Assembly: GCA_019638115.1 (NCBI GenBank)
Contig: JAHBUK010000002.1
Span: forward strand, 317,867 to 381,866
DNA: 64,000 nucleotides
Source of the DNA: Flavobacteriales bacterium
Lineage (GTDB): Bacteria; Bacteroidota; Bacteroidia; Flavobacteriales_F; PHOS-HE28
Direction of reading: 5' to 3'
The position numbers and the translations under genes were made by a program. The notes under the pieces were generated by a model. It was not told the DNA's origin. It was given only the letters and a program-made list of their open reading frames with translations, and made no database searches. Positions 1 through 64,000 of this stretch are shown one piece after another. Position 1 is the stretch's first letter; the number at the start of each line of letters is the position of its first letter.

Positions 1-314
1 AGGGCTTTTTTCACGGCATCCTCGGTGGCCATGGTGCTCTCACAGTACATCTTGGTGCTGGCCAAGGAGGGGAAGCTCAGCTTGGTGCCTTCCATGGAGT
101 ACCCACCCATCAGGCGGTTGCATCCTCCGAAGCCTTGCACTTGCTCACCGGCCAATTGCAGCCAGGGCATTTCCACGCCCTCGGGCATTTTCACGGCCTC
201 ACCGGCCACGCTTTGGAACACCCACTTCTTGTCCGCGAGAGAAGCTGCTTGATTCACGCATTTGGTCGCGCTCAGGGTGAGCAGCAGTGTTAGTGCGATG
301 GCGTAGTGTTTCAT
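1..314 (-). CDS. META/HslJ-like lipoprotein, C-terminus outside window
   Basis: Reading leftward from the ATG at 314 gives a protein starting MKHYAIALTLLLTLSATKC, a signal peptide that may end in a lipobox cysteine. The mature part follows the META/HslJ pattern: an early 'KKWVFQSVAGEAV' strand, then 'GFGGCNRLMGGY' and 'STKMYCES', where the GCN and M.C motifs are the family hallmarks. HslJ-type proteins are small envelope proteins linked to heat-shock or novobiocin tolerance in enterobacteria; the role here is unknown. The gene runs off the left edge after about 104 codons. It is 44 bp downstream of dnaN on the same strand. Confidence 0.8.
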   Translation of the reverse strand, partial: MKHYAIALTLLLTLSATKCVNQAASLADKKWVFQSVAGEAVKMPEGVEMPWLQLAGEQVQGFGGCNRLMGGYSMEGTKLSFPSLASTKMYCESTMATEDAVKKA

Positions 315-358
315 GGCCGATCAGGATTTCCGCAGCACTGGCAAGCGTCGGGCCAAGC

Positions 359-1480
359 TTAGTTGTTCAGCATCACGGGCATCACCAGCATCAGCACGTC
401 CTCGCCCACCTCGCCAGCCTCGCCGGGCAGCAGGATACCGGCGCGGTTGGGCGCGCTCATCTCCAGTATCACATGCTCGGTGTTCAGGTTGTTGAGCATG
501 TCCATGATGAAGCGGGAGTTGAAGCCGATGGTGATCTCCTCGCCCTCGTAGCTACAGGTGAGCTTCTCGTTGGCCTCGTTGGCGAAATCCAGGTCCTCCG
601 CGCTGATGGTGAGCTGGCTGCCGTTGATGTGCAGGCGCACCTGGTGCGTGGTCTTGTTGGCGAAGATGCTCACGCGCCGGATGGAGCTCAGAAAGGTGGC
701 CCGGTCGATGGTGAGCTTGTTCGGGTTGGTCTTGGGGATGACGGCCTCGTAGTTGGGGTACTTGCCATCGATCAGGCGGCACACCACCACGGTGTTGTCG
801 AAGCGGAACGCGGCGTTGTTCTCGTTGAATTCCACCGAAACATCCGCGTTGGTACCGGCGAGCGTTGCTTTCAGCAGGTTCAGCGGCTTTTTGGGCACAA
901 TGAAGCTGGCCGTGCGGGGTGCCTGTATGTCGGTCCGCTTGTAGCGCACCAGCTTGTGCGCATCGGTGGCCACGAAGCGCACATCCTCTTCGGTGAGTTC
1001 GAAGAAGATACCGCTCATAACGGGGCGCAGATCATCGTTGCCGGTGGCGAAGATGGTCTTGTTGATGGCAGTGGCCAGAATACCGGCGGGCATGGACAGG
1101 CTGGTGGAATCCTCCAGCACGGGGCTTTTGGGGAATTCGGCACCGTTGAAGCCGGTCATCTTGTACTTGCCCTGATCGCTGTTGATCTCCACGCCATGGT
1201 GCTTGCCATCCACGCTGAAGGTGAGTGGCTGTTCGGGGAAGGCCTTCAGGGTATCGAGCAGGATACGCGCCGGAATGGCCACGCTGCCCTTGTCCTTGGC
1301 CTCCACGGCCATGGTGGCGGTAATGGTGGTCTCCAAGTCGCTTGCCGTAAGGGTAAGCTGCTTGTTGTCGATCTCGAACAGGAAGTTGTCCAGGATGGGC
1401 AGGGTGTTGCTGCTGGCGAGCACACCTTGGAGGAGTTGGAGTTGCTTGAGCAGCGCAGTGCTCGAAACGATGAATTTCAT
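359..1480 (-). CDS. dnaN: DNA polymerase III subunit beta (sliding clamp)
   Basis: The 373-residue product has the normal clamp length and starts MKFIVSSTALLKQLQLLQGV, the classic beta-clamp N-terminus. Other family motifs include 'TLPILDNFLFEI', 'LRPVMSGIFFEL', 'DAHKLVRYKR' and 'DGKYPNYEAVIPK', and the C-terminus ends in the hydrophobic-pocket segment 'LVMPVMLNN'. The clamp is a homodimeric ring that tethers polymerase III to DNA. A good -7 element lies 29 bp upstream. The gldG/gldF genes follow on the same strand. dnaA lies about 60 kb away, so the common dnaA-dnaN pair is split. Confidence 0.98.
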   Translation of the reverse strand: MKFIVSSTALLKQLQLLQGVLASSNTLPILDNFLFEIDNKQLTLTASDLETTITATMAVEAKDKGSVAIPARILLDTLKAFPEQPLTFSVDGKHHGVEINSDQGKYKMTGFNGAEFPKSPVLEDSTSLSMPAGILATAINKTIFATGNDDLRPVMSGIFFELTEEDVRFVATDAHKLVRYKRTDIQAPRTASFIVPKKPLNLLKATLAGTNADVSVEFNENNAAFRFDNTVVVCRLIDGKYPNYEAVIPKTNPNKLTIDRATFLSSIRRVSIFANKTTHQVRLHINGSQLTISAEDLDFANEANEKLTCSYEGEEITIGFNSRFIMDMLNNLNTEHVILEMSAPNRAGILLPGEAGEVGEDVLMLVMPVMLNN

Positions 1481-1508
1481 CGGTCAGATAAGGCGTTTAT
1501 GAGGATGG

Positions 1509-1516
1509 CAAAGGTA
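1509..1516 (-). promoter_or_regulatory. dnaN promoter -7 element
   Basis: On the minus strand this reads TACCTTTG, an exact match to the Bacteroidota -7 consensus TAnnTTTG. It sits 28 nt before the dnaN ATG, giving a short leader of roughly 20 nt. Confidence 0.6.
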
Positions 1517-1545
1517 GCCGGGTGCCAAGGCCGATAGGGGCCATG

Positions 1546-1574
1546 TTATCAACACCAAGGGGCGTTTTTCCACA
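1546..1574. promoter_or_regulatory. Two DnaA-box-like 9-mers upstream of dnaN
   Basis: TTATCAACA (1546-1554, one mismatch to TTATCCACA) and TTTTCCACA (1566-1574, matches TTWTNCACA) lie 20 bp apart just above the dnaN promoter. They could be sites for DnaA control of dnaN or part of an origin. Two boxes alone do not prove either. Confidence 0.35.
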
Positions 1575-1628
1575 CCCTGAGCATGCCCGACCATCATTCC
1601 GCAGACATCCACGTGCATTGGGGCCTCA

Positions 1629-1812
1629 ACAACTCACAACCACCTCCTCAACCTCCTCAACCTCCTCAACCTCCTCAACCTCATCAACCCCTCCACCTCC
1701 TCAACCTCCTCAACCTCCTCAACCTCATCAACCTCATCAACCCCTCAACCCCTCAACCGCTCAACCCCTCAACCGCTCAACCCCTCAACCCCTCAACCAC
1801 CCTAACACCCCC
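1629..1812. repeat. CCTCCTCAA / CCCCTCAA tandem low-complexity array
   Basis: About 180 bp of tandem short units: first 9-bp copies of CCTCCTCAA with CCTCATCAA variants, then 8-bp copies of CCCCTCAA and CCGCTCAA, ending in a C-rich tract. It fills the gap between the dnaN promoter region and the end of the DUF4340 gene. The reading frames through it are only low-complexity Pro/Ser/Gln/Leu and are not genes. Confidence 0.85.
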
Positions 1813-1838
1813 CCAACCACCCTCCCCCCCCCCAACCA

Positions 1839-2864
1839 TCATCGCCGAAAGTTGACCACCGGCTGCAGCACCCGGTCGAACATCTGCCGCTGAACGGTGA
1901 CCAGCAGCGTGTCCTGCACCAGGGCATGCATCCGCACCTTGTCGTTCTCCTGCAAGTGGGCGTCTGCCGCGGTGAGGTCTCCCTCGTAGGGCTTGTACCA
2001 GAACTTGGCGTTCTGCTCCGTTCCATCGCGGTGTATCACACGCAACACATGGGCGGGCTGTGCTTTGAACAAGGAATCGCGCTGTTCGGGCTTCAACTCG
2101 CGGTCGATGTACTCGAAGTTCATCTGCTGGAAGGTGAGCAGGGATGCCTTCACCAACAGGGTGTCGAACGGAATGTCCTGGCCTTTCGCATCCAGCAGGC
2201 GCACGGTGCTGCGGTCCACTTGCTCCATGCGGTAGTTCACCTGTGGCACGGCCGGGTTGCTCACTTCCACCGCGGCCAGGTCGTACATGTCCTTGAACTG
2301 GAAAACCACGGAACTGCGCCACTCGTCGAGGTTGGCGTGGAAACGGGTGCTGAGTATGCCGGTGAATCCGCTCATGTTCAATACGTAGGGTACACTGCTG
2401 CGACCGATGCCGGGTTTCTCAAGCAGCATGTAGGTGCCGAAGTGGTCCTTGGTCCCGTGCCCCACGAGCCACACCTTGCTGGGCTTCTTTCCCCCTTCGT
2501 AGATCTCCACGCGCTTGGCATTGGAGGACATCACGCGCAACACATTGGATTCCATGCTCTTGGGCACCGGAGAGCGAACTTCCACACGCAAAAAGGTCTT
2601 CAGCAGGAGGTTGATGTAGTCCTGCTTGGCGGTGTACAGCTCGTTTCCACGGACCACTTGCCATCCATTGGCGGTGCGGCGCAGGTCCACCAACTTGCCA
2701 TCGGTCTCTGCAATGAAGATGCGATCCACCTTGCTGGTATCGGGTACCATGAAATCGCTGAGCGGACGGTCGAGGGTACTGGTACCACGCTGGCCGCCAA
2801 GCCACCAAGCGATGGACCCCAGGGCGATGAGAATGACAATGAGGAGAAGCAGGCGTTTGTTCAT
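1839..2864 (-). CDS. DUF4340 domain-containing protein
   Basis: A 341-residue protein with one N-terminal membrane anchor (residues 4-23, followed by 'AWWLGGQRG') and an extracytoplasmic region. The 'DKIFI'-like strand (DRIFIAETDGKLVDLRR), 'NGWQVVRGNELYT' and the mid-protein 'KVWLVG' fit the DUF4340 family. Such genes regularly sit next to gldG-type ABC transporter auxiliary genes, and here the ATG is 6 bp after the gldG stop on the same strand. A role as an accessory envelope component of that transporter is inferred from context; no biochemical function is established. Confidence 0.85.
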   Translation of the reverse strand: MNKRLLLLIVILIALGSIAWWLGGQRGTSTLDRPLSDFMVPDTSKVDRIFIAETDGKLVDLRRTANGWQVVRGNELYTAKQDYINLLLKTFLRVEVRSPVPKSMESNVLRVMSSNAKRVEIYEGGKKPSKVWLVGHGTKDHFGTYMLLEKPGIGRSSVPYVLNMSGFTGILSTRFHANLDEWRSSVVFQFKDMYDLAAVEVSNPAVPQVNYRMEQVDRSTVRLLDAKGQDIPFDTLLVKASLLTFQQMNFEYIDRELKPEQRDSLFKAQPAHVLRVIHRDGTEQNAKFWYKPYEGDLTAADAHLQENDKVRMHALVQDTLLVTVQRQMFDRVLQPVVNFRR

Positions 2865-2870
2865 GGTTCT

Positions 2871-4643
2871 TCAGGCTTTTCCTGTGGCCGGTGCACGGTT
2901 GGCGCGCACGCGCAACAGGTGGAAGAGAAGGCCGGCAAGCAGACTGAGCAGGATGGGCACCACCGTGTTCACTACCTGCCAGTAGCGGCGTTCGTCCTCT
3001 ATGCGTTTGGAGTCCAGCAGCCGCAAGCTGATGGCCCGCGAGCGAATGCTGATCAAGCCCTGGTCGTCCAGCAGGTAGTTCATGGCATTGATGATGAACT
3101 CCCGGTTGCCGTAGCGCTTCGCATTGGAGTAGCGGTCCCAGCCCAGCGGGAAGTACACGCCCTTGGCGGGATCGATGCGGTTCTCGATCACGTCGCCATC
3201 ACTGATCACCAACTGGGCGGTCTTGGTGCCCTGTTCGCGGTAGCCCACTTCGGGGTCGTTGGTGAAATCGGCCGGCAGGCGATCGATAAAGGCGGAAGTG
3301 AAGGGGCCCTCAAGCAGCACGGCCACGGGCATGTACGGTGTGCTGTTCCGCTCAAAGCCCATCTCCATTTTGGTGATGTTCAGGCTGATGCGCACCGGGT
3401 TGCGCATGGAGCGTGAGTAGGGCGATGTGGTGAGCAGCACGGTCTTGCGGATCTCGTCGCTGCCCAGGGTGTCCAAGCTGCTAACGAAGCGGGTGTGCAC
3501 CGGGTCGATGTTGGCAACGATCGGGTGGTTGCTCTGTGGCACCAGAATGGGCTCGAAGTACCAAGGCAGGAGCTCGCGTTTGCGCTGCCCGCCATAAGGC
3601 TCGGTCATGATCTCTATGGGCGCACAGCTCATGTCCAACACCAGGTCCTTGTTCACCCGCACGCCATAAGCGGCCAACTGGTTGTCGAGCCCAAGATCAC
3701 GGGGAAGCGCCATGGAGAACTGCTTCACGCGCAAGCTGTCCAGATAGGGGTTCATGGCATCCAGCAGCCACAGCACCTTGCCGCCGTTCATCACGAACTG
3801 GTCCACCACATAGCGGTCCTGTTGGGAGAAGGTGCTGTCCGGCTTGGCAATGATGAGCGCATCGTACTCGTTGGCGCGGTACTTCATGCCATCCACGCGC
3901 TTGCTCAGGGCGTCGATCCGCCCATCGATCCGCACCCGGCTCACCTCGTATTGCTCGCCCAGTACGGTGGTGGCGTCCATCACCAGCATGGGGGGCAGTT
4001 CGCCATGCCCTTCCAGGAAGGCCACTTTGGACTTGCGCGTTGAGATGGCCTGGCGAATGGCGCTGGAGAACTCATACTCCAGGTTGTTCACCGATCGGTT
4101 GATGATCTCCGGATCGCTGGCGCCGTATTGTGAGCGCAGCAGTTGCACGGGCACCGTCTTTTCGCGGTAGGTGATCAGTGCACCGGGAAAGATGATCAGC
4201 TCGGTGTGTGCGCCCTTTCCTCCAAAGGTGAGGCTGCTGTAGCTCAGCCCTTGGTCCTGCAGTTGTTGGTACACGTCGTTGCGCGTCTTTTCATCGGCAC
4301 TGGCGCTGGGGTCTATGAAGGTGTACTGGATATGCTCTGCTTGGTACACGCGCATCTCGTCCAGCAGATCGCGCGTGGCCTGCGCCAGGCGTTGCAGGTC
4401 GGCGGGCAGGTCGCCGCTCAGGTAGACCTTCACGTACACGATGTCCTCCAGGTCGCGCACCAGTTCTTTGGTGGCATCGGTAAGCGTGTGCCGCTTCTCG
4501 GAAGTAAGGTCCACCCGCACGCGCAGGTACGAGCCGATCACCAGCAGCACCAGCACGATGCCAATGCCCGCGATCAGTTCCAGCAAGTTGGCCGCGCGGT
4601 TGGAGCGCTTGCCCGGCACCTTGGTGTTCTCCTTCTTGGCCAT
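2871..4643 (-). CDS. gldG: Gliding-motility ABC transporter auxiliary protein GldG
   Basis: The start at 4643 (MAKKENTKVPGKRSN) is chosen because it overlaps the gldF stop by one base (TAATG); longer upstream reading simply runs through gldF. The 590-residue product has a membrane segment at about residues 18-40, a long periplasmic ABC_transp_aux region ('VYLSGDLPADLQRL', 'KVAFLEGHGELPP') and a C-terminal membrane helix ('VVPILLSLLAGLLFHLL'). GldG works with GldF, and GldA in species that glide, as an ABC-type complex. No gldA ATPase gene lies in this window. Whether this organism glides cannot be told from here. Confidence 0.92.
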   Translation of the reverse strand: MAKKENTKVPGKRSNRAANLLELIAGIGIVLVLLVIGSYLRVRVDLTSEKRHTLTDATKELVRDLEDIVYVKVYLSGDLPADLQRLAQATRDLLDEMRVYQAEHIQYTFIDPSASADEKTRNDVYQQLQDQGLSYSSLTFGGKGAHTELIIFPGALITYREKTVPVQLLRSQYGASDPEIINRSVNNLEYEFSSAIRQAISTRKSKVAFLEGHGELPPMLVMDATTVLGEQYEVSRVRIDGRIDALSKRVDGMKYRANEYDALIIAKPDSTFSQQDRYVVDQFVMNGGKVLWLLDAMNPYLDSLRVKQFSMALPRDLGLDNQLAAYGVRVNKDLVLDMSCAPIEIMTEPYGGQRKRELLPWYFEPILVPQSNHPIVANIDPVHTRFVSSLDTLGSDEIRKTVLLTTSPYSRSMRNPVRISLNITKMEMGFERNSTPYMPVAVLLEGPFTSAFIDRLPADFTNDPEVGYREQGTKTAQLVISDGDVIENRIDPAKGVYFPLGWDRYSNAKRYGNREFIINAMNYLLDDQGLISIRSRAISLRLLDSKRIEDERRYWQVVNTVVPILLSLLAGLLFHLLRVRANRAPATGKA

Positions 4644-5368
4644 TACCAGGTGCGGCTTTGAAGGGTGGTACGGGTAAGCAGCAGGAAGATGGCGATCACG
4701 GCCAGGAAGTAGAGCACGTCGCGCAGGTCGATGATACCACGGCTCATGCTGGAGTAGTGCGCATCGATGCCGATGTTCTTGATCGGGCCTTCCAAAGCCC
4801 CCAGCGCCTCGAAGTTGGCAATGAGGTCGAAGCCGAGGTAGAGGAAGAAGCTGAGGAAGACCGCAACGAGGAAGGCCACGATCTGGCTGTCCGTAAGGGC
4901 GGAAGCGAAAATGCCGATGGCCGCGAAGCACGATGCCAGGAAAAGCAGGCCGATGTAGCTGCCCACGATGCCGCCGGTATCGAGGTTGCCTTTGGGGTCG
5001 GCCAGTTCGTGCAGACTGATCCAGTAGACCAGGGTGGGCAGCAGGGCTATCACCACCAGGAGCACGGCGGCGATGTATTTGGCCAGCACCACCTGCAGCT
5101 CGCTCAGGGGCTTGGTGAGCAGGAACTCGATGGTGCCCGTGCGGCGCTCCTCACTGAAGCTGCGCATGGTAACGGCCGGCACCAGGAAGAGGAACACCCA
5201 AGGCGCAGTGATGAAGAGCGGGGTGAGGTCGGCATAGCCGATGTCCAGCAGGTTGCCGGGGAACACCCACAGGAACAGGCCGGTGAGCAGCAGGAAGACC
5301 ACCACGGAGATGTGGCCGATCAGCGAGCCAAGAAAGCCCCGGATCTCTTTGAGGATGAGTGCCAGCAT
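4643..5368 (-). CDS. gldF: Gliding-motility ABC transporter permease GldF
   Basis: A 241-residue polytopic protein with six clear hydrophobic stretches and the ABC-2 permease signature 'MRSFSEERRTGTIEFLLTKPLS' region at about residues 68-88, which is diagnostic for this permease type. It is the inner-membrane partner of GldG, with which it overlaps by one base, and is first in the gldF-gldG-DUF4340 unit. A TATCTTCG motif at 5381-5388 on the minus strand may be its -7 promoter element. Confidence 0.92.
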   Translation of the reverse strand: MLALILKEIRGFLGSLIGHISVVVFLLLTGLFLWVFPGNLLDIGYADLTPLFITAPWVFLFLVPAVTMRSFSEERRTGTIEFLLTKPLSELQVVLAKYIAAVLLVVIALLPTLVYWISLHELADPKGNLDTGGIVGSYIGLLFLASCFAAIGIFASALTDSQIVAFLVAVFLSFFLYLGFDLIANFEALGALEGPIKNIGIDAHYSSMSRGIIDLRDVLYFLAVIAIFLLLTRTTLQSRTW

Positions 5369-5380
5369 GCGGAAAGCGTG

Positions 5381-5388
5381 CGAAGATA
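5381..5388 (-). promoter_or_regulatory. gldF -7 element
   Basis: Minus-strand TATCTTCG, a TAnnTTCG variant also seen before other genes in this window, 12 nt before the gldF ATG. No clear TTG -33 box was identified. Confidence 0.4.
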
Positions 5389-5447
5389 GTTGCCGGCCAT
5401 GCGCTGGCAGGTACCGTTCCTCGGAACGGGTATGCGCTAGATGGCTT

Positions 5448-6335
5448 CTAAAACTCGATCACCATGTTCCGCTTGCGCTGCGGCTTCTTGGGGATCTTGT
5501 CCGCATCGGTGTTGCAGTAGTTGCGCACAATGAAGACGGCGTCCTTGTCTCCCAACTCGGCGCTGCGGCGCCAGTTCACGCAGGCATCGCCCTTGTTGTC
5601 CATCTTGTAGTAGCAATCCGCACGGTAGTAGTAGGCTTCGGCCAGGTCGTCCTTACCCTTGTCTATGACCTCGGTGAACTTGGCGATGGCCTCGTCGTAG
5701 CGTTCCAGGTCGAAGAGCAGCACCCCCAGGCTCATCAGTCCGCCATCTTGTTCCGGGTTGATGCGCAGGCTGGCTTCCAGGTCGGCCAGGCCGTCCTCCT
5801 CACGGAAGAGTTCGCCTTTCACCACGCCGCGCAGAAAGAGCGCATCCGCGTTGTCCTTGCGCAGTTCCAGGCTGCGGTTCAGGTCGCGCAGGGCGGCTTC
5901 ATTATTCCTGCCCAGGTAATGCGCACAGGCCCGGTTGTAGAATGGGTCCGGATCGTTGGGGGCCAGCTTGATGGCCTTGTCGCAATCCTTGATGCCTTCC
6001 TTCAGGCGGCCTTCGGTGATGTACACGGCACCGCGGCTCACATACAGGCGGGCATCGTTGGGGTCCTGCTTTTCGGCCTTGGTGTAGTCGATGATGGCGC
6101 CGTGCAGGTTCTCCTGCCGTTGCTTGATGTCGCCCCGAAGCTTGTAACCGCCCGGCACGGATCCATCCAAGGTGATGGCCGAATCCGCGTGCGCCAGTGC
6201 CGCGGTGTAGTCCTCGGCCGCATAGGCCTTGCGGGCTTTTTCCAGATGCGCCAAGGCATCGTTGGGCGAGGCGCCCGGTTGTGCGAAGAGCAGGGCAGGG
6301 GAGAAGGCGAGGGCAAGGGTAAGCGAACGCAGCAT
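5448..6335 (-). CDS. Tetratricopeptide-repeat protein, exported
   Basis: Starting at 6335 gives MLRSLTLALAFSPALLFAQ, a good signal peptide; an ATG six codons upstream is possible but adds nothing typical. The mature 270 residues are about six TPR units, for example 'AARLYVSRGAVYITEGRLKEG'-like helices, 'FYNRACAHYLGRNNEAALRDL' type repeats and 'AYYYRADCYYKMDNKGDAC'. The last unit carries two cysteines. TPR proteins act as protein-interaction scaffolds; no partner is evident. It ends 79 bp downstream of the gldF start region and appears to be its own unit. Confidence 0.85.
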   Translation of the reverse strand: MLRSLTLALAFSPALLFAQPGASPNDALAHLEKARKAYAAEDYTAALAHADSAITLDGSVPGGYKLRGDIKQRQENLHGAIIDYTKAEKQDPNDARLYVSRGAVYITEGRLKEGIKDCDKAIKLAPNDPDPFYNRACAHYLGRNNEAALRDLNRSLELRKDNADALFLRGVVKGELFREEDGLADLEASLRINPEQDGGLMSLGVLLFDLERYDEAIAKFTEVIDKGKDDLAEAYYYRADCYYKMDNKGDACVNWRRSAELGDKDAVFIVRNYCNTDADKIPKKPQRKRNMVIEF

Positions 6336-6395
6336 GGGACGAAGATCGTGCATTGGCCGGATCCCCGGAAAGGAGCGTGCCAGGATGGGAGATGC

Positions 6396-6692
6396 TTACG
6401 GCAGCAGGTGCTCCCGGTCCACCGTCCACGCTTCTGCCGGTGCCTCGAAGAGCGGCTTCACCGTTGGCCACACGGAGGCGAACACTTCGGAAAGCCGATA
6501 AGCCTCCAGGTCTGAGGCCTGTTCCCAATGGCTGTAGGTGAAGAAGATCCGCGGGTCGTTCACATCGTGCAGCAGCTCCAGATGCAGGCAGCCGGACGAA
6601 CTGCGGATGCGCGGTTTCCAGCCCTCGAAGAGTTCCTGGAAGCGTTCCACGGCATCCGGTCGGAAGGTCATTTTTACGATGCGTACCACCAT
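6396..6692 (-). CDS. Antibiotic-biosynthesis-monooxygenase (ABM) fold protein
   Basis: A 98-residue protein starting MVVRIVKMTFRPDAVERFQE. The pattern of a first strand with 'R..KM.F', then 'F...F......I....GC..LEL..D', 'FFTYSHWE' and a C-terminal 'PLFEAPAE' is typical of the small dimeric ABM/ferredoxin-like fold (YgiN and relatives). Most members are quinol or haem-related oxygenases or unassigned. The start 4 bp after the stop of the SAM hydrolase gene suggests co-transcription with it. Confidence 0.82.
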   Translation of the reverse strand: MVVRIVKMTFRPDAVERFQELFEGWKPRIRSSSGCLHLELLHDVNDPRIFFTYSHWEQASDLEAYRLSEVFASVWPTVKPLFEAPAEAWTVDREHLLP

Positions 6693-6696
6693 GTGC

Positions 6697-7506
6697 TCAG
6701 CGGGAGAGTTCACCGAAGTCGATGCGGATGGGATCTTCTTCGGAAATGCCCAGTAGCCCCGAAGCGCCGCCGCCCACCCCAACGGCGCCCTTGTTCACGG
6801 CCACTTCAAGCAAGCCATTGGATCCGAAGAAGGCCACACGTTCGCCCTGGGGCACATCATCATAGGTGGTATGCAGCCGTGTAATGTCGTCCTGCCGCCT
6901 GCCGAAGCTGAGGCGGAAGTTGCGGCCAGCCCCCACGTGATCGAAGAGCTGGCGGCGTACGTTGGTCACCAGGTTGCCATAGGAGTCCACATAGACCACC
7001 TTGGCGCGGATGCTGTTGCTGTCCACCGCCGGTTGGAAACCGATCTGCTCGCGGATGCCTGCCACGCGCCTACCGATCACATCGGGCGTGCCACCGCGCG
7101 CCAAGTGCGTGGCCACCTTCACGAAAACGCTCTTGGTGGTGAAGACCGCGTGGTCGGCATCGAGCTTCATGGTCAGTTCGAAGGCCTCGTGCGGTTTGCC
7201 GTCGAAGAGCAGGGAGAAGATGCCGTTGTCCGCACCGATGAAATAATGCCCATCATGGCGCACCACCATGTGCGGGGTGCGTGGGTCGGCCTCGGGATTC
7301 ACGCCGATGATGTGGATGGTGCCGCGCGGGAATTCCGGGTAGGCATTGCGCAGCACGAAAGCCGCCTGGGCGTTGCTGAAAGGCCTTATGCCGTGGCTGA
7401 TGTCCACGATGTTGGCCTCCGGATGCTGCGTTAGTATGGCACCCTTCACGGCGGCCACATAATGGTCCCGCAGACCCATATCGGTGGTAAGGGTGATGAT
7501 GGCCAT
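6697..7506 (-). CDS. SAM hydroxide adenosyltransferase (DUF62 family)
   Basis: The start at 7506 (MAIITLTTDMGLRDHYVAAV) reproduces the family N-terminus, with the conserved 'TTD.G..D.YV...KG' motif. 'VDISHGI', 'IGVNPEAD', 'IGADNGIFS' and 'YVDSYGNLVTN' follow. The protein is 269 residues, normal for the group. Members hydrolyse S-adenosylmethionine to adenosine and methionine, using water where the fluorinase and chlorinase relatives use halide. It is divergent from phoH, with a 78-bp intergenic region carrying the phoH promoter motif. Confidence 0.88.
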   Translation of the reverse strand: MAIITLTTDMGLRDHYVAAVKGAILTQHPEANIVDISHGIRPFSNAQAAFVLRNAYPEFPRGTIHIIGVNPEADPRTPHMVVRHDGHYFIGADNGIFSLLFDGKPHEAFELTMKLDADHAVFTTKSVFVKVATHLARGGTPDVIGRRVAGIREQIGFQPAVDSNSIRAKVVYVDSYGNLVTNVRRQLFDHVGAGRNFRLSFGRRQDDITRLHTTYDDVPQGERVAFFGSNGLLEVAVNKGAVGVGGGASGLLGISEEDPIRIDFGELSR

Positions 7507-7535
7507 GGTGCAGGTGGGGAACCGAAGGCAAGGGC

Positions 7536-7543
7536 TACCTTCG
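7536..7543 (+). promoter_or_regulatory. phoH -7 element
   Basis: TACCTTCG, the same variant seen before the NTP-pyrophosphohydrolase gene (49598) and the small-RNA candidate (28795). It lies 41 nt before the phoH ATG. Confidence 0.45.
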
Positions 7544-7584
7544 GCGCTCAAAATTATCCCCATGGTCCAAGCCCATCCGGGGAA

Positions 7585-8550
7585 ATGTTTCAACAACCCG
7601 AAGTTGCTTTGCTCGAGAAGCTGATCACCATAACGGGCGTGGACCCCTTGGACGTGCTGGGTGCCAACGATGCGAACCTCCGCCTGATCCGCCCACACTT
7701 TCCCAAACTCAACCTGGTGGCCCGTGGCGATACGCTGAAGATCACCGGTACCGAGGTGGACATCGCCCAGTTCGAGGAACGCTTCAATGAGCTGGTGGCC
7801 CACGTGGCCCGCTACAACGAGCTGCCACGCAAAGTGCTGGACGACATCATGGGCACCGGCGGCAGTGGCGATGCCGGCGATGGCGATGTGCTCGTTTACG
7901 GAAATGCCGGCCTGCGCGTAAAGGCCCGCACTCCCAATCAGCAGCGCTTGGTGGAGGCCGTGGCTGCCAGCGACATGGTCTTCGCCATCGGTCCCGCAGG
8001 CACGGGCAAGACCTACACCGCCGTGGCCCTGGCCGTGAAGGCGCTGAAGGAGCGCAAGGTGCGCCGCATCATCCTCACCCGCCCAGCTGTGGAGGCCGGC
8101 GAGAACCTGGGCTTCCTGCCCGGCGACCTGCGCGAGAAGCTCGATCCCTACCTGCAACCGCTCTACGATGCGCTGAAGGACATGATCCCTGCATCACGCT
8201 TGGCCGAGCACCTCGATGAAGGGGTGATCCAGATCGCCCCGCTCGCCTTCATGCGCGGCCGCACCTTGGACCACGCCTTCGTGATCCTCGATGAGGCCCA
8301 GAACGCCACGTTGCCCCAGCTCAAGATGTTCCTCACCCGCATGGGGCGCAACGCCAAATTCGTCATCACCGGCGACGTTACCCAGGTGGACCTGCCCGAG
8401 CGCATGCCCAGCGGCCTGATGCCTGCCGTGAGCATGCTGCGGGATGTGGAAGGCATCACCGTCATCGAACTCACCGAGAAGGACGTCATCCGCCACGAAC
8501 TCGTTACCCGTGTGTTGGGTGCTTTCCGGAAGCTGGAGGAGCGGGGATGA
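7585..8550 (+). CDS. phoH: PhoH family ATPase
   Basis: The ATG at 7585 (MFQQPEVALLEKL) is chosen because upstream codons overlap the divergent SAM hydrolase gene. The 321-residue protein has a small N-terminal domain (about 1-110) and a PhoH P-loop domain with Walker A 'GPAGTGKTY' (near 138), 'TRPAVEAGE.LGFLPGDL' and Walker B 'VILDEAQN', then 'GD.TQVDLP'. PhoH proteins are cytoplasmic nucleotide-binding proteins resembling helicases, linked to RNA metabolism. In Bacteroidota phoH is often followed by purC, as here, though a 240-bp repeat-bearing spacer separates them. Confidence 0.95.
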   Translation: MFQQPEVALLEKLITITGVDPLDVLGANDANLRLIRPHFPKLNLVARGDTLKITGTEVDIAQFEERFNELVAHVARYNELPRKVLDDIMGTGGSGDAGDGDVLVYGNAGLRVKARTPNQQRLVEAVAASDMVFAIGPAGTGKTYTAVALAVKALKERKVRRIILTRPAVEAGENLGFLPGDLREKLDPYLQPLYDALKDMIPASRLAEHLDEGVIQIAPLAFMRGRTLDHAFVILDEAQNATLPQLKMFLTRMGRNAKFVITGDVTQVDLPERMPSGLMPAVSMLRDVEGITVIELTEKDVIRHELVTRVLGAFRKLEERG

Positions 8551-8574
8551 AAGCGCAGGGGGCGTTGTCAGTTC

Positions 8575-8765
8575 TCAGTTGTCCGTTGTCCGTCTCGACC
8601 GATCGAACGCGATACACAGCCTTGCAACCCACCCTGCGCGTAGACGGACCTTGCTGATGCCCCACCCAGCTCCGGACAACTGACAACCAACAACGGACAA
8701 CCGACAACGGACAACGGACAACTGACAACCGACAACTGTTCAACCGACAACCGACTACCACCCAC
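8575..8765. repeat. GACAACN heptamer array with inverted flank
   Basis: From about 8672 to 8760 run tandem 7-bp units of the form GACAACN. At 8575-8593 a short copy lies in the opposite orientation; those 19 bases are perfectly complementary to 8707-8725. A related inverted pair occurs at 23735-23825. No credible coding frame is present. Confidence 0.85.
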
Positions 8766-8788
8766 CGACCTCCACGCGTCCACCCACC

Positions 8789-9733
8789 ATGCCCGACACC
8801 CTGCTCCACTCCGACCTCCAGCATCCTCTCATCACCAACGTGTACCGCGGCAAGGTGCGCGATGTGTACACCTTGAGCGATGGGCGCATCATCCTGGTGG
8901 CCAGCGACCGCATCAGTGCCTTCGATGTGGTGTTGCCCCGGGGCATTCCCCACAAGGGCCAGGTGCTGAGCCAACTCAGCTGGCACATGCTACAGGCCAC
9001 GGCGCATGTGGCACCCAATTGGACCATTGCACAGCCCGACCCCAATGTGGTGATCGGTCATGCGTGCAGCACGGTGAAAGTGGAGATGGTGGTGCGCGGC
9101 TACCTGGCCGGCCACGCCTGGCGCACCTACCAGAGCGGGGAGCGCGTGCTGTGTGGGGCCACCATGCCCGATGGCATGCGCGAGAACGACCGTTTCCCCG
9201 AGCCCATCATCACGCCCAGCACCAAGGCCGACGTGGGGCACGATGAGGACATCAGCCCGGCCGAGATCCTGGAACGTGGCCTGTGTACCTACGAGGAATG
9301 GGCCACCATGAGCCGCTATGCCCTGGCCCTCTTCGCCGAAGGCACACGCATCGCTGCGGAACGTGGCCTGCTGCTGGTGGACACCAAGTACGAGTTCGGT
9401 CGCAGTGCTGACGGTCGCATCCTGCTGATCGACGAGATCCACACCCCGGACAGCAGCCGCTACTTCTACGCCGAGGGCTACGCCGAACGGCAGGCTGCGG
9501 GAGAGCGCCAGAAGCAGCTGAGCAAGGAGTTCGTGCGCGAATGGCTCATCGCCGGCGGCTTCATGGGCAAGGAGGGACAACAAGTGCCCACCATGGATGA
9601 TGCCTTCGTGCAGAGCGTCACCGATCGTTACGTGGAGCTTTACGAGCGCATCACTGGCGAGGCCTTCGTTCCGGCTCCCACGGAGGACATCGCAGTGCGT
9701 GTGCAGCAGGCCGTGAACGCTTACCTGGGCTGA
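8789..9733 (+). CDS. purC: Phosphoribosylaminoimidazole-succinocarboxamide synthase
   Basis: SAICAR synthetase of purine biosynthesis: joins CAIR and aspartate with ATP. The 314-residue length matches the longer form found in Bacteroidota. Signatures present are 'YRGKVRDVY' near residue 19, 'ASDRISAFD', '[11 protein letters not shown]', '[10 protein letters not shown]', 'LVDTKYEFG' and '[13 protein letters not shown]'. The ATG is 3 bp after a CACC context, with no Shine-Dalgarno sequence. It follows phoH on the same strand and meets the EEP-family gene tail to tail 10 bp downstream. Confidence 0.97.
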
Positions 9734-9743
9734 TCGGCGAGCG

Positions 9744-10871
9744 CTACTTCAAGCGGTACCCGGCCTCAATGGGGTAGTGGTCGCTCACGTCGATGTCCTT
9801 GCGGGTGGTGGAGTACCGCACGTCCAGTTCGGGGCTGTGGAACTGGTTGTCGATCCGGATGAACCAAGGGAAGTGGTGGTAAGTGAACCCGAATCCCCGG
9901 CCGGCCTCCTCATGTGCATTGCGGAAGATCTGCTTCAGGCGCTGGTAGGTGTCGGAGTAGGGCAGCGCGTTGATATCGGCACAAAGGATAACGCGGTGCG
10001 GACTGGTACTTAGGAATTCCTCCACAATGCTCATCTCGCGGTTCCGCACTTCATGTCCCCAGCGAAGCCGGTCATGGATGTCCCGCAGGTTGGAAAGCAC
10101 GTTGGAAAAGGCGGATGTACTGTCGCTCTGTTTCCAGCGGATGCTCATTGAGCGCAGTTGCAGGTTCACCACGCGGATGGTGTCGCCGTCAATGGCGAAG
10201 TCGTTCCAGTGGCCGTTGTAGCTCTCCTTATAGCCAAGGTCCAGCCGCCCACTGCTGAAGGCCGGGAACTTGCTGAAGGTGGCCACGCCGATGGTTCCCG
10301 CGTAATCGTCGTTGAAGACCGGATTGGTGTAGAAGTAGTTGAACCCACCGAGGCGGATGATCGAGTCAACGGCCATCTCATCGTCCGATCCATGCCCGTG
10401 GTAGAATTCCTGAATGCAGAGGATGTCGGGCACATCGCCGGTGCGGAGGAAGGCGTAGAACGAGCTGTAAAGCACGCTATCGCTCTCCAGCGTGGACGGT
10501 CGGTAGGGGTTGAAGAGTGCCGCATTGAAGCTCATCACCCGCAGGTCCACGCCACTCGGATCGCGCAGGAAGTTGAAGGCGAAGGTCTCCTGCATGGGCT
10601 TCAGGGAGAGCAGCAGTGCCACGGTGGGTAGCAGCAAATGGAGAAGGCCAGGCCGAAGCAGCAGGGCCAGCACGAAATTGATGATGACCGCCACCAGTAT
10701 CACCGGCATGAAAAAGCTCAGCAACTCCAACCACCAACTGCTGAGGATCATGTAGCTGATGAGCACGGTGAGCACCGCGAAGATCAGCGGAAGAAACCAG
10801 CAGAACAGCCCGCACCCCAAGCGCTTGCGCCAGTTAAAGCCTGGTCGAATGGCCTTGTTCGCACCCCTCAA
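9744..10871 (-). CDS. Membrane-anchored endonuclease/exonuclease/phosphatase family protein
   Basis: The reading frame opens with a TTG start at 10871; the next Met is 40 codons in and would lose the first membrane helix. Three N-terminal hydrophobic helices (about residues 20-95) precede an EEP catalytic domain with 'VMSFNAALFNP', 'DILCIQEF' (Mg-binding Glu), 'ATFSKFPA', 'CADINALPYS' and the terminal 'SDHYPI' (catalytic His). The family covers nucleases, sphingomyelinases and inositol phosphatases; substrate cannot be assigned. Similar membrane-anchored EEP proteins are common in Bacteroidota. Confidence 0.87.
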   Translation of the reverse strand: MRGANKAIRPGFNWRKRLGCGLFCWFLPLIFAVLTVLISYMILSSWWLELLSFFMPVILVAVIINFVLALLLRPGLLHLLLPTVALLLSLKPMQETFAFNFLRDPSGVDLRVMSFNAALFNPYRPSTLESDSVLYSSFYAFLRTGDVPDILCIQEFYHGHGSDDEMAVDSIIRLGGFNYFYTNPVFNDDYAGTIGVATFSKFPAFSSGRLDLGYKESYNGHWNDFAIDGDTIRVVNLQLRSMSIRWKQSDSTSAFSNVLSNLRDIHDRLRWGHEVRNREMSIVEEFLSTSPHRVILCADINALPYSDTYQRLKQIFRNAHEEAGRGFGFTYHHFPWFIRIDNQFHSPELDVRYSTTRKDIDVSDHYPIEAGYRLK

Positions 10872-11060
10872 AACGCCGAATGTTTCAGGGATTCAAGGAA
10901 AGAGCGATATGTCCTTGGAGTGCGGTTCAAGAGGCGGGAGAGTGCGTCGAAAGCAGAATGGAGGCGGTGGTGTTGTTTGGCTGTGTGCGCGGCGATCAAG
11001 AGCGTACCAGCAGGTCGTTCGATCCAAGCGTGGTGTTCAAAGCTAAGCTGGTGGCTGTAG

Positions 11061-11885
11061 TCAGCACCGTTCGTTCACCAGCTGCGGTTTTTCGATGCTG
11101 AGCAGGAAGGCCATGCAGAGGGCATTAAACCGTTCGGCTTGCTCAATGGTGACCACATGGCCGCAGCGTGGGAGCACTTCCAAACGCACGCTCTCATGTA
11201 GGCGGGCATAGCGTTGCGCCTGGTCCAGGAACAGGTGGTCCTGTGCGCCCATCACCACCAACTGCGGAATGTCCGAGTGTGCTGCGAAGAGTCGCTTCAA
11301 GGTCTTATTGAGTCCCTGGTACATGGAAGTCCACTTGCGGAATTCAGCGGTGCTGAGGAAGCGCGATTCACGGATGAAGACCTCGCGGGAGCGCTGGTGG
11401 TTCTTGCGGGGCATCATGATCCGTGCACTGATCCGGTAGAAAGCCGGATAGCCGATCACCTTGGCCATGGTGAGGCTTGCGGTGGCCAGCACTTTCAGGC
11501 CACTGCTCAAACGCACGATGGCTCCACCGTTCACCACGGAAGCCACCTGTTGTGGCCGTTGTTCCCGCATGCTGAGCGCGATCACCGAGCCGAGCGAAAC
11601 ACCCAGGAGATGCACGGCACCCAAGCGCAGGTGGTCCACCACGGCCCAGATGCGCTCACCGATGTGCTCGAAGGTGTAGGCTGTTTCGTTATTGGGGCGT
11701 TCCGACATGCGGCCGTGTCCGGGAAGGTCCAACACCAGCAGGTTGTAGCGCTGCCCCAGTTCGGGTACCTGCCGTTTCCAGGTAACGGTACTGCCGCCTG
11801 CGCCATGGATCAGCACAAGCCATTCAGCAGCAGCATGGGCAATGTGGGTCTCGTGGTACAGCAGGTCCTCAATTCTCCGAAGCAT
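11061..11885 (-). CDS. Alpha/beta hydrolase
   Basis: A 274-residue alpha/beta hydrolase. The oxyanion-hole motif 'LIHGAGGS' is followed by 'DLPGHGRM', the nucleophile elbow 'GVSLGS', a helical cap, the acid strand 'VVMGAQDHLF' and the catalytic His in 'RCGHVVTIEQ'. All three triad positions are therefore present. ATG at 11885 is preferred over a TTG two codons upstream. The substrate is unknown; esterase or C-C hydrolase activity are both typical. The 190 bp between it and the EEP gene hold no recognisable feature. Confidence 0.88.
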   Translation of the reverse strand: MLRRIEDLLYHETHIAHAAAEWLVLIHGAGGSTVTWKRQVPELGQRYNLLVLDLPGHGRMSERPNNETAYTFEHIGERIWAVVDHLRLGAVHLLGVSLGSVIALSMREQRPQQVASVVNGGAIVRLSSGLKVLATASLTMAKVIGYPAFYRISARIMMPRKNHQRSREVFIRESRFLSTAEFRKWTSMYQGLNKTLKRLFAAHSDIPQLVVMGAQDHLFLDQAQRYARLHESVRLEVLPRCGHVVTIEQAERFNALCMAFLLSIEKPQLVNERC

Positions 11886-11957
11886 GCCCAAAGAACCGAC
11901 AAATGCGTCGGAAGGTTCTTGTAGATGGATACCCGCACGGGGTCGTTATGATCGGAG

Positions 11958-13889
11958 CTACTCCAACAAGAACTCCCGCATGAACTGCACCATCGCGTAG
12001 AACTGGTAGTCCTGGTTGCCCTTCTTGCGGAAGCCGTGGCCCTCGTCGTTGGCCATCAGGAACCACACGGTGCCGCCTTGGGCCTGTATGCGATCTTTCA
12101 TTTGCACGGCCTCGCTGGCGGGTACGCGGGGGTCGTTGCCGCCTTGGATGATGAAGAGCGGTTTGGTGATCTTCTCCGTGTGGTTCAAGGGCGAGATCTT
12201 CTCCAGGAAGGCGGCCATCTTCGGATCGCGCTCATCGCCATATTCCACGCGGCGCAGGTCGCGGCGGTAGTCCTCGGTGTTCTTCAGGAAGGTGTTGAAG
12301 TTGCTGATGCCCACGATGTCGATCGCGCAGCGGATGCGGTCTGCATAGTGTACGCTAACGGCAAGCGTCATGTAGCCGCCGTAGCTGCCGCCCATCACCA
12401 GAATACGGTCGGCGTCCAGGTCGGGCTGCGTGGCGATCCAGTCCAGCAGCGCACCGATGTCCTTCACGCTCTCCTCGCGTTGGTATCCGTTGTCGAGGTC
12501 CAGGAAAGTCTTGCCGAAGCCGCTGCTGCCGCGCACGTTGGGGTAGATCATCGCCGCGCCCAGCTCGTTCAGGTAGTAGTTGTTGCGGCCTTGGAAGCCT
12601 GGCCGCGATTGCCCCTCGGGCCCGCCGTGTATGCTGATGATCACCGGACGCTTGCCGGTGAATTTCGCATGTGGCCGGTACAGGAAGCCGCTGATCGTGC
12701 GCTTGTCGAAGCTGGGCCAGGTGATCAGCTCGGGTTCGCGCAGGCCGCTCACATCCATGCCGCCGCTCTCGCTTTCGGTCCAGCGCGTCAGCTTCCGGGT
12801 ATCGAGGTCGTAGCTGTACGCGTCACTGCTGGAGTCGTAGGTGCTCAGGGTAAGGCCGAGCACGCGTCCATCGGCCGTCCACTTCAGCCCACCGATGATG
12901 CTGACCGGAAGCCCTTCCACCGCCTCGTAGCGGAGTGTTCCGGTATGGAGGATGTACAGCCTGCTCAGTCCGTTCTCGTTGGTGGTGAAGGCGAGCTTGC
13001 TACCGTCCTTGCTCAGGTCGGTGGAGGCCACGTCCCACGGGATATCCGGCGTGAGCACGGTGAGCTTCTTCGTGCCGAGATCGTAGTGGCATAAGCGGTT
13101 GAACTCGCTGCCCTTGTTGCTTGTGAGGAAGATGCCCTTGCCGTCGGGTGCGAAGCAGATGGCGCGGTAGGTGGTGCGCTCGTCCTTGGCGGGTAGGATG
13201 CGCGTGCGTTTGCCCGTGCCGGCATCCAGCAGGTGGATGCGGCTCTCGTTCACGGAGATGTACTCGCCCATGAGCAACTGCTTATCATCGGGGCTCCAGT
13301 CGCTCACGCCCCAGCCACCGCCGCTGTTCTCGCACAGCACCTTGTCCGTGGCTGGGTCCACCGGGTCCATCAGGCGGATGTCGCGGTCCTTGCCGTTCCG
13401 GGTAGTGCTGCCGTAGGCGATGCGCTTGCCGTCGCGGCTCCATACCATGCCGCCGTTCTGCGAGCGACCGCCATCGGTGAGCAGGGTGGTCCTGCCGCCG
13501 TCCACATCGAAGCGGAAGATCTGCCCGAACTCATTGCCCCCTTGGTCCTTGGTGAAGAGGAAGTAGCTGCCCGCATTGGGCTCGTAGGTGGCGCCACCCA
13601 CGGTTTCGGCGAAGAATGTGATCTGCGCGCGCGCGCCGCCGGGCATCAACACACGGTGCAGTTGGTTGCTATTGCCGAAGCGGGTGCTGATGATCATCTC
13701 ACGCCGCTGCGGATGCCAATCGCTGAAGCTGGCCCCGCGCCCTTCGGTGTAGGTGCGCACCTCGTCGGCGATGGATGCCGGAAGGGCCGGTATGCCTTCC
13801 ACCACCAGATTGTCGGTGACGGGTATGGTGCCCTGCTGGGCGAGTAGTGAAGAGGAGAGGAGGAGGACAGGGAGGAGGAGGTGACGCAT
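11958..13889 (-). CDS. S9 family prolyl-oligopeptidase-like peptidase, exported
   Basis: The start at 13889 gives MRHLLLPVLLLSSSLLAQQ, a clean signal peptide. The 643-residue protein has an N-terminal beta-propeller of WD/TolB-like blades ('YGSTTRNGKDRDIRLMDP', 'GVSDWSPDDKQLLMG' type) and a C-terminal peptidase S9 catalytic domain with Ser in 'GGSYGGYM', Asp in 'GGNDPRVP' and His in 'NDEGHGF'. It probably degrades peptides in the periplasm. An upstream 26-residue extension is open but carries no export signal of its own. Confidence 0.93.
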   Translation of the reverse strand: MRHLLLPVLLLSSSLLAQQGTIPVTDNLVVEGIPALPASIADEVRTYTEGRGASFSDWHPQRREMIISTRFGNSNQLHRVLMPGGARAQITFFAETVGGATYEPNAGSYFLFTKDQGGNEFGQIFRFDVDGGRTTLLTDGGRSQNGGMVWSRDGKRIAYGSTTRNGKDRDIRLMDPVDPATDKVLCENSGGGWGVSDWSPDDKQLLMGEYISVNESRIHLLDAGTGKRTRILPAKDERTTYRAICFAPDGKGIFLTSNKGSEFNRLCHYDLGTKKLTVLTPDIPWDVASTDLSKDGSKLAFTTNENGLSRLYILHTGTLRYEAVEGLPVSIIGGLKWTADGRVLGLTLSTYDSSSDAYSYDLDTRKLTRWTESESGGMDVSGLREPELITWPSFDKRTISGFLYRPHAKFTGKRPVIISIHGGPEGQSRPGFQGRNNYYLNELGAAMIYPNVRGSSGFGKTFLDLDNGYQREESVKDIGALLDWIATQPDLDADRILVMGGSYGGYMTLAVSVHYADRIRCAIDIVGISNFNTFLKNTEDYRRDLRRVEYGDERDPKMAAFLEKISPLNHTEKITKPLFIIQGGNDPRVPASEAVQMKDRIQAQGGTVWFLMANDEGHGFRKKGNQDYQFYAMVQFMREFLLE

Positions 13890-13980
13890 GGGACTTGGAT
13901 GGGAGCACGAAACTATCCAACTGGCACGACCTCTATTTCTCGGAGCCTCTACACGCCCATCCGACATCCTCAGTATGCTC

Positions 13981-14655
13981 CTACCGCTTCGCTCTGAAGA
14001 ACCGTATCTGTTCCAATCGTGTTCTGGCTTGCTCTTCGTTGTGAACGCCGCGATCCAACCGTTCCTCCACGAAATAGTCCTCGGAATGGCAGGCCGTTGC
14101 GTGCTCTATGGATCGGAGCAGGTCGTACTCATTGCATGCCTTGCAACGGATTATCGTCCATGCTGGTTGGACTGATCCCGGATCCTTGCCAAGCACTTGG
14201 GTGGTCATCATCGCATGACACTTGGAGCATTCCTGCGAGAAGCTCTCCAAAACCTTCGGTCGCCGTCTGAACAACTTGGTGATCTTCAGCAAGGTGCCAA
14301 GCACGGGGCCGTACATCCACTGGTTCAACACGCCCGAGATGTCCACGGATACAATGCTGGCGAGCCGGTGGAATTCGTCGCATATCATTTCCCGTTCCTC
14401 CGTGTCGAGTTCCGTTGCCCGCAGATCGTACAAGGCATGCTTCAGTATCCGCTTCATTGCAGCACGCGGACTTCCGGTTTCCACGGCATGCATCAAGTGT
14501 TGCGCACATTGGTTCAGTGCATTCTCCAAACGCTCACAGAGCTCATTGTCCGAGGGTTCCAGCCCCCGGTCATACCATGCATCGGGTGCGAATTTCCTGC
14601 GCTCAATATAGGCCTGAAGTTGTGCCAATACGCGTGGTGTACCCATTGAGCTCAT
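13981..14655 (-). CDS. Unrecognised protein with zinc-ribbon-like CxxC pairs
   Basis: I do not recognise this 224-residue protein with certainty. The first half is helical ('NELCERLENALNQCAQHLMHAV', 'MKRILKHALYDLRATELDTE') and may be related to the DUF4844 group. The second half carries CSKC and, about 40 residues later, CKAC, a spacing suitable for a zinc ribbon, followed by a charged tail. No signal peptide is evident, so it is probably cytoplasmic. It stands alone between the S9 peptidase and the C45-like gene. Confidence 0.65.
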   Translation of the reverse strand: MSSMGTPRVLAQLQAYIERRKFAPDAWYDRGLEPSDNELCERLENALNQCAQHLMHAVETGSPRAAMKRILKHALYDLRATELDTEEREMICDEFHRLASIVSVDISGVLNQWMYGPVLGTLLKITKLFRRRPKVLESFSQECSKCHAMMTTQVLGKDPGSVQPAWTIIRCKACNEYDLLRSIEHATACHSEDYFVEERLDRGVHNEEQARTRLEQIRFFRAKR

Positions 14656-14697
14656 CGAGTCTGTGTTGCGCTCTTCTCTCCAGTGGTGTTACACCAT

Positions 14698-15945
14698 TCA
14701 GGGCATCCGTTCAACGTTGTCGATGCTCGGTGTCGAGTGGGGCGCATCGTGTCTGTCCCACCCCAACTCCACATACCCCACCTCATGCGGCTTGCCCGGC
14801 GCGATCAAGAACCGAGGCGTTCCGTCCAACACATAGATCACGCTGGCATAGGTATACGCGTTGCTCACCACGTCAACGCCATCGTGGTCGCGGCTGGCCA
14901 GCACTTCCTTGATCTCTGCCACACCGAAGGCTTCGGTCCCCGGTCCGAAGCGCTGCTCGAAGCTGGGGATGCGTTGGCAGCGATAGAGCCCTTCCTCCAC
15001 GGTGCGCCCGTTCTCTTCGAGCATCTCCAGGTAGCGCTCGCTGTAGTTCGTGTTAGCCAAAGGGAAGTTGGTGTGGTAGGTGAACGTGGCCTCCGCGAAG
15101 GGACGGAACTCGACAATGGTATCGCTGGAGCATTCCAGGCTGAGCACCCGCTCCGGACCACCGATCAGGTAGTTCTGTCCGGAGGCATGGTCCACCTCGT
15201 GAACGAAGGCCAGCGCATCCGCCTGTGTCTTTCGTGCCACCACACCGCGCACGATCGCCGTAACCGGCAGACCGGCCAGCGCGCTCTTCAACTGGATGAG
15301 GATGTTGCAATTGATCGAGACGCCATCGATGTTCATGCCGGTGATGTCCAGGTGACCGGGGATGGTGAGCAGCATCATGTCCTGTCCGCGCGCTTCGTCC
15401 CGGATGCGCATCACGGTCTGGAAGCCGTGGAAGTACGCCGGGATGTCCATGTTCTGCGCCGCGATGGCCGGCCCATGTACATGGCGATCCACGCCGATTG
15501 AACTGCACTTGTGCGTGCCGAAACGCTCCGCGTTGAAGAAGAACTCGTCGCCGAGCTGGTGCATCATGATGCTGGCTTCGTCCATGCCTGAGCCCGCCGC
15601 GATGCCCTGCACTTCCTCCAGCAATTCGGGTGTCCAGCGGCGCATGGCATCCACGTAGGCTGTGCCATGCAGGAAACGGTGGATGAACGTGTCCGCTTCC
15701 ATGCCGGTGTATTCGGTAATGTCCTCCTTCAACAGGCCGATCACCGCGTGGATGTCGTCGCGCAGCAACTGCCCGTGGGCCAGGCCGCGCTCGTAGGGCG
15801 TGCCATGCAGGTCGAGGTAGCGCAGGCTGCTATCGGCCAGGAACTGGAGCGAGGCAACGGGCGCTACGCGGGTGTCGCGCTCCGGTGTGGTGGCGCAAGC
15901 CGCTATGAACAAGGGAAACAGTAAGGACCAAGAAGAGCGGAACAT
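14698..15945 (-). CDS. C45 family peptidase/acyltransferase-like lipoprotein
   Basis: ATG at 15945 is preferred to a TTG three codons upstream. The N-terminus ends in a lipobox (LFIAAC), so this is a predicted lipoprotein. The 415-residue protein matches the C45 / acyl-CoA:6-aminopenicillanic acid acyltransferase fold: 'YERGLAHGQLL', 'CSSIGV' giving the N-terminal-nucleophile Cys, 'AAQNMDI', 'GHLDITGMN.DGVS' and 'SN.Y.YAS'. Such enzymes hydrolyse or transfer amide-linked groups after autocleavage before the Cys. Natural substrate unknown. Confidence 0.84.
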   Translation of the reverse strand: MFRSSWSLLFPLFIAACATTPERDTRVAPVASLQFLADSSLRYLDLHGTPYERGLAHGQLLRDDIHAVIGLLKEDITEYTGMEADTFIHRFLHGTAYVDAMRRWTPELLEEVQGIAAGSGMDEASIMMHQLGDEFFFNAERFGTHKCSSIGVDRHVHGPAIAAQNMDIPAYFHGFQTVMRIRDEARGQDMMLLTIPGHLDITGMNIDGVSINCNILIQLKSALAGLPVTAIVRGVVARKTQADALAFVHEVDHASGQNYLIGGPERVLSLECSSDTIVEFRPFAEATFTYHTNFPLANTNYSERYLEMLEENGRTVEEGLYRCQRIPSFEQRFGPGTEAFGVAEIKEVLASRDHDGVDVVSNAYTYASVIYVLDGTPRFLIAPGKPHEVGYVELGWDRHDAPHSTPSIDNVERMP

Positions 15946-15962
15946 GGGCGGCAAGGTAGCCC

Positions 15963-16382
15963 TCAGCCCAGCACATGCTTCGCCGCCACGTCCACCACGA
16001 ACCGTCCCCGCAGGAACTTGCGCCCCAGCAGCACCTGGTACTTCATGTCGCTACGGTCGAAGAGCGTGAACTGGGCGCGCACCACGTGGGTGCCGAGCCG
16101 CACGCGGGTGCTGATCAGGTAGCGCCGGCTGGCCTCGCCGTTGCTGCTCTTCACCGTTACCCGCTTGAAGGCCTTGAAGACCTTGGTCTTGCGGCGGCCA
16201 CCCATCTGGAAAACGACGGTGAGCAGCTTCACGCCATCCACCGTGCGCACCTTGAGGCGCTGGTAGTGCAGGGCACTGCGGTAGGCGCCGGTGTCGATCT
16301 TGGCTTCCACGCGCGAGACGCCCAGCCCCGGCAGGGCGATGTGCTCCAACCGGCCGATGGTGGTCTGTTCCACGTGCGCCAT
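15963..16382 (-). CDS. RimB-like retropepsin-type (RimK-associated) protease
   Basis: A 139-residue protein with the aspartic-protease motif 'KIDTGAYRSAL' (DTG at about residues 30-32) and 'LGRKFLRGRFVVDVA' at the end, both hallmarks of the ATP-dependent zinc protease / RimB family. RimB works with RimK ligase, removing poly-glutamate from ribosomal protein S6 in proteobacteria. No rimK lies in this window. The gene overlaps nothing and starts 18 bp downstream of the C45 gene start region on the same strand. Confidence 0.85.
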   Translation of the reverse strand: MAHVEQTTIGRLEHIALPGLGVSRVEAKIDTGAYRSALHYQRLKVRTVDGVKLLTVVFQMGGRRKTKVFKAFKRVTVKSSNGEASRRYLISTRVRLGTHVVRAQFTLFDRSDMKYQVLLGRKFLRGRFVVDVAAKHVLG

Positions 16383-16439
16383 GGGGGAAAGATATCGGGG
16401 CCATGAAATCGGCGCAACAGCCGGTGCCAGCGCTTACGA

Positions 16440-16613
16440 ACAGGTTGGAGTGGGGGAGGGTCGCGCCTGGCGGAGTTCCGGTGTTTTGGGGAACTGCGGA
16501 TGGTTGGCCGCGCCGAGAAGCATTGCCTGTATTCACCAGCCCGCAGTATCCGCGTTCATCCGCGTCATCCGCGGTTCGTATTCACTTCCGCCCGAAGGGC
16601 GTACCTCCGTGAT
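16440..16613. repeat. Intergenic segment with TCCGCGTYATCCGCG-type repeat
   Basis: Between the RimB-like gene and the DUF1801 gene. At 16540-16612 the sequence holds the alternating 'atccgcgttcatccgcgtcatccgcgg' text, a dispersed intergenic element familiar from many bacterial genomes, then 'cgcccgaagggcg', a 6-bp stem hairpin. No gene is seen. Confidence 0.55.
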
Positions 16614-16946
16614 CTACGCGGTCAAGACCTTCAGCCATTTCTTCAACAAGGCGGCATCCACATCGGCCATGTTCCGTAGCTTGATGTGCCGCATGTCCTT
16701 GCCCGTGCCTTCCAGCCTGCCATCGGGGTCATCCAACTTGCTCGCTTGCATGAAGCCGAAAGTGACATAGGACTTGGCCGTCTTGAAGTAGGCGAAGTCC
16801 TTGGCGGTGGCGAAAATGGGCCGGCCCCACTTGAAGTCCTCGCGCACATCCTTCACCGTTCCATGTACCAACTCTCGCACAGATTCCATGATGCGGCGCT
16901 GCTCCTCGGAGGCGCCTTCGATGTATGCGGTGACCTGGTCGTTCAT
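16614..16946 (-). CDS. DUF1801 domain-containing protein
   Basis: The start at 16946 gives MNDQVTAYIEGASEEQRRIM, a 110-residue protein. The DUF1801 fold is shown by 'IMESVRELVHGTV.D..E.FKWGRPIF' and 'FAYFKTAKSYVTFGF', with 'G.GK.MRHIKLRN' near the end. Some family members (YdhG type) have iron-chaperone-like folds; function is otherwise unknown. An upstream 29-codon extension through the promoter region is rejected as unlike the family. Confidence 0.87.
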   Translation of the reverse strand: MNDQVTAYIEGASEEQRRIMESVRELVHGTVKDVREDFKWGRPIFATAKDFAYFKTAKSYVTFGFMQASKLDDPDGRLEGTGKDMRHIKLRNMADVDAALLKKWLKVLTA

Positions 16947-17029
16947 GCGGGCAAAGTAAGGGGCACGCAGCGTCAATGACGGAACATAGGTTCCATCACC
17001 GTTCCCTCTGAGTGCCACCCTCACATCTG

Positions 17030-17150
17030 TCATTCCGAGCCATCATTGCGAAGCATACCGAAGCAACACATCTTCACATCCTCACATCTTCACATCCTCA
17101 CATCTTCACATCTTCACATCCTCACATCTTCACATCCTCACATCTGATCT
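17030..17150. repeat. CACATCYT octamer array
   Basis: A run of about ten 8-bp units CACATCTT / CACATCCT (about 17068-17145), preceded at 17030-17066 by a 'cattccgagc...cattgcgaagc...gaagcaa' element like the copies near 24.5 kb. It fills the intergenic space between two divergent genes. Confidence 0.8.
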
Positions 17151-17225
17151 TCCTCATTGGCACACCGTTTGGATCGCCGAACTTCGCGCCACCCGACCAC
17201 TGGTGGGTACAATCCCCAAACGACC

Positions 17226-17699
17226 ATGATCCGTTCCCTTACCCTTGCGCTCAGCGCCACATTGCTCTTCGCCTGCACCTCCGTTCCCGCCTCCGCCCAG
17301 GAAGGCATGAAGTCCTACGGAGCCAAGATCACGCCCGATGGTGCCATCAGCACCGAAGCCTTCGTGAAGGCCATGGAAGGAACCGAGAGCCTTACCACCA
17401 AGTTCGAGTGCGAGATCATCACCAGCTGCACCGTGAAGGGCTGTTGGATGGACGTGATGCTGCCGGATGGCAAGCCGATGAAAGTGCGTTTCGTGGACTA
17501 TGGCTTCTTCGTTCCCAAGCAGGGTCTGGAGGGTAAGCGCGCCATTCTGCAAGGCACCGCCACCCGCGAGACCTTCGATGTGGCCACCCTGCGCCACTAT
17601 GCAGAGGACGCTGGCAAGAGCAAAGAGGAGATCGAGAAGATCACCGAGCCCAAGCACACGCTCACCTTCCTGGCGGAAGGGGTGCTCATCACCGAATAG
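17226..17699 (+). CDS. DUF4920 domain-containing protein
   Basis: Start at 17226 gives MIRSLTLALSATLLFACTS, a signal peptide with a possible lipobox Cys17 (LFAC) and the Ala-rich 'VPASAQ' after it. The 157-residue product matches DUF4920: 'SYGAKITPDGAIS', 'CEIITSCTVKGCWM' and 'VRFVDYGFFVPK'. The three conserved cysteines suggest metal binding or a disulphide. Function unknown; exported or lipid-anchored. It is 3 bp upstream of the PAP2 gene but a strong hairpin lies at their junction. Confidence 0.87.
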   Translation: MIRSLTLALSATLLFACTSVPASAQEGMKSYGAKITPDGAISTEAFVKAMEGTESLTTKFECEIITSCTVKGCWMDVMLPDGKPMKVRFVDYGFFVPKQGLEGKRAILQGTATRETFDVATLRHYAEDAGKSKEEIEKITEPKHTLTFLAEGVLITE

Positions 17700-17702
17700 C
17701 CG

Positions 17703-18464
17703 ATGCGTTCTTGTTCCATCACAAAGCCCGGAGCCGCACTCCGGGCTTTGTGCATGTGTGTGGTGCTCCTGCCTGGCTGGTCGCTTGGTCAACAGCGCTA
17801 CCAGCTCGGTTGGGGACGCGATGCCGCGTTGGTAGGTGCAGGCCTGGGTTTGAACGGCATTGCCCTGTTGCAGGCCCAAAGACCATTGCCCGCATTGACG
17901 TTACCCCTGGACCCTGCAGCGGTGAACGGGGTGGACCGTTTGGCGCTGGGGCGCTGGGACCCGGCATCGCACACCGCCAGCAACGTGCTCTTCGGGGTTG
18001 GTGTGGGCGTTTCCCTGGCAAGCGCCATGTTGGTGTATAAGGATGATGGTCCCATTGTGCCCGCAGCGCTCATCTTGGAAAGCAGCTTGCTCACCGCCGG
18101 TATCACCAACGTGGTGAAGGAATTGGTGAAGCGCCCGCGTCCCTACCTCTACGAACCCGGTATTCCTGCGGAACTGTTGGCGGGAAGGGACGACCGGCAT
18201 TCCTTCTGGAGCGGTCATACGGCCAACATGGCGGCCATCTCCTTCACCACGGCATTTCTGGTGCAAGGCTCGGAAGCATCGGCGGCCGTGAAGACCACCA
18301 CGTGGATCGGGGCTGCCACGGTACCCGCAGCCATGGGTTGGTTGCGTGTGCGCAGCGGCCGTCATTTCCCCACGGACGTGTTGACAGGTTACGCCATTGG
18401 CGCCTTCGTGGGATGGGCTGTCCCCTACATTCACCGCCTCAATTCCGGAACCAACAAGCGCTGA
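17703..18464 (+). CDS. PAP2 superfamily phosphatase
   Basis: A 253-residue membrane protein with the three PAP2 motifs: 'KELVKRPRPYLY' (K......RP), 'FWSGHT' (PSGH variant with Trp for Pro) and 'RVRSGRHFPTDV' (SR...H....D, with Ser-Gly-Arg). It should dephosphorylate lipid phosphates such as undecaprenyl diphosphate or phosphatidate at the membrane. The first ATG (17703) lies before a 13-bp-stem hairpin; a second ATG at 17754 lies after it. The longer form makes the better signal peptide (R..C..K.. then hydrophobic), so I keep it with reserve. Confidence 0.85.
   Translation: MRSCSITKPGAALRALCMCVVLLPGWSLGQQRYQLGWGRDAALVGAGLGLNGIALLQAQRPLPALTLPLDPAAVNGVDRLALGRWDPASHTASNVLFGVGVGVSLASAMLVYKDDGPIVPAALILESSLLTAGITNVVKELVKRPRPYLYEPGIPAELLAGRDDRHSFWSGHTANMAAISFTTAFLVQGSEASAAVKTTTWIGAATVPAAMGWLRVRSGRHFPTDVLTGYAIGAFVGWAVPYIHRLNSGTNKR
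17720..17752 (+). terminator. Perfect 13-bp hairpin at the DUF4920/PAP2 junction
   Basis: CACAAAGCCCGGA (17720-17732), a 7-nt loop, then TCCGGGCTTTGTG (17740-17752). The stem is perfect and GC-rich. It has no long T-run after it, but CTTTG ends the 3' arm. It lies 20 nt past the DUF4920 stop and inside the 5' end of the annotated PAP2 frame. Confidence 0.55.
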
Positions 18465-18465
18465 T

Positions 18466-19407
18466 ATGGAACGCTACGCATTGGCTATACACGGCGGGGC
18501 CGGTACCATTCCACGCACATCCATGACACCCGAACGCGAAAAGGCCTACCGCGATGCCTTGGAGACGGCTTTGCGCCGCGGCCATGCGGTGCTGGTGGCC
18601 GGTGGTGCAGCGTTGGATGCTGTGCAGGCTGCAGTACAGATGTTGGAGGACAGCCCGCATTTCAATGCCGGCAAAGGCGCAGTATTCAATGCCGATGGCC
18701 AACATGAGATGGATGCCAGCCTGATGAACGGCGCCGATCTTAGCGCCGGTGCCGTTGCCGGAGTGCAGAACGTGAAGAACCCCGTACAGCTTGCCCGCCG
18801 TGTGATGGACGCAAGTGGGCATGTCCTCATCAGTGGCTTGGGTGCGTTCGAGTTCGCGCACAAGCAGAAGATCCCCTTGGAGGACGACCAGTATTTCTTC
18901 GATCAGTTCCGCTACGAGCAGTGGCAGGAGACCGTGGGCACGGATGATTACAAGCTGGACCACTCGGCCGATAGCGATGCGGACAAGGAGCGGAAGTTCG
19001 GTACCGTGGGTGCTGTTGCGTTGGATAAGCACGGCAACCTGGCCGCAGCCACCAGCACCGGCGGCATGACCAACAAGAAGTGGCAGCGCATCGGGGACAG
19101 CCCCATCATCGGTGCGGGCACTTACGCCAACAACGCCTCCTGTGCGGTGAGCTGCACCGGGCATGGCGAGAGCTTCATCCGCGCCGTGGCCGCACACGAT
19201 GTGCATGCGTTGATGGCCTACAAGGGCCTGTCACTGCAAGAGGCCGTGCGCGTGGTGGTGCACGAAAAGCTGCCCCCGCTGGATGGCGATGGGGGCCTGA
19301 TCGCGGTGGACAAGGACGGCAACGTTGTGCTGGACTTCAACTGCAGCGGCATGTACCGCGGGCATGTGGGCGCCGATGGGGTGCTGCACACCGCGATCTT
19401 CCGGTGA
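18466..19407 (+). CDS. iaaA: Isoaspartyl peptidase / L-asparaginase (N-terminal nucleophile)
   Basis: The start at 18466 gives MERYALAIHGGAGTIPR, the family N-terminus, and lies one base after the PAP2 stop. The 313-residue precursor is cleaved before Thr180 in 'KFGTVGAVALD', giving the Ntn nucleophile; 'ATSTGGM', 'RIGDSPIIGAGTYA' and 'GHGE.F.R' complete the active site. Plant-type asparaginases of this kind split beta-aspartyl dipeptides. With the cyanophycinase (22.8 kb) and cyanophycin synthetase (24.7 kb) nearby, splitting beta-Asp-Arg is a likely job, although housekeeping isoaspartyl repair is also possible. Confidence 0.93.
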   Translation: MERYALAIHGGAGTIPRTSMTPEREKAYRDALETALRRGHAVLVAGGAALDAVQAAVQMLEDSPHFNAGKGAVFNADGQHEMDASLMNGADLSAGAVAGVQNVKNPVQLARRVMDASGHVLISGLGAFEFAHKQKIPLEDDQYFFDQFRYEQWQETVGTDDYKLDHSADSDADKERKFGTVGAVALDKHGNLAAATSTGGMTNKKWQRIGDSPIIGAGTYANNASCAVSCTGHGESFIRAVAAHDVHALMAYKGLSLQEAVRVVVHEKLPPLDGDGGLIAVDKDGNVVLDFNCSGMYRGHVGADGVLHTAIFR

Positions 19408-19410
19408 TCC

Positions 19411-20538
19411 TCAGCTTAGCGGCGGATCGTGCGCAGGCGGTGCTGCGGGACGCTTCTTACCCAGGAAGGGAAGATTGATCCGCTTCTCCTCCGGGTAGTC
19501 AATGTCCTCGCCCAAGAGGTAGCCATAGGGTTGAAGACCCGGCACGGCATCACAAACCACCTTCAGCATACCTGTAAGTGGTATGGCCACCACCATGCCC
19601 ACCACGCCCCACAGCATGCCGAAGCCCAGCAGGGCCAATATGCTCGCCAGCGGATTGATGCTCACGCTGCTGCCGACCACCTTGGGGGTAATGAAGTTGT
19701 TCTCCAGAAATTGGGTGAAGATGCACACGCCCAAGGCACCCACGGCATAGGCCAGGCTATCCTTGGTGATCAGTGCAATGACGATGGGGAAGAGGCTGCC
19801 GATGAGCACGCCGATGTACGGGATGATGTTGAGGAAGCCTGCCAGGAAACCGAGCAACACCGCATACTTCAACCCGAGGATGAGGAAGCCGATGCTGTTG
19901 AGCACGCCCAGGATCACCAGTACGATGAGCACGCCGCGGATGTAGCGCCGGGAGAGTTTGGAGATGCGCACCATCACATCGAGCACCATGCCGTTGCTGC
20001 GCACGCTCACTTGCTGGAAGAAGATGCGGAACTTGTCCTTCAGCAGGAGCATGAGGAACACGAAGATGGGTATGGGCACCACGAAGGCCAGGGCCGCGCC
20101 GGTGCTGCTGAAAACGTTGAGCAGGGCCTTGCCGCCGTACTCGGCCATACCCGATAGGTGGTCGTTGAACCAGCGCACTTGTTCGCGTTGGTCGATGTTC
20201 ACCACATCTTCTATCCAAGCCAGCACCAGCATTCCTTTTTCGCTGAAAGCGGCCTGTAACGCGGGCAGGTCCTTGCCGAAACGACTGGCTTGCCAGCCGA
20301 TCAGGAAAAAGGAACCGATCACCACCACGATCAAGAGCAGGGTGGCCAGTGTGGCACCCAGCCAGCGAGGCGCTCCCCACCGTTCCACATGGCGGGCCAG
20401 TGGCAGAAGCAGGAACGCGAAGAGCGCCGCAACCAAGGATAGAATGATGAGGCTTTGGCCGTAGTAGAGCACCACCACGGTAAGCACCACGGCGAGCAGC
20501 ACGTACACGTAGCGCTGTAGAGCGTCGGAACCGGTCAT
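19411..20538 (-). CDS. AI-2E family transporter (YdiK/PerM-like membrane protein)
   Basis: A 375-residue polytopic protein with about eight membrane helices: two pairs near the N-terminus, a soluble region at about 90-150, and C-terminal helices with 'LGFLAGFLNIIPYIGVLIGSL' and 'GVVGMVVAIPLTGMLK' type motifs, diagnostic of the AI-2E transporter family. Members export the quorum signal AI-2 or move sodium/protons; the actual substrate is unknown. It converges with iaaA (3-bp gap). Confidence 0.92.
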   Translation of the reverse strand: MTGSDALQRYVYVLLAVVLTVVVLYYGQSLIILSLVAALFAFLLLPLARHVERWGAPRWLGATLATLLLIVVVIGSFFLIGWQASRFGKDLPALQAAFSEKGMLVLAWIEDVVNIDQREQVRWFNDHLSGMAEYGGKALLNVFSSTGAALAFVVPIPIFVFLMLLLKDKFRIFFQQVSVRSNGMVLDVMVRISKLSRRYIRGVLIVLVILGVLNSIGFLILGLKYAVLLGFLAGFLNIIPYIGVLIGSLFPIVIALITKDSLAYAVGALGVCIFTQFLENNFITPKVVGSSVSINPLASILALLGFGMLWGVVGMVVAIPLTGMLKVVCDAVPGLQPYGYLLGEDIDYPEEKRINLPFLGKKRPAAPPAHDPPLS

Positions 20539-20546
20539 GGGATGTG

Positions 20547-20999
20547 TCAGTGCTTATCCTCCTGGTAAGCTTCGCGGCGGCGTTCCACGTAATCCTTCAC
20601 GCGTTCCCAGGAGCGTTTTATCTCCGCCAGGAAGTGCTGCGCCTTATCGCTGGCCTGCAAACGCTCCGTGGCCATGGGGGCCACCGCACCCAAGAGGTAC
20701 AGGAGCGCACGGCTGAAGGGCGAGCGTGCCTGTCTGCCGAGTACTACGCCCACCAAGGCGCTCAGCATTCCGGTGTGGTCCGAGGAAACCGTGCGGAGGG
20801 TGCTCATGGGGTCCCATGCACGCCATACCCTGCGGAACGTGGCGTTCACCACGGCGCGTCGGAAGTCGCGTTCACCAAGCACCTCCCAATGGTCGCGGAT
20901 GCCCTGCAGATGGGCATCGCGTCGCTGCACGATCGCTGCGCGCCGTTCATGCACCTCAGTAAGGCTGCGGAATGGCTCAGTCGTCATCATGTGCGGCAT
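20547..20999 (-). CDS. Unrecognised 150-residue protein of a membrane-stress cluster
   Basis: I do not recognise a family. The protein is Arg-rich and helical ('VHERRAAIVQRRDAHLQGI'), with one moderately hydrophobic stretch at about residues 79-108 and a charged C-terminus. It overlaps the start of the phage-holin-like gene by 23 bp and ends 8 bp before the AI-2E gene, so it belongs to the YtxH / holin-like / unknown / AI-2E operon. That context suggests an envelope-associated role. Confidence 0.7.
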   Translation of the reverse strand: MPHMMTTEPFRSLTEVHERRAAIVQRRDAHLQGIRDHWEVLGERDFRRAVVNATFRRVWRAWDPMSTLRTVSSDHTGMLSALVGVVLGRQARSPFSRALLYLLGAVAPMATERLQASDKAQHFLAEIKRSWERVKDYVERRREAYQEDKH

Positions 21000-21372
21000 T
21001 TATCAAGGCGAGGATGATCTTCTCGCGCAGTTGGTGTTTCCAAAGGAAATAGAAGGCAATGGCCAGCACCAAGTGCAGCCCTGCGGTGGCCAGAAAACCG
21101 AGCACCAGGCTGCTCAACAGGGCGCCCAGCCACAAGGCGAGTGCAACGCTCAACATCACCAACACGCCCCCCAAGAGAATGCCGACGCCCAGGGCCATCG
21201 TAGCGATGGCCACCAGGCGGCCGGCTTTCTCGGAGGCGGCGAGCACCACCAGATCACGCTGGGCGTCCATGTAGCCTTTGGCATCATCCGCCATGGCTTC
21301 CATCAACAAGCCCAGTTCCGGTTCGTTGCTCCCTTCGCGGGTGTATCGGGCGTAGGTACCCTGCTCCTGCAT
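20977..21372 (-). CDS. Phage-holin-superfamily (DUF1469-like) membrane protein
   Basis: A 131-residue protein: about 45 residues of soluble N-terminus ('DDAKGYMDAQRDLVVLAASEKAGR'), then two long hydrophobic helices with a 'LWLGALLSS' centre and a basic C-terminus. This is the layout of the holin 3_6/YqjE group, small chromosomal membrane proteins that usually accompany YtxH-type genes, as here. No other phage genes are near, so it is not a prophage remnant. Confidence 0.82.
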   Translation of the reverse strand: MQEQGTYARYTREGSNEPELGLLMEAMADDAKGYMDAQRDLVVLAASEKAGRLVAIATMALGVGILLGGVLVMLSVALALWLGALLSSLVLGFLATAGLHLVLAIAFYFLWKHQLREKIILALINAAHDDD

Positions 21373-21380
21373 GCCTGCTA

Positions 21381-21752
21381 TCAGTTAGCGCTGTTGCGCA
21401 CGTGTTCGGCGGTCTTGCGTGCCTTGTCGGCAACATCGTTGGCCACGTCCTTCACATCGTTCTTCAGGCGCCCTTTCAGGTCTTTGCCTTCCTCGAAGAG
21501 AAAGCGCACGAAATCGTTCTCTTCATCCTTGGTCATGGCAGCGGCATCGGCGGCCTTGCCCTTGGTCTTGTTCCACTCGGCGCGCGCCTGTTCGATCACA
21601 TCGTCCAGATCATCCTTGCCTTGGCTTACGCGCTTGGCGATCTGTTCACGTGTTTCTTTTCCGGAGCGGGGGGCGAAGAGTACGCCCAATGCGGCACCTA
21701 CTGCTGCACCTGCCAGGAATCCGAGGATCCCGTTCTTGGTCTCATTGGCCAT
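21381..21752 (-). CDS. YtxH domain-containing protein
   Basis: A 123-residue protein with the YtxH start 'GILGFLAGAAVGAALGVLFAPRSGKETR', one membrane helix followed by the conserved APRSGKE motif, then a long amphipathic helix rich in Lys/Asp/Ala ('LKNDVKDVANDVADKARKTAEH'). YtxH proteins are general-stress-associated small membrane proteins. It heads a four-gene minus-strand set with a 9-bp gap to the holin-like gene. Confidence 0.9.
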   Translation of the reverse strand: MANETKNGILGFLAGAAVGAALGVLFAPRSGKETREQIAKRVSQGKDDLDDVIEQARAEWNKTKGKAADAAAMTKDEENDFVRFLFEEGKDLKGRLKNDVKDVANDVADKARKTAEHVRNSAN

Positions 21753-21967
21753 GGTCTGATGGGTATTGATCGGTTATGATGACCGGATGGTCACCTGGCC
21801 CGACAGCACCAAGGTACGGGCCGGAAGCACGGTCGCCACTGTCAAATATCAGGAAAGCTCGGGATGGCGCGGCAAGGCCGGTATCGTGGTCCTGTGCCAA
21901 GGCCGCCCGGTCGTGTGTAGGTGTTCCACGGATCGTGGTTGCCGTACCCCAAAGGCTACCCGCAGCT

Positions 21968-22267
21968 TCAGTGCGCCGGTCCTTTCAGCCACTTGGCCTC
22001 CATCACAAAAGTGCCGAAAGGCAGCACGCTGGCCGCACCCAGGCCGATGATGCGCTCGGGGTCCCACTTCAGTTTGGTGAAGAGGGGGATGGCCGCCACC
22101 CAATAGCCGATGAACAGGGCGCCGTGTGCCCAGCCGGTGTACTTCACGGCAAGCGGCATGTCGGCCATGTACTTCAGCGGCATGGCTATGAACAGGAGCA
22201 CCAGGAAGCTGATGCCTTCGGCGCGGGCGATGTGGCGGAAACGGGTGATGATGGGGGACTCGGTCAT
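21968..22267 (-). CDS. DUF3817 domain-containing membrane protein
   Basis: A 99-residue protein with three membrane helices. 'ARAEGISFLVLLFIAMPLKY', 'GWAHGALFIGYWVAA' and 'GAASVLPFGTFVMEAKWLK' reproduce the DUF3817 pattern (E at the first helix start, H-G in the second, PFG in the third). Function unknown. The 215 bp between it and the YtxH gene hold nothing I recognise. Confidence 0.9.
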   Translation of the reverse strand: MTESPIITRFRHIARAEGISFLVLLFIAMPLKYMADMPLAVKYTGWAHGALFIGYWVAAIPLFTKLKWDPERIIGLGAASVLPFGTFVMEAKWLKGPAH

Positions 22268-22294
22268 GGCGGGGGCGAAGGTACCGGTGTGTGC

Positions 22295-22783
22295 TCATCG
22301 CGGTGTGATGACGTTCTCCGGCTGTTCCAGGAAGTCCACCACGGCCGAACTGCCGGCCCACAACCCGTCGAAGTAGCGCTCCTCTTTGAAATGCGGTAGC
22401 ATCACGCGGTCCACGATCCGCTTGCAGATACTGTCATGGAGCACGCGTTCGGTGCCATACCCGGTGGCTATGAACACTTCCCTGCGCGCCTTGCTGAAAG
22501 CGATCACCACACCATTGTCCAACTGATCGACCCCGACCCCGAGGGAATCCCCGAACGTGACCGCGAAATCCTTGGCAGCGCGCCCGTGGAAGGTGGGATG
22601 CGTAACGAGCACCACGTGGTTGCCAGTGGTCCGCTCGTGGGCACGATGCAAACGGTCCAAGTCATCCCGTTCATGCACTTCCAGAATTCCTTCGTGATCG
22701 TGCACGAAGAAGACCTCATCATGCTCTTTGTGCGAGCAGTTGAACGCGAACAGGAGCAACCATACCGTGTACCCGTATTTCAT
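22295..22783 (-). CDS. TPM-domain protein (Psb32/TLP18-like), lipoprotein-like
   Basis: A 162-residue protein. The first 16 residues are hydrophobic and end at Cys16 ('LLFAFNC'), suggesting a lipoprotein. The TPM phosphatase fold follows: 'ERTTGNHVVLVTHPTF', 'FGDSLGVGVDQLDNGVVIAFSK', 'REVFIATGYGTERVL' and 'FKEERYFDGLWAGSSAV'. Family members have weak phosphatase or protein-repair roles in the envelope. It lies between the cyanophycinase and DUF3817 genes on the same strand. Confidence 0.88.
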   Translation of the reverse strand: MKYGYTVWLLLFAFNCSHKEHDEVFFVHDHEGILEVHERDDLDRLHRAHERTTGNHVVLVTHPTFHGRAAKDFAVTFGDSLGVGVDQLDNGVVIAFSKARREVFIATGYGTERVLHDSICKRIVDRVMLPHFKEERYFDGLWAGSSAVVDFLEQPENVITPR

Positions 22784-22840
22784 GAGGGAAGGGCAGGAGA
22801 GACGAGCAGGAAAAGGCGCAGCGCGTGATCTGCCGCCGGG

Positions 22841-23710
22841 TCAACTCTTGAGGGGCACTTTGATGGCGGCGAACGCACGCTGATGCACGCTGTAGCTGTG
22901 TCCCTTGCTGATGATGTGCACCTTCATGCCTTCGATGCTGAAGGGTTCACCTTCTTCCACATCGGCATAGTCGCTGTAGGTGATCTCATGTCCATCGAAG
23001 ATCATCACCTGGCCGCTGCCGATGGTCTCCAACATATCAGCACCGGAGATCACCACGCCGGTATCCTCGCCCAGCCCGATACCGATGGCGGAGGGGTTCG
23101 CAGCAACGGCTTGGGTAAGACGGCTGAAGCGCCCGCGTTCCACAAAGTGGCTGTCAATGATCACATCCTGGATCAACGCAGCACCGGTGGTGAGTTTCAC
23201 TCCTCCTTTGATGAGGCCCGAAGCACTGTGGCCCTGGTAGATCATGGTGCTGCTCATGCACATGGCTCCTGCGCTGGTGCCTGCGATCACGAACCCGCTC
23301 TCTTCCATGTAGCGGCGCTTCATCAGTTGAAGGAAGGCCGTTCCACCGAATATGGTGGTGAGGCGCAATTGGTTGCCACCGCTCATCATCACACCATCGG
23401 CTTTGGCCAGGCGCTTGATCATGTCCGGGCGCACATCGCTCCGGTCGCGGATGTCCATTACATCGATGTTGGTGGCACCCAGGCGACCGAAGGCTTCGAT
23501 GTAGTTCTGGCCAACCTCTTCAGGGATGCTGCTGGCGCTGGTGATGACCGCGATCCGCTTATCGGTTCCACCGATCTCGTCCACCACGCGGCGCAAGATG
23601 CCCTCCTCAATGAATTTGTGGGTGAAGACCTTGGTATTGTGCCCTGCTTCGGGCTCGGTCCCCTTGTCTTCGTTGCCGCCAATGGCGATCAGCTTTCCTT
23701 TAGGTGTCAT
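22841..23710 (-). CDS. cphB: Cyanophycinase
   Basis: Start at 23710 gives MTPKGKLIAIGGNEDKG, the expected N-terminus; the longer frame runs through intergenic heptamers. The 289-residue S51-family serine peptidase has the nucleophile Ser146 in 'AGTSAGAM', 'SGGNQLRL' and 'DSHFVERGRFSRL'. It cleaves the Asp-Arg polymer cyanophycin to beta-Asp-Arg. It faces cphA across a 967-bp repeat-filled gap in divergent orientation. Length and motifs are normal, with no sign of decay. A separate export signal is not seen, so it is predicted to be cytoplasmic. Confidence 0.93.
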   Translation of the reverse strand: MTPKGKLIAIGGNEDKGTEPEAGHNTKVFTHKFIEEGILRRVVDEIGGTDKRIAVITSASSIPEEVGQNYIEAFGRLGATNIDVMDIRDRSDVRPDMIKRLAKADGVMMSGGNQLRLTTIFGGTAFLQLMKRRYMEESGFVIAGTSAGAMCMSSTMIYQGHSASGLIKGGVKLTTGAALIQDVIIDSHFVERGRFSRLTQAVAANPSAIGIGLGEDTGVVISGADMLETIGSGQVMIFDGHEITYSDYADVEEGEPFSIEGMKVHIISKGHSYSVHQRAFAAIKVPLKS

Positions 23711-23734
23711 GCTTTGCAGTTGGTCCCCCCCCAG

Positions 23735-23825
23735 ATCCCCCGAGTTGTGGTCGGTTGTCAGTTGTTGGTTGTCCGAATGCGGACTGTCAACGGACAACTG
23801 TGGTCCGACAACCGCCAACGCGAAT
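23735..23825. repeat. Inverted GACAAC heptamer element
   Basis: 'GGTTGTCAGTTGTTGGTTGT' (roughly 23750-23769) followed by 'CAACGGACAACTG' and 'CCGACAACC' (about 23788-23815): the same heptamer family as 8575-8765, arranged as two opposed half-arrays that could fold into a hairpin. It lies 25 bp upstream of cphB. Confidence 0.7.
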
Positions 23826-23904
23826 GTAGCCGCCTCTTAATGATCGGGTAACCTGCTTTCAGGAATTCATGAACAGGGGGATGTCATGAGCGCCATGTGG
23901 CGGG

Positions 23905-24315
23905 TAAGCCAATTGGTGAATGGTCATTTGTTAATGGGAGGGAAGGGTGAATGGTCAAAGGCGACTGGCGAATGGGAGAGAATGGTGAATGGTCAATGGT
24001 GAATGGCGAATAGGAGGGAATGGTGAATGGTCAATGGTGACTGGCGAATGGTAGGGAAGGGTGAATGGTCAAAGGCGACTGGCGAATGGGAGAGTATGGT
24101 GAATGGTCATTGGTGAATGGCGAATGGGAGAGAATGGTGAATGGTCATTGGTGAATGGCGAATAGGAGGGAATGGCGAATGGTCAAAGGCGACTGGCGAA
24201 TGGGAGAGAATGGTGAATGGTCATTGGTGAATGGCGAATAGGAGGGAATGGTGAATGATCAATGGTGACTGGCCAATGGTAGGGAAGGGTGAGTGGTCAA
24301 TGGAGACTGGCGAAA
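23905..24315. repeat. 38-bp-period GAATGGTGAATGGTCA array
   Basis: About 400 bp of imperfect tandem repeats. The clearest period is 38 bp, each unit built from 'gaatggtgaatggtcattggtgaatggcgaat' plus GGGAGA or AGGAGG, with several degenerated units. At 24348-24361 'attcaccattgacc' is an inverted piece of the same unit. No coding function is evident. Confidence 0.85.
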
Positions 24316-24379
24316 GGGAATGCCGGGTGGCGTTTGGACCACGCGGCCTATTCACCATTGACCTTCGCCTCAACCCCCA

Positions 24380-24600
24380 ACCCTACAAACCCCCAACCCC
24401 AGCCAACCTCAACTCCTATCAACCCCCAACTCCAGTCAACCCTCAACCCCCGGTCATTGCAAGCAAAGCGAAGCAACAACCCCCAACCCGGCATTCCGAG
24501 CGAAGCGAAGGAACAACCCTCAACCCCCGGTCATTGCGAGCAAAGCGAAGCAACAACCCCCAACCCAAGGTCAACCCTCAACATTCAACCGAATTCCTCA
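24380..24600. repeat. CAACCCCCAAC low-complexity and GCGAGCAAAGCGAAGCAA elements
   Basis: Alternating 'caacccccaac' text with three copies of a roughly 25-bp element (CATTGCRAGCAAAGCGAAGCAA at 24455 and 24532, and CATTCCGAGCGAAGCGAAGGAA at 24502). The longer open frame through it is not protein-like. It is the spacer just upstream of cphA. Confidence 0.75.
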
Positions 24601-24677
24601 ATATCTTCCCCACCTGTTGCACCCTTGCCGTTCCCGGATCATGTCGATCCAGGAACAGGCAGGATGCCTGTTCGACA

Positions 24678-27374
24678 ATGCGCATCATCGACATCAAGGC
24701 CATGCGTGGCCCCAACCATTGGTCCGTTAAACGCCACAAGCTGGTGATCATGCGCCTCGATATCGAGGATATGGAAGAGCGGCCCACCGACAAGATCCCC
24801 GGCTTCTATGAGCGCATCACCACCATGATGCCAACGCTCTACAAGCACCGCTGCAGCGAAGGGCACGAGGGCGGCTTCTACGAAAGGCTGAAGCGCGGCA
24901 CCTGGATGGGCCATGTGATCGAGCATATCGCATTGGAGATTCAGACGCTGGCCGGCATGGAGACCGGCTTCGGACGTACCCGCAGCACCGGCCAGCACGG
25001 CGTGTACAACGTGGTGTTCAGCTACATCGAAGAGCCCGTTGGTGTGTATGCCGCCCGCGCCGCCGTGCGCATTGCCGAGGCACTGGTGGATGGCACGGAC
25101 TATGACCTCGCTGCCGACATCCAGAAGATGCGCGAACTTCGCGAGGAGAGCCGTCTGGGCCCCAGCACCGCCAGCATCGTGGACGAGGCCATCGCGCGTG
25201 GCATCCCCTGGTTGCGGCTCAACAAACATTCATTGGTACAGCTGGGACACGGTGTACACCAGAAGCGCATCCGCGCCACCATCACCAGCAAGACCAGCAA
25301 CATCGCGGTGGAGATCGCCTGCGACAAGGAGGAGACCAAGGACCTGCTGGAGAGCTACGAGATCCCCGTGCCCAAGGGCCGCGTGGTACGCACCGAGGAG
25401 GGCCTGAAGGACGCCCTGGACGTGGTGGGCTTCCCCTGCGTGATCAAGCCCATTGGCGGCAACCACGGGCGCGGCGCCACCATCGGCATCAAGAGCCTGG
25501 AAGAGGCCATCCCCGCGCTGCACAAGGCCAAGGAGGTGAGCCGCAGCGTGGTGGTGGAACGCTTCATCACCGGCTTCGACCACCGGTTGCTCGTCATCAA
25601 CCACCAGTTCGTGGCCGCCGCCAAGCGCACACCCGCCTGTGTGACCGGTGATGGCAAGCGCACCATCGCCGAGCTGGTAGCCGAGGTGAACACCGACCCC
25701 CGCCGTGGCTACGGCCACGAGAAGGTCCTCACCCAGATCGACATTGACGACCACACGCTGAAGATCCTCGCCAAGCGCGACATGACGCCCGAGAGCGTGC
25801 CCGCCAAGGACGAGATCATCTACCTGAAGGCCACCGCCAACCTCAGCACTGGCGGCACCGCGGAGGACATCACCGAGATCGTCCACCCCTTCAACATCTT
25901 CCTCGCCGAGCGCATCAGCCGCATCATCGACCTGGACATCTGCGGCATCGACATCATGGCGCCCGACCTCACCAGCCCCATCACCGAGAACGGTGGCGCC
26001 GTGCTGGAGGTGAACGCCGCGCCGGGCTTCCGCATGCACCTGGAGCCCACCTCGGGCATCGGCCGCAACGTGGCGGAACCCGTGGTGGACATGCTCTTCC
26101 CGCCGGGCGCACCCAGCCGCATCCCCATCATCGCCATCACCGGCACCAACGGCAAAACGACCACCACGCGCCTTACCGCGCACATCATGCGCAGCGTGGG
26201 CCACAAGGTGGGCATGACCTGCAGCGATGGCGTGTACATCATGAACCGCATGCTGATGAAGGGCGACTGCACCGGCCCGGTGAGCGCGCAGTTCGTGCTC
26301 AAAGACCCGCTGGTGGACATGGCCGTGCTGGAGACCGCACGCGGTGGCATGCTGCGCAGCGGCCTCGGCTTCGAGCATTGTGATGTGGGCATCGTCACCA
26401 ACATTGCCGCCGATCACCTGGGCCTGCAGGACATCAACACCCTGGAGGACCTGGCCCACGTGAAGAGCACCGTGCCGCGCAGCGTGCGCCGCGAAGGCCA
26501 TGTCATCCTCAACGCCGATGATGAACTGGTGATGGCCATGCGCAAGCAGTGCGAGGCCAAGATCGCATTGTTCAGCATGGACGAGAACAACCGCGTGCTG
26601 CGCCAGCACCTGAAGCTTGGCGGCCTCGGTGCCGTGTACGAGAACGGCTTCATCACCATCAGCAAGGGCGAGTGGAAGCTGCGGATCGAGAAGGCCGTGA
26701 ACGTGCCGCTCACCTACGGCGGCAAGGCCGTGTTCAACATCCAGAACATCCTGCCCGCCGTGCTGGCCGCCTACACGCAGGGCGTGAAGATCGAGGAGCT
26801 GCGCCAGGCCCTGATGACCTTCGTGCCCAGCGCCACGCAGACCCCCGGCCGCCTCAACCTCTTCCAGTTCCGCAACTTCCAGGTGGTGGTGGACTACGCC
26901 CACAACCCGCACGGCTTCGAGGCCCTGGGCCGTTTCGTGGACAAGGTGCCCGACAGCCCCAAGATCGGCGTCATCGCCGGGGTGGGCGACCGCCGCGACG
27001 AAGACACCGTGAACCTCGGCAAGCTCAGCGCCCGCATGTTCGACGAGATCATCATCCGCCAGGACCGCAACCTGCGCGGCAAAACGGACGATGCCATCAT
27101 CGAGCTGCTCGTGCAGGGCATCAAGGAGGTGGACCCCGATAAGAAGTACACCATCATCAAGAAGGAGGAGGAGGCCATCCGCCACGCCATCGGCAACGCA
27201 CCCAAGGGCGCCTTCGTGGTGCTCTGCAGCGACGTGGTGCCCGATGCCTTAGCGCTGGTGCTGAAGCTGAAGGAAGAGGATGATCAGGTGCCCTTCAGCA
27301 AGGAGGACATCCCGAACAGGAACAAGGAGCTGGTGGGGAAGACGGAGACGGTGGTGGAGGAGCATGGGCAGTGA
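24678..27374 (+). CDS. cphA: Cyanophycin synthetase
   Basis: Start at 24678 gives MRIIDIKAMRGPNHWS, the family N-terminus; the upstream frame is repeat. The 898-residue enzyme has the standard three parts: an N-terminal domain (about 1-160, with 'RGPNHWSV'), an ATP-grasp domain (about 190-475, with 'IKPIGGNHGRGA', 'VERFITGFDHR' and 'EVNAAPGFRMH') and a Mur-ligase-like domain with P-loop 'GTNGKTTTT' near residue 495 and 'VVDYAHNPHGFEAL'. It adds Asp to the backbone and Arg to the side chain using ATP. All key motifs are intact. The gene is unusually GC-rich and ends in a hairpin. Confidence 0.96.
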   Translation: MRIIDIKAMRGPNHWSVKRHKLVIMRLDIEDMEERPTDKIPGFYERITTMMPTLYKHRCSEGHEGGFYERLKRGTWMGHVIEHIALEIQTLAGMETGFGRTRSTGQHGVYNVVFSYIEEPVGVYAARAAVRIAEALVDGTDYDLAADIQKMRELREESRLGPSTASIVDEAIARGIPWLRLNKHSLVQLGHGVHQKRIRATITSKTSNIAVEIACDKEETKDLLESYEIPVPKGRVVRTEEGLKDALDVVGFPCVIKPIGGNHGRGATIGIKSLEEAIPALHKAKEVSRSVVVERFITGFDHRLLVINHQFVAAAKRTPACVTGDGKRTIAELVAEVNTDPRRGYGHEKVLTQIDIDDHTLKILAKRDMTPESVPAKDEIIYLKATANLSTGGTAEDITEIVHPFNIFLAERISRIIDLDICGIDIMAPDLTSPITENGGAVLEVNAAPGFRMHLEPTSGIGRNVAEPVVDMLFPPGAPSRIPIIAITGTNGKTTTTRLTAHIMRSVGHKVGMTCSDGVYIMNRMLMKGDCTGPVSAQFVLKDPLVDMAVLETARGGMLRSGLGFEHCDVGIVTNIAADHLGLQDINTLEDLAHVKSTVPRSVRREGHVILNADDELVMAMRKQCEAKIALFSMDENNRVLRQHLKLGGLGAVYENGFITISKGEWKLRIEKAVNVPLTYGGKAVFNIQNILPAVLAAYTQGVKIEELRQALMTFVPSATQTPGRLNLFQFRNFQVVVDYAHNPHGFEALGRFVDKVPDSPKIGVIAGVGDRRDEDTVNLGKLSARMFDEIIIRQDRNLRGKTDDAIIELLVQGIKEVDPDKKYTIIKKEEEAIRHAIGNAPKGAFVVLCSDVVPDALALVLKLKEEDDQVPFSKEDIPNRNKELVGKTETVVEEHGQ

Positions 27375-27382
27375 ATTGGTAA

Positions 27383-27418
27383 CCGCAGGGTCCCGCTAAA
27401 TGGGCGGAGACCCTGCGG
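27383..27418 (+). terminator. cphA transcription terminator-like hairpin
   Basis: CCGCAGGGTC (27383-27392) pairs perfectly with GACCCTGCGG (27409-27418), and the inner CCGC/GCGG adds four pairs. It begins 9 bp after the cphA stop. No T-run follows, so it may act as a stability hairpin. Confidence 0.5.
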
Positions 27419-27507
27419 AGGTTGGTATGCGAACGGGGGGGCGACGAAGGGGGGAAGGTTCTGACGAAGAGCTAGCTGATTTTGCGAACCCAAAACATCT
27501 AAACGAA

Positions 27508-28749
27508 ATGGGAGTCTATCGTGACCGCAGTATAATATCCTTTGTAGACTTAAAATCACCTCGTGATCCTGGTTATTTCATCAGTCAGATTTATCGTGGT
27601 GGACTGGAAGGTATAATCTCGTTTCAACTTGATTTTACAAAAGTTGAAACAGTATTTCCTAACTCAGCAGTACCTATAGCAGGGTTGATTGAATACTATA
27701 AGATGAATGGAATTGTATTTGATATAATTGGGCTTACTGAAATAGTTGACTATACGGGAATTTTGAATTCAATTGTGCCTCAAAGTCATGACGAGCTAAT
27801 TTCTATGAACGTTTTGAATAGAATATTTAAGTTTTCAAACTCTAATGAAGTACACTGGATAGTTAATGGATTTATCAAAGCATTTGAGAAGAGTGATGTT
27901 TTTGAGAAAGGAGTACTTCAGGGGCTTCAATGGTGCATTAATGAATCCATGGATAATGTATTGCTCCATTCAGGGCAAGAGGTGGGTTACGTGATGGCCC
28001 AGATTCACAAGACCTCGAAGCATGTTGCTCTTACGGTCTTCGACTCTGGACAAGGAATCTACAACTCGCTTAGAGCCTCTCCTCACCGGCCCAGACATGC
28101 AATAGATGCACTAACATTGAGTCTCCAGGAGCGAGTCACTCGAGATCGTAACATAGGACAGGGGAATGGCATGTTTGGACTGAGGCGTGTGATTGAGTTT
28201 AACGAAGGAAGGCTTGCTCTAACTTCACATTCAGCCTCTTATCTGATACAAGGACGTGAAGCACGGACATTTGACAAGATTCCATTTCCCTCAAGGGACA
28301 GAGCATGTACAACGGTCGATATTCAACTTGACTATGGTCGTGAAGTATCTATTGCCGAGGCGCTCATGTTTGATGGTCAATCATACATCCCGGTCGACAT
28401 GCGTTTTGAAGCTATGGAAGATGAACATGGCCAAATCAGGTACTGTATTCAGTCCGAATCTGAGGGGTTTGGAACTAGGATGGCGGCAGCCCGGGCTCGG
28501 AACGATATCATGAATCTAATAAACTCTCATTCTGGAGTAGTATTGCTAGACTTTGAAGGGATTGAACTAATATCATCGTCGTACGCTGATGAATTTGTTG
28601 GGAAGCTTGTGGTGATGTTCGGATTCGTAGGCTTTAATCAACGCTTCCGCTTAGTGGGTATGAGCAGTTTAGTCCAAGGCATCGTTCACCGGTCAGTCGC
28701 GATGAGGCTGGCAGAAACATTCCAATCAGGGATGGGGTCGACCTCTTGA
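27508..28749 (+). CDS. Single-chain STAS-like / GHKL ATPase / STAS-like (DUF4325) protein
   Basis: From ATG 27508 the product is 413 residues. Residues 35-75 ('IISFQLDFTKVE..FPNSAVPIAGLI') look like a STAS strand-helix. Residues 138-230 are a GHKL ATPase: N-box 'NESMDN' (E146, N150), G1 'DSGQG' (179-183), G2 'GQGNGMFGL' (218-226). Residues 343-367 ('GVVLLDFEGIELISSSYADE') match DUF4325, a STAS-like group. Anti-sigma kinases and their STAS antagonists are normally separate proteins. Codon use is clearly AT-richer than all neighbours, suggesting transfer. ATGs at 27400 and 27427 lie in or just after the cphA hairpin and are less likely starts. Confidence 0.8.
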   Translation: MGVYRDRSIISFVDLKSPRDPGYFISQIYRGGLEGIISFQLDFTKVETVFPNSAVPIAGLIEYYKMNGIVFDIIGLTEIVDYTGILNSIVPQSHDELISMNVLNRIFKFSNSNEVHWIVNGFIKAFEKSDVFEKGVLQGLQWCINESMDNVLLHSGQEVGYVMAQIHKTSKHVALTVFDSGQGIYNSLRASPHRPRHAIDALTLSLQERVTRDRNIGQGNGMFGLRRVIEFNEGRLALTSHSASYLIQGREARTFDKIPFPSRDRACTTVDIQLDYGREVSIAEALMFDGQSYIPVDMRFEAMEDEHGQIRYCIQSESEGFGTRMAAARARNDIMNLINSHSGVVLLDFEGIELISSSYADEFVGKLVVMFGFVGFNQRFRLVGMSSLVQGIVHRSVAMRLAETFQSGMGSTS

Positions 28750-28769
28750 TGACCTAATTATCAGGCGTT

Positions 28770-28802
28770 TTGCAACTTCTCTAATAAATGTACGTACCTT
28801 CG
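28770..28802 (+). promoter_or_regulatory. Promoter of small-RNA candidate
   Basis: TTG (28770-28772) and TACCTTCG (28795-28802) are spaced by 22 nt, matching the Bacteroidota -33/-7 layout. TACCTTCG is also found before phoH and the NTP pyrophosphohydrolase gene. Transcription should begin near 28806. Confidence 0.55.
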
Positions 28803-28806
28803 CTCC

Positions 28807-28901
28807 GCAGAAAAGGATTCACCGGTCCAATAACCCAACGCCTTGTTGGTTAGGCTGGTGAGCATCAGTTAATGAGCCCGGCTTCGTGCCGGGCTTTTTT
28901 A
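28807..28901 (+). ncRNA. Small-RNA candidate with its own promoter and terminator
   Basis: About 95 nt from the predicted start to the end of a strong intrinsic terminator. No good reading frame lies inside. A hairpin 'TAACCCAAC..GTTGGTTA' (28833-28856, one bulge) precedes the terminator stem. The sequence does not resemble tRNA, tmRNA, 6S RNA or the SRP RNA loop as I know them. Downstream of the terminator there is no plus-strand gene, so it is not a leader. Confidence 0.5.
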
Positions 28902-28902
28902 T
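28875..28902 (+). terminator. Intrinsic terminator
   Basis: AGCCCGGC, loop TTCGT, GCCGGGCT followed by six T's: a textbook rho-independent terminator. Confidence 0.85.
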
Positions 28903-29079
28903 TGCCCCCCAGACTGGCGCGTGTCTTCCTCGTAACTTGGTTCAAGTGTTTGGCATGGACAGGCATGTGCGAAGGAAGGCCGCCCACTAGGATCCCGGCG
29001 TAGATTATCAAACTTAGACCAATCCTTGTGTCGGACTCAATACCCCTGTAGCTGGTTCCAATCTGTAGTCCTGACAATT

Positions 29080-30066
29080 TTACCCAAGGAGCGATCCGGC
29101 CAGCGCTCCGAGCAATTCCGAAGGCAGGCTACCGATAATGCCTTGGGCGAGCTGAGCGATTAGAGGCAAGCGCGGCTTGGGTTCATCTAGCTTCTCTTTG
29201 AGGAACTCCAGATCGGCCTTGAGGCTCACGAACTGTTCGGCGGTGATCAGTTGCTGGATCTCGTCCAGCTTGGCCGTCACGCGCTCGGCAAAGGCCCGCG
29301 TCTCGGCGAGTTGATTGCCCACGTTGGCGGTCTGTGTGGCGTTGGGGCTGTTGCTCTGGATCTGGACGTTGGAATTGTTGGCGTTGATGCTGTTGTACGT
29401 TATAGATGCCGCACGATCAGCCTCCGCTCGCTCCAATGCACGACGGCCAGCGTCGAGTATGCGGAACGCTTTGTTCCCCGCTACGATCTTGATCAACCCG
29501 TCCTGGTCGAGTTCGTCACGGAGGCGCTTGCACTTGGCCTCATCGAAGCCCAACTCGTCCTTGATGAACTTGTGATCCACCGCTTGGAACGTCGGGCTGT
29601 CGGGCTTCTGCTTGATTGCGTAGGCGTATGCGGCGGCAAGAAACTCTGCACGCTCTATCGCGTTGCGCTTGTGGATGTTGTCCATGATCTTGTTGAACCA
29701 GTCTCTTGCAACAATGGTGTTGGGCGATGTGGCATAGTGCTGCACCAGTTGGTGTAAGACATTGTATTTCAAATGGTCCAGGAATACCGCAACCTCTTGT
29801 CCAGTCTTCTCGAAATGCGCTTTGTGGTAATCCAGGAAATCCCATACCCGCTGGGGCGGGTTGAGCTTGCGAAGCTTCTCTCGGAACTGTCGATCATAGT
29901 CTTCGACCTTCACATCCGAATGATAGCCGTATGTCTGCTTCCTGCCATTGTATGCCCCGACACTCGCCACATGAACGTACCTGCGATCACCGAGGTCCTT
30001 CAGGTCGAACTCGTGTGTGTTGGCGGCATCTGCGCCTATGCTGTAAGGTACTTCAACCATGCTCAT
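29080..30066 (-). CDS. Unrecognised winged-helix-like protein with Asn/Gln-rich linker
   Basis: A 328-residue protein of unknown family, second in a two-gene operon (ATGA overlap with the gene before it). Residues 150-215 ('FIKDELGFDEAKCKRLRDEL..DGLI' to 'LDAGRRALERA') look like a winged helix. A linker at 225-250 ('INANNSNVQIQSNSPNATQ') is Asn/Gln-rich, then a coiled-coil stretch ('RVTAKLDEIQQLI', 'LKADLEFLKEKL') and a hydrophobic Gly/Leu-rich tail ending SLLG. Similar layouts occur in uncharacterised accessory genes. A defence or toxin role is only a guess. Confidence 0.65.
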   Translation of the reverse strand: MSMVEVPYSIGADAANTHEFDLKDLGDRRYVHVASVGAYNGRKQTYGYHSDVKVEDYDRQFREKLRKLNPPQRVWDFLDYHKAHFEKTGQEVAVFLDHLKYNVLHQLVQHYATSPNTIVARDWFNKIMDNIHKRNAIERAEFLAAAYAYAIKQKPDSPTFQAVDHKFIKDELGFDEAKCKRLRDELDQDGLIKIVAGNKAFRILDAGRRALERAEADRAASITYNSINANNSNVQIQSNSPNATQTANVGNQLAETRAFAERVTAKLDEIQQLITAEQFVSLKADLEFLKEKLDEPKPRLPLIAQLAQGIIGSLPSELLGALAGSLLG

Positions 30067-30434
30067 GTAGTGACCTTCTGTTCTTCCTCGAAGATATCCA
30101 GCACGTAATCCAGGGCATGCAAGCGGGCTTCATCGAAGTCCGGGAACCACTGCCCGCCGATGTCCACGCTCTGGCCCTTGATCTTCACCACGGGATCGTA
30201 ACCGATGGGGCCGTCGGTATCGGCTCCCTCGCGGTCGAAGACCATCACGTTGACGATCACGAAATCCGCCATGTCCAGAAATGTCACGAGCTCGGCAGCA
30301 ATATCATTCTCGTTGGTCCGTTGCCAGTATGGTGATGATACGAAGCGATTGGCGGTAAATGGAAAATGACGCCGTAAGTATTCAAGTGAAAGAGAGTGAG
30401 CTTTTGAGAGAGCGTTCTTCTGCATTGCAGTCAT
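30063..30434 (-). CDS. Unrecognised partner of the winged-helix-like protein
   Basis: A 123-residue acidic protein of unknown family from ATG 30434; a TTG two codons upstream is the alternative. Readable parts are 'RFVSSPYWQRTNENDIAAEL', a central 'DPVVKIKGQSVDIGGQWF' strand pair and a C-terminal helix 'DEARLHALDYVLDIFEEEQ'. It overlaps the next gene by four bases (ATGA), so the two are probably made together. The small-acidic-then-larger order is like many toxin-antitoxin or effector pairs, but no motif proves it. Confidence 0.62.
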   Translation of the reverse strand: MTAMQKNALSKAHSLSLEYLRRHFPFTANRFVSSPYWQRTNENDIAAELVTFLDMADFVIVNVMVFDREGADTDGPIGYDPVVKIKGQSVDIGGQWFPDFDEARLHALDYVLDIFEEEQKVTT

Positions 30435-30549
30435 TGGCAATAGTGGTTCAGTCTTGCCTCGCTGAGCTCGAATGTATGCAAGCCCTTGATCAACCCAAAT
30501 TTAGTTAGGGTTTCACGAGGAACGAGGGCAACTTGCGCTCCGCCAACCC

Positions 30550-30933
30550 TCACCCCAGATACTCCTTCCCGAAAGCTTGCGCGTTCATGATCTTGGTGCG
30601 GCCGTGCTTCTCCAGTACCAGCAGGTCCCGGTCACCGGTAACCAACACATGGGCATTGGCGGTCTTGGCCAGGGCCAGGAGGTAGTCGTCGTCAGGGGCG
30701 CGGGATATCGCCTGCTTCAGGTCGTTGTCCGCATGGATGGTGCCTACTTCGGCCAATAGTTCGAGCAGTAACGAGGCTTGTTCAGCGGTGAAGTACTTGG
30801 CGAACTTGGTCTTGGTCGCCTGCTCCTCGATCTGCGCCAGCAGCTTGTTGCTGAGGATCAGTTCCACTGACTTCGAGAAGAGGAAGATCCGCAACTTGAG
30901 CATGGAGCCGCCGATCAGCAGGCTCGCGTGCAC
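30550..30933 (-). CDS. Degenerate PIN-domain toxin-like protein
   Basis: The 127-residue frame resembles a PIN-family toxin component: 'VELILSNKLLAQIEEQATKTKF', 'APDDDYLLALAKTANAHVLVTGDRDLL' and a C-terminal 'KIMNAQAFGKEYL'. The conserved 'D.D' pairs near the C-terminus remain. Upstream, codons in frame read LELNVHASLLIGGS where DTNV is usual, so the first catalytic Asp-Thr is altered to Glu-Leu. Only a GTG (30933) is available as a start downstream of that motif; an in-frame stop lies at 30964-30966. It may be inactive or a pseudogene. No antitoxin gene is evident beside it. Confidence 0.6.
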   Translation of the reverse strand: MHASLLIGGSMLKLRIFLFSKSVELILSNKLLAQIEEQATKTKFAKYFTAEQASLLLELLAEVGTIHADNDLKQAISRAPDDDYLLALAKTANAHVLVTGDRDLLVLEKHGRTKIMNAQAFGKEYLG

Positions 30934-30997
30934 GTTGAGTTCAAGAATAGCCCAGAAGCGGCTTTATTGCGGGAGCGCACTGCACCCGCTGCGCTCC

Positions 30998-32155
30998 CTA
31001 CCGAGCGAACACGTCGGCGTCGTGCATGATCACGCGTTCCATGTGCGCAATGCAACTGGACCACTGCAGACGCTCCTCGAAGTCGTTTCTGCTGTTCATG
31101 GCCAGATCCCTGTAGCCGTTGGGTGAATTCCAAAGGGCTGCGATGCGCTCCGCCATGTTACGGGCGCTGTCGTCCTTGTGGAAGAGCAGGCCATTGTGGC
31201 CATGTCTCACTACGGTGGCGACCCCACCTACGTCGAGCGCAACGCTGGGTACACCGTAGGCGGCTGCTTCTGCGAACACCATTCCGTAGCACTCGGCCTT
31301 TGAGGGCACCACCAGGAAGTGTGCGTTCGCAAGGGTGCTGAAGAGTAGTTCGCGTTGTGCACGATCGCCTTTGCTCAAGCGGCCCAAGGCTTTCACTTGT
31401 GATGACGTGCTGCCGTTGGTGGGGCCTGCACCCACCAAACTCAGTTCGGTGGCAATGCCCAACGCTTCCAGCTCCTTGCGGACCGCCATGGCCAGGTCAC
31501 CTTGCTTCCGTTCCCAGTCGTAACCGATGAAGATCATGCGACATGGTGCTGTGCCACGCGCGGCGATCTGCTGCTGAACGGTGCTGGTATCCGGTATGTC
31601 GATCAGGTTGGGGCCGAAGGGCACCACATGTACTTTGGAAGGGTCGGCCTGGTGGTCCTTGATGGCCGATCGCATCGCCCACTCGGAGGAGTAGAAGGCG
31701 TAGGTACAATTGGCGAGTGCTTGGTTCTCCACCTCGAAACCACTGCGAATGGTCTCCGCACTAAGGGCGCGGAACTCCTGGTAGAAGCCCAGCATGGATG
31801 CGAAAGTGGCGTCGGTCCAAAAAGCGGTGGGCAGGTCGGTGCGCAGGAAGGCGATGGGCAACGAGCTCGAACTCAGCACCAGATCCGGTTTCACCGGCAA
31901 CAAGGCGAGTTGCTCTTCCGTGGAGCGCGCCAATTCCAGCGCTACGCTGCGTTGCCTGTCCGCGTGGAAATGTTGGCCCACCATGCGGTACATGGCCTTG
32001 CGAGCGAGTATCAGCAAGGTGTTCCGCGTTACTTGCGGTTCCAGCACGGTAACCTCATGCCCACACGCACGAAGCCCACGGACCATGCTTACGGCGGTTT
32101 CCGACCAGCTGGCCGTGGGGCGCAATCCCGTAAAATGAACGAATGCGATACGCAT
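30998..32155 (-). CDS. Glycosyltransferase family 4 protein
   Basis: Start at 32155 gives MRIAFVHFTGLRPTAS, a typical GT4 N-terminus. The 385-residue GT-B enzyme has 'FIGYDWERKQGDLAMAV', 'LVGAGPTNGST' and the donor-site 'VVPSKAECYGMVFAEAAAYGVPSVA' region with E-x7-E. It transfers a sugar from a nucleotide donor; substrate unknown. A TACTTTTG -7 element lies 34 nt upstream on its strand. It is not part of a visible polysaccharide cluster here, although another glycosyltransferase lies at 37.3 kb. Confidence 0.9.
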   Translation of the reverse strand: MRIAFVHFTGLRPTASWSETAVSMVRGLRACGHEVTVLEPQVTRNTLLILARKAMYRMVGQHFHADRQRSVALELARSTEEQLALLPVKPDLVLSSSSLPIAFLRTDLPTAFWTDATFASMLGFYQEFRALSAETIRSGFEVENQALANCTYAFYSSEWAMRSAIKDHQADPSKVHVVPFGPNLIDIPDTSTVQQQIAARGTAPCRMIFIGYDWERKQGDLAMAVRKELEALGIATELSLVGAGPTNGSTSSQVKALGRLSKGDRAQRELLFSTLANAHFLVVPSKAECYGMVFAEAAAYGVPSVALDVGGVATVVRHGHNGLLFHKDDSARNMAERIAALWNSPNGYRDLAMNSRNDFEERLQWSSCIAHMERVIMHDADVFAR

Positions 32156-32188
32156 GAAAAGGGGCGGGGGATCGTGCTTTGCTGCTGG

Positions 32189-32196
32189 CAAAAGTA
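32189..32196 (-). promoter_or_regulatory. GT4 gene -7 element
   Basis: Minus-strand TACTTTTG, an exact TAnnTTTG match, 33 nt before the ATG at 32155. Confidence 0.5.
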
Positions 32197-32632
32197 GAAG
32201 TGACGGTGCCTACGGCAGTGGGGGAGTTTTCAACTTTCGCTCATCGCGCAAAGGCGCTCGCCCATCGGTGAAAGACGCGGGTTGGTCGACCATGAAATGA
32301 AGGTGGGCTACCGCTTCGGCAAGGTCGGGAGGCTGAACCTTGGGTGGTATTTAATGCAGTGATGAACTCCTGAACCCTGGCGAAGAAGCACCTGAACGTT
32401 ATGGCGCGATCGGTTAAGATGAACCAGCCCAGCAAGGTGTGGCGACGGTTCTCTGTGTAGTAGGATCTGCTGGCAGCGATATTTCCCTTGCGGACCATTC
32501 ATGGATCACCCGGCATTCTCGGATACGCTGTATTTCCGGTGAGCGCGTGCCGCCGTTGGGGGCGCCAGGAGCAGCACGCTTTGGAACGACACCGATCAGG
32601 CTTCAACGGCGCACAAGGGCGCGTTCAGCGCA
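32197..32632. other. Intergenic region with a possible gene fragment
   Basis: About 430 bp with no intact gene. On the plus strand around 32280-32361 a short frame reads '..VDHEMKVGYRFGKVGRLNLGWYL..', which resembles the end of an outer-membrane or beta-barrel protein and could be a decayed gene tail. The remaining sequence shows no recognisable structure. Confidence 0.4.
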
Positions 32633-33059
32633 TCAGGGGGCTTGCGTGAAGCGGACGTTAGTGGGTGTAACGCCGCCGATGCACTGGAGAATGATGTCGC
32701 GGTCGTTGTTCACGCCGGTGTACTTGACCACACCGTCCAAGTTCAGGTCTTCGGTGAAGTAGCCGCTAACCGTGTTGGACGGTACCACGGACCCGATGCT
32801 CATCAGGATCATGTCGCGGTCGTTGTTGTTGCCGGTGTAGAGCACAGCCCCATCGGAGTTCACATCCCCACCCCACATGGCTCTGCGGTTGCTCTGCACC
32901 TTCATGGGATCTTGGCCATAGAGCGCCAAACCACCTTGGGTCATGTTCACCACTTCGGCATTGGAAGCCATGACGTTCGCGCGCTCATAACGGCAAGGTG
33001 GTTCCGGTGGCCGATGGCCAACGGCGCCCTGTAGCGTATTGGTGAACGCAACAACGGAG
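32633..33059 (-). pseudogene. Frameshifted C-terminal part of the beta-helix protein
   Basis: The C-terminal module belonging to the upstream beta-helix gene continues here in a different frame. It ends with two copies of a motif (GDVNSDGAV.YTGNNNDRD.IL..IGS and E.LNLDGVV.YTGVNNDRD.IL..IGG, about residues 130-195 of the frame), a dockerin-like pair. Between 33059 and 32980 at least three frame changes are needed to read through: the peptide HRNHLAVMSA lies in a third frame between two stretches of this one. Either the gene is broken or the assembly has indels. Confidence 0.7.
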
Positions 33060-35828
33060 CTTTCCATCGTGCGAGATCGCATCCCCATCAGCTTGCAAAA
33101 GGGCAACACGGCGCTCAACAAGCGCATGTCCCGCACCGTTGTTCCGCAGTTCCACCAACACCCAATCCACAATGGCATCGTTGCCTGTAAGTGCAGCCAC
33201 GCCGGGTGAGATGGTAACCCCGGGGTTGGCCACCACGAACCCAAGCGCGGTGTAGGGTTCGCTCATGGGCAGCAGGCCCATCTCCCGCAGATCGGTGCGC
33301 ATGATACCGGTCGTCCAGTTCAAGGGGCCTTCGAGCAGCACTCGGGCGCCTACCGTGTTCGTTGGGGTTTGAACACAATCCGTGGAGGGCACACGGTAGA
33401 TGATCTTGGAGGAGTATGCCGGCACACTGATCGGGCCGTTGATCATGTTGCCGGCCACATCGGACCAGCACCCGGCGGGCGCCGAGAACTGCTGCGTGGT
33501 GGATTGATCATTGATCAGAAGCACATGGTGGTCGTTGGGGTCAATGGGTTGCACGGTTACGCGTTGCAGTTGGATGTTGTCGATCCAATAGCGCGGGTCG
33601 CTGTAGTCGTTGGTGAGTTGGATGACCCCTTGGTCCGTGAGCCCGGCTTGGAAATAGATCTCCATGTCGCGACGCTCTGGCGAGAACGGTATCTGGCGTT
33701 CATGGATGACCAGGCCACCTGAAAATTGGGATACACCTTTCACACCGGTTTTCAGAATGCCGTGGATGTCCGATTGCAGGCTGAAGCGCATGCGGTACCA
33801 TTGACCATTCTGAATGCTGAACTGGTTGGTGCTGCGGTTCACCATGCTGCCATACTGGCTGTTGTTGGGCAGGTTCGCACGCATCGCACCGTTGTCCAGG
33901 TATTGCGTGCTGTGTGTGAGCTGACTGTTGTTCGGGAATGCGGCCCAACCGTTCACGTTGGTGTTGAAATCCCCGTTCACCACCACGTTGCTGCTCAGCT
34001 CCGACAGGGTGGTGTAGGTTGCCTGCCGCAGCGGGCTGCGTGATGATCCGGCATCCTCGCCACGCTCCACCTGCCATTGCTCCAGCGTGTAGTCGGTGCG
34101 TACGCCACTGTTGGTGTTGTGGATGTGAATGCTCAACTCGTTGTAGGGGCTGTAATAGCGGTTGTTCACGAAGGTGCCGAAGTCCACCAAGTTGGGGGAG
34201 TGCACGTTGTAGTGGTGCATGCACAACTGCCCGGGCCGTATGCTGTAGAGCAGATTGCCGCTATACAGGCCGTTGAAGGAGGCCACGTGATATGGTGGCG
34301 TTGCACCGGGTCCGTTGTAGTTGCTGTAGTCGGAGAGGCCGAGCTGGATCACGTTATCGAAGGCCACGTTATCACGGATGATGTTGTTGGCGGACACCAT
34401 CGTGTGGTCCACGTGTATGCCGGTCCCTTCGCAGCGTGCCACCGTGTTGCGCTCCACCACCGTATTGCGAATGGAGGTGTTGCCGAAATAGATGCCCATG
34501 CAGATCTTCCGGTAGTTCACGAAGTTGGTGGCAACGCTTTCCAGGTCCCCCACGATGTCCGTGACCACGTTGTCACGCACGATCATGCCGTCCGCATGGT
34601 CGAAGGCGATCCCCGAACCGTCGTTGAGCAGGGAAGTGGCGTTGTGCACCACGTTCCGTTCGATCAATGCGTTCTTATTGGCAATGATCCCGATGTAGCC
34701 GATGTTGTCCAACCGGTTACCGCGGATCACCACATTATCACCGGTGGTGCTGATGCCCATGTGGCCCCAGATGCTCTCCCCAAGACCGGGGCGAAGGCCA
34801 CATTCGGTGATCACGTTGTCCGCGATGAGCACCGTGTTGTCATGCGACCAGATGGCGGTGGCGTAGGAATCGTTGATGATGTTGTTGCTGTAGGTGTTGT
34901 TGTTACCCGAGCTGCCGATGGCCTTGTAGAGGTGGCGGAACGTGCAACCGGTCACCGTTACGTTGTTGGCACCTTCCACATACACGCCTTCACCCTTCTG
35001 CCCTTGGAAACAGAGGTTCTCGATGCGGATGTGATTGCGCTGCCAGGTGGGGACGATACCGCGGTTATGGATGGAACCGAGCACATTGATGTTGTTCGGG
35101 TTCGCATTGTTGGGCGCCCAGAGGTACACGCGACCGTTGGTCGCATCGTAGAACCACTCGCCGGGCATGTCCAATTCGCTGAGCTTGTTGCAGAGATAGA
35201 AGCCCCAGTCGTTGGTGCCCATGTTGGCCGTGATCGGCTGGAAGGTGATGGCGTTGTTGCCGGAACCGGTCACCTGAACGGCTTCAAAGCACCAGTTGGT
35301 ACTGCGGATCACGGCTGTTGCTCCTGCCCAATAGCCGTTGGTCTGTGCCAACGAAGATCCCGCATTGATCTGCGTACTGCTTCCCTGTTGATTGCGCAGC
35401 CAACCGGTATTTGGGAAGCGGGCAAGCGTCATGGGCTCATTGTTCACCAGGATGTACTTGGGCGCACTGGCGATGTTGGCGCGCCAGATGTTGCCTTGGT
35501 GTTGTACCCAACCGGTGATGGGGATACCGCCGGAAATGATGGGCTGCTCGCCGGAGCCATAAGCACCGAAAACAAGCGGGTTGGCCGCGTTGCCACTGGA
35601 ATAGATCTGGAGCTCGCCAGGGTATACTCCACCACGCTGGAAGAGTACCTGGTCACCAGGCTGCAGGCTTGCCATTACTTGCTGTGCCCGGGTAATGGTG
35701 CGCCAGGGAGTGGACTGCGAGGTTCCGTTGTTGGAGTCGTTCCCGGTCGGGCTCACGTAGTAGATAACGGCCATTCCCAACTGCGGGATCATGAGCGCCA
35801 AAGCGGAAAGCAAACGAAGTCCGATCAT
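32985..35828 (-). CDS. Right-handed parallel beta-helix repeat protein, exported (C-terminus frameshifted)
   Basis: A 947-residue frame beginning with a signal peptide (MIGLRLLSALALMIPQLG). Residues 24-130 form the 'YYVSPTGNDSNNGTSQSTPW' start of a DUF1565/pectate-lyase-like fold, then many Ala/Gly/Asn/Val-rich rungs ('NNVTVTGCTFRHL', 'NVVIRGNRL', 'NTVVERNTV') make a right-handed beta-helix to about residue 520. A carbohydrate-binding-like region ('VNGDFNTNVNGWA', about 620-760) follows. The last about 30 residues of this frame are out of register; the true end lies in the 32633-33059 frame. Likely a secreted polysaccharide-acting or adhesion protein. Confidence 0.85.
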   Translation of the reverse strand: MIGLRLLSALALMIPQLGMAVIYYVSPTGNDSNNGTSQSTPWRTITRAQQVMASLQPGDQVLFQRGGVYPGELQIYSSGNAANPLVFGAYGSGEQPIISGGIPITGWVQHQGNIWRANIASAPKYILVNNEPMTLARFPNTGWLRNQQGSSTQINAGSSLAQTNGYWAGATAVIRSTNWCFEAVQVTGSGNNAITFQPITANMGTNDWGFYLCNKLSELDMPGEWFYDATNGRVYLWAPNNANPNNINVLGSIHNRGIVPTWQRNHIRIENLCFQGQKGEGVYVEGANNVTVTGCTFRHLYKAIGSSGNNNTYSNNIINDSYATAIWSHDNTVLIADNVITECGLRPGLGESIWGHMGISTTGDNVVIRGNRLDNIGYIGIIANKNALIERNVVHNATSLLNDGSGIAFDHADGMIVRDNVVTDIVGDLESVATNFVNYRKICMGIYFGNTSIRNTVVERNTVARCEGTGIHVDHTMVSANNIIRDNVAFDNVIQLGLSDYSNYNGPGATPPYHVASFNGLYSGNLLYSIRPGQLCMHHYNVHSPNLVDFGTFVNNRYYSPYNELSIHIHNTNSGVRTDYTLEQWQVERGEDAGSSRSPLRQATYTTLSELSSNVVVNGDFNTNVNGWAAFPNNSQLTHSTQYLDNGAMRANLPNNSQYGSMVNRSTNQFSIQNGQWYRMRFSLQSDIHGILKTGVKGVSQFSGGLVIHERQIPFSPERRDMEIYFQAGLTDQGVIQLTNDYSDPRYWIDNIQLQRVTVQPIDPNDHHVLLINDQSTTQQFSAPAGCWSDVAGNMINGPISVPAYSSKIIYRVPSTDCVQTPTNTVGARVLLEGPLNWTTGIMRTDLREMGLLPMSEPYTALGFVVANPGVTISPGVAALTGNDAIVDWVLVELRNNGAGHALVERRVALLQADGDAISHDGKLRCCVHQYATGRRWPSATGTTLPL

Positions 35829-36064
35829 GGTGTCCTGGATTTTTCGGCGCCGTGAAGTTGGTAGTTGTCACGCCCGGATACGAGAGCGTGAAGCCCCTGT
35901 GTGCCAACATTTCGACAAGCAGGCGACGAGGCCCGATGGAGGCGCTGATGCACCCAATGATCGGTGGTTCTACTTGTCCACGATCGATCCGTGAAAGTGT
36001 GGAAAGCGACCAGGAAGCCTCCGATATGGCTTGCGGCTTGGTCCGATCGACACGGATGGGCTTG

Positions 36065-36138
<74 letters not shown>

Positions 36139-36209
36139 GGATGGCGCAAAGATCGCCGAATAGACCTTGTCTGCACACGGTGTGCATCGGGATATCGTGC
36201 GCATGCTCG

Positions 36210-36283
36210 TCGGGGCGGCCAGATCCACTGACGACCTTCCCGCCCACGGGCGGGACGCGCTACCGGGCTACGTAGTGGTGGGT
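36210..36283 (-). repeat. tRNA-Pro-derived degenerate copy 1
   Basis: The same sequence as the tRNA-Pro gene at its 5' and TΨC halves, but the anticodon stem-loop is replaced by a TCCCGCCC/GGGCGGGA palindrome and GTTCGAA in the TΨC loop is broken (GTGGATC). The 5' acceptor strand is also altered. It cannot make a working tRNA. It is unit 1 of a 116-bp tandem repeat. Confidence 0.8.
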
Positions 36284-36290
36284 AAGAACG

Positions 36291-36322
36291 AAAAAAGGCC
36301 AACCACCATGGTTGACCTTTTT
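36291..36322. terminator. Bidirectional terminator-like hairpin (copy 1)
   Basis: AAAAAAGGCCAACC, loop, GGTTGACCTTTTT. A nearly perfect palindrome with A-run and T-run on its two sides, usable on either strand. It is inside the 116-bp tRNA-Pro repeat. Confidence 0.65.
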
Positions 36323-36325
36323 GTG

Positions 36326-36399
36326 TCGGGGCGGCCAGATCCACTGACGACCTTCCCGCCCACGGGCGGGACGCGCTACCGGGTTACGTAGTGGTGGGT
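36326..36399 (-). repeat. tRNA-Pro-derived degenerate copy 2
   Basis: Nearly identical to copy 1, 116 bp away, with the same TCCCGCCC/GGGCGGGA replacement of the anticodon arm. One base change from copy 1 (GGGTTACG for GGGCTACG). Followed by the second palindromic terminator. Confidence 0.8.
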
Positions 36400-36406
36400 A
36401 AGAACT

Positions 36407-36438
36407 AAAAAAGGCCAACCACCATGGTTGACCTTTTT
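36407..36438. terminator. Bidirectional terminator-like hairpin (copy 2)
   Basis: Same palindrome as at 36291-36322; it lies immediately downstream (minus strand) of the true tRNA-Pro and would end its transcript. Confidence 0.7.
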
Positions 36439-36441
36439 GTG

Positions 36442-36515
36442 TCGGGGCGGCCAGATTCGAACTGACGACCTCCTGCTCCCAAAGCAGGCGCGATACCGGG
36501 CTACGCTACGCCCCG
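36442..36515 (-). tRNA. tRNA-Pro (TGG)
   Basis: Minus-strand cloverleaf of 74 nt: acceptor CGGGGCG/CGCCCCG, anticodon stem-loop CTGCTTTGGGAGCAG with anticodon TGG, TΨC arm with GTTCGAATC, discriminator A. It is the intact unit of the 116-bp array, with degenerate copies downstream (copies 1 and 2) and a truncated one upstream. Confidence 0.93.
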
Positions 36516-36536
36516 AAGAACTTGTCTCGTATTTGG

Positions 36537-36590
36537 TGACGACCTTCCCGCCTGAAGGCGGGACGCGTTACCGGGCTACGCTATGCCCTT
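36537..36590 (-). repeat. Truncated tRNA-Pro-derived copy
   Basis: Matches the 5' and middle of the tRNA-Pro-like copies, again with a palindrome (TCCCGCCTGAAGGCGGGA) in place of the anticodon arm. The TΨC and 3' acceptor parts are missing. It lies upstream of the intact tRNA-Pro and downstream of tRNA-Ser. Confidence 0.7.
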
Positions 36591-36601
36591 GGTAAACAAT
36601 G

Positions 36602-36623
36602 AAGGCCCGATTTCCGGGCCTTC
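36602..36623 (-). terminator. Hairpin downstream of tRNA-Ser
   Basis: AAGGCCCG / CGGGCCTT with a 5-nt loop, directly after tRNA-Ser on the minus strand and followed by CATTGTTT. Likely ends the tRNA-Ser transcript. Confidence 0.55.
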
Positions 36624-36714
<91 letters not shown>

Positions 36715-36908
36715 AAGGTGGTCCTTACAAAGAACGCCCCCGGTATTCCGGGGCGGCAAAGATAGAAGTACGGACCGAACGCGAAAGGGGTAATGAAAAA
36801 GCATTTCAGGAACTTCCCTCGGCAGGAGTCGTGCCCCCGTTCGTTAAGCGCCAAATGGCCGTGGCCAGAGGGCTTCATCGCATCTTTGCCATCTCAGCCC
36901 CACCAAGC

Positions 36909-37334
36909 ATGCTTCGCATCCTTATCCTGAACGGCCCCAACCTGAACTTGCTCGGCAGCCGGGAAACCGACATCTATGGCAGCACCGACCTTGAAACGCT
37001 CATCAACGGACTCCGCGAGCGGTTCCCGGACGTTCTGCTGGAACATATGCAAAGCAACGTGGAGGGTGAACTGGTCAATGCGCTTCATGAAGCGCGTACC
37101 CGACATGCCGGGGTGGTGTTCAACCCCGGGGGCTATTCGCATACCTCGGTCGCGCTGCGTGATGCGGTGGCGGCCATCGGAATACCTGTTGTGGAAGTAC
37201 ACCTGAGCAACCTGCTTGCTCGCGAGCCCTTCAGGCACACCTCGCTGGTGGGGAGCGTGGCCGCAGGCAGCATCATGGGCATGGGGGCAGCAGGCTACGA
37301 ATTGGCCGTGCGCTTCCTCTCCGGGCTACGCTGA
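36909..37334 (+). CDS. aroQ: 3-dehydroquinate dehydratase, type II
   Basis: Start at 36909 gives MLRILILNGPNLNLLGSRE, the family N-terminus with the 'NGPNLN' motif. The 141-residue protein has the catalytic Tyr region 'IYGS', 'QSNVEGELV', 'NPGGYSHTSVALRDA' and 'EVHLSN', all type II signatures. It dehydrates 3-dehydroquinate in the shikimate pathway and forms a dodecamer. It overlaps the tail of the convergent glycosyltransferase by 40 bp. Confidence 0.96.
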   Translation: MLRILILNGPNLNLLGSRETDIYGSTDLETLINGLRERFPDVLLEHMQSNVEGELVNALHEARTRHAGVVFNPGGYSHTSVALRDAVAAIGIPVVEVHLSNLLAREPFRHTSLVGSVAAGSIMGMGAAGYELAVRFLSGLR

Positions 37335-38356
37335 ATGATGTCTTTGGGGTCCAGCTGGCTGAAATGCTGGTACTTCAGGATGAAACGGTCGAAGGCGATG
37401 CTGCGTCGGTAGAGCCCGGTCAGGTCGGGGTCCTGTTCGGTCTTCATCAGTTGTCTGCGCTGTTTCAACAGGCCCGGCAAGCGAAAGAAGAAATGCCAAT
37501 GCGCAACGGCCACCTGCCAGGTGTGAGCGCCGTGCCCTTCCAGCAGGAATTTCCACGCGGCAGCACCATCAAGCACCAGGCGGCGCAGAAGTCGGCTGGG
37601 TAGCCAGCCTTCGTGCAGGTTGCGGGTGAGCACCATCAAACTGTTCCTGAAATTCAGGTAGGTCTTGCGGGGGCTACCATAGCCGAGTGCGCCACCGCCT
37701 ACATGATGGACCACTGCGGAATGGGTATACCCGATCCGGGCACCGCGTCGGCGAAGACGCCAGCACAGGTCGATCTCCTCCATGTGTGCGAAAAGGTCCG
37801 CGTGGAAACCACCAACACCGTGGAATGCCTGGGCGTCGATCATCAGGCATGCTCCGGTAGCCCAGAACACATCACGGTCGTCGTTGTACTGCCCGGTATC
37901 CTTTTCGGTGATCTCGAAAATGCGACCGCGGCAGAAGGGGTACCCGTTGCGATCAATGAAACCACCGGCAGCGCCGGCATGCTCGAAATGGTCGGGTATC
38001 CGGTGGGAGAGCACTTTCGGCTGGCAGGCCACCATGCCCGGTTCCGCATCCATGTAGCGGTTCAACGCATCCAACCAACCGGGGGACACTTCCACGTCGG
38101 AGTTGAGCAGCACGTACCGTTCTGCGGTCACTTGGGCCAACGCGGCATTATACCCCCCGGCGAAACCCAGGTTTCGGGTAAGCACGATACGCTCAACTTC
38201 GGGCATGGCGCTTTCCAGCCACTCCAAGCTGCCGTCGGTGGAGGCATTGTCCGCCACCACGATGCGGGCGCCGGGGCTATTGGCCAGCACCCCAGGAAGA
38301 AAGCGCTGCAACCAGTGCTTTCCGTTCCAATTGAGAATGACGACCGCTACGCGCAT
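37295..38356 (-). CDS. Glycosyltransferase family 2 protein
   Basis: Start at 38356 gives MRVAVVILNWNGKHWLQRF, a GT2 N-terminus. The 353-residue enzyme has 'VVADNASTDGSLEWL', 'RNLGFAGGYN' and 'LLNSDVEVSPGWLDAL' (the D.D metal site as NSDVE) and 'VFWATGACLMIDAQAFHGVGGF', the usual rhamnosyl/mannosyl-type layout. Substrate unknown. The C-terminal part reaches into the aroQ end on the opposite strand. It precedes the GWxTD gene's downstream end by 49 bp and may be co-expressed with it. Confidence 0.92.
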   Translation of the reverse strand: MRVAVVILNWNGKHWLQRFLPGVLANSPGARIVVADNASTDGSLEWLESAMPEVERIVLTRNLGFAGGYNAALAQVTAERYVLLNSDVEVSPGWLDALNRYMDAEPGMVACQPKVLSHRIPDHFEHAGAAGGFIDRNGYPFCRGRIFEITEKDTGQYNDDRDVFWATGACLMIDAQAFHGVGGFHADLFAHMEEIDLCWRLRRRGARIGYTHSAVVHHVGGGALGYGSPRKTYLNFRNSLMVLTRNLHEGWLPSRLLRRLVLDGAAAWKFLLEGHGAHTWQVAVAHWHFFFRLPGLLKQRRQLMKTEQDPDLTGLYRRSIAFDRFILKYQHFSQLDPKDIIQRSPERKRTANS

Positions 38357-38405
38357 GCCCTTGTACCAAAAGGCCCGCAAGATGGCACAATCCGGTGCAC
38401 GCGGA

Positions 38406-39866
38406 TCAGCGGGGCATTTCGAAGAACTCTTCGGTGCGTTCGCCGCTGGCGGAGTTGACCCGAGTGGGGTCCACGTTCTGCAATGGCACGTTGCGCGAGT
38501 GGATGATCTGGTTCCACCGGGGATTGGCTATTTCGCCGGGCACCTCGCTATGCAACAGTTCCAGGCAGTTGTTGGCCAGCGATGCCTGGTAGAACACGAA
38601 GCGGCGGTTGGTGTATTTGCCGGCTCGGTAGTAATGCCAGATGGTGTAGGGATAAGCATCCATTTCGTTGAAGCGGTCCATCATGGTGTTGGGTGCTCCG
38701 AACTTCAGGTACACGTATCCACGGTCGGTCTCATAGCCTTTCAGGACACGGCAGCTGAAGAGCTTGTTCACCTTGATCACTTGTTCACGGTACTCCTTCC
38801 AGGCCAGTTCGGGATCGGGGCTGCGGTTCACCCAAAAGCTGTAGAAGAAGCGTTTCATGAGCACCATGTCGCGGTCCTTCCAACGGTCGTCAATGATCTT
38901 GCGCTCCAGCGGGTCTGCAATGGGTCGAAGGCTGCGGATGTGTTCAACGAGGGAGTCCACGTTGTTGAAGGCACCTACGAAGCTGCCTGAGATATCCACC
39001 TTCTCCATGGACTGCAGATCGTAGTTGTATTCCTTGGGGTTGTTACGCTGAATGAATTGCTCACGTCGCGCTACGAGATCTCCTTTGCGATCGCGCACTT
39101 CAATGGCCAGCAGGTAGTTGCCGGAAGGAAGGTCGGCGATGTCGAATTCGGCGATGACCGGCTCCACAGCTTTGGCGCGAACGCGTTGTGCACGTCTGAA
39201 AGAGCCGTACACGGTGCGCTTCTCGAAGCTCTCCAACTGGTAGCTGAGCAGGTACATGCTGTCCGCGCCGAAGGCCTGGTCCGCACCATAGACCTCTGCA
39301 TAGAAACTGAGGTTGGTGATGGAACTGGGGTAGTAGTCGCTGATGAGCGGGACCGCGATGTATCCGAATTTACTGCCGACTGCACCGTTCGCCGGGTCGA
39401 AGCGTTCGGCAAGGAGCACGTCGGAGATCTGCACCCCGTCTCCCAGTTTGCCCACGGCCAGGGGAGCTTGGTAGCGTGTTGCGGTGGTGTCGGTGCTTTC
39501 CAGGTCGCGCACTTCCACATAGAGGTCGTACAAGCCAGCCGCCAGTTGGAATACCTCTTGGTGGATCAGGTCAACGGACAAGGTGTCTGAACGTTCCTGC
39601 CCGGCCAGTTCGACCTTGGAGAAGGCCTTGATGACACCGTTCTGTTCCACGATGGTAATGGCCTCGATGCGGCTGAACCGAAAGCCCCGTTCGTTCTCCC
39701 GGGCTTCCATGGTGCCGGCCATTACGGCCATGTTCACTTCCACCCGCGGACCCCGACCGGGATCGTGGAAGACCTTGGCCTCCACCACCAGACCAGTTGC
39801 GGACCAGAGCGGCAGCGAGAAAAACAAGGTGGCAACGAGAGCGACGAATTGAATGGAGGCGCGCAT
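38406..39866 (-). CDS. GWxTD domain-containing protein, exported
   Basis: Start at 39866 gives MRASIQFVALVATLFFSLPLWSA, a signal peptide; the -7 element TAACTTTG ends only 5 nt before it. The 486-residue protein carries the GWxTD-family region at about 340-460 ('KRFFYSFWVNRSPDPELAWKEY', 'KGYETDRGYVYLKFGAPN'; here GYETD stands in place of GWxTD). The N-terminal 300 residues are beta-rich. The family is common in Bacteroidota and function is unknown. Its promoter layout suggests a leaderless mRNA. Confidence 0.85.
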   Translation of the reverse strand: MRASIQFVALVATLFFSLPLWSATGLVVEAKVFHDPGRGPRVEVNMAVMAGTMEARENERGFRFSRIEAITIVEQNGVIKAFSKVELAGQERSDTLSVDLIHQEVFQLAAGLYDLYVEVRDLESTDTTATRYQAPLAVGKLGDGVQISDVLLAERFDPANGAVGSKFGYIAVPLISDYYPSSITNLSFYAEVYGADQAFGADSMYLLSYQLESFEKRTVYGSFRRAQRVRAKAVEPVIAEFDIADLPSGNYLLAIEVRDRKGDLVARREQFIQRNNPKEYNYDLQSMEKVDISGSFVGAFNNVDSLVEHIRSLRPIADPLERKIIDDRWKDRDMVLMKRFFYSFWVNRSPDPELAWKEYREQVIKVNKLFSCRVLKGYETDRGYVYLKFGAPNTMMDRFNEMDAYPYTIWHYYRAGKYTNRRFVFYQASLANNCLELLHSEVPGEIANPRWNQIIHSRNVPLQNVDPTRVNSASGERTEEFFEMPR

Positions 39867-39871
39867 ACGTA

Positions 39872-39879
39872 CAAAGTTA
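39872..39879 (-). promoter_or_regulatory. GWxTD gene -7 element
   Basis: Minus-strand TAACTTTG, exact TAnnTTTG, ending 5 nt upstream of the ATG. Because transcription starts only a few bases past the -7 box, the mRNA would have little or no leader. Confidence 0.55.
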
Positions 39880-40218
39880 AGGTCGCGGAAGCAAGCCGAT
39901 CGACCGGCGCGGTAACGGAACATACCGTTCCCTGCTTTGCGAAGGGATGGTCGTAATGCCGAATGAAGTTTCCTGAACGATGGTTCACCGAAGCGGTCTT
40001 TCATGCTGGCCCGGCCTACGAAGTACGTCTTCGCGGTGTCTGCGAAGCGGTCATCAGGCACCAGCATGGACCGGAACGGAGACTTGCGGCGTGTTACAAG
40101 CGATCCGCGTCAGGATGGTTGGGCTTCACCCATTGCCTTGCATTGCGCTTGGGGGGCAGGAAACGGTGGCATGTAACAAGGGACGCCAACACACATCTGC
40201 GCGTGGCGACGCTACCGG
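39880..40218. other. Gene-free stretch between GWxTD and batE
   Basis: About 340 bp with no convincing gene, RNA or repeat. Open frames run through it on both strands but resemble no protein. It holds the promoter side of the GWxTD gene and the 3' end of the bat operon. Confidence 0.5.
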
Positions 40219-40986
40219 CTAGATCACTTCGAGCGCTTCACCTTGGGTCCATCCCACACTGCCGTTGGGTAAGCGTACTTCGCTCCAGCCATCGCGTTGT
40301 TGCAGGATGCTGAGCTTGGTACCCTTGTGCAGAACGAAGATCACGGTGGATCCCGCGCGTGGTTCACTGAGCACTTCGATGCGTGCCCGCATGATGATAC
40401 TCTCCGAACGGTCCACCAAGGCGGCATGGCGCGCATAGGCGAAGCCCGCACTGGTGAGCAGGACAACGCCTGCGATGGCGGCCACGACACGCAGCGCCGA
40501 GCGCAGCCGCTGCAACTTTGGGAACAAAAGCAGCGACAAAGCGGTGAACAGCAGCAAGCCAGCCACCAACGAGCGCCGCGCCCAGCTGTCCACACCACCA
40601 CCGCTACGCAAGCGCGCCCAGAAAGCGCCCAGCTCGAAAGTGGGCATCGGCTTCATACGGTCCACCACCTGCTGTCGGGCCAGTTCCAGGTTCACATGCA
40701 CCTCTTCCGAGCCGGGGTCCATGCGCAAAGCACGCTCGTAGTAGAGAATGGCTTGCGGGTAGTCGCCCAGCTTGAAGTTGCAGTTGCCGATGTTGTAGAG
40801 CAGCGATGCTGACGAGAACTCGATGTTGAGCGATTTGTACAAGTCGAGCGCCTGCTGGTGATCGCCATCGGAATAGGCTTTCTCGGCCGCTCGCATCAGT
40901 GAATCGGCGGGAAGGGCAGTGGCGCCTGAAGCGTTCGAGAACGCGCCCAAGCAGAGCAGGGAAAGGAGGATGGTGGTGCGCATCAT
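40219..40986 (-). CDS. batE: BatE: TPR and SH3-like membrane protein
   Basis: Last gene of the bat operon; its ATG overlaps the batD stop (ATGATG). The 255-residue protein has a signal peptide, three TPR-like helices at about 30-110 ('SLLYNIGNCNFKLGDYPQAILYYERAL'), two membrane helices at about 140-185 and a C-terminal bacterial SH3 domain ('VLHKGTKLSILQQRDGWSEV', ends 'GWTQGEALEVI'). It is thought to act with BatA-D in envelope stress or aerotolerance. Length is normal. Confidence 0.93.
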   Translation of the reverse strand: MMRTTILLSLLCLGAFSNASGATALPADSLMRAAEKAYSDGDHQQALDLYKSLNIEFSSASLLYNIGNCNFKLGDYPQAILYYERALRMDPGSEEVHVNLELARQQVVDRMKPMPTFELGAFWARLRSGGGVDSWARRSLVAGLLLFTALSLLLFPKLQRLRSALRVVAAIAGVVLLTSAGFAYARHAALVDRSESIIMRARIEVLSEPRAGSTVIFVLHKGTKLSILQQRDGWSEVRLPNGSVGWTQGEALEVI

Positions 40987-42722
40987 CGGCTGATGTTCTC
41001 CAAACGTGTGATGAGTTCGGCTGCTTCGTTGTACAGGTCTTGGCGTGGTTTGCTTTCAATGGGTGCGAAGCGCGCCATCTCACAAGCTTCCAGCAGTTCC
41101 GAACAATGCTCGGCAAGGCGTTGCGCATCGGGTACCTGGCCCAATCGGGAGGCGATGTTGGCAGCATTGAGTTCGGCTGGGCCGAGACCGAAACGGTCCA
41201 TGAGGTAACCGCTCAACGCCTTGCCCAAAGCAGTGTGGAACGGTTCGCGTTCAGGTTTGTCGAGCGATCCTTTCGCATGTTTCAGGTGCTGTTGTGCCGA
41301 CCGTTCGGCGCGTTTCCGGCGCATTTGCACCACATCGGCCTGCTCCCGTTCCGTTTTGCGGCGCCAGAACAACAAAAGCAGGAATGCCAATGCAGGGGTG
41401 GCGATACCGGCCACATAGCGCCAAGACCCGAAGAGGTAGTACCCTTTGGGGCGGAGGTCCAGATCGCCGGTGCGGATGAAGCGGATGTCCTGGTCCAGTT
41501 GCCTGACCTCGTTCGGGCGGAAGGCAACACCCGTTCCTGAAGTGTTCCCGTCACCGGCCGCAACCACCAGTTCCATGGCCTTGCTGCTCAGGCTCCGGTA
41601 TTTGCCTTCTTGCGGATCGAAGTAGCTGAACTCCATGGGGGGCAGTGGATAGTTGCCCTCGTAGCGAGGCAACACGAGGTACTGGAATTCGCGACTGCCC
41701 GACATCCCTGCACTGCTCACCGAGATCTTGTCGACCACTTTGGGGTCATAGACCTCGATCCCTTCGGGCAGCTTCAGTTTGGGAGCGTCGATCAGTTTCA
41801 GGTTCGCTTTACCGCTAAGCTTCAGTGTGATCTCCAGCGCCTCGTTGGCCTTCAACTCGGTGCGGTCCGCGCGTACGCTCATTTGCAGTTCACCCACACC
41901 GCCGGTGAAATCCTGCGGCGGATCGGGCAACGCGAGCGCGTTGAACTCCAAGGCATTGCTTTTCAATTCCACCATACGACCATTGCTGAACAGGTTCCGT
42001 TCCAGCACTACCGGAAGCGTGAACGGCTCGATGCGCAGTTTGCCGCTGCGCTGGGGCAGGAGCAATTGCCGCATAAGCACCACCACGGTGTAGTTGAGCC
42101 CATTGATCATCTCGACGCGCTCCTCCAGGCGTTGTCCCATCTCCAAACGTTCGGCCCAGAAGCCTTGCATGGCGGACGGCTCGAAGGGAGCCCACTGGGT
42201 GTTCGGATACCGTGTGTAAAGCTGGTAGGTCACCAGCACCTGTTCGCCCACATAGCCTTTGTTCCGGCTCAAGGTGATGGTGGTGAAGATGTTCGGGTCG
42301 CGTGCCTGCCCTTGGGCGCTGATGGCCTCACCGGGTGTGCCCGGTGCTTTGCTCACTTCAATGGTGATCGGCTCGGTCTCCAAGATGCCACCACCCACCT
42401 GCATACGCGCTGCACCGATGGTGTATTTGCGTGCCTTCACGGCCGTAAGCACCCAGGTGAAGGTGCTGAAACTTACCGCACGACCGCCCTGTACACTGCT
42501 GCCTTGGCGGGTTCTGGGACCGCTAACGATGGTCAATCCGTCCAGGTCGGGCGCGCTTACCCTGCCGTTCGCGTTGACCACGGTAATGGTGAGTTGGAAC
42601 TGCTCGCCGGTCACCACGGCCGGCTTGTCCACCTTGGCCGTAAAGGAGATCTCCTGGGCGTTGAGCTGCAGGCCAATGATTAAAGCGAACAGCAGGAGCA
42701 GGGTATGCCGTACGGTCTTCAT
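40983..42722 (-). CDS. batD: BatD: oxygen-tolerance protein
   Basis: A 579-residue exported membrane protein matching BatD: signal peptide, 'KPAVVTGEQFQLTITVVNANG', 'GLTIVSGP' and a repeated beta-sandwich N-terminal part, then a single membrane helix at about 430-448 ('YVAGIATPALAFLLLLFW') and a cytoplasmic Arg/Glu-rich helical tail. It follows the batC-like gene with one base between. The first ATG (42722) is used. Confidence 0.93.
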   Translation of the reverse strand: MKTVRHTLLLLFALIIGLQLNAQEISFTAKVDKPAVVTGEQFQLTITVVNANGRVSAPDLDGLTIVSGPRTRQGSSVQGGRAVSFSTFTWVLTAVKARKYTIGAARMQVGGGILETEPITIEVSKAPGTPGEAISAQGQARDPNIFTTITLSRNKGYVGEQVLVTYQLYTRYPNTQWAPFEPSAMQGFWAERLEMGQRLEERVEMINGLNYTVVVLMRQLLLPQRSGKLRIEPFTLPVVLERNLFSNGRMVELKSNALEFNALALPDPPQDFTGGVGELQMSVRADRTELKANEALEITLKLSGKANLKLIDAPKLKLPEGIEVYDPKVVDKISVSSAGMSGSREFQYLVLPRYEGNYPLPPMEFSYFDPQEGKYRSLSSKAMELVVAAGDGNTSGTGVAFRPNEVRQLDQDIRFIRTGDLDLRPKGYYLFGSWRYVAGIATPALAFLLLLFWRRKTEREQADVVQMRRKRAERSAQQHLKHAKGSLDKPEREPFHTALGKALSGYLMDRFGLGPAELNAANIASRLGQVPDAQRLAEHCSELLEACEMARFAPIESKPRQDLYNEAAELITRLENISR

Positions 42723-42723
42723 G

Positions 42724-43314
42724 TCACCAGTCCTTGTCGGTAGTGCTGCGTTTCACCGGGCGCTCGCGTTCGCGGGCCTTTTCCAGGGTCGTGCGTTCCT
42801 GTCTGTCCAAAGCCTCCAGCATGCGCTTGGCATCCTGTGGGCTGATGCGGTCCTTGGGTGCTTGCTGCGCCCCTTTGCGCTCTTCCTCCTTGCCTTGGTC
42901 GGGCTGTTGCTCGTTGCCCTTCTCCCGGTCCTGCGCTGAACGTTCGCGTTGGTCCTGACCTTGGTCGCCTTCCTTGGAACGGCTTTCCTCCTGGTCTTTT
43001 CCTTGCTCGCCCTTGCCCTCGTTCCCCTGCTCTTCGTTGCGCTGTTCTTGTTGCTGCTCTTCCTGCTGTTGTTGCTGCTCCTTCGGATCTTGTTCGCTCT
43101 CTTTCAGCAACTCTTCCGCAAGGCGCAGCAGCCGGGCATCACCAGGGTGTTGGGCAAGCCCTTTATCCAGCATGCGCAGCGCGGATACACGATCTTCCTT
43201 GATGTAGAGGTGAGCGGCCTTGTTGAACCACTCCTGGGGAGTGGCGTCTTGTGCGGATGCCATGGAGCAAAGGCCCCAGGCGACAACAAGAAGAATGAAG
43301 TGTGGGCTGTTCAT
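42724..43314 (-). CDS. BatC-like: short TPR with long Gln/Glu-rich tail
   Basis: A 196-residue protein: signal peptide (MNSPHFILLVVAWGLCSMASA), one TPR pair at about 27-70 ('EWFNKAAHLYIKEDRVSALRMLDKGLAQHPG'), then about 95 residues almost entirely of Gln, Glu, Lys, Arg and Asp, and a basic end. The low-complexity tail is typical of the TPR member of bat operons. It overlaps batB by four bases (ATGA). Confidence 0.82.
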   Translation of the reverse strand: MNSPHFILLVVAWGLCSMASAQDATPQEWFNKAAHLYIKEDRVSALRMLDKGLAQHPGDARLLRLAEELLKESEQDPKEQQQQQEEQQQEQRNEEQGNEGKGEQGKDQEESRSKEGDQGQDQRERSAQDREKGNEQQPDQGKEEERKGAQQAPKDRISPQDAKRMLEALDRQERTTLEKARERERPVKRSTTDKDW

Positions 43315-45251
43315 GATGCGTTGGCTGCTTTGGTGATCAGTTCCAACTTGTCCATGTAGTCCTTTCGTTGGCTCAGCGAGGGTTCCTGTTGCAGAGCATT
43401 GCGCAGAAGGTCCAGCGCATCCTGGAAGCGATACTCGTCGGTGAGCGTTTCGGCCTTTTCGAGCAGGATCCGGGCGCGTTCGCTGAGCTGCTTGTCCTCG
43501 TCCTTCTGCTTGTTGTCCGAATGGTCGGGGGCTTTTCTGCGAGCCGCTTGTCTGCGCAAGGCTACGGCCAGGTTGTAGCGCGCCTCTTCATCACGATGCT
43601 GTAAACGTAGGCTCTGCGCGTATGCTTCCACGCCTTGTGCCAGGGCGGAATCCGTTAGCTGTTCCATTCGGCGTCGATCCCTGCGCAAGGAATCGCGGAG
43701 CAGCGTGAGCTTCAGTTTTTGATCGATGTCCACCTGCTTGGTATTGATGCCGACGATCCGCGCCAAGAGCGTTTGCGAAGTGCTGTCGGCCAGGCGTGCT
43801 TGTTCGAGCCGGGCATTACCGAGGTTGTACCATACGCTGGCCAGGTCTTCCTCGCTCATATTGGAAGCACTTGCTTTCGTGAAGGCCGCGACCGCACTGT
43901 CCATGCTGGCCATGCGGTAATGGCTATGGCCCAGATCATAGCTGGCCCAGGGGAAGTTGCCGGCCCGTGAAAAGGATACGGCGGCTTTCTCGAATTCACC
44001 CTGCTGGTGGAGATCGATGCCTTTGCGCATGGCCCGCTCTTCAGCATGCCGCCCGGTACCGGAGCACGCGGAAAGCCCCAGAACAGCCAAGGCCGGAAGC
44101 GCATTCCGCAGGACTTTGGTGGGGCCGTCCAGGAGGCCGGTACCCTTTCGGTCGCCCAACAGCATGGCGCAGATCACAAGCAGGATGGCCAGGGCCAGGG
44201 GATACTGGAAACGGTCTTCGTGCGCGGTGTAGCGGAAGGCCCCGGAAACGGACCTGTCCAACTTGCGGAGTTCGTCCATCAGTCCTGCCACGTCGCCGGA
44301 GCCATCGGCCAGCCCGAGGTACTTACCACCACCGGCCTCTGCGATCCCCATCAGCATGGCCTGGTCGAGTTTGCTGATCACGGTGTTGCCGTTGCGGTCC
44401 TTGCGGAAGCCGGTCACCTGTCCGTTCCTGCGAAGGGGGATGGGGCCTCCCTGCGGTGTGCCCATGCCCACGGTATGCACCACCAAGCCTGCCTCGTGTG
44501 CACCGTGTGCCGCACCGAGCGCATCATCTTCATGGTTCTCTCCATCGGTGATCACCACGATGGCCTTGCCCGCTTCGGAGGTGGGATCGAAGCTGCGTTG
44601 CGCCAGTTCGATCGCTGCTCCGATGGCGGTTCCTTGGCGCCCGACGGTGGCGGTATTTACTGTGCTGATGAACAACTTGGCCGCGGAGCGATCGGTGGTG
44701 ATCGGCAGTTGCACGAATGCTTCACCGGCGAAGACCACGATACCCATACGGTCGCCGTGCAGGTTGTCGGCAATGCGGTTCATGGTGCGCCGTGCCACTT
44801 CCATGCGATCGGGTTTCACATCGGTGCACTCCATGCTGTTGCTCACATCCACGGCAAGCACCACATCAATGCCTTCGGCCAAGGTCTCCTCCAGCCGCGT
44901 TCCGAATTGCGGACCTGCCAGTGCCACAACAGCAAGCACCGTGGCAGCCCTGAAGCAGGCGTATTGCGCGAACACGCGACCGGTGGAAATGCCATGCACC
45001 ATGCGAGTACGCATGCGATCATCGGCGAAACGTGCGAGTGCGCGCATGCGCCAACCGGTGTGCAGCAGCAACACCACGGGAAGGAGCAGAAGTATGGGTA
45101 GTATGCGGATGTATTCCGGCCGTTCGAGCACGAAGCGCGATTCCAGGTGCATGAACCACCAGCCCGCACCGAGCAAGCATAAGAGTAGCAACTCGAAGAG
45201 CAGGGTGTACAGCACCAGCCGGCCCAGGTGATATGTGCCGCTCGTGCTCAT
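43311..45251 (-). CDS. batB: BatB VWA protein fused to a TPR region
   Basis: Start at 45251 (MSTSGTYHLGRLV) is set by the ATGA overlap with batA. The 646-residue protein has two N-terminal membrane helices, a von Willebrand A domain with MIDAS 'DVSNSMECTD' at about 135, 'TTDRSAAK' and 'ITDGENHEDD', a further helix, a lipobox-like 'LGLSACSG' and then about 240 residues of TPR ('ASYDLGHSHYRMASMDSAVAAF', 'WYNLGNARLEQA'). BatB and a TPR protein are usually separate; here they are joined, with another BatC-like gene after it. Confidence 0.9.
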   Translation of the reverse strand: MSTSGTYHLGRLVLYTLLFELLLLCLLGAGWWFMHLESRFVLERPEYIRILPILLLLPVVLLLHTGWRMRALARFADDRMRTRMVHGISTGRVFAQYACFRAATVLAVVALAGPQFGTRLEETLAEGIDVVLAVDVSNSMECTDVKPDRMEVARRTMNRIADNLHGDRMGIVVFAGEAFVQLPITTDRSAAKLFISTVNTATVGRQGTAIGAAIELAQRSFDPTSEAGKAIVVITDGENHEDDALGAAHGAHEAGLVVHTVGMGTPQGGPIPLRRNGQVTGFRKDRNGNTVISKLDQAMLMGIAEAGGGKYLGLADGSGDVAGLMDELRKLDRSVSGAFRYTAHEDRFQYPLALAILLVICAMLLGDRKGTGLLDGPTKVLRNALPALAVLGLSACSGTGRHAEERAMRKGIDLHQQGEFEKAAVSFSRAGNFPWASYDLGHSHYRMASMDSAVAAFTKASASNMSEEDLASVWYNLGNARLEQARLADSTSQTLLARIVGINTKQVDIDQKLKLTLLRDSLRRDRRRMEQLTDSALAQGVEAYAQSLRLQHRDEEARYNLAVALRRQAARRKAPDHSDNKQKDEDKQLSERARILLEKAETLTDEYRFQDALDLLRNALQQEPSLSQRKDYMDKLELITKAANAS

Positions 45252-46330
45252 GCCATGCTCTTCAGCCAAGTGCGTTCCAATACCCAGCCACCGCAAAGTG
45301 CCACCAGCCCGTAGAGCAGGAATGGAGGGTACTCTTCGTTGCGGGAACTGTGCTCGGTCACCTTTATGCGGGTCTTCTCCAGTTCGTCGATCCGGGCGTA
45401 GATGTCCGCCAACTTGCGCTCGTCCGTGGCCCTGAAATAGGTGCCCCCGGTGATCTCGGCTATGCGCTTCAACACCACTTCATCGATCTGCACATCAACG
45501 TATTCGTACCTGACCTGCCCGTTCGGATAACGGTCAACCGGATAGAGGGCCTTGCCGTGCGTTCCCACCCCGATGGTGTAAACCCTTATCCCCAGGCTCT
45601 CCGCGATCTGCGCGGCATCCAGGGGCTGCACCATGCCGGCGTTGTTCACCCCATCGGTCAGCAGGATCACCACCTTGCTCTTGGCCTCACTGTCGCGCAG
45701 CCGGTTCAAGGCCGTGGCCAGGCCCATGCCTATGGCTGTTCCGCCATCCATCAGACCTGGGCGTGTGGTGGAGAACAGTTCCTTCAGCATGGTGTGGTCG
45801 GTGGTCAGCGGACACTGGGTGAAAGCTTCGGCTTCGTACACCACCAGGCCGATGCGGTCGTTCGGGCGGGCATCCACGAACTGCGCACCCATGCGCTTTG
45901 CAGCGGTGAGGCGGTCGGGCTTCAGGTCTTTGGCCAGCATGCTGCCGGACACGTCCATCGCGATCATGATATCGATCCCTTCGCGCTTCACATCCTTCCA
46001 TTGGTCCTTGCTCTGTGGGCGGGCCATGGCCACCAGCAGCAGGCCAAGGCCGAGCATGGTGGCAGCACGTGGCAACGATCGGAGGAGCGTTTTGACATCG
46101 CGTGGGATGTGCCGGAAAGCGCCCAAGGTGGGGAGCGGGATGGAGCGGGTGCGCGGGCGATGCAGCCAAGGCAGCAGCAGGGCGAGGGTCAGTAGCGGTA
46201 TCAATACCCAGAGGAAGATCGGGTCCGCTGCCTCGAAGTTCCTGTGGATGTGCAGCACCGCAACGATGAGCGCTACCGCGGCCATTGCCGTCCACAAAAA
46301 TGCCAGTGTCCGATCCCGATCAGCGCGCAT
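45248..46330 (-). CDS. batA: BatA: VWA-domain protein
   Basis: Start at 46330 gives MRADRDRTLAFLWTAMAAVALI; it overlaps the upstream gene by 11 bp. The 360-residue protein has two N-terminal membrane helices, a VWA domain with complete MIDAS ('DVSGSMLAKDLKPDR', 'TTDHTM', 'LTDGVNNAG') and a C-terminal helix before the KSMA end. It is the first VWA partner of the bat complex. A longer start at 46399 would put 23 codons inside the previous gene. Confidence 0.93.
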   Translation of the reverse strand: MRADRDRTLAFLWTAMAAVALIVAVLHIHRNFEAADPIFLWVLIPLLTLALLLPWLHRPRTRSIPLPTLGAFRHIPRDVKTLLRSLPRAATMLGLGLLLVAMARPQSKDQWKDVKREGIDIMIAMDVSGSMLAKDLKPDRLTAAKRMGAQFVDARPNDRIGLVVYEAEAFTQCPLTTDHTMLKELFSTTRPGLMDGGTAIGMGLATALNRLRDSEAKSKVVILLTDGVNNAGMVQPLDAAQIAESLGIRVYTIGVGTHGKALYPVDRYPNGQVRYEYVDVQIDEVVLKRIAEITGGTYFRATDERKLADIYARIDELEKTRIKVTEHSSRNEEYPPFLLYGLVALCGGWVLERTWLKSMA

Positions 46331-47261
46331 GATGTTGGGGATGGAATGATGCACTGGTGCGTTCCACGAATTGGATGGCCGAAGCCACCAACTGTTCATT
46401 CTCCACCGCGCCGGGTTCAGCCTTGGCGAATTTCACCAGGTCGGCAAGGCGCAGCATGTTCTCCAGGCTGGTGCGATCGGGTTGGTCCATGGCGCTCAGG
46501 CGCAAAGCGGACATCAACTCATCCGTAGTGCGCTCCATGGCGCGTATGCCATAGCGTGCTTCGATGTACCCGCGCAGCAGATCGGCCACACGTGAATGGT
46601 GGGCCTTGTGCTGGCCTTGTTGCCAGATCCGTTCCTGCTGCACGGCACGCAGATCACGCAGTACACGAACATGCAGGGGCTCTTCGGGTTCCGACGCAGG
46701 CTGAGGTGCGGTAGCGGGGCCCTTGGTCCGAAGACGCTTGACCAGCAGAAGCAGCAGCCCCATCAGCACAAGTCCTCCAAGCGCCCAAGGGCCGTATTCG
46801 CGCACCAGAAAGGAGAGGCTGAAGGGGAGCGTGTGCAGTGGCTTCAGGTCGTGCATGCTCACCTCCAGATCGTGCGGAACACCGCGCACTTCCAGCAGGA
46901 GCGCTGCAGTCTCCTCGGTCTTCCCGTTCACCGTGAACACGAAGGGGGCAATGGCGAAGTAGCCCGTGTCGAAGGCGGTTATGGTAAGGGAGCGCGACAG
47001 GCGCAGGTGCTGGCCTCCCTCGTGTTCCGTGTAGGTGCTATCCAGATCGCCCAGGTGCAACACTTCCACTTTGGGATGCAAACGCTCACCCACCAAAGGC
47101 CATCCGATCGCTACCGGTGTTGACTTGCTTTCAAGGTCCACCGCGAGCAGCAGATGCACCTGCTCTCCGATGCGCATGATGCTGCTGTCCAATTTTGCGG
47201 ACGGCTGTTGTGCGTGCAGCGCGCCACCGAACAGGCAGGCTATGGCAGCGAGCATCCTCAT
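46320..47261 (-). CDS. Bat-operon membrane protein, DUF4381-like
   Basis: A 313-residue protein with a signal peptide, a beta-rich region of about 130 residues ('IMRIGEQVHLLLAV', 'SRSLTITAFDTGYFAIAPF'), one membrane helix at about 157-177 and a cytoplasmic helical tail ('RVADLLRGYIEARYGIRAMERTTDEL') typical of DUF4381-like proteins between DUF58 and batA genes. It overlaps the DUF58 stop by four bases. Function not known beyond the operon context. Confidence 0.75.
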   Translation of the reverse strand: MRMLAAIACLFGGALHAQQPSAKLDSSIMRIGEQVHLLLAVDLESKSTPVAIGWPLVGERLHPKVEVLHLGDLDSTYTEHEGGQHLRLSRSLTITAFDTGYFAIAPFVFTVNGKTEETAALLLEVRGVPHDLEVSMHDLKPLHTLPFSLSFLVREYGPWALGGLVLMGLLLLLVKRLRTKGPATAPQPASEPEEPLHVRVLRDLRAVQQERIWQQGQHKAHHSRVADLLRGYIEARYGIRAMERTTDELMSALRLSAMDQPDRTSLENMLRLADLVKFAKAEPGAVENEQLVASAIQFVERTSASFHPQHHAR

Positions 47262-48148
47262 TGCTTGCTATCGCGCTGTTTGAAAAGGCGCATCAAGGGC
47301 CGCACGTAACCTTGGTCGGTGGTGATGGTGGCATGGTCCACACCTGCGCGCCGCAGAAGCTCCGAAGTGCGGTTGCGGTGCTTCAATGCCGCTGCATGGT
47401 AGGCGTTGCGCACAGCGCGGCTGTTGGTGTTCACCCAGCGCTCCTCCTGGGTCTCCGGGTCCATGAAGCGCACCAAGCCCATGGGTTGTAGGTTTTCCTC
47501 GCGTGGGTCGGAGGTACGCAGTACCACCAGGTCATGTCGGCGGTTGGCGATCTTCAAGGCATCCTCGTACCCTTCGTCCATCATGTCGCTGATGAAGAAG
47601 GCGATGCTGCGCTTCTTGATCACATTGTTCAGGTAGCGCAGCGCAGCGGTGATGTCCGTTCCCTTGCTTTCAGGACGGAACTCCAGCAGTTCGCGCACCA
47701 TGCGCAGAATGTGGCTGCGGCCCTTCTTCGGTGGAATGAACTTCTCCACTTTGTCCGTGAAGAGGATCAAGCCCACCTTGTCGTTGTTCTTGATCGCGCT
47801 GAAGGCGATGGTGGCACACACTTCCGTGATGAGCTCGCGCTTCAAGCGCTCCGCAGTGCCGAACTCACCACTGCCGCTTACATCGGCCACCAGCATTGCG
47901 GTCAGCTCCCGTTCCTCCTCAAAGACCTTCACAAAGGGATGACCGAAGCGTGCGGTCACGTTCCAATCCAAGGTGCGCACTTCATCCCCCGGTATGTACT
48001 CACGCACTTCACTGAAAGTCATACCCCGCCCTTTGAACGCACTGTGGTACTCACCCGAGAAGATGTGCTGGCTCAATCCGCGCGTCTTCAGCTCAATGAG
48101 CCGAACCTGCTTCAGAAGCTCCTTGGTATGTTGAACTGGATCGCTCAT
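47258..48148 (-). CDS. DUF58 domain-containing protein
   Basis: Start at 48148 gives [20 protein letters not shown]. The 296-residue protein has the DUF58 core: '[27 protein letters not shown]' (about 29-55, with the R.Y..GD..R motif), '[21 protein letters not shown]' and a VWA-like 'DVSGSGEFG', 'LFTDKVEKF'. It links the MoxR ATPase with the Bat proteins. The upstream 203 bp is a heptamer array. Confidence 0.93.
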
Positions 48149-48159
48149 CACTACGGTAA

Positions 48160-48350
48160 TCCCACTGCCCACTACCAACTGCCTACTACCAACTGCCTAC
48201 TGTCTACTGTCTACTGTCAACTGCCTACTGTCTACTGTCTACTGTCAACTGCCTACTGTCTACTGTCTACTGTCAACTGCCTACTGTCAACTGTCAACTG
48301 CCAACTGCCAACTGCCAACTGCCAACTGCCAACTGCCAACTGCCCCCCCC
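48160..48350. repeat. YWACTGY heptamer array
   Basis: About 26 tandem 7-bp units: CTACTGT, CAACTGC, CTACTGC, CAACTGT. The last seven or so are uniform CAACTGC, the first part alternates. It lies between the moxR stop and the DUF58 ATG, inside the bat operon. In translation it yields low-complexity Ser/Leu/Tyr/Cys text and is not a gene. Confidence 0.9.
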
Positions 48351-48351
48351 C

Positions 48352-49380
48352 TCAAGGCACCTCCACCATGTTCAGCACACGGTCAATGATCTCGTTCACG
48401 GCGATGTTCTCCGCTTCTGCCTCGTAGGTAAGCCCTATGCGGTGACGGAGCACATCCGGGCACACGGCACGCACATCCTCCGGGATCACGTAGCCACGGT
48501 GTTTTGTGAAAGCGTAGGCTTTTGCGGCGAGGGCCATGTTGATGCTGGCACGCGGACTACCGCCATGGCCGATCAAGGGAAGAAGGTCGCTCAGGCGGTA
48601 TTGGTCCGGCTTGCGGGTGGCGTACACGATGTCCACGATGTACTGCTCGATCTTCTCGTCCATGTACACCTCGCGCACCAGTTTGCGGGCGGCCAGGATG
48701 TCATCACCATGCACCACGGTACGTGGCTCCAAAGCAGCGCCAGCGCTAACGTTTTGCCGGATGATGAGCTTCTCCTCCTCGCGGCGCGGGTAATCCAGCA
48801 CCACCTTCAGCATGAAGCGGTCGGTCTGCGCTTCGGGCAGGGGATAGGTACCTTCCTGCTCAATGGGGTTCATGGTGGCCATCACGAGGAAAGGCGAGGG
48901 CAGGGGATAGGTGGAAGGGCCAATGGTCACCTGCCTTTCCTGCATGGCTTCCAGCAGCGCGCTCTGCACCTTGGCCGGTGCGCGGTTGATCTCGTCGGCA
49001 AGGATGAAGTTGCTGAAGAGCGGTCCCTTGCGCACGGTGAATTCCTCGTTGCGCTGGCTGTAGATCATGGTCCCGATCAGGTCCGCGGGCAGCAGGTCGG
49101 GAGTGAACTGCACACGACTGAACCCCACGTTGATGGAGCGGGACAGCGCTTTGATGGCCATGGTCTTCGCCAGGCCCGGCACGCCTTCCAGCAGGATGTG
49201 GCCATCAGCGAGCAAGGCCACCAGCAGCTTGTGCACCATGTCCTTCTGGCCCACGATCACCTTGCCCATCTCGGCATCGATGAGGTCCACGAAGGCACTG
49301 GCCTGTTTGATCCGCTCGTTCAGTTCGCGGATGCTGTCCGGGGTTGGTGTGCTGCTTTCTTGTTGCCCGATGTCTTCCAT
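48352..49380 (-). CDS. moxR: MoxR family AAA ATPase
   Basis: Start at 49380 gives [20 protein letters not shown]. The 342-residue ATPase has Walker A '[11 protein letters not shown]' near residue 75, '[15 protein letters not shown]', Walker B '[12 protein letters not shown]' and sensor '[19 protein letters not shown]', the MoxR signature. It should act as the chaperone-like motor for the VWA proteins encoded after it. It heads the operon; a CACCTTTG -7-like motif lies at 49414-49421. Confidence 0.95.
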
Positions 49381-49597
49381 GGTGACCGGTGATAGTGCGT
49401 GGTGATCGACGCACAAAGGTGCCCGGTGCCCTTCGCGCCCACCAAGGCCCCGCCGTTAAAGAGTGTTAAGTGTGGGTAACCTCCCCAAAGTCCCGTGGAT
49501 CGTGCGTTCCCAGCTTGTTGATGGATATGCCCCGAACAGGTCGCCACGCGCGCTTGCACATGTTGTAGTGCCGGTTTGTGATGGGCGCTTGCACAGC

Positions 49598-49605
49598 TAC
49601 CTTCG
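49598..49605 (+). promoter_or_regulatory. -7 element of NTP-PPase gene
   Basis: TACCTTCG ending five bases before the ATG at 49611, giving an almost leaderless mRNA. Confidence 0.5.
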
Positions 49606-49610
49606 GCACC

Positions 49611-50024
49611 ATGAGCAACACCTCTTCAGCAATGACCTTGGCGGAAGCCGTCGATCATGTCCGCACCTTCCACGATGCGTTCGGGATACCCAATGCCGCG
49701 GCTCCCGTGGCCGACATCGGTGATCGTGATGCACTGCTCCGCTACAAGCTGATCCGCGAGGAGAACGAGGAGTACTTGGAGGCAGCGCTGAAAGGAGATC
49801 TGGTGGAAGTGGCCGATGCCTTGGGCGATATTCTCTACATCTTGTGCGGCACACTGCTGAAGCATGGCTTGGAGCACAAGATCGATGAGGTGTTCCGCGA
49901 GATCCAGCGCAGCAACATGAGCAAGCTTGATGCGAATGGCCGGCCCATCTACCGCGAGGACGGCAAGGTGATGAAGAGCGCCCTCTACTTCAAGCCGGAC
50001 ATCGCCACGATCCTGGAGCAGTAG
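49611..50024 (+). CDS. MazG-like nucleoside triphosphate pyrophosphohydrolase
   Basis: Start at 49611 gives MSNTSSAMTLAEAVDHVRTF. The 137-residue all-alpha protein has the metal-binding pattern 'REENEEYLEA' (E..E..E) and 'EVADALGDILYIL' (E..D..D), then 'EVFREIQRSNMSKLDANGRPIY', as in the DR2231-like NTP-PPase group. It hydrolyses NTPs, perhaps dUTP or damaged nucleotides. The next gene follows 46 bp on. Confidence 0.88.
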   Translation: MSNTSSAMTLAEAVDHVRTFHDAFGIPNAAAPVADIGDRDALLRYKLIREENEEYLEAALKGDLVEVADALGDILYILCGTLLKHGLEHKIDEVFREIQRSNMSKLDANGRPIYREDGKVMKSALYFKPDIATILEQ

Positions 50025-50070
50025 CGCGTCCCTTCCTCCGGAGCACGATCCTCACCTCATACGTTCATCC

Positions 50071-50577
50071 ATGAACCTGCCGAACCTCCTCAACAAAGCC
50101 CGTCATTCGGCTTTTCAGCGCTGGTTGCTCAACCTGGCCCTGCCGTTCTCCATCCCCTTCAACAGGCCGCACGGCTTCAAAGTGCAGCCGTTGCCGGAAG
50201 GTGGCATCCGCGTCCACATCCCCAACTGGCGCGTCAATCACAACCACATCCGTGGGATACATGCCTGCGCCATGGCCACGGCCGCCGAGATGTGCAGCGG
50301 GCTCTCCCTGCTGGAACACCTGGACCCCAAACAGTATCGCCTCATCATGCGCTCGCTCCACATGGAGTACCACTACCAGGCGAAAAAGCGCGCACACGCA
50401 AGCTGCATTCCCACGGTGCAGGAGATCCGGGAGCGTGCCATCGATCCGCTGAAGACACAGCCCAGCATCGATTTCACCAGCACGGTAATGCTGCACGACA
50501 AAGCTGGTAACCACCTGGCCACGGGCACGATCACCTGGCAGGTGAAGCCTTGGGACAAGGTGCGTACGAAGGTCTGA
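50071..50577 (+). CDS. DUF4442 hot-dog-fold protein
   Basis: A 168-residue protein of the DUF4442 (PaaI-like thioesterase fold) group. Seen are 'HIPNWRVNHNHIRGIHACAMATAAEM' (with the N-H-I-R-G-I-H active-site-like segment near 55-66) and 'TVQEIRERAI', 'FTSTVMLHDKAGNHLATGTITWQV'. Probably a thioesterase with unknown acyl substrate. Its stop abuts the convergent PorT-like gene. Confidence 0.86.
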   Translation: MNLPNLLNKARHSAFQRWLLNLALPFSIPFNRPHGFKVQPLPEGGIRVHIPNWRVNHNHIRGIHACAMATAAEMCSGLSLLEHLDPKQYRLIMRSLHMEYHYQAKKRAHASCIPTVQEIRERAIDPLKTQPSIDFTSTVMLHDKAGNHLATGTITWQVKPWDKVRTKV

Positions 50578-51228
50578 TCACTCCTCGTCCTCCACGCGTG
50601 GTTTCGGCTTTTTTTCGCCGATGCGGTAAGCGAAGGTCAGCGCGTACACCACGTTCTGGATGCGCGTGAAACGCTCGAAAGGAGTGACGCTGGTCTGAGC
50701 CCGCACATCGAAGCCCCACTTTTCGCCTTCGATGCCCATGCCCACCAAGCCGCTGATCTGCATCCTGCGGCCATTCGGAGGAAGGGTGTACTTGCCATCA
50801 ATGAGCAAGTCACCATCCACCCATTGTTTGTAAGTGCCGTTAATGAAGTACCCCATGCTGGGACCGCCGAGCAGGAACAAACCATCCGAACGGTTGCGCT
50901 CCATATGCACTTTCAAGAGCACGGGTACTTCCAAGTAGTTGAAGGTGCTTTTGGCACGTGTGGCCATGGCCGGATTGCGGAACGAAAAGCCCTTCGTCAT
51001 CCACAGAACTTCGGGCATGACGCTGACCTGCTGGTGTATGGGCAGATCGAAGTGCCAACCCAGCAAGGGGGCGGGCATCAGGTTGCTGGTGTTCTGGAAA
51101 AGGCCGCCAACGCTTTGTGTGGCGAGGCCAAGACCGAAGCGTGGGCCGTGGTGGCTTTCCTGGGCCACAGAGCTACAGGCAAGTGCCGAAGCGATCAGGG
51201 CAACGAGTATGTTGAACGGTATACGCAT
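50578..51228 (-). CDS. PorT-family outer membrane beta-barrel protein
   Basis: A 216-residue exported protein: signal peptide (MRIPFNILVALIASALACSSVAQ), then eight or so amphipathic strands ('GPRFGLGLATQSV', 'YLEVPVLLKVH', 'GLFLLGGPSMGYFING', 'ISGLVGMGIEG', 'WGFDVRAQTSV') with the 'LEVPVLLK' motif of the PorT/OMP beta-barrel family. The C-terminus is acidic and not a barrel strand. Role is unknown; family members include type IX secretion components. Confidence 0.82.
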   Translation of the reverse strand: MRIPFNILVALIASALACSSVAQESHHGPRFGLGLATQSVGGLFQNTSNLMPAPLLGWHFDLPIHQQVSVMPEVLWMTKGFSFRNPAMATRAKSTFNYLEVPVLLKVHMERNRSDGLFLLGGPSMGYFINGTYKQWVDGDLLIDGKYTLPPNGRRMQISGLVGMGIEGEKWGFDVRAQTSVTPFERFTRIQNVVYALTFAYRIGEKKPKPRVEDEE

Positions 51229-51284
51229 GGGACAAATATCGCCCAGACGTACCGGAACGGCCGGGGCACAAGTATTGACCCAGT

Positions 51285-52835
51285 TCAGTACGTACTGTAG
51301 CGACTGGCACGGTGGAGGTCCTCATTGAAGGGCGCGATCTTCAGGCCCCTCGATAAGTAGTTCCTCGCTTTGTCACTGTCGCGCGCCCGCGCCCAGGAGC
51401 GCCATCCGGCGATGTAGGCCCTGGCAACGGCGTTCACGGGTAGGTCCTCCTCGCGCTCGTACAACGCTTCGAACTTCTTCAGGAACATCTCGGCCTTGCG
51501 CCGTTCATCGATGTTGAAGTGGTCCTCCGCTGCGATGAGGTAGACAATCTGATAGCAGTGCTGTATGCCCGGCGTTCCCTTGAGTTCCGGATGCATCGCT
51601 ACCAGTTCGTCCAAATGTGCCACATAGCTGGACCGGTCCGGCAACCGATCTAGGCGGTGCACAAGAGCTTCGGTCACAAGTGCTGATACTTGCACATGGT
51701 CTGGCTCTATCGAATAGGCGATCAGCAAGTGCTCCACAGCCGGGTCCCATTGGCGCTTCAGGGCATGGTAACGGCCCATTTCAACATGGTGCTGGAACCG
51801 GATCTTTCGACGGGCCTCCTCGCTGCGCGGCAATTCCAGGAAGGCGTCCAGAATCGAGTTCACGAATGCTGTATCACCGCGATGTATCAAGTGCTTATCG
51901 AGCAGCCTTGCATGGTCGGTGGGGATATGGCGGTCCATGGTGGGAGGCTCGATGAAGGCGTACGTATCCAAGAGGAATCGAACGTCCTCGAACGTTTCGT
52001 AGCTGAGTTGTTCGACTTGCCTGAGCAAGGCCAATTGCAGCAGCTCCTTGGTATGCGGGGAGGCATGCAGCATGTAGGCCTTGGCGAGTTGGTCGATGCC
52101 TTTCTGTAAGTCGTGATCGGCGGCGAATACCCCAGCATTGTGGTAGTGTGTACCCACCGTGGCACGTAGGTCGATCACCGTGTCGTTGGTCACCAATGTG
52201 GCCAGTGCTCCGTCCAGTCCGAGGGAATCGATCTGGCCATGTGAGATGCGTTTCGCACGCAGGATCTCCTGCACATACTTTTTCCGTGCGCGCTGGCTTA
52301 CGACGAATACTCCACGCACGGGGTCCGTTGTCTCGATCACCGCCGGATCGCCCTGCACCATAGTGGCCAGGTACATGTGGTCTGGCGTGAGGTGTATGCC
52401 ATAAGGGATGTCGAGGTCGTTCAGGATAAGGGCGAATAGAGCGGAGGCGGTCACGCAGTTGAAGTCGCCCTTCGTGAACAGGTCTCCGAAGAGGGCTTGG
52501 GCATCGTAGCGCACAAGGAAGGTGGACTGTACCTCGTTGAAGATCTGCCGCAGGTGTTTCTCGGAAAGGGCAGCACCTTTCCTTTCCTTGTGCCCATGAA
52601 TGAACAAGGCCAACCTTCGCCTTGCATCGTCCACAGGGATCCCCTTGCGATCGAGGTCGGTCAGCAGCAGGACCGTAAGCACATCATCCGCCGTCGGCTC
52701 TTCCAACAGCTTATTGAAGCTCTTCTCCTCCCGCTCATCGGAAAAGTGGATGAAGGGTAGGACACGGGAAGGTGCTTGGGCAAGTCCGGTCTGTAGGCAG
52801 ACGATCAGAAGTAGCAGGACCGACCAACGGATCAT
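51285..52835 (-). CDS. Exported transglutaminase-like/TPR-like protein
   Basis: A 516-residue exported protein of unrecognised family. After the signal peptide (ends LAQA), about residues 120-180 look like a transglutaminase fold: 'GDFNCVTASALFALILNDL' (Cys), 'LTPDHMYLATM' (His) and 'VIETTDPV' (acid). The C-terminal 300 residues are helical and repeat-like. It might be a peptidase or cross-linking enzyme with a scaffold tail. The 31 bp to the ribH gene end hold nothing. Confidence 0.7.
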   Translation of the reverse strand: MIRWSVLLLLIVCLQTGLAQAPSRVLPFIHFSDEREEKSFNKLLEEPTADDVLTVLLLTDLDRKGIPVDDARRRLALFIHGHKERKGAALSEKHLRQIFNEVQSTFLVRYDAQALFGDLFTKGDFNCVTASALFALILNDLDIPYGIHLTPDHMYLATMVQGDPAVIETTDPVRGVFVVSQRARKKYVQEILRAKRISHGQIDSLGLDGALATLVTNDTVIDLRATVGTHYHNAGVFAADHDLQKGIDQLAKAYMLHASPHTKELLQLALLRQVEQLSYETFEDVRFLLDTYAFIEPPTMDRHIPTDHARLLDKHLIHRGDTAFVNSILDAFLELPRSEEARRKIRFQHHVEMGRYHALKRQWDPAVEHLLIAYSIEPDHVQVSALVTEALVHRLDRLPDRSSYVAHLDELVAMHPELKGTPGIQHCYQIVYLIAAEDHFNIDERRKAEMFLKKFEALYEREEDLPVNAVARAYIAGWRSWARARDSDKARNYLSRGLKIAPFNEDLHRASRYSTY

Positions 52836-52866
52836 GACGTGAAAGATAGGCGGGAGAAGGATCCCT

Positions 52867-53355
52867 TCAGCGCCCGGCCTTCAACTCCGCCATCTGCAAT
52901 GCGGCCACGGCGCACTCCACGCCTTTGTTGCCATGCCGGCCACCGCTGCGGTCGCGGGCCTGCTGCATATCGTTGTCGGTAAGCACACCGAAGATCACGG
53001 GCACGCTGAACTTCAAGCCCACGTCCATAATCCCTTGGGTGGTGCCTTGGCACACGAAATCGAAGTGTGGTGTTTCGCCCCGCACGATGCTGCCGAGGCA
53101 GATCACGCCGTGCAAGTCCCCACGCTCCAACAGGAACTGCGCACCGGCCGCCAACTCGAAGCTGCCCGGCACCCAGGTCTCCACGATGTCGGCTTCGGCC
53201 ACACCGTGCTTCAACAGCGTTTCGCGGGCACCGCTGCGCAGGGCGTCGGTGATCTCGCGGTTCCAAGCGCTCACCACCAACGCAAAGCGCCGACCGGCAC
53301 CGGAAGGCACCGCATCCGGATCGTAAGTGGAAAGGTGGTGTGTGCTGGTGGCCAT
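52867..53355 (-). CDS. ribH: 6,7-dimethyl-8-ribityllumazine synthase
   Basis: Lumazine synthase, the next-to-last step of riboflavin synthesis. The 162-residue protein has 'FALVVSAWNREIT' near residue 24, 'VPGSFELAAGAQFLL', 'GSIVRGETPHFDFV' (catalytic His) and 'PVIFGVLTDNDMQQA', all conserved. No other rib gene is nearby. It follows the TPR gene at 53395 in the same direction with 39 bp between. Confidence 0.97.
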   Translation of the reverse strand: MATSTHHLSTYDPDAVPSGAGRRFALVVSAWNREITDALRSGARETLLKHGVAEADIVETWVPGSFELAAGAQFLLERGDLHGVICLGSIVRGETPHFDFVCQGTTQGIMDVGLKFSVPVIFGVLTDNDMQQARDRSGGRHGNKGVECAVAALQMAELKAGR

Positions 53356-53394
53356 GGTACAGCCCGCAGGCTCACGCGCGGAAAAGGGAGAGGC

Positions 53395-54090
53395 TTACTT
53401 ACCGCTCATGCCCTCGGCGAGACCGGCGTATTTGCGCGCGGTGCTCACTTCGTTGCTGGTGGGGAAGTCCTTCACGATGCGGTTGAAGGCCTTGGCGGCA
53501 GCTTTCCAGTCCTTGGCTTGGTGGTGCAGAATGCCGGCCTTCATCAGGTACATGGGCGTGGTGAAGTCGTTACGCACCAGGTCCGCGGCTTTCTCGAACT
53601 GGCGTGCGGCTTCCTTGGTGTTGCCCAATTCCACGTAAGCATCGCCGATACCGCCCACGGCCATGGCGCGCAGCACATCGTCCTGCACATCGGCCTTCTT
53701 GTAGTTGGCAACGGCGTCCTCGTACTCACCGCGCAGCATGTGGATGGCACCGAGGTAGTAATGGGCCAGTTTGCCGGAGGGCGTGCTGCCGTACTGGCTG
53801 GCCACTTCCGCAAAGCCGGGGAACATGTTGTTGCCATTGATGGCCAGGTCCAGGGAATCCATCTCGAACCAGTACTCGGCTTTCCAGATCTGCTCGGCAG
53901 CGGCTGCCGCGCGGGGCTCGGCGATCAGCTTCTTGTAGCCCAGGAAACCGCCCACCAACACCACCAGCGCGCCGGCCGCGATGAAGATGTTCGTGCGGTT
54001 CTTCTCCACGAAGAGCTCGGTGCGGGAGTACACTTCACCGAGGTCCACGTCTTGATCGGCACCCGGGTTATTGACGGTCTTCTTGCTCAT
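53395..54090 (-). CDS. YfgM-like tetratricopeptide membrane protein
   Basis: A 231-residue protein with one membrane helix at about 37-56 ('NIFIAAGALVVLVGGFLGYKK') and a periplasmic TPR domain ('LAHYYLGAIHMLRGEYEDAVANY', 'AYVELGNTKEAARQFEKAADL'). This is the YfgM/periplasmic-TPR layout, often a chaperone companion of the Sec translocon. A TATTTTTG -7 element at 54157-54164 lies upstream on its strand. Confidence 0.88.
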   Translation of the reverse strand: MSKKTVNNPGADQDVDLGEVYSRTELFVEKNRTNIFIAAGALVVLVGGFLGYKKLIAEPRAAAAAEQIWKAEYWFEMDSLDLAINGNNMFPGFAEVASQYGSTPSGKLAHYYLGAIHMLRGEYEDAVANYKKADVQDDVLRAMAVGGIGDAYVELGNTKEAARQFEKAADLVRNDFTTPMYLMKAGILHHQAKDWKAAAKAFNRIVKDFPTSNEVSTARKYAGLAEGMSGK

Positions 54091-54156
54091 GGTTTATGGG
54101 CCTTCCGGCAGGAGCCGGGTTACAGCGGTTGTGCCTGCCTTGGCGACAAGCGGCCG

Positions 54157-54164
54157 CAAAAATA
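54157..54164 (-). promoter_or_regulatory. -7 element of the YfgM-like gene
   Basis: Minus-strand TATTTTTG, exact TAnnTTTG, 66 nt before the ATG at 54090. Confidence 0.5.
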
Positions 54165-54251
54165 GACCTTTTGGCGACTTGGCAACGGGCCGGTAGCGTG
54201 CTCTGCACCAAGGCCTTGCAAGGAGGCTTCCGGCATGGCCCGGAGCACGGT

Positions 54252-54259
54252 TAACTTCG
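54252..54259 (+). promoter_or_regulatory. recF -7 element
   Basis: TAACTTCG, ending 8 nt before the recF ATG at 54268. Its position inside the longer frame argues for the 54268 start. Confidence 0.45.
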
Positions 54260-54267
54260 CCCCGCAA

Positions 54268-55401
54268 ATGGCCTTCCACCTCGCCCGCCTCAAGCTGCTG
54301 AACTTCCGCAACCACCGCGATGCCGAGTTGGATCTGGGGGCGGAGGTGAACTGTTTCACGGGGCCCAACGGCACGGGCAAGACCAACCTGCTGGATGCCG
54401 TGCATTACCTGAGCCTAGGCAAGAGCTACTTCGAGGCCACCGACATGCACACCACCCTGCATGGCGAGGACATGTTCATGGTGCAGGGGGCCATGCACAG
54501 CGAAGCCGGCGAGGATACCGTGCTGGTGAGCCTGCGCCGTGGCCAGCGCAAGGTGATCAGCCGCAACCGCAAGGAGTATGAGCGCATGGCCGACCACGTG
54601 GGCCGCTATCCGGTGGTGATGATCACGCCCTACGATGGCCAGCTGGTGCTGGAAGGCAGCGAGGTGCGCCGCCGCTTCCTGGACGGCCTCATCGCACAGT
54701 TCGATAAGAGCTACTTGGATGCGCTGATCCGCTACAACCGGGCGCTGGCGCAACGCAACCTGCTGCTGAAACGCTTTGCCGAGCTAGGCCGCGGCAGCCT
54801 GCAGGACCTGGAACCCTGGGACGAGCAACTGGTGCTGCACGCCACGACGGTACATGGCGTGCGCAGCGCCTTCATGGAGGAACTGGTGCCCATGCTGGAC
54901 AAGCACTACCGGGGGATAAGCGCCGGGCCTGAGACCGTGGCCCTGTCCTACCGCAGCGCACTGAATGCTTCAGGCATGCGCGAATTGTTGCACGAAGCTT
55001 GGCCGCGAGACCGGGCTGCACAGCACACCACCGTGGGCGTCCACAAGGATGACCTGGAGTTCACCATCACCGGTCAGGCCCTGCGCCGTTTCGGTTCGCA
55101 AGGCCAGCAGAAGACCTACCTGATCGCGCTGAAGCTCGCACAGTTCGACCTCACGCGGGAGCGTTCCGGTGTGCGGCCCATCCTGCTGCTGGACGACATC
55201 TTCGACAAGATCGACCCCCAGCGCATGCGCCACCTGTTGAAATTGCTGAAGGACCACCGTTTCGGGCAGGTGCTCATCACCGACACCGATGCTGCCCGCC
55301 TGCACCAAGCGCTGGATGGACTGGACCTCGATGTGCGCTTCTTCCACCTGGACCACGGCCACGCACTGCGCCATGAAAAAGCAGAACGAGCAAACGCTTA
55401 A
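54268..55401 (+). CDS. recF: DNA replication and repair protein RecF
   Basis: Start at 54268 gives MAFHLARLKLLNFRNHRDAEL, the RecF N-terminus. The 377-residue SMC-like ATPase has Walker A 'GPNGTGKTNLLDAV' near residue 31, 'FGSQGQQKTYLIALKLA' (signature) and Walker B 'ILLLDDIFDKID'. It loads RecA onto gapped DNA. It is not beside dnaN or gyrB; instead it overlaps the DUF721 gene by 29 bp. Confidence 0.96.
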   Translation: MAFHLARLKLLNFRNHRDAELDLGAEVNCFTGPNGTGKTNLLDAVHYLSLGKSYFEATDMHTTLHGEDMFMVQGAMHSEAGEDTVLVSLRRGQRKVISRNRKEYERMADHVGRYPVVMITPYDGQLVLEGSEVRRRFLDGLIAQFDKSYLDALIRYNRALAQRNLLLKRFAELGRGSLQDLEPWDEQLVLHATTVHGVRSAFMEELVPMLDKHYRGISAGPETVALSYRSALNASGMRELLHEAWPRDRAAQHTTVGVHKDDLEFTITGQALRRFGSQGQQKTYLIALKLAQFDLTRERSGVRPILLLDDIFDKIDPQRMRHLLKLLKDHRFGQVLITDTDAARLHQALDGLDLDVRFFHLDHGHALRHEKAERANA

Positions 55402-55663
55402 GCAGGCCTTCGCCCACCTGATCGACGCCTATGGCATGCGCGAGAAGATGGACGAACTGGACATTGCCACCGAATGGGACAAGGTGGTGGGGCCCATGGT
55501 GGCGCGCCATACCAAGCGCCTCCGCCTGCGCAAGGGCCGCTTGGCCGTGCAAGTGGATTCCGCCCCCCTGCGCCAGGAGCTGAGCTACATGCGCGAGGCC
55601 CTGAAGGAGATCTTGAACCGCAACGCCGGGCGCGAAGTGGTGCAGGAGATCGTGCTGGAGTGA
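55373..55663 (+). CDS. DUF721 domain-containing protein
   Basis: Start at 55373 (MKKQNEQTLKQAFAHLI) inside the recF end. The 96-residue protein has the DUF721 pattern 'WDKVVGPMVARHTKRLRLRKGRLAVQVDSAPLRQELSYMREAL', a KH-like domain. DUF721 (DciA-like) proteins are often next to recF and may act as helicase-loading factors; DciA replaces DnaC in many bacteria. That role is plausible but not shown. Confidence 0.9.
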   Translation: MKKQNEQTLKQAFAHLIDAYGMREKMDELDIATEWDKVVGPMVARHTKRLRLRKGRLAVQVDSAPLRQELSYMREALKEILNRNAGREVVQEIVLE

Positions 55664-55778
55664 GGTATGGTGATGGAAGGGGCGTGATGGCCGGATCTCC
55701 TGTTGCGGAACGATCAGATAGCTGGCCCTTTAACGGATAGCCGTGAGCGCCTTGTAAAGAAGTCGGTGCAAGAAAAAC

Positions 55779-55814
55779 AAAGCCCGGTCGCGCCGAATAG
55801 GCGGACCGGGCTTT
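55779..55814. terminator. Bidirectional terminator between DUF721 and ndk
   Basis: AAAGCCCGGTC and GACCGGGCTTT, perfect 11-bp stem with a 14-nt loop and A/T runs at both ends. It serves the convergent DUF721 and ndk genes. Confidence 0.85.
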
Positions 55815-55837
55815 GAGCTTGGTGTGTACGGCGAAGC

Positions 55838-56257
55838 TTAGAAACGCTCGCGGCCGCTGAAGAAGAAGTTGCTCTCGATCTCCGCGTTGTCGTTGCTGTC
55901 GCTGCCGTGAACGGCGTTCTTGGCCTTGCTTTCGGCGAAGCGCTTGCGGATGGTGCCCTCATCGGCTTGGCTGGGATCGGTGGCGCCGATCAGCTTGCGG
56001 AAGTCCTCCACGGCATTGTCCTTCTCCAGGATGGCGGCGTAGATGGGGCCGCTGGCCATGTAATCCACCAGTTCGCCATAGAAGGGGCGCTCCTTGTGTA
56101 CTTCGTAGAAGATGCCGGCCTCCTGGCGGGAAAGGCGGGTGAGTTTGATGGCCACCACGCGGAAGCCGTTGTCGATGATCATGTCGATGATCTTGCCTGC
56201 GTGCCCGGCGGCCACTGCCTCGGGCTTGATCATCGTGAAGGTCCTATTGGTTGCCAT
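55838..56257 (-). CDS. ndk: Nucleoside diphosphate kinase
   Basis: Start at 56257 gives [15 protein letters not shown]. The 139-residue protein has all NDK landmarks: 'TMIKPEAV' (Lys), '[12 protein letters not shown]', '[17 protein letters not shown]' and the catalytic His in 'NAVHGSDS' (NIIHGSDS variant). It balances NTP pools. A TACTTTTG -7 element at 56284-56291 lies 26 nt upstream. Confidence 0.97.
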
Positions 56258-56283
56258 GTTTCTGGGTTGTTGAAAAAGCCGCG

Positions 56284-56291
56284 CAAAAGTA
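56284..56291 (-). promoter_or_regulatory. ndk -7 element
   Basis: Minus-strand TACTTTTG, exact TAnnTTTG, 26 nt before the ndk ATG. Confidence 0.55.
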
Positions 56292-56408
56292 ATCGAGCAG
56301 CCCCTTCGGACAGCACGCGCGGGTATCATTCCTTCGTGCTCGTTCCGCCGACCATGCCTGCCGCTGTTGGCAGCTGGGGCTCCACGTCACGTTCACTTTC
56401 CCCGTACC

Positions 56409-57311
56409 ATGAGATACCGCGCCCCCCTCATACCCTTGCTCGCCACCCTTATGCTGGGCTGTGGCGGTGGTGAAACCGCCAACGAGGCCAAGCCTTCCTT
56501 GGTGATCGGTGAGGACGCCGTGGGCATGGACGCCAACAGCATTTACCAGATGCCCACGCCGAACGAACTGTTCAGCCTGGTGCGCGACATGGTGGGCGAG
56601 GGCAACAAGCGCATGTTGAATCCCGCCAGCAATGCCACGGGTTATGCCAGCCTGCGGAGCCGGGCCGTCAACTTCGGTGTCTACGCCACCGACCTGGTGT
56701 TCGTGAGCTATTTCAAGATGAAGGTGGAAGTGGCGCGCTACTACCTCACCAGCAAGAAAATGGCCGATGCCCTGGGGCTCACCAACACCTTCACCGATGC
56801 CGACTTCGTGCGTCTGGAAGCCAACCTCACACGTGGTGATTCCTTGGAGATCATCAGCAACGCCGCGTACATGCGCGCCTACGAGAAGTTGCAGGAGGAG
56901 GAGATGGGCCCCGTATTGAGCATGGTGCTGGCCGGTGGTTGGGTGGAAAGCATGCACTTGGTGATCCGCCAGATCGAGAACTTCGGTTCCAGCGAGGCCA
57001 TGATGCAGCGCGTGGCCGAGCAGAAGGTGACCCTGGAGCACCTCATCAGCATGATGGAGATGCATGCCACCGACAAGGATGTGGCCATCCTGCGTGATCG
57101 CTTGATCGCAGTGCGCGACGTTTACGACCGGGCCACCGTGCAGCGCGCAGCGCCACAAAGCCGTTCCACCAGCGGCCGCATGATGCTCGGTGACGATGTG
57201 CGCATCGAACTCACCCCCGAACTCTACCTCGAACTGGTGCAAGTAGTGGATGCACTGCGCGCCGACATGATCCTGCCGGAGAACACCCCCAACGCTTCCA
57301 ACCCATCATGA
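56409..57311 (+). CDS. Predicted lipoprotein of unknown function
   Basis: Start at 56409 gives MRYRAPLIPLLATLMLGCGGG, a lipoprotein signal with Cys18. The rest (300 residues) is helical ('ELFSLVRDMVGEGNKRM', 'YLTSKKMADALGL', 'VIRQIENFGSSEAMMQRVAEQK') with no motif I can name. It overlaps the next exported gene by four bases (ATGA), so the two form an operon. Similar unannotated lipoproteins are found next to exported proteins in Flavobacteriales. Confidence 0.8.
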   Translation: MRYRAPLIPLLATLMLGCGGGETANEAKPSLVIGEDAVGMDANSIYQMPTPNELFSLVRDMVGEGNKRMLNPASNATGYASLRSRAVNFGVYATDLVFVSYFKMKVEVARYYLTSKKMADALGLTNTFTDADFVRLEANLTRGDSLEIISNAAYMRAYEKLQEEEMGPVLSMVLAGGWVESMHLVIRQIENFGSSEAMMQRVAEQKVTLEHLISMMEMHATDKDVAILRDRLIAVRDVYDRATVQRAAPQSRSTSGRMMLGDDVRIELTPELYLELVQVVDALRADMILPENTPNASNPS

Positions 57312-57916
57312 GCCGAACCACCTTCCATTTCGTGGCCCCCTTGGTGGCCCTGCTCGCTGTGGGCAGCCTCAGCGCCCAAACCTGTGTGGACTACCACAAG
57401 TTCAATTGCCAGCGTTCCGGCGACAAGCGCTTCTCGATCAATGGCCAAAGCAAGAGCGCCGCAGTTCAAGTTGGCCAGGCCACGGAGCTGAACATCATCG
57501 TCTATCGCGGCCAGGATTACCGCATCTCGCTCTGTTCGGATTCCAAGATCCTGGGTGAGAACATCGGTCTGCGATTGGTGGAAAAGGTGCGCGAGCCACG
57601 TGACGTGGAGGAGACCGTTACCACTGTGGAAGCCGTGTTGGACAGCGAAGGAAACCCCACCGGCGCCACCAAGGAAGTACGCAGCAAGCGCACCAAACGA
57701 GTGTATGAAGAGGTGACCAAAGTGATCTGGGACAACACCGAGCACGAGATGGCCTTGGAGGTGGAATTCTCCTGCACCGCCACCAAGCGCATTGCCATTG
57801 AAGTGATCGCTCCCGGTGCTGACGCCTCCAAACAGAAGCGCAGCGATCGCCAGTACGACATCGGCTGTGCCGGTATCCTCATTGAGCACATGCCAACGCC
57901 GGGCTTGGGTTTCTGA
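57308..57916 (+). CDS. Exported protein of unknown function
   Basis: A 202-residue protein with a signal peptide ending 'SLSAQ'. It starts with 'TCVDYHKFNCQRSGDKRFSINGQSKS' and has four or more cysteines, a mid-region 'ATELNIIVYRGQDYRISLCSD', a charged linker and a C-terminal 'YDIGCAGILIEHMP'. No family recognised. Pairs with the upstream lipoprotein by overlapping ATGA. Confidence 0.8.
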   Translation: MSRTTFHFVAPLVALLAVGSLSAQTCVDYHKFNCQRSGDKRFSINGQSKSAAVQVGQATELNIIVYRGQDYRISLCSDSKILGENIGLRLVEKVREPRDVEETVTTVEAVLDSEGNPTGATKEVRSKRTKRVYEEVTKVIWDNTEHEMALEVEFSCTATKRIAIEVIAPGADASKQKRSDRQYDIGCAGILIEHMPTPGLGF

Positions 57917-57935
57917 AGCCTTCAGCACGCCGGGT

Positions 57936-57943
57936 TAACTTTG
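57936..57943 (+). promoter_or_regulatory. nrnA -7 element
   Basis: TAACTTTG, exact consensus, seven bases before the nrnA ATG at 57951. Confidence 0.5.
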
Positions 57944-57950
57944 CACCCGC

Positions 57951-58997
57951 ATGCTGAACACGGATACTGAAGTGCGGAACACCCGATATGCGGCCGACGA
58001 CCTGCGCCGTTTGCGTGGGCTTTTGGATGCTGCGGGCGAGATCGCGATAGTGGCGCATTACAACCCGGATGGCGACGCCATTGGATCGAGCTTGGGCTTG
58101 GCCCATGTGCTGCGTTCGGCAGGTTACCAAGTGAAGGTCGTACTGCCCAACGTGGCAGCCGGTAACCTGCATTGGATGCCCGGGCATGCGGATATCCTCT
58201 ACTTGGACCAACGCCCTGATGAAGCCCTGAGGACCGTGCGTGAATGCGGTCTGCTCTTCTGCCTGGACTTCAATCGGACGGACCGGGTGGGCAAATTGGA
58301 GGATGCCCTGAAGGCCGCGGCCGTGAAGGTGTTGATCGACCATCACCAGGAGCCTGAAGCCTTTGCTGCGGTGAGCTTCTCCGATACCAGTGCCTGCGCC
58401 ACCTGCCAAATGGTGTTCGATATCGTGAGTGATCTGGGGCTTGATGCGCACATCACCCGCGATGCGGCCGTCTGCCTCTACACCGGTCTGGTCACAGACA
58501 CGGGGTCCTTCCGTTTTCCGGCCACCACGCCGCACACCATGCGGGTGGCTGCGCAACTCATGGAGCGCGGTGTGCAGGTCGCTTCGGTGCACAATGCGAT
58601 CATGGACGACAACACCATCGATCGCCTGAAACTGCTCGGCTTCACGTTGAACGAGCGCATGACGGTGTACCCCGAATTGGCCACCACCGTGATCGTGCTA
58701 TCACGTACCGACCTGGAACAGTTCAACTTCCGGCCGGGCGACACCGAAGGTTTCGTGAACTATGGGCTTTCCATCCGCGGCATACGCATGTGCGCCTTCT
58801 TCGTGGAACGGCCTGACATGGTGAAGGTGAGCCTGCGCAGCAAAGGCACCCTGCCCGTGGACCGCTTGGTGAAGGCACACTTCAACGGTGGGGGGCACCA
58901 CAATGCCGCAGGCGGACAGACCCCCGAGCCCTTGGCCACGGCCGTGGATCGGTTCATGGCTTTGCTCCCGTCCTTCATGGAACAGCATCCCGCATGA
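57951..58997 (+). CDS. nrnA: DHH-family bifunctional oligoribonuclease/PAP phosphatase (NrnA-like)
   Basis: A 348-residue DHH/DHHA1 protein. The DHH domain has 'VAHYNPDGDAIGSSLGLA' (D.D motif), 'LCLDFNRTDR'-like 'FCLDFNRTD', 'LIDHHQEPE' (DHH) and the DHHA1 domain 'SLRSKG..PVDRLVKAHFNGGGHHNAAGG'. It degrades nano-RNA and 3'-phosphoadenosine phosphate. In this window it is the first of three genes with gldI-like and FKBP genes, the usual Flavobacteria order. Confidence 0.94.
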   Translation: MLNTDTEVRNTRYAADDLRRLRGLLDAAGEIAIVAHYNPDGDAIGSSLGLAHVLRSAGYQVKVVLPNVAAGNLHWMPGHADILYLDQRPDEALRTVRECGLLFCLDFNRTDRVGKLEDALKAAAVKVLIDHHQEPEAFAAVSFSDTSACATCQMVFDIVSDLGLDAHITRDAAVCLYTGLVTDTGSFRFPATTPHTMRVAAQLMERGVQVASVHNAIMDDNTIDRLKLLGFTLNERMTVYPELATTVIVLSRTDLEQFNFRPGDTEGFVNYGLSIRGIRMCAFFVERPDMVKVSLRSKGTLPVDRLVKAHFNGGGHHNAAGGQTPEPLATAVDRFMALLPSFMEQHPA

Positions 58998-59518
58998 AGA
59001 CCATCGTTGCCCTGCTATTCGTATTCGCCCTGGGCTGTGGTGGCGATGGTCGCGTGCCCACCGCCCAGCGCCAAATGCCTTCAAGCGAAGACTTGATCCG
59101 CGATAACCGCGACATGGTGCGTTTGGAAGACAACGACATAACCCTTTACGTGCAACGCCATGAACTGCCCGTGCAAAAAACCGGCAGGGGAGTGCGTTAC
59201 CACCTGTTCCGCGATAATGCCGGTGAAACGGTGAAGCCCGGACAATGGGCCAAGATCAATTACCGTGTGGAGTTGCTGAACGGTGACACGGCATATTTCT
59301 CCCAAAACGGCCAGCCCGAATCATTCCTGGTGGAGATGGACGATGTGGAAAGCGGCCTTCACGAAGGCATCCAGTATCTCTCCCCCGGCGATAGCGCCAT
59401 CCTGATCATCCCTTCATACCGCGCGCACGGGCTGGTCGGCGACATGGACCGCATACCGCGTCGCAGTACGGTAGTGTACCACGTGGGGCTGGTGAAGGTG
59501 AGCGGTGATAAGCGATGA
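58994..59518 (+). CDS. gldI: FKBP-type peptidyl-prolyl isomerase, GldI-like lipoprotein
   Basis: A 174-residue lipoprotein (lipobox 'FALGCGG') with one FKBP domain: 'GVRYHLFRDNAGETVKPGQWAKINYRVELLNGD', 'YFSQNGQPESFLV' and 'GLHEGIQYLSPGDSAILIIPSYRAHG'. Its place between nrnA and a second FKBP gene matches gldI of Flavobacteria, where GldI helps fold gliding and secretion proteins. Overlaps nrnA and the next gene by four bases each. Confidence 0.87.
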   Translation: MKTIVALLFVFALGCGGDGRVPTAQRQMPSSEDLIRDNRDMVRLEDNDITLYVQRHELPVQKTGRGVRYHLFRDNAGETVKPGQWAKINYRVELLNGDTAYFSQNGQPESFLVEMDDVESGLHEGIQYLSPGDSAILIIPSYRAHGLVGDMDRIPRRSTVVYHVGLVKVSGDKR

Positions 59519-60387
59519 AGAGTGCGCTACCCTTTGCATTAGTGGCGCTGCTCCTGGCTGCTTGTGGCGGTTCTCCGCACGAGGGCTTCAAGCATGTGGG
59601 CAACGATGTGCACCTGCGCCTGCACGTGTTGGGCGATGGCGAAACGCTTGCAGCGGATGGGGACAGCATTTTGCTCCGCTTTCGCGCGGCTGAATTGGAA
59701 GCGGCACCGGGGTCATACGTCAGTTTTGAACAGTGGTACGCCGCGGAGGAGCTTCGTTCCGGTGCCATGCAGGTGGTGCTGACGCGGCTTCACACCGGCG
59801 ACAGTGCCTCTGTGATCGCTCCATCCGATGCGTGGCCTTGGCACAGCTTGACGAGTTTCGAGCTTCCCCCGCGCCCAGCAGGACCTCTTCGCGTGGAACT
59901 GGCCATGCTCGATCTGCGCACGGAAGCGGCCATCAAGGCAACGCGTGAGCAACTGCAACGCGATGACCCCGAAGGCTACGAGCGCCGCTTGGTGGAGGCT
60001 TTCCTGAAGCATGATGCACGGCGCTGGACACGCTGGGGCACGAGCGATCTGTACTACGAGATCAAGGGCGTGGCAGCGGATACCAATGCACTGAAGGCCG
60101 GTGACCGCGTAACGCTATCATGGGTAGGAAGAAGCTTGGAAGATGGCGTGGTGTTCGACGATACGGACAAGCATGTCCAAGCCTTCAGTTACCTGGTAGG
60201 GCAACCGGACCAAGTGATCGAAGGACTGGCCGTGGCCGTGCACCTTATGCGCGAAGGACAGCACGGTGATGTGCTCATTCCATCTTCCATGGCCTTCGGT
60301 GGCAAGGGTGTGCCAGGTGTGGTGGAACCGCATGCACCGGTGCTCTACACCGTGCGCATCGGAGCTGTGGAGCGGCGCAGAAGCTGA
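59515..60387 (+). CDS. FKBP-type peptidyl-prolyl isomerase lipoprotein with two FKBP-like domains
   Basis: A 290-residue lipoprotein (lipobox 'LLLAACGG'). The first half resembles a weak FKBP domain ('GETLAADGDSILLRFRAAEL', 'GDSASVIAPSDAWPW') and the second is a typical FKBP ('ALKAGDRVTLSWVGRSLEDGVVFDDTD', 'VIEGLAVAVHLMREGQHGDVLIPSSMAFGGKG'). It is the third gene of the nrnA-gldI operon. It likely assists folding in the periplasm. Confidence 0.88.
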   Translation: MKSALPFALVALLLAACGGSPHEGFKHVGNDVHLRLHVLGDGETLAADGDSILLRFRAAELEAAPGSYVSFEQWYAAEELRSGAMQVVLTRLHTGDSASVIAPSDAWPWHSLTSFELPPRPAGPLRVELAMLDLRTEAAIKATREQLQRDDPEGYERRLVEAFLKHDARRWTRWGTSDLYYEIKGVAADTNALKAGDRVTLSWVGRSLEDGVVFDDTDKHVQAFSYLVGQPDQVIEGLAVAVHLMREGQHGDVLIPSSMAFGGKGVPGVVEPHAPVLYTVRIGAVERRRS

Positions 60388-60391
60388 TCGC

Positions 60392-61108
60392 TCAGGGCGC
60401 AGTGCCGAGGATGAACACGGCCGGACGTTTGCCCAAGGTGGCGCTCTTCCTGGACCACTCCGCAATGCTGTGTGTTTCGCAGGTGCCGCCGGGCTGCGTA
60501 AGGTCCACCGCCACACAGAGCAACAGGTCTGCAGGTGCGCTTTGCATCAGGTCCTGCAGCAAGGCATCGTTGCGGTAGGGCGTTTCAATGAAGAGCTGCG
60601 CGGCACCGTTGCGTTGCGCATCCGTGGCCAGTCGCTTGATGGCTTGTTTGCGCTCCTGCGGTGTGCGGGGCAGGTAACCATGGAATACGAAGTGCTGACC
60701 GTTGAGCCCGGACGCCGCCAGCCCAAGGAAGAGGGATGAAGGGCCGATCAAGGGGACCACGGTGATGCCCTGTGCATGTGCGGCGCGCACGAGCTTTGCG
60801 CCGGGGTCCGCAATGCCCGGCATGCCCGCCTCGCTGATGATCGCGGCATCGCGTCCGGTGCGCATAAGTGCGATCATCGCTGCGATCTCATCTGCCGTGC
60901 TGTCCTTGTCCAAGCGATGGATCTCCTGCTGGGGTAGCGCGATGTCCGGCACCATGCGCCGCAACATGTGGCGTGCGGTCTTTTCGTGCTCCGCGAACCA
61001 CAAGGTGATGCGTGCAGCGAGGGCCACGTTCTCCGGTGGTAACTGTTCCGTACCTCCTTCATCGCCCAGCCATACGGGCATCAGATAGAGCTTTCCGGTG
61101 CCGCTCAT
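60392..61108 (-). CDS. SAM-dependent methyltransferase, tetrapyrrole-methylase (RsmI-like) type
   Basis: A 238-residue protein. 'KLYLMPVWLGD', 'FAEHEKTARHMLRRM', 'ALMRTGRDAAIISEAGMPGIADPGAKLV' and 'PLIGPSSLFLGLAASGLNGQHFVFHGYLPR' match the RsmI paralogue group common in Bacteroidota. The 'AGMPGIADPG' loop binds SAM. The target is probably rRNA but unproven. It overlaps the phosphatase gene by four bases. Confidence 0.9.
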   Translation of the reverse strand: MSGTGKLYLMPVWLGDEGGTEQLPPENVALAARITLWFAEHEKTARHMLRRMVPDIALPQQEIHRLDKDSTADEIAAMIALMRTGRDAAIISEAGMPGIADPGAKLVRAAHAQGITVVPLIGPSSLFLGLAASGLNGQHFVFHGYLPRTPQERKQAIKRLATDAQRNGAAQLFIETPYRNDALLQDLMQSAPADLLLCVAVDLTQPGGTCETHSIAEWSRKSATLGKRPAVFILGTAP

Positions 61109-61590
61109 TGCGCTCCGTGCTTCAGGTTGGTGCGCTGCTCCACCTCATCGAGCAGGGCATTGCAGGCATCCATCAGCATGTGGTACACCGCATCGAAACC
61201 TTCATCGCCACCGAAGTAAGGGTCCGGCACCTCGCGCAGGGGATGTGCAGGAGCATGGTCCATGATCAGGTATGCCTTGGCGGCGAGCGCATCGTTCGGT
61301 GCGAGCTTCAGCATGTTCTGCAGGTTGCTGGCGTCCATGGCCAGTATGATATCGAAGTCCTCCAGGTCCTTCGCTACGAACTGCCTCGCACGCAGGTCGC
61401 CGATGTCGATGCCTTTGCGCTTCATGGCGGCTTGGGCCCGGCGATCCGGCGCTTCGCCAACGTGGTAGTCGCTGGTGCCTGCGGAATCGGTACGGATGGT
61501 GATGCCGCGTTCGCGCGCAAGGTGACGTAGGATGCCTTCGGCCATGGGCGAACGACAGATGTTACCCAGGCAAACGGTGATGATCTTCAT
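61105..61590 (-). CDS. Low-molecular-weight protein-tyrosine phosphatase
   Basis: Start at 61590 gives MKIITVCLGNICRSPMAEG, the P-loop C(X)5R with Cys7 and Arg13. The 161-residue protein also has 'DSAGTSDYHVGEAPDRRA', 'ILAMDASNLQNML' and 'VPDPYFGGDEGFDAVYHM' with the catalytic Asp. Such enzymes dephosphorylate tyrosine and may act in polysaccharide control. Confidence 0.95.
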   Translation of the reverse strand: MKIITVCLGNICRSPMAEGILRHLARERGITIRTDSAGTSDYHVGEAPDRRAQAAMKRKGIDIGDLRARQFVAKDLEDFDIILAMDASNLQNMLKLAPNDALAAKAYLIMDHAPAHPLREVPDPYFGGDEGFDAVYHMLMDACNALLDEVEQRTNLKHGAQ

Positions 61591-61674
61591 GTTGCGAAGG
61601 TCCGATATCAAATGGACGAAAAGCGAAAGGACCTCGTGAGAGGCCCTTTCGTGTAGTTGTTCGCTGTTGCTCGG

Positions 61675-63105
61675 TCAGTGAATGCTGAGCTTCTTCTCCA
61701 GGTCCTCCAAGTATCCGCGGAACTGCTTGTCGGTCTCCTGCAGGTTGTTCACCGTGCGGCAGGCGTGCAGTACGGTAGCGTGGTCCTTGCCACCGCAGTG
61801 TGCGCCGATGTTTGCCAGGGAGCTCTTGGTCATGCGCTTGGCGAAGTACATGGCGATCTGACGGGCCTGCACCACTTCGCGCTTGCGGGTCTTGCTCTTC
61901 AGCAGTTCGATCGGCAGGTCGAAGTAATCGCACACCACTTTCTGGATGTAGTCGATGCTCACCTCGCGCGCCGTGTTCTTCACGAACTTGTCGATCATCT
62001 GCTTGGCGAGATCGAGCGTAACGGCCTTTTTGTTCAGCGAGCTCTGCGCGATCAAACTGATCATGGCGCCTTCCAGTTCGCGGATGTTGGTGGTGATGCT
62101 GTACGCGAGGTACTCCACCACTTCCTTGGGCAGGTCGATGCCCTCCGCATACATCTTCTTCTCCAGGATGGCGATGCGCGTTTCCAGTCCGGGCGTTTGC
62201 AGGTCGGCGCTGAGGCCCCACTTGAAGCGGGAGAGGAGACGTTGCTCCATGCCGGCCATTTCCACCGGTGCCTTGTCGCTGGTGATCACCAACTGCTTGC
62301 CGCTCTGGTGCAGGTGGTTGAACACGTGGAAGAACACGTCCTGCGTTTTCTCCTTGCCAGCGAGGAATTGCACATCATCAATGATGAGTACGTCCATCAT
62401 CTGGTAGAACTGCGTGAAGTCGCCCACGGTGTTGTTCTTCACCGCTTCGATGAATTGCTGGGTGAACTTCTCGGCAGGAACGTAGAGGATGGTCTTGTCG
62501 GCGTGGTGCTTCTTGATCTCGATGCCGATGGCATGGGCGAGATGGGTCTTGCCAAGTCCGACGCCCCCATAGATCAGCAGCGGATTGAAGGCGGTGCCTC
62601 CGGGCTTTTGGGCCACGGCATAACCGGCACTGCGGGCCAATCGGTTGCAGTCCCCTTCGATGAAGTTGTCGAAGGAATAGTTGGGGTTGAGGTGACTTTC
62701 GACCTTGATCTTGCGCAGGCCGGGAATGATGAACGGGTTCTTGATGGGGCTGTTGGCCACATCGATCGGCAGGTTCACGGAGGGGTTGCGCACATCGCGT
62801 GCATTGCTGGTGGGCACCTTCACCGTGTATGGGTTGGCGCTTTGGAAACCGTTCTCCATGATGATGGAGTATTCCAAGCGTCCGTCAGGGCCGAGCTCCT
62901 TGCGGATGATCTTCTTCAGCAATCCGATGTAATGCTCCTCGAGCCATTCATAGAAGAACTGCGAGGGTACCTGGATGGTAAGCACATGGTCGTGCAGCTT
63001 CAATGCCTTGATCGGTTCGAACCAGGTCTTGAAGCTTTGCTCGTTGACGTTGTCCTTGATCACGTCCAGACACCGCTCCCAAGTCTTCTCGTGGTCCTTC
63101 TTCAT
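61675..63105 (-). CDS. dnaA: Chromosomal replication initiator DnaA
   Basis: Start at 63105 gives MKKDHEKTWERCLDVIKDNV, as in Bacteroidota DnaA; 19 further upstream codons are open but unlike the family. The 476-residue protein has domain I (1-80, 'SFKTWFEPIKALKL'), the AAA core with Walker A 'GGVGLGKTHLAHAIG', Walker B 'LIIDDVQFL', and domain IV with signature 'CGGKDHATVLHACRTV'. DnaA opens the origin. The gene stands alone, with a long spacer upstream and no dnaN next to it. Confidence 0.98.
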   Translation of the reverse strand: MKKDHEKTWERCLDVIKDNVNEQSFKTWFEPIKALKLHDHVLTIQVPSQFFYEWLEEHYIGLLKKIIRKELGPDGRLEYSIIMENGFQSANPYTVKVPTSNARDVRNPSVNLPIDVANSPIKNPFIIPGLRKIKVESHLNPNYSFDNFIEGDCNRLARSAGYAVAQKPGGTAFNPLLIYGGVGLGKTHLAHAIGIEIKKHHADKTILYVPAEKFTQQFIEAVKNNTVGDFTQFYQMMDVLIIDDVQFLAGKEKTQDVFFHVFNHLHQSGKQLVITSDKAPVEMAGMEQRLLSRFKWGLSADLQTPGLETRIAILEKKMYAEGIDLPKEVVEYLAYSITTNIRELEGAMISLIAQSSLNKKAVTLDLAKQMIDKFVKNTAREVSIDYIQKVVCDYFDLPIELLKSKTRKREVVQARQIAMYFAKRMTKSSLANIGAHCGGKDHATVLHACRTVNNLQETDKQFRGYLEDLEKKLSIH

Positions 63106-63528
63106 GGATGGTTCAGCGAGTTGTTGGGTGGTTCCTTGGTGGGTGGTCCGTTGCATCATCACGCGTGTTCTTTACGACACATGGTGTGGTGTAACGGGTG
63201 GCAAATATGGACTGAAGAAAGTGAACAAAAAAATGAAGGGGGTACTTGACGGGACCAAAAATTTTACTTGCGAACAACATCCACCCAACCTTTCTGTAAC
63301 CCTTGCTGGACAAGGCTTCCTGCGAATTTGCGCAAACTTCGTCCTTGCAGGTTCCACAACTTGTTCGTACCTGTTCCGGTCCCATTTTCCACACTCGGCC
63401 GCGTGATGTTCGGTGACACGGTCCGCACGAGGATGTTCAGTGCTGTTCAACACTCATCGAAGGTAGGTACTTGGGGAGGTGCTTGCAAGCCGCGCTTGGC
63501 TTTCTTTGCTGCTCAACCAGCAACGGCC
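63106..63528. promoter_or_regulatory. Spacer between dnaA and thioesterase gene, origin candidate
   Basis: About 420 bp with no gene. It has an AT-rich part (63217-63262, 'gaacaaaaaaatgaag' and 'ccaaaaattttac') and one DnaA-box match TTTTCCACA (63384-63392), plus the weak TTCCACAAC at 63353. This could hold the dnaA promoter (CATATTTG on the minus strand, 63202-63209) and possibly part of oriC. Too few boxes are seen to call oriC. Confidence 0.35.
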
Positions 63529-63936
63529 ATGTACTCGCACGAGACCTCCTTCCGGGTGCGCTATGGAGAGACCGACCAGATGGGCTTCGTCTACTACGGC
63601 AACTACGCTCAATACTTCGAGGTGGGACGCGTGGAAGCCTTGCGGCACCTGGGTTTTCCGTACCGGAAGCTGGAGGCTGAAGGGGTGATGTTGCCAGTCC
63701 ATGACCTGCAGGTGCGCTATCACCGGCCGGCCTTGTATGATGATCTGGTGACCTTGCGCACAAGCATTGTTTCGATGCCCGGTGTGCGGATCGTGTTCGC
63801 CTACGAGTTGCGCAACGAGCAGGGAGATCTGCTAACGGAAGCGTCCACCACACTGGTCTTTGTGAACAGCACGGACAAGCGCCCTTGTCGAGCACCGCAG
63901 CCTTTGCTGGATGCGCTTGCGCCCTACTTCCCCTGA
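63529..63936 (+). CDS. Acyl-CoA thioesterase (YbgC/4HBT family)
   Basis: Start at 63529 gives MYSHETSFRVRYGETDQMGFVYYGNYAQYFE; the 'RVRYGETDQMGFVYYGNY' segment is the hot-dog thioesterase signature with the catalytic Asp. The 135-residue protein has normal length ('MPGVRIVFAYEL', 'LTEASTTLVFVN'). Longer upstream frames lack family sequence. Hydrolyses short-chain acyl-CoA, perhaps as a side arm of the Tol-Pal locus, though no tol genes are here. Confidence 0.9.
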   Translation: MYSHETSFRVRYGETDQMGFVYYGNYAQYFEVGRVEALRHLGFPYRKLEAEGVMLPVHDLQVRYHRPALYDDLVTLRTSIVSMPGVRIVFAYELRNEQGDLLTEASTTLVFVNSTDKRPCRAPQPLLDALAPYFP

Positions 63937-64000
63937 TCTTCCCGGGCGGCTTGGATGCCCTGTGTGCGCCATGCCTCACAGAGTGCTTCAACCCGGCTCA
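63924..64000 (-). CDS. C-terminal end of a gene continuing beyond the window
   Basis: On the minus strand a frame enters from the right edge and ends at TAG 63924-63926 with '...SRVEALCEAWRTQGIQAAREDQGK'. It reads like a protein C-terminus and overlaps the thioesterase stop by 13 bp. With about 25 residues visible the family cannot be named. Confidence 0.45.
   Translation of the reverse strand, partial: SRVEALCEAWRTQGIQAAREDQGK

Follow-up and report, generated by a model that had tools for sequence, protein, structure and literature searches.

The window analysed here, a stretch of 64,000 nucleotides from a Flavobacteriales bacterium (GCA_019638115.1, contig JAHBUK010000002.1), contains a gene for a 413-aa protein with the domain order STAS–GHKL–STAS, hereafter referred to as KS, which is preceded by cphA (Table 1; L-numbers are labels of the compared loci). 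An alternative upstream ATG is possible at 27400. Since the closest homologue of KS, a protein of Algoriphagus (L011) with 52% identity, has its first residue exactly opposite residue 1 in the alignment, the start at 27508 is favoured and the upstream one seems, from sequence comparison, less likely. The gene has a GC content of 43% (GC3 39%) versus 63% (GC3 86%) in cphA, and its full form is found in only 1 of the 45 genomes of the genus, namely this one; across the phylum it occurs sporadically (4 of 395 genomes). The low GC content in comparison with the gene next door, together with the restriction to a single congeneric genome, indicates that the KS gene was probably acquired by horizontal transfer, as the earlier note had proposed from base composition. 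In an empty-site comparison, same-genus relatives align with the window as far as the stop codon of cphA and then diverge completely and, thus, the exact ends of the insertion are not readable.

The genes located 3' of KS in the window are encoded on the opposite strand, are themselves patchy in the genus and form no conserved operon with KS, which corrects the previous mention of accessory genes following it. A GC-rich hairpin with a T run (agcccggcttcgtgccgggctttttt), seen by eye at 28875-28902, lies between KS and these genes. One gene (29080-30066, minus strand), also patchy in the genus, encodes a 328-aa protein of unassigned function, whose C-terminal region weakly resembles AbiTi and the phage-defence candidate PDC-M14B, the latter match being weak (2.6e-6) and limited to that region. 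Another gene (30550-30933, minus strand) encodes a PIN-domain toxin-like protein (TIGR00305, 1.3e-14) without an evident antitoxin alongside, and its high GC3 (0.83) suggests a long residence in the genome.

Table 1. Coordinates of the KS gene, its domains and its conserved motifs in the window.
Feature	Coordinates	Strand	Basis
Single-chain STAS-GHKL-STAS protein KS	27508..28749	+	413 aa; ORF and translation; >80 full-length homologues
AT-rich patch, probably horizontally acquired	27460..28760	.	GC and GC3; 1/45 congeneric genomes; relatives' match ends at cphA stop codon
N-terminal STAS-fold domain, residues 1-106	27508..27825	+	Domain model pLDDT 90.7, pTM 0.79; STAS matches Z 7-9
GHKL kinase domain, anti-sigma-factor kinase type, about residues 103-278	27814..28341	+	Structural match; HATPase_c 2.7e-4
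N-box NESMDNVLLHS, residues 145-155	27940..27972	+	E146, N150, H154 invariant, 82/82
G1 box DSGQGI, residues 179-184	28042..28059	+	D179, G181, G183 in 82/82
G2 box GQGNGMFG, residues 217-224	28156..28179	+	G219, G221 in 82/82
Conserved inter-domain segment, residues 276-322	28333..28473	+	Length of 42-48 residues in each of the 72 sequences aligned
C-terminal STAS-like DUF4325 domain, about residues 310-410	28435..28737	+	PF14213 3.6e-8; VapS 9z7o 7.4e-8
Codon of Ser357, candidate phospho-acceptor	28576..28578	+	81/82 conserved; aligned with VapS S48 (9z7o)

The AlphaFold model of KS, built from 72 sequences of the window and the loci, has high confidence along the whole chain (pLDDT 94.0, pTM 0.90) and leaves none of the 413 residues outside the two STAS domains, the kinase fold and the linker, with no effector domain such as a nuclease, an NADase or a membrane segment. 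Among Pfam families, DUF4325 (PF14213) matches residues 344-389 with 33.4 bits, above the curated cut-off of 23, while HATPase_c matches residues 138-242 below its cut-off. As modelled, the kinase fold is closest to SpoIIAB (Z 15.2, 2.2 Å, 132 residues), RsbW (11.7) and UsfX (11.4), which phosphorylate STAS proteins, with topoisomerases and histidine kinases far behind SpoIIAB at Z 9-10; a search of a viral library with KS returned only partial-fold matches. Residues 1-106, modelled alone, match STAS proteins over nearly their full length, e.g., RsbS (Z 8.8, 89 residues), TM1442 (8.7), and SpoIIAA (8.1). Since unrelated proteins, namely the glutaminase Mglu and CtpA/B, reach similarly high scores against this domain, the assignment relies on the many whole-domain STAS matches and not on one top score. 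The N-terminal STAS domain has no Ser at the acceptor position, and its profile detects no match to the C-terminal one. In turn, a family profile of the C-terminal domain finds the STAS protein VapS (PDB 9z7o), and the tail past R400 comprises only about 10 residues (median 9.5 across 72 aligned sequences). HMM searches (DUF4325, HATPase_c), the AlphaFold model and the structural matches at the N-terminus therefore agree on the order STAS, GHKL, STAS-like that had been read from the sequence, and the two STAS folds expected to flank the GHKL fold were both recovered, through structural matches at the N-terminus and through VapS at the C-terminus.

Residue conservation was counted across 82 aligned KS-family sequences. 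In addition to the motif residues of the GHKL domain (Table 1), R324 is invariant in all of them, while S358, D361, and E362 each vary once. The N-box of SpoIIAB has the spacing E-x3-N-x3-H, which is the same in KS. Ser357 is aligned with the phospho-acceptor S48 of VapS at the start of helix 2, a numbering that assumes 18 tag residues in the 134-residue construct of 9z7o; S48 has been reported as the acceptor serine of VapS (PMC13373217).

A scan of genome contigs retrieved at least 156 relatives of KS, the best 80 of which, together with plasmid, phage-collection and viral-contig copies, yield more than 80 full-length homologues that share the same domain order and are spread over more than ten phyla, a few of them on viral contigs and plasmids. 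These homologues and the near-fixed length of the inter-domain segment show that the fusion is neither a chance event nor an annotation artefact, the second of which the earlier note had contemplated, and the fusion is, judging from these sequences, an old and maintained architecture. Kinase and STAS substrate in one chain are already known from Mycobacterium tuberculosis Rv1364c, which combines PAS, PP2C, kinase and STAS domains in one polypeptide and acts on SigF (PMC9138534), contrary to the previous statement that the kinase and its STAS partner are separate proteins in partner-switching systems. However, Rv1364c differs from KS in the PAS and PP2C domains located in front, in its SigF target and in the absence of an N-terminal STAS domain. 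A description of the STAS–GHKL–STAS family was not found in the freely available journal papers searched, among which DUF4325 is mentioned only incidentally.

The two halves of KS are also encoded as adjacent kinase and DUF4325 genes by a phage of Clostridioides (L006), a plasmid of Alicyclobacillus (L004) and prophage-like loci of Bacteroidota (L129/L130), and phrog_3364 matches KS residues 39-253 at 7.7e-18. The phrog_3364 and DUF4325 pairs contain the same halves in the same order, although as two genes and with Asn at the serine position in the phage-type pairs L006 and L010; thus, Ser357 is not universal in DUF4325. In L006 and L004, the end of the kinase and the start of the STAS gene coincide with the inter-domain segment of KS. 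Since the split genes meet at this very segment of the fused chain, the KS protein of the window is, on the evidence of these gene boundaries, one such pair fused in line.

Two related systems have been described in 2026 as two-protein modules: CapK (HTH-STAS-GHKL) with CapS (STAS-wHTH), and VapK (STAS-GHKL) with VapS, formed by a STAS domain and a C-terminal toxin-blocking helix, accompanied by the PIN toxin VapC (PMC13373217, EMBO J 2026). CapK is activated by ssDNA and phosphorylates a serine of the STAS protein, a step that releases the output; 88 of 443 capKS pairs adjoin restriction-modification systems, every capK is followed by a separate capS, and a fused form is not mentioned in the text of this source that was searched (PMC13373217). 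Among the loci compared, a Deinococcus plasmid (L134:3018-4864) has an operon of the vapKSC type, which encodes an ATP-binding protein, a STAS-like protein and a PIN protein. The KS family profile matches both the STAS and GHKL parts of its VapK at 1.1e-23, and its VapS with a C-terminal match at 7.2e-7. A second vapKSC-type operon (L135:5733-7559) comes from a Bacteroidota genome whose class is also that of the window's genome. VapKSC thus shares with KS a STAS-GHKL kinase and a STAS substrate, with sequence homology in both halves and an aligned acceptor serine, whereas its kinase and substrate are separate proteins, accompanied by a PIN toxin, and KS is one chain without the C-terminal helix of VapS. 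No VapC homologue was found near KS-family members in the fetched neighbourhoods. The PIN gene of the window was considered as a VapC partner and rejected, as its product has no similarity to the VapC of vapKSC at E 1e-3 and the gene lies on the opposite strand about 1.8 kb away. CapKS, compared by description only, resembles the KS family in the STAS domain before GHKL, the STAS substrate and, for part of the KS loci, the location beside restriction-modification and immune genes, but the N-terminal HTH of CapK is absent from KS, whose chain starts with STAS strands, and so is the C-terminal wHTH of CapS, no domain being found after the C-terminal STAS. Therefore, on account of the lack of HTH, wHTH, VapS tail and VapC, and of not being two proteins, KS is a member of neither CapKS nor VapKSC and is set apart by the defining features tested. 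The comparison with partner-switching systems made in the earlier note holds for the kinase and STAS folds, whereas the nearest relatives are the defence-linked CapKS and VapKSC pairs and the uncharacterised phrog_3364/DUF4325 pair rather than sigma-factor systems. SpoIIAB/SpoIIAA and RsbW/RsbV have the kinase fold and the STAS fold in common with KS but, unlike it, are separate proteins with a sigma factor as target and no STAS domain before the kinase.

Clustering of the neighbours places restriction-modification genes of type I or type IIG near 15 of about 85 KS loci. They share the strand of KS in almost every case and are frequently separated from it by 0-17 bp, although these counts are approximate because the gene calls are simple longest-ORF calls. 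KS is embedded in type I operons in L022 (hsdM-KS-hsdS-hsdR), L062 (hsdM-hsdS-KS-hsdR), and L037 (hsdS-KS-hsdR), and it directly precedes hsdM-hsdS in L005; among the immediate neighbours, PADLOC recognises specificity, methylase and restriction subunits of type I systems as well as type IIG enzymes. At the sixth position out from KS, no type I family appears among the 25 families listed, a ranking in which any strong match would be expected to show up. Mapped onto the family tree, linkage to restriction genes requires 10 parsimony changes, which represent gains or losses and hence indicate repeated association and not the number of origins. Most KS loci, including that of the window, lack neighbouring restriction or immune genes, and no immune operon lies beside KS in the window. 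In L032, a Cas9-like protein (RuvC_III, 1226 aa) is encoded at 10560-14237, about 0.5 kb downstream of a KS homologue.

By analogy, KS would most likely work like CapKS and VapKSC, and on balance we lean towards considering it a form of the CapK/CapS–VapK/VapS switch condensed into one chain. In it, the N-terminal STAS and GHKL domains would represent the kinase part (CapK/VapK) and the C-terminal DUF4325 domain the STAS substrate (CapS/VapS), the conserved segment connecting the end of the former to the start of the latter. A self-contained switch, as suggested in the earlier note, is thereby supported as a possibility. From the same analogy we infer that KS has kinase activity, that Ser357 is the acceptor, that phosphorylation takes place in cis or between chains, and that the signal is ssDNA or DNA damage. 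In this mechanism, a stress signal such as the ssDNA produced when DNA is damaged or restricted or when a phage infects the cell would activate the kinase, which would phosphorylate Ser357 in the C-terminal STAS domain of its own or a neighbouring chain and, consequently, alter what this domain binds. Regarding the signal, the N-terminal domain has an aromatic residue (F/Y) at position 50 in 75 of the 82 sequences and P51 in 77. In an ungapped alignment, the ssDNA-contacting aromatic of CapK (W68) and VapK (F54) appears opposite residue 48, two residues off the conserved F50 and, for this reason, ssDNA sensing by KS is uncertain. As the C-terminal domain ends without a tail that could bind DNA or inhibit a toxin, its output probably consists in binding another protein. 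For restriction-linked members, this partner might be a subunit of the restriction-modification system or a regulator of it; for the embedded operons, such a subunit is a matter of speculation. The full chain of events, i.e., a one-gene DNA-damage switch inserted by bacteria into restriction-modification operons, in which ssDNA made by restriction of the cell's own DNA leads to self-phosphorylation and direct binding then restrains or re-arms the restriction enzyme, is a long shot.

A widespread single-chain form of these modules, which have been described as pairs of proteins (PMC13373217), would show that sensor, kinase and substrate constitute a portable unit. Moreover, it would allow phosphorylation in cis to be assayed directly with a single purified protein. 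The KS genes inside type I operons would be concrete candidates for tying restriction enzymes to DNA damage and, if the reading as a control of restriction were true, it would provide a new mechanism of restriction alleviation.

Alternatively, KS could be a conventional partner-switching regulator, whose kinase would hold a sigma factor encoded at a distance and let it go depending on whether the STAS domain in the same chain is phosphorylated, as in Rv1364c. The resemblance of the kinase fold to the anti-sigma factors SpoIIAB, RsbW, and UsfX, and the existence of a single-chain kinase–STAS protein acting on SigF (PMC9138534), speak for this explanation. Nevertheless, no sigma factor or PP2C gene is recognised adjacent to KS in the window, just as had been stated before; Sigma70_r2 is found in 2 of 78 upstream neighbours, two genes recognised by sequence (L026 and L051) lying on the opposite strand; PP2C is absent among the 25 families listed per neighbour list; and the extra N-terminal STAS domain is a feature of CapK and VapK. 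This explanation is thus unlikely. The chance is similarly low that KS is a stand-alone anti-phage or toxin-like effector, whose ATPase would itself do the work without a partner: the gene appears to move alone, as reflected by its presence in 4 of 395 genomes, its changing neighbours, the solitary foreign patch and the viral and plasmid copies, but its 413 residues are accounted for, with about 10 residues after R400, and include no effector domain.

It is clearly improbable that KS acts in some lineages as a house-keeping regulator of an operon partner, e.g., glycyl-tRNA synthetase, with an incidental linkage to defence. This possibility arises from six beta-proteobacterial genomes (L083:8905-10131, L084, L085, L086, L087, and L089), in which glyQ and glyS, for the alpha and beta chains of glycyl-tRNA synthetase, enclose the KS gene, the ends overlapping or nearly touching, and gmhB-like and plsC-like genes come next. 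However, these members form one clade on the family tree and the glyQ–glyS setting is limited to it, whereas the restriction-modification linkage is found on several branches; among 185 genomes of the class of L086, a KS gene of this type occurs in that of L086 only. Least probable of all is a mechanical GHKL ATPase of the MORC, MutL or topoisomerase type instead of a kinase, given that the Bergerat fold yields Z 9-10 to topoisomerase ATPase domains but SpoIIAB stands 5 Z units higher over nearly the whole length, that a linker and a STAS domain follow the ATPase in place of an S5/transducer domain, and that the PADLOC match of KS to the long DrmA profile PDLC02567 (1.2e-26) is confined to positions 118-395 of the profile, the region matched by real DrmA helicases starting at 417.

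The identity of KS as a DISARM DrmA was rejected, the real helicases matching positions 417-1734 of PDLC02567, outside the KS match, and no DrmA was found near KS-family members in the loci checked. This profile (1750 positions) behaves like a composite: its N-terminal ~410 positions match the KS kinase family and not DrmA helicases, and it may mislabel KS-like proteins as DISARM. In a DISARM-like locus (L124:1401-12392), two more GHKL-like ATPase genes (474 and 653 aa) were recognised by sequence beside DrmA.
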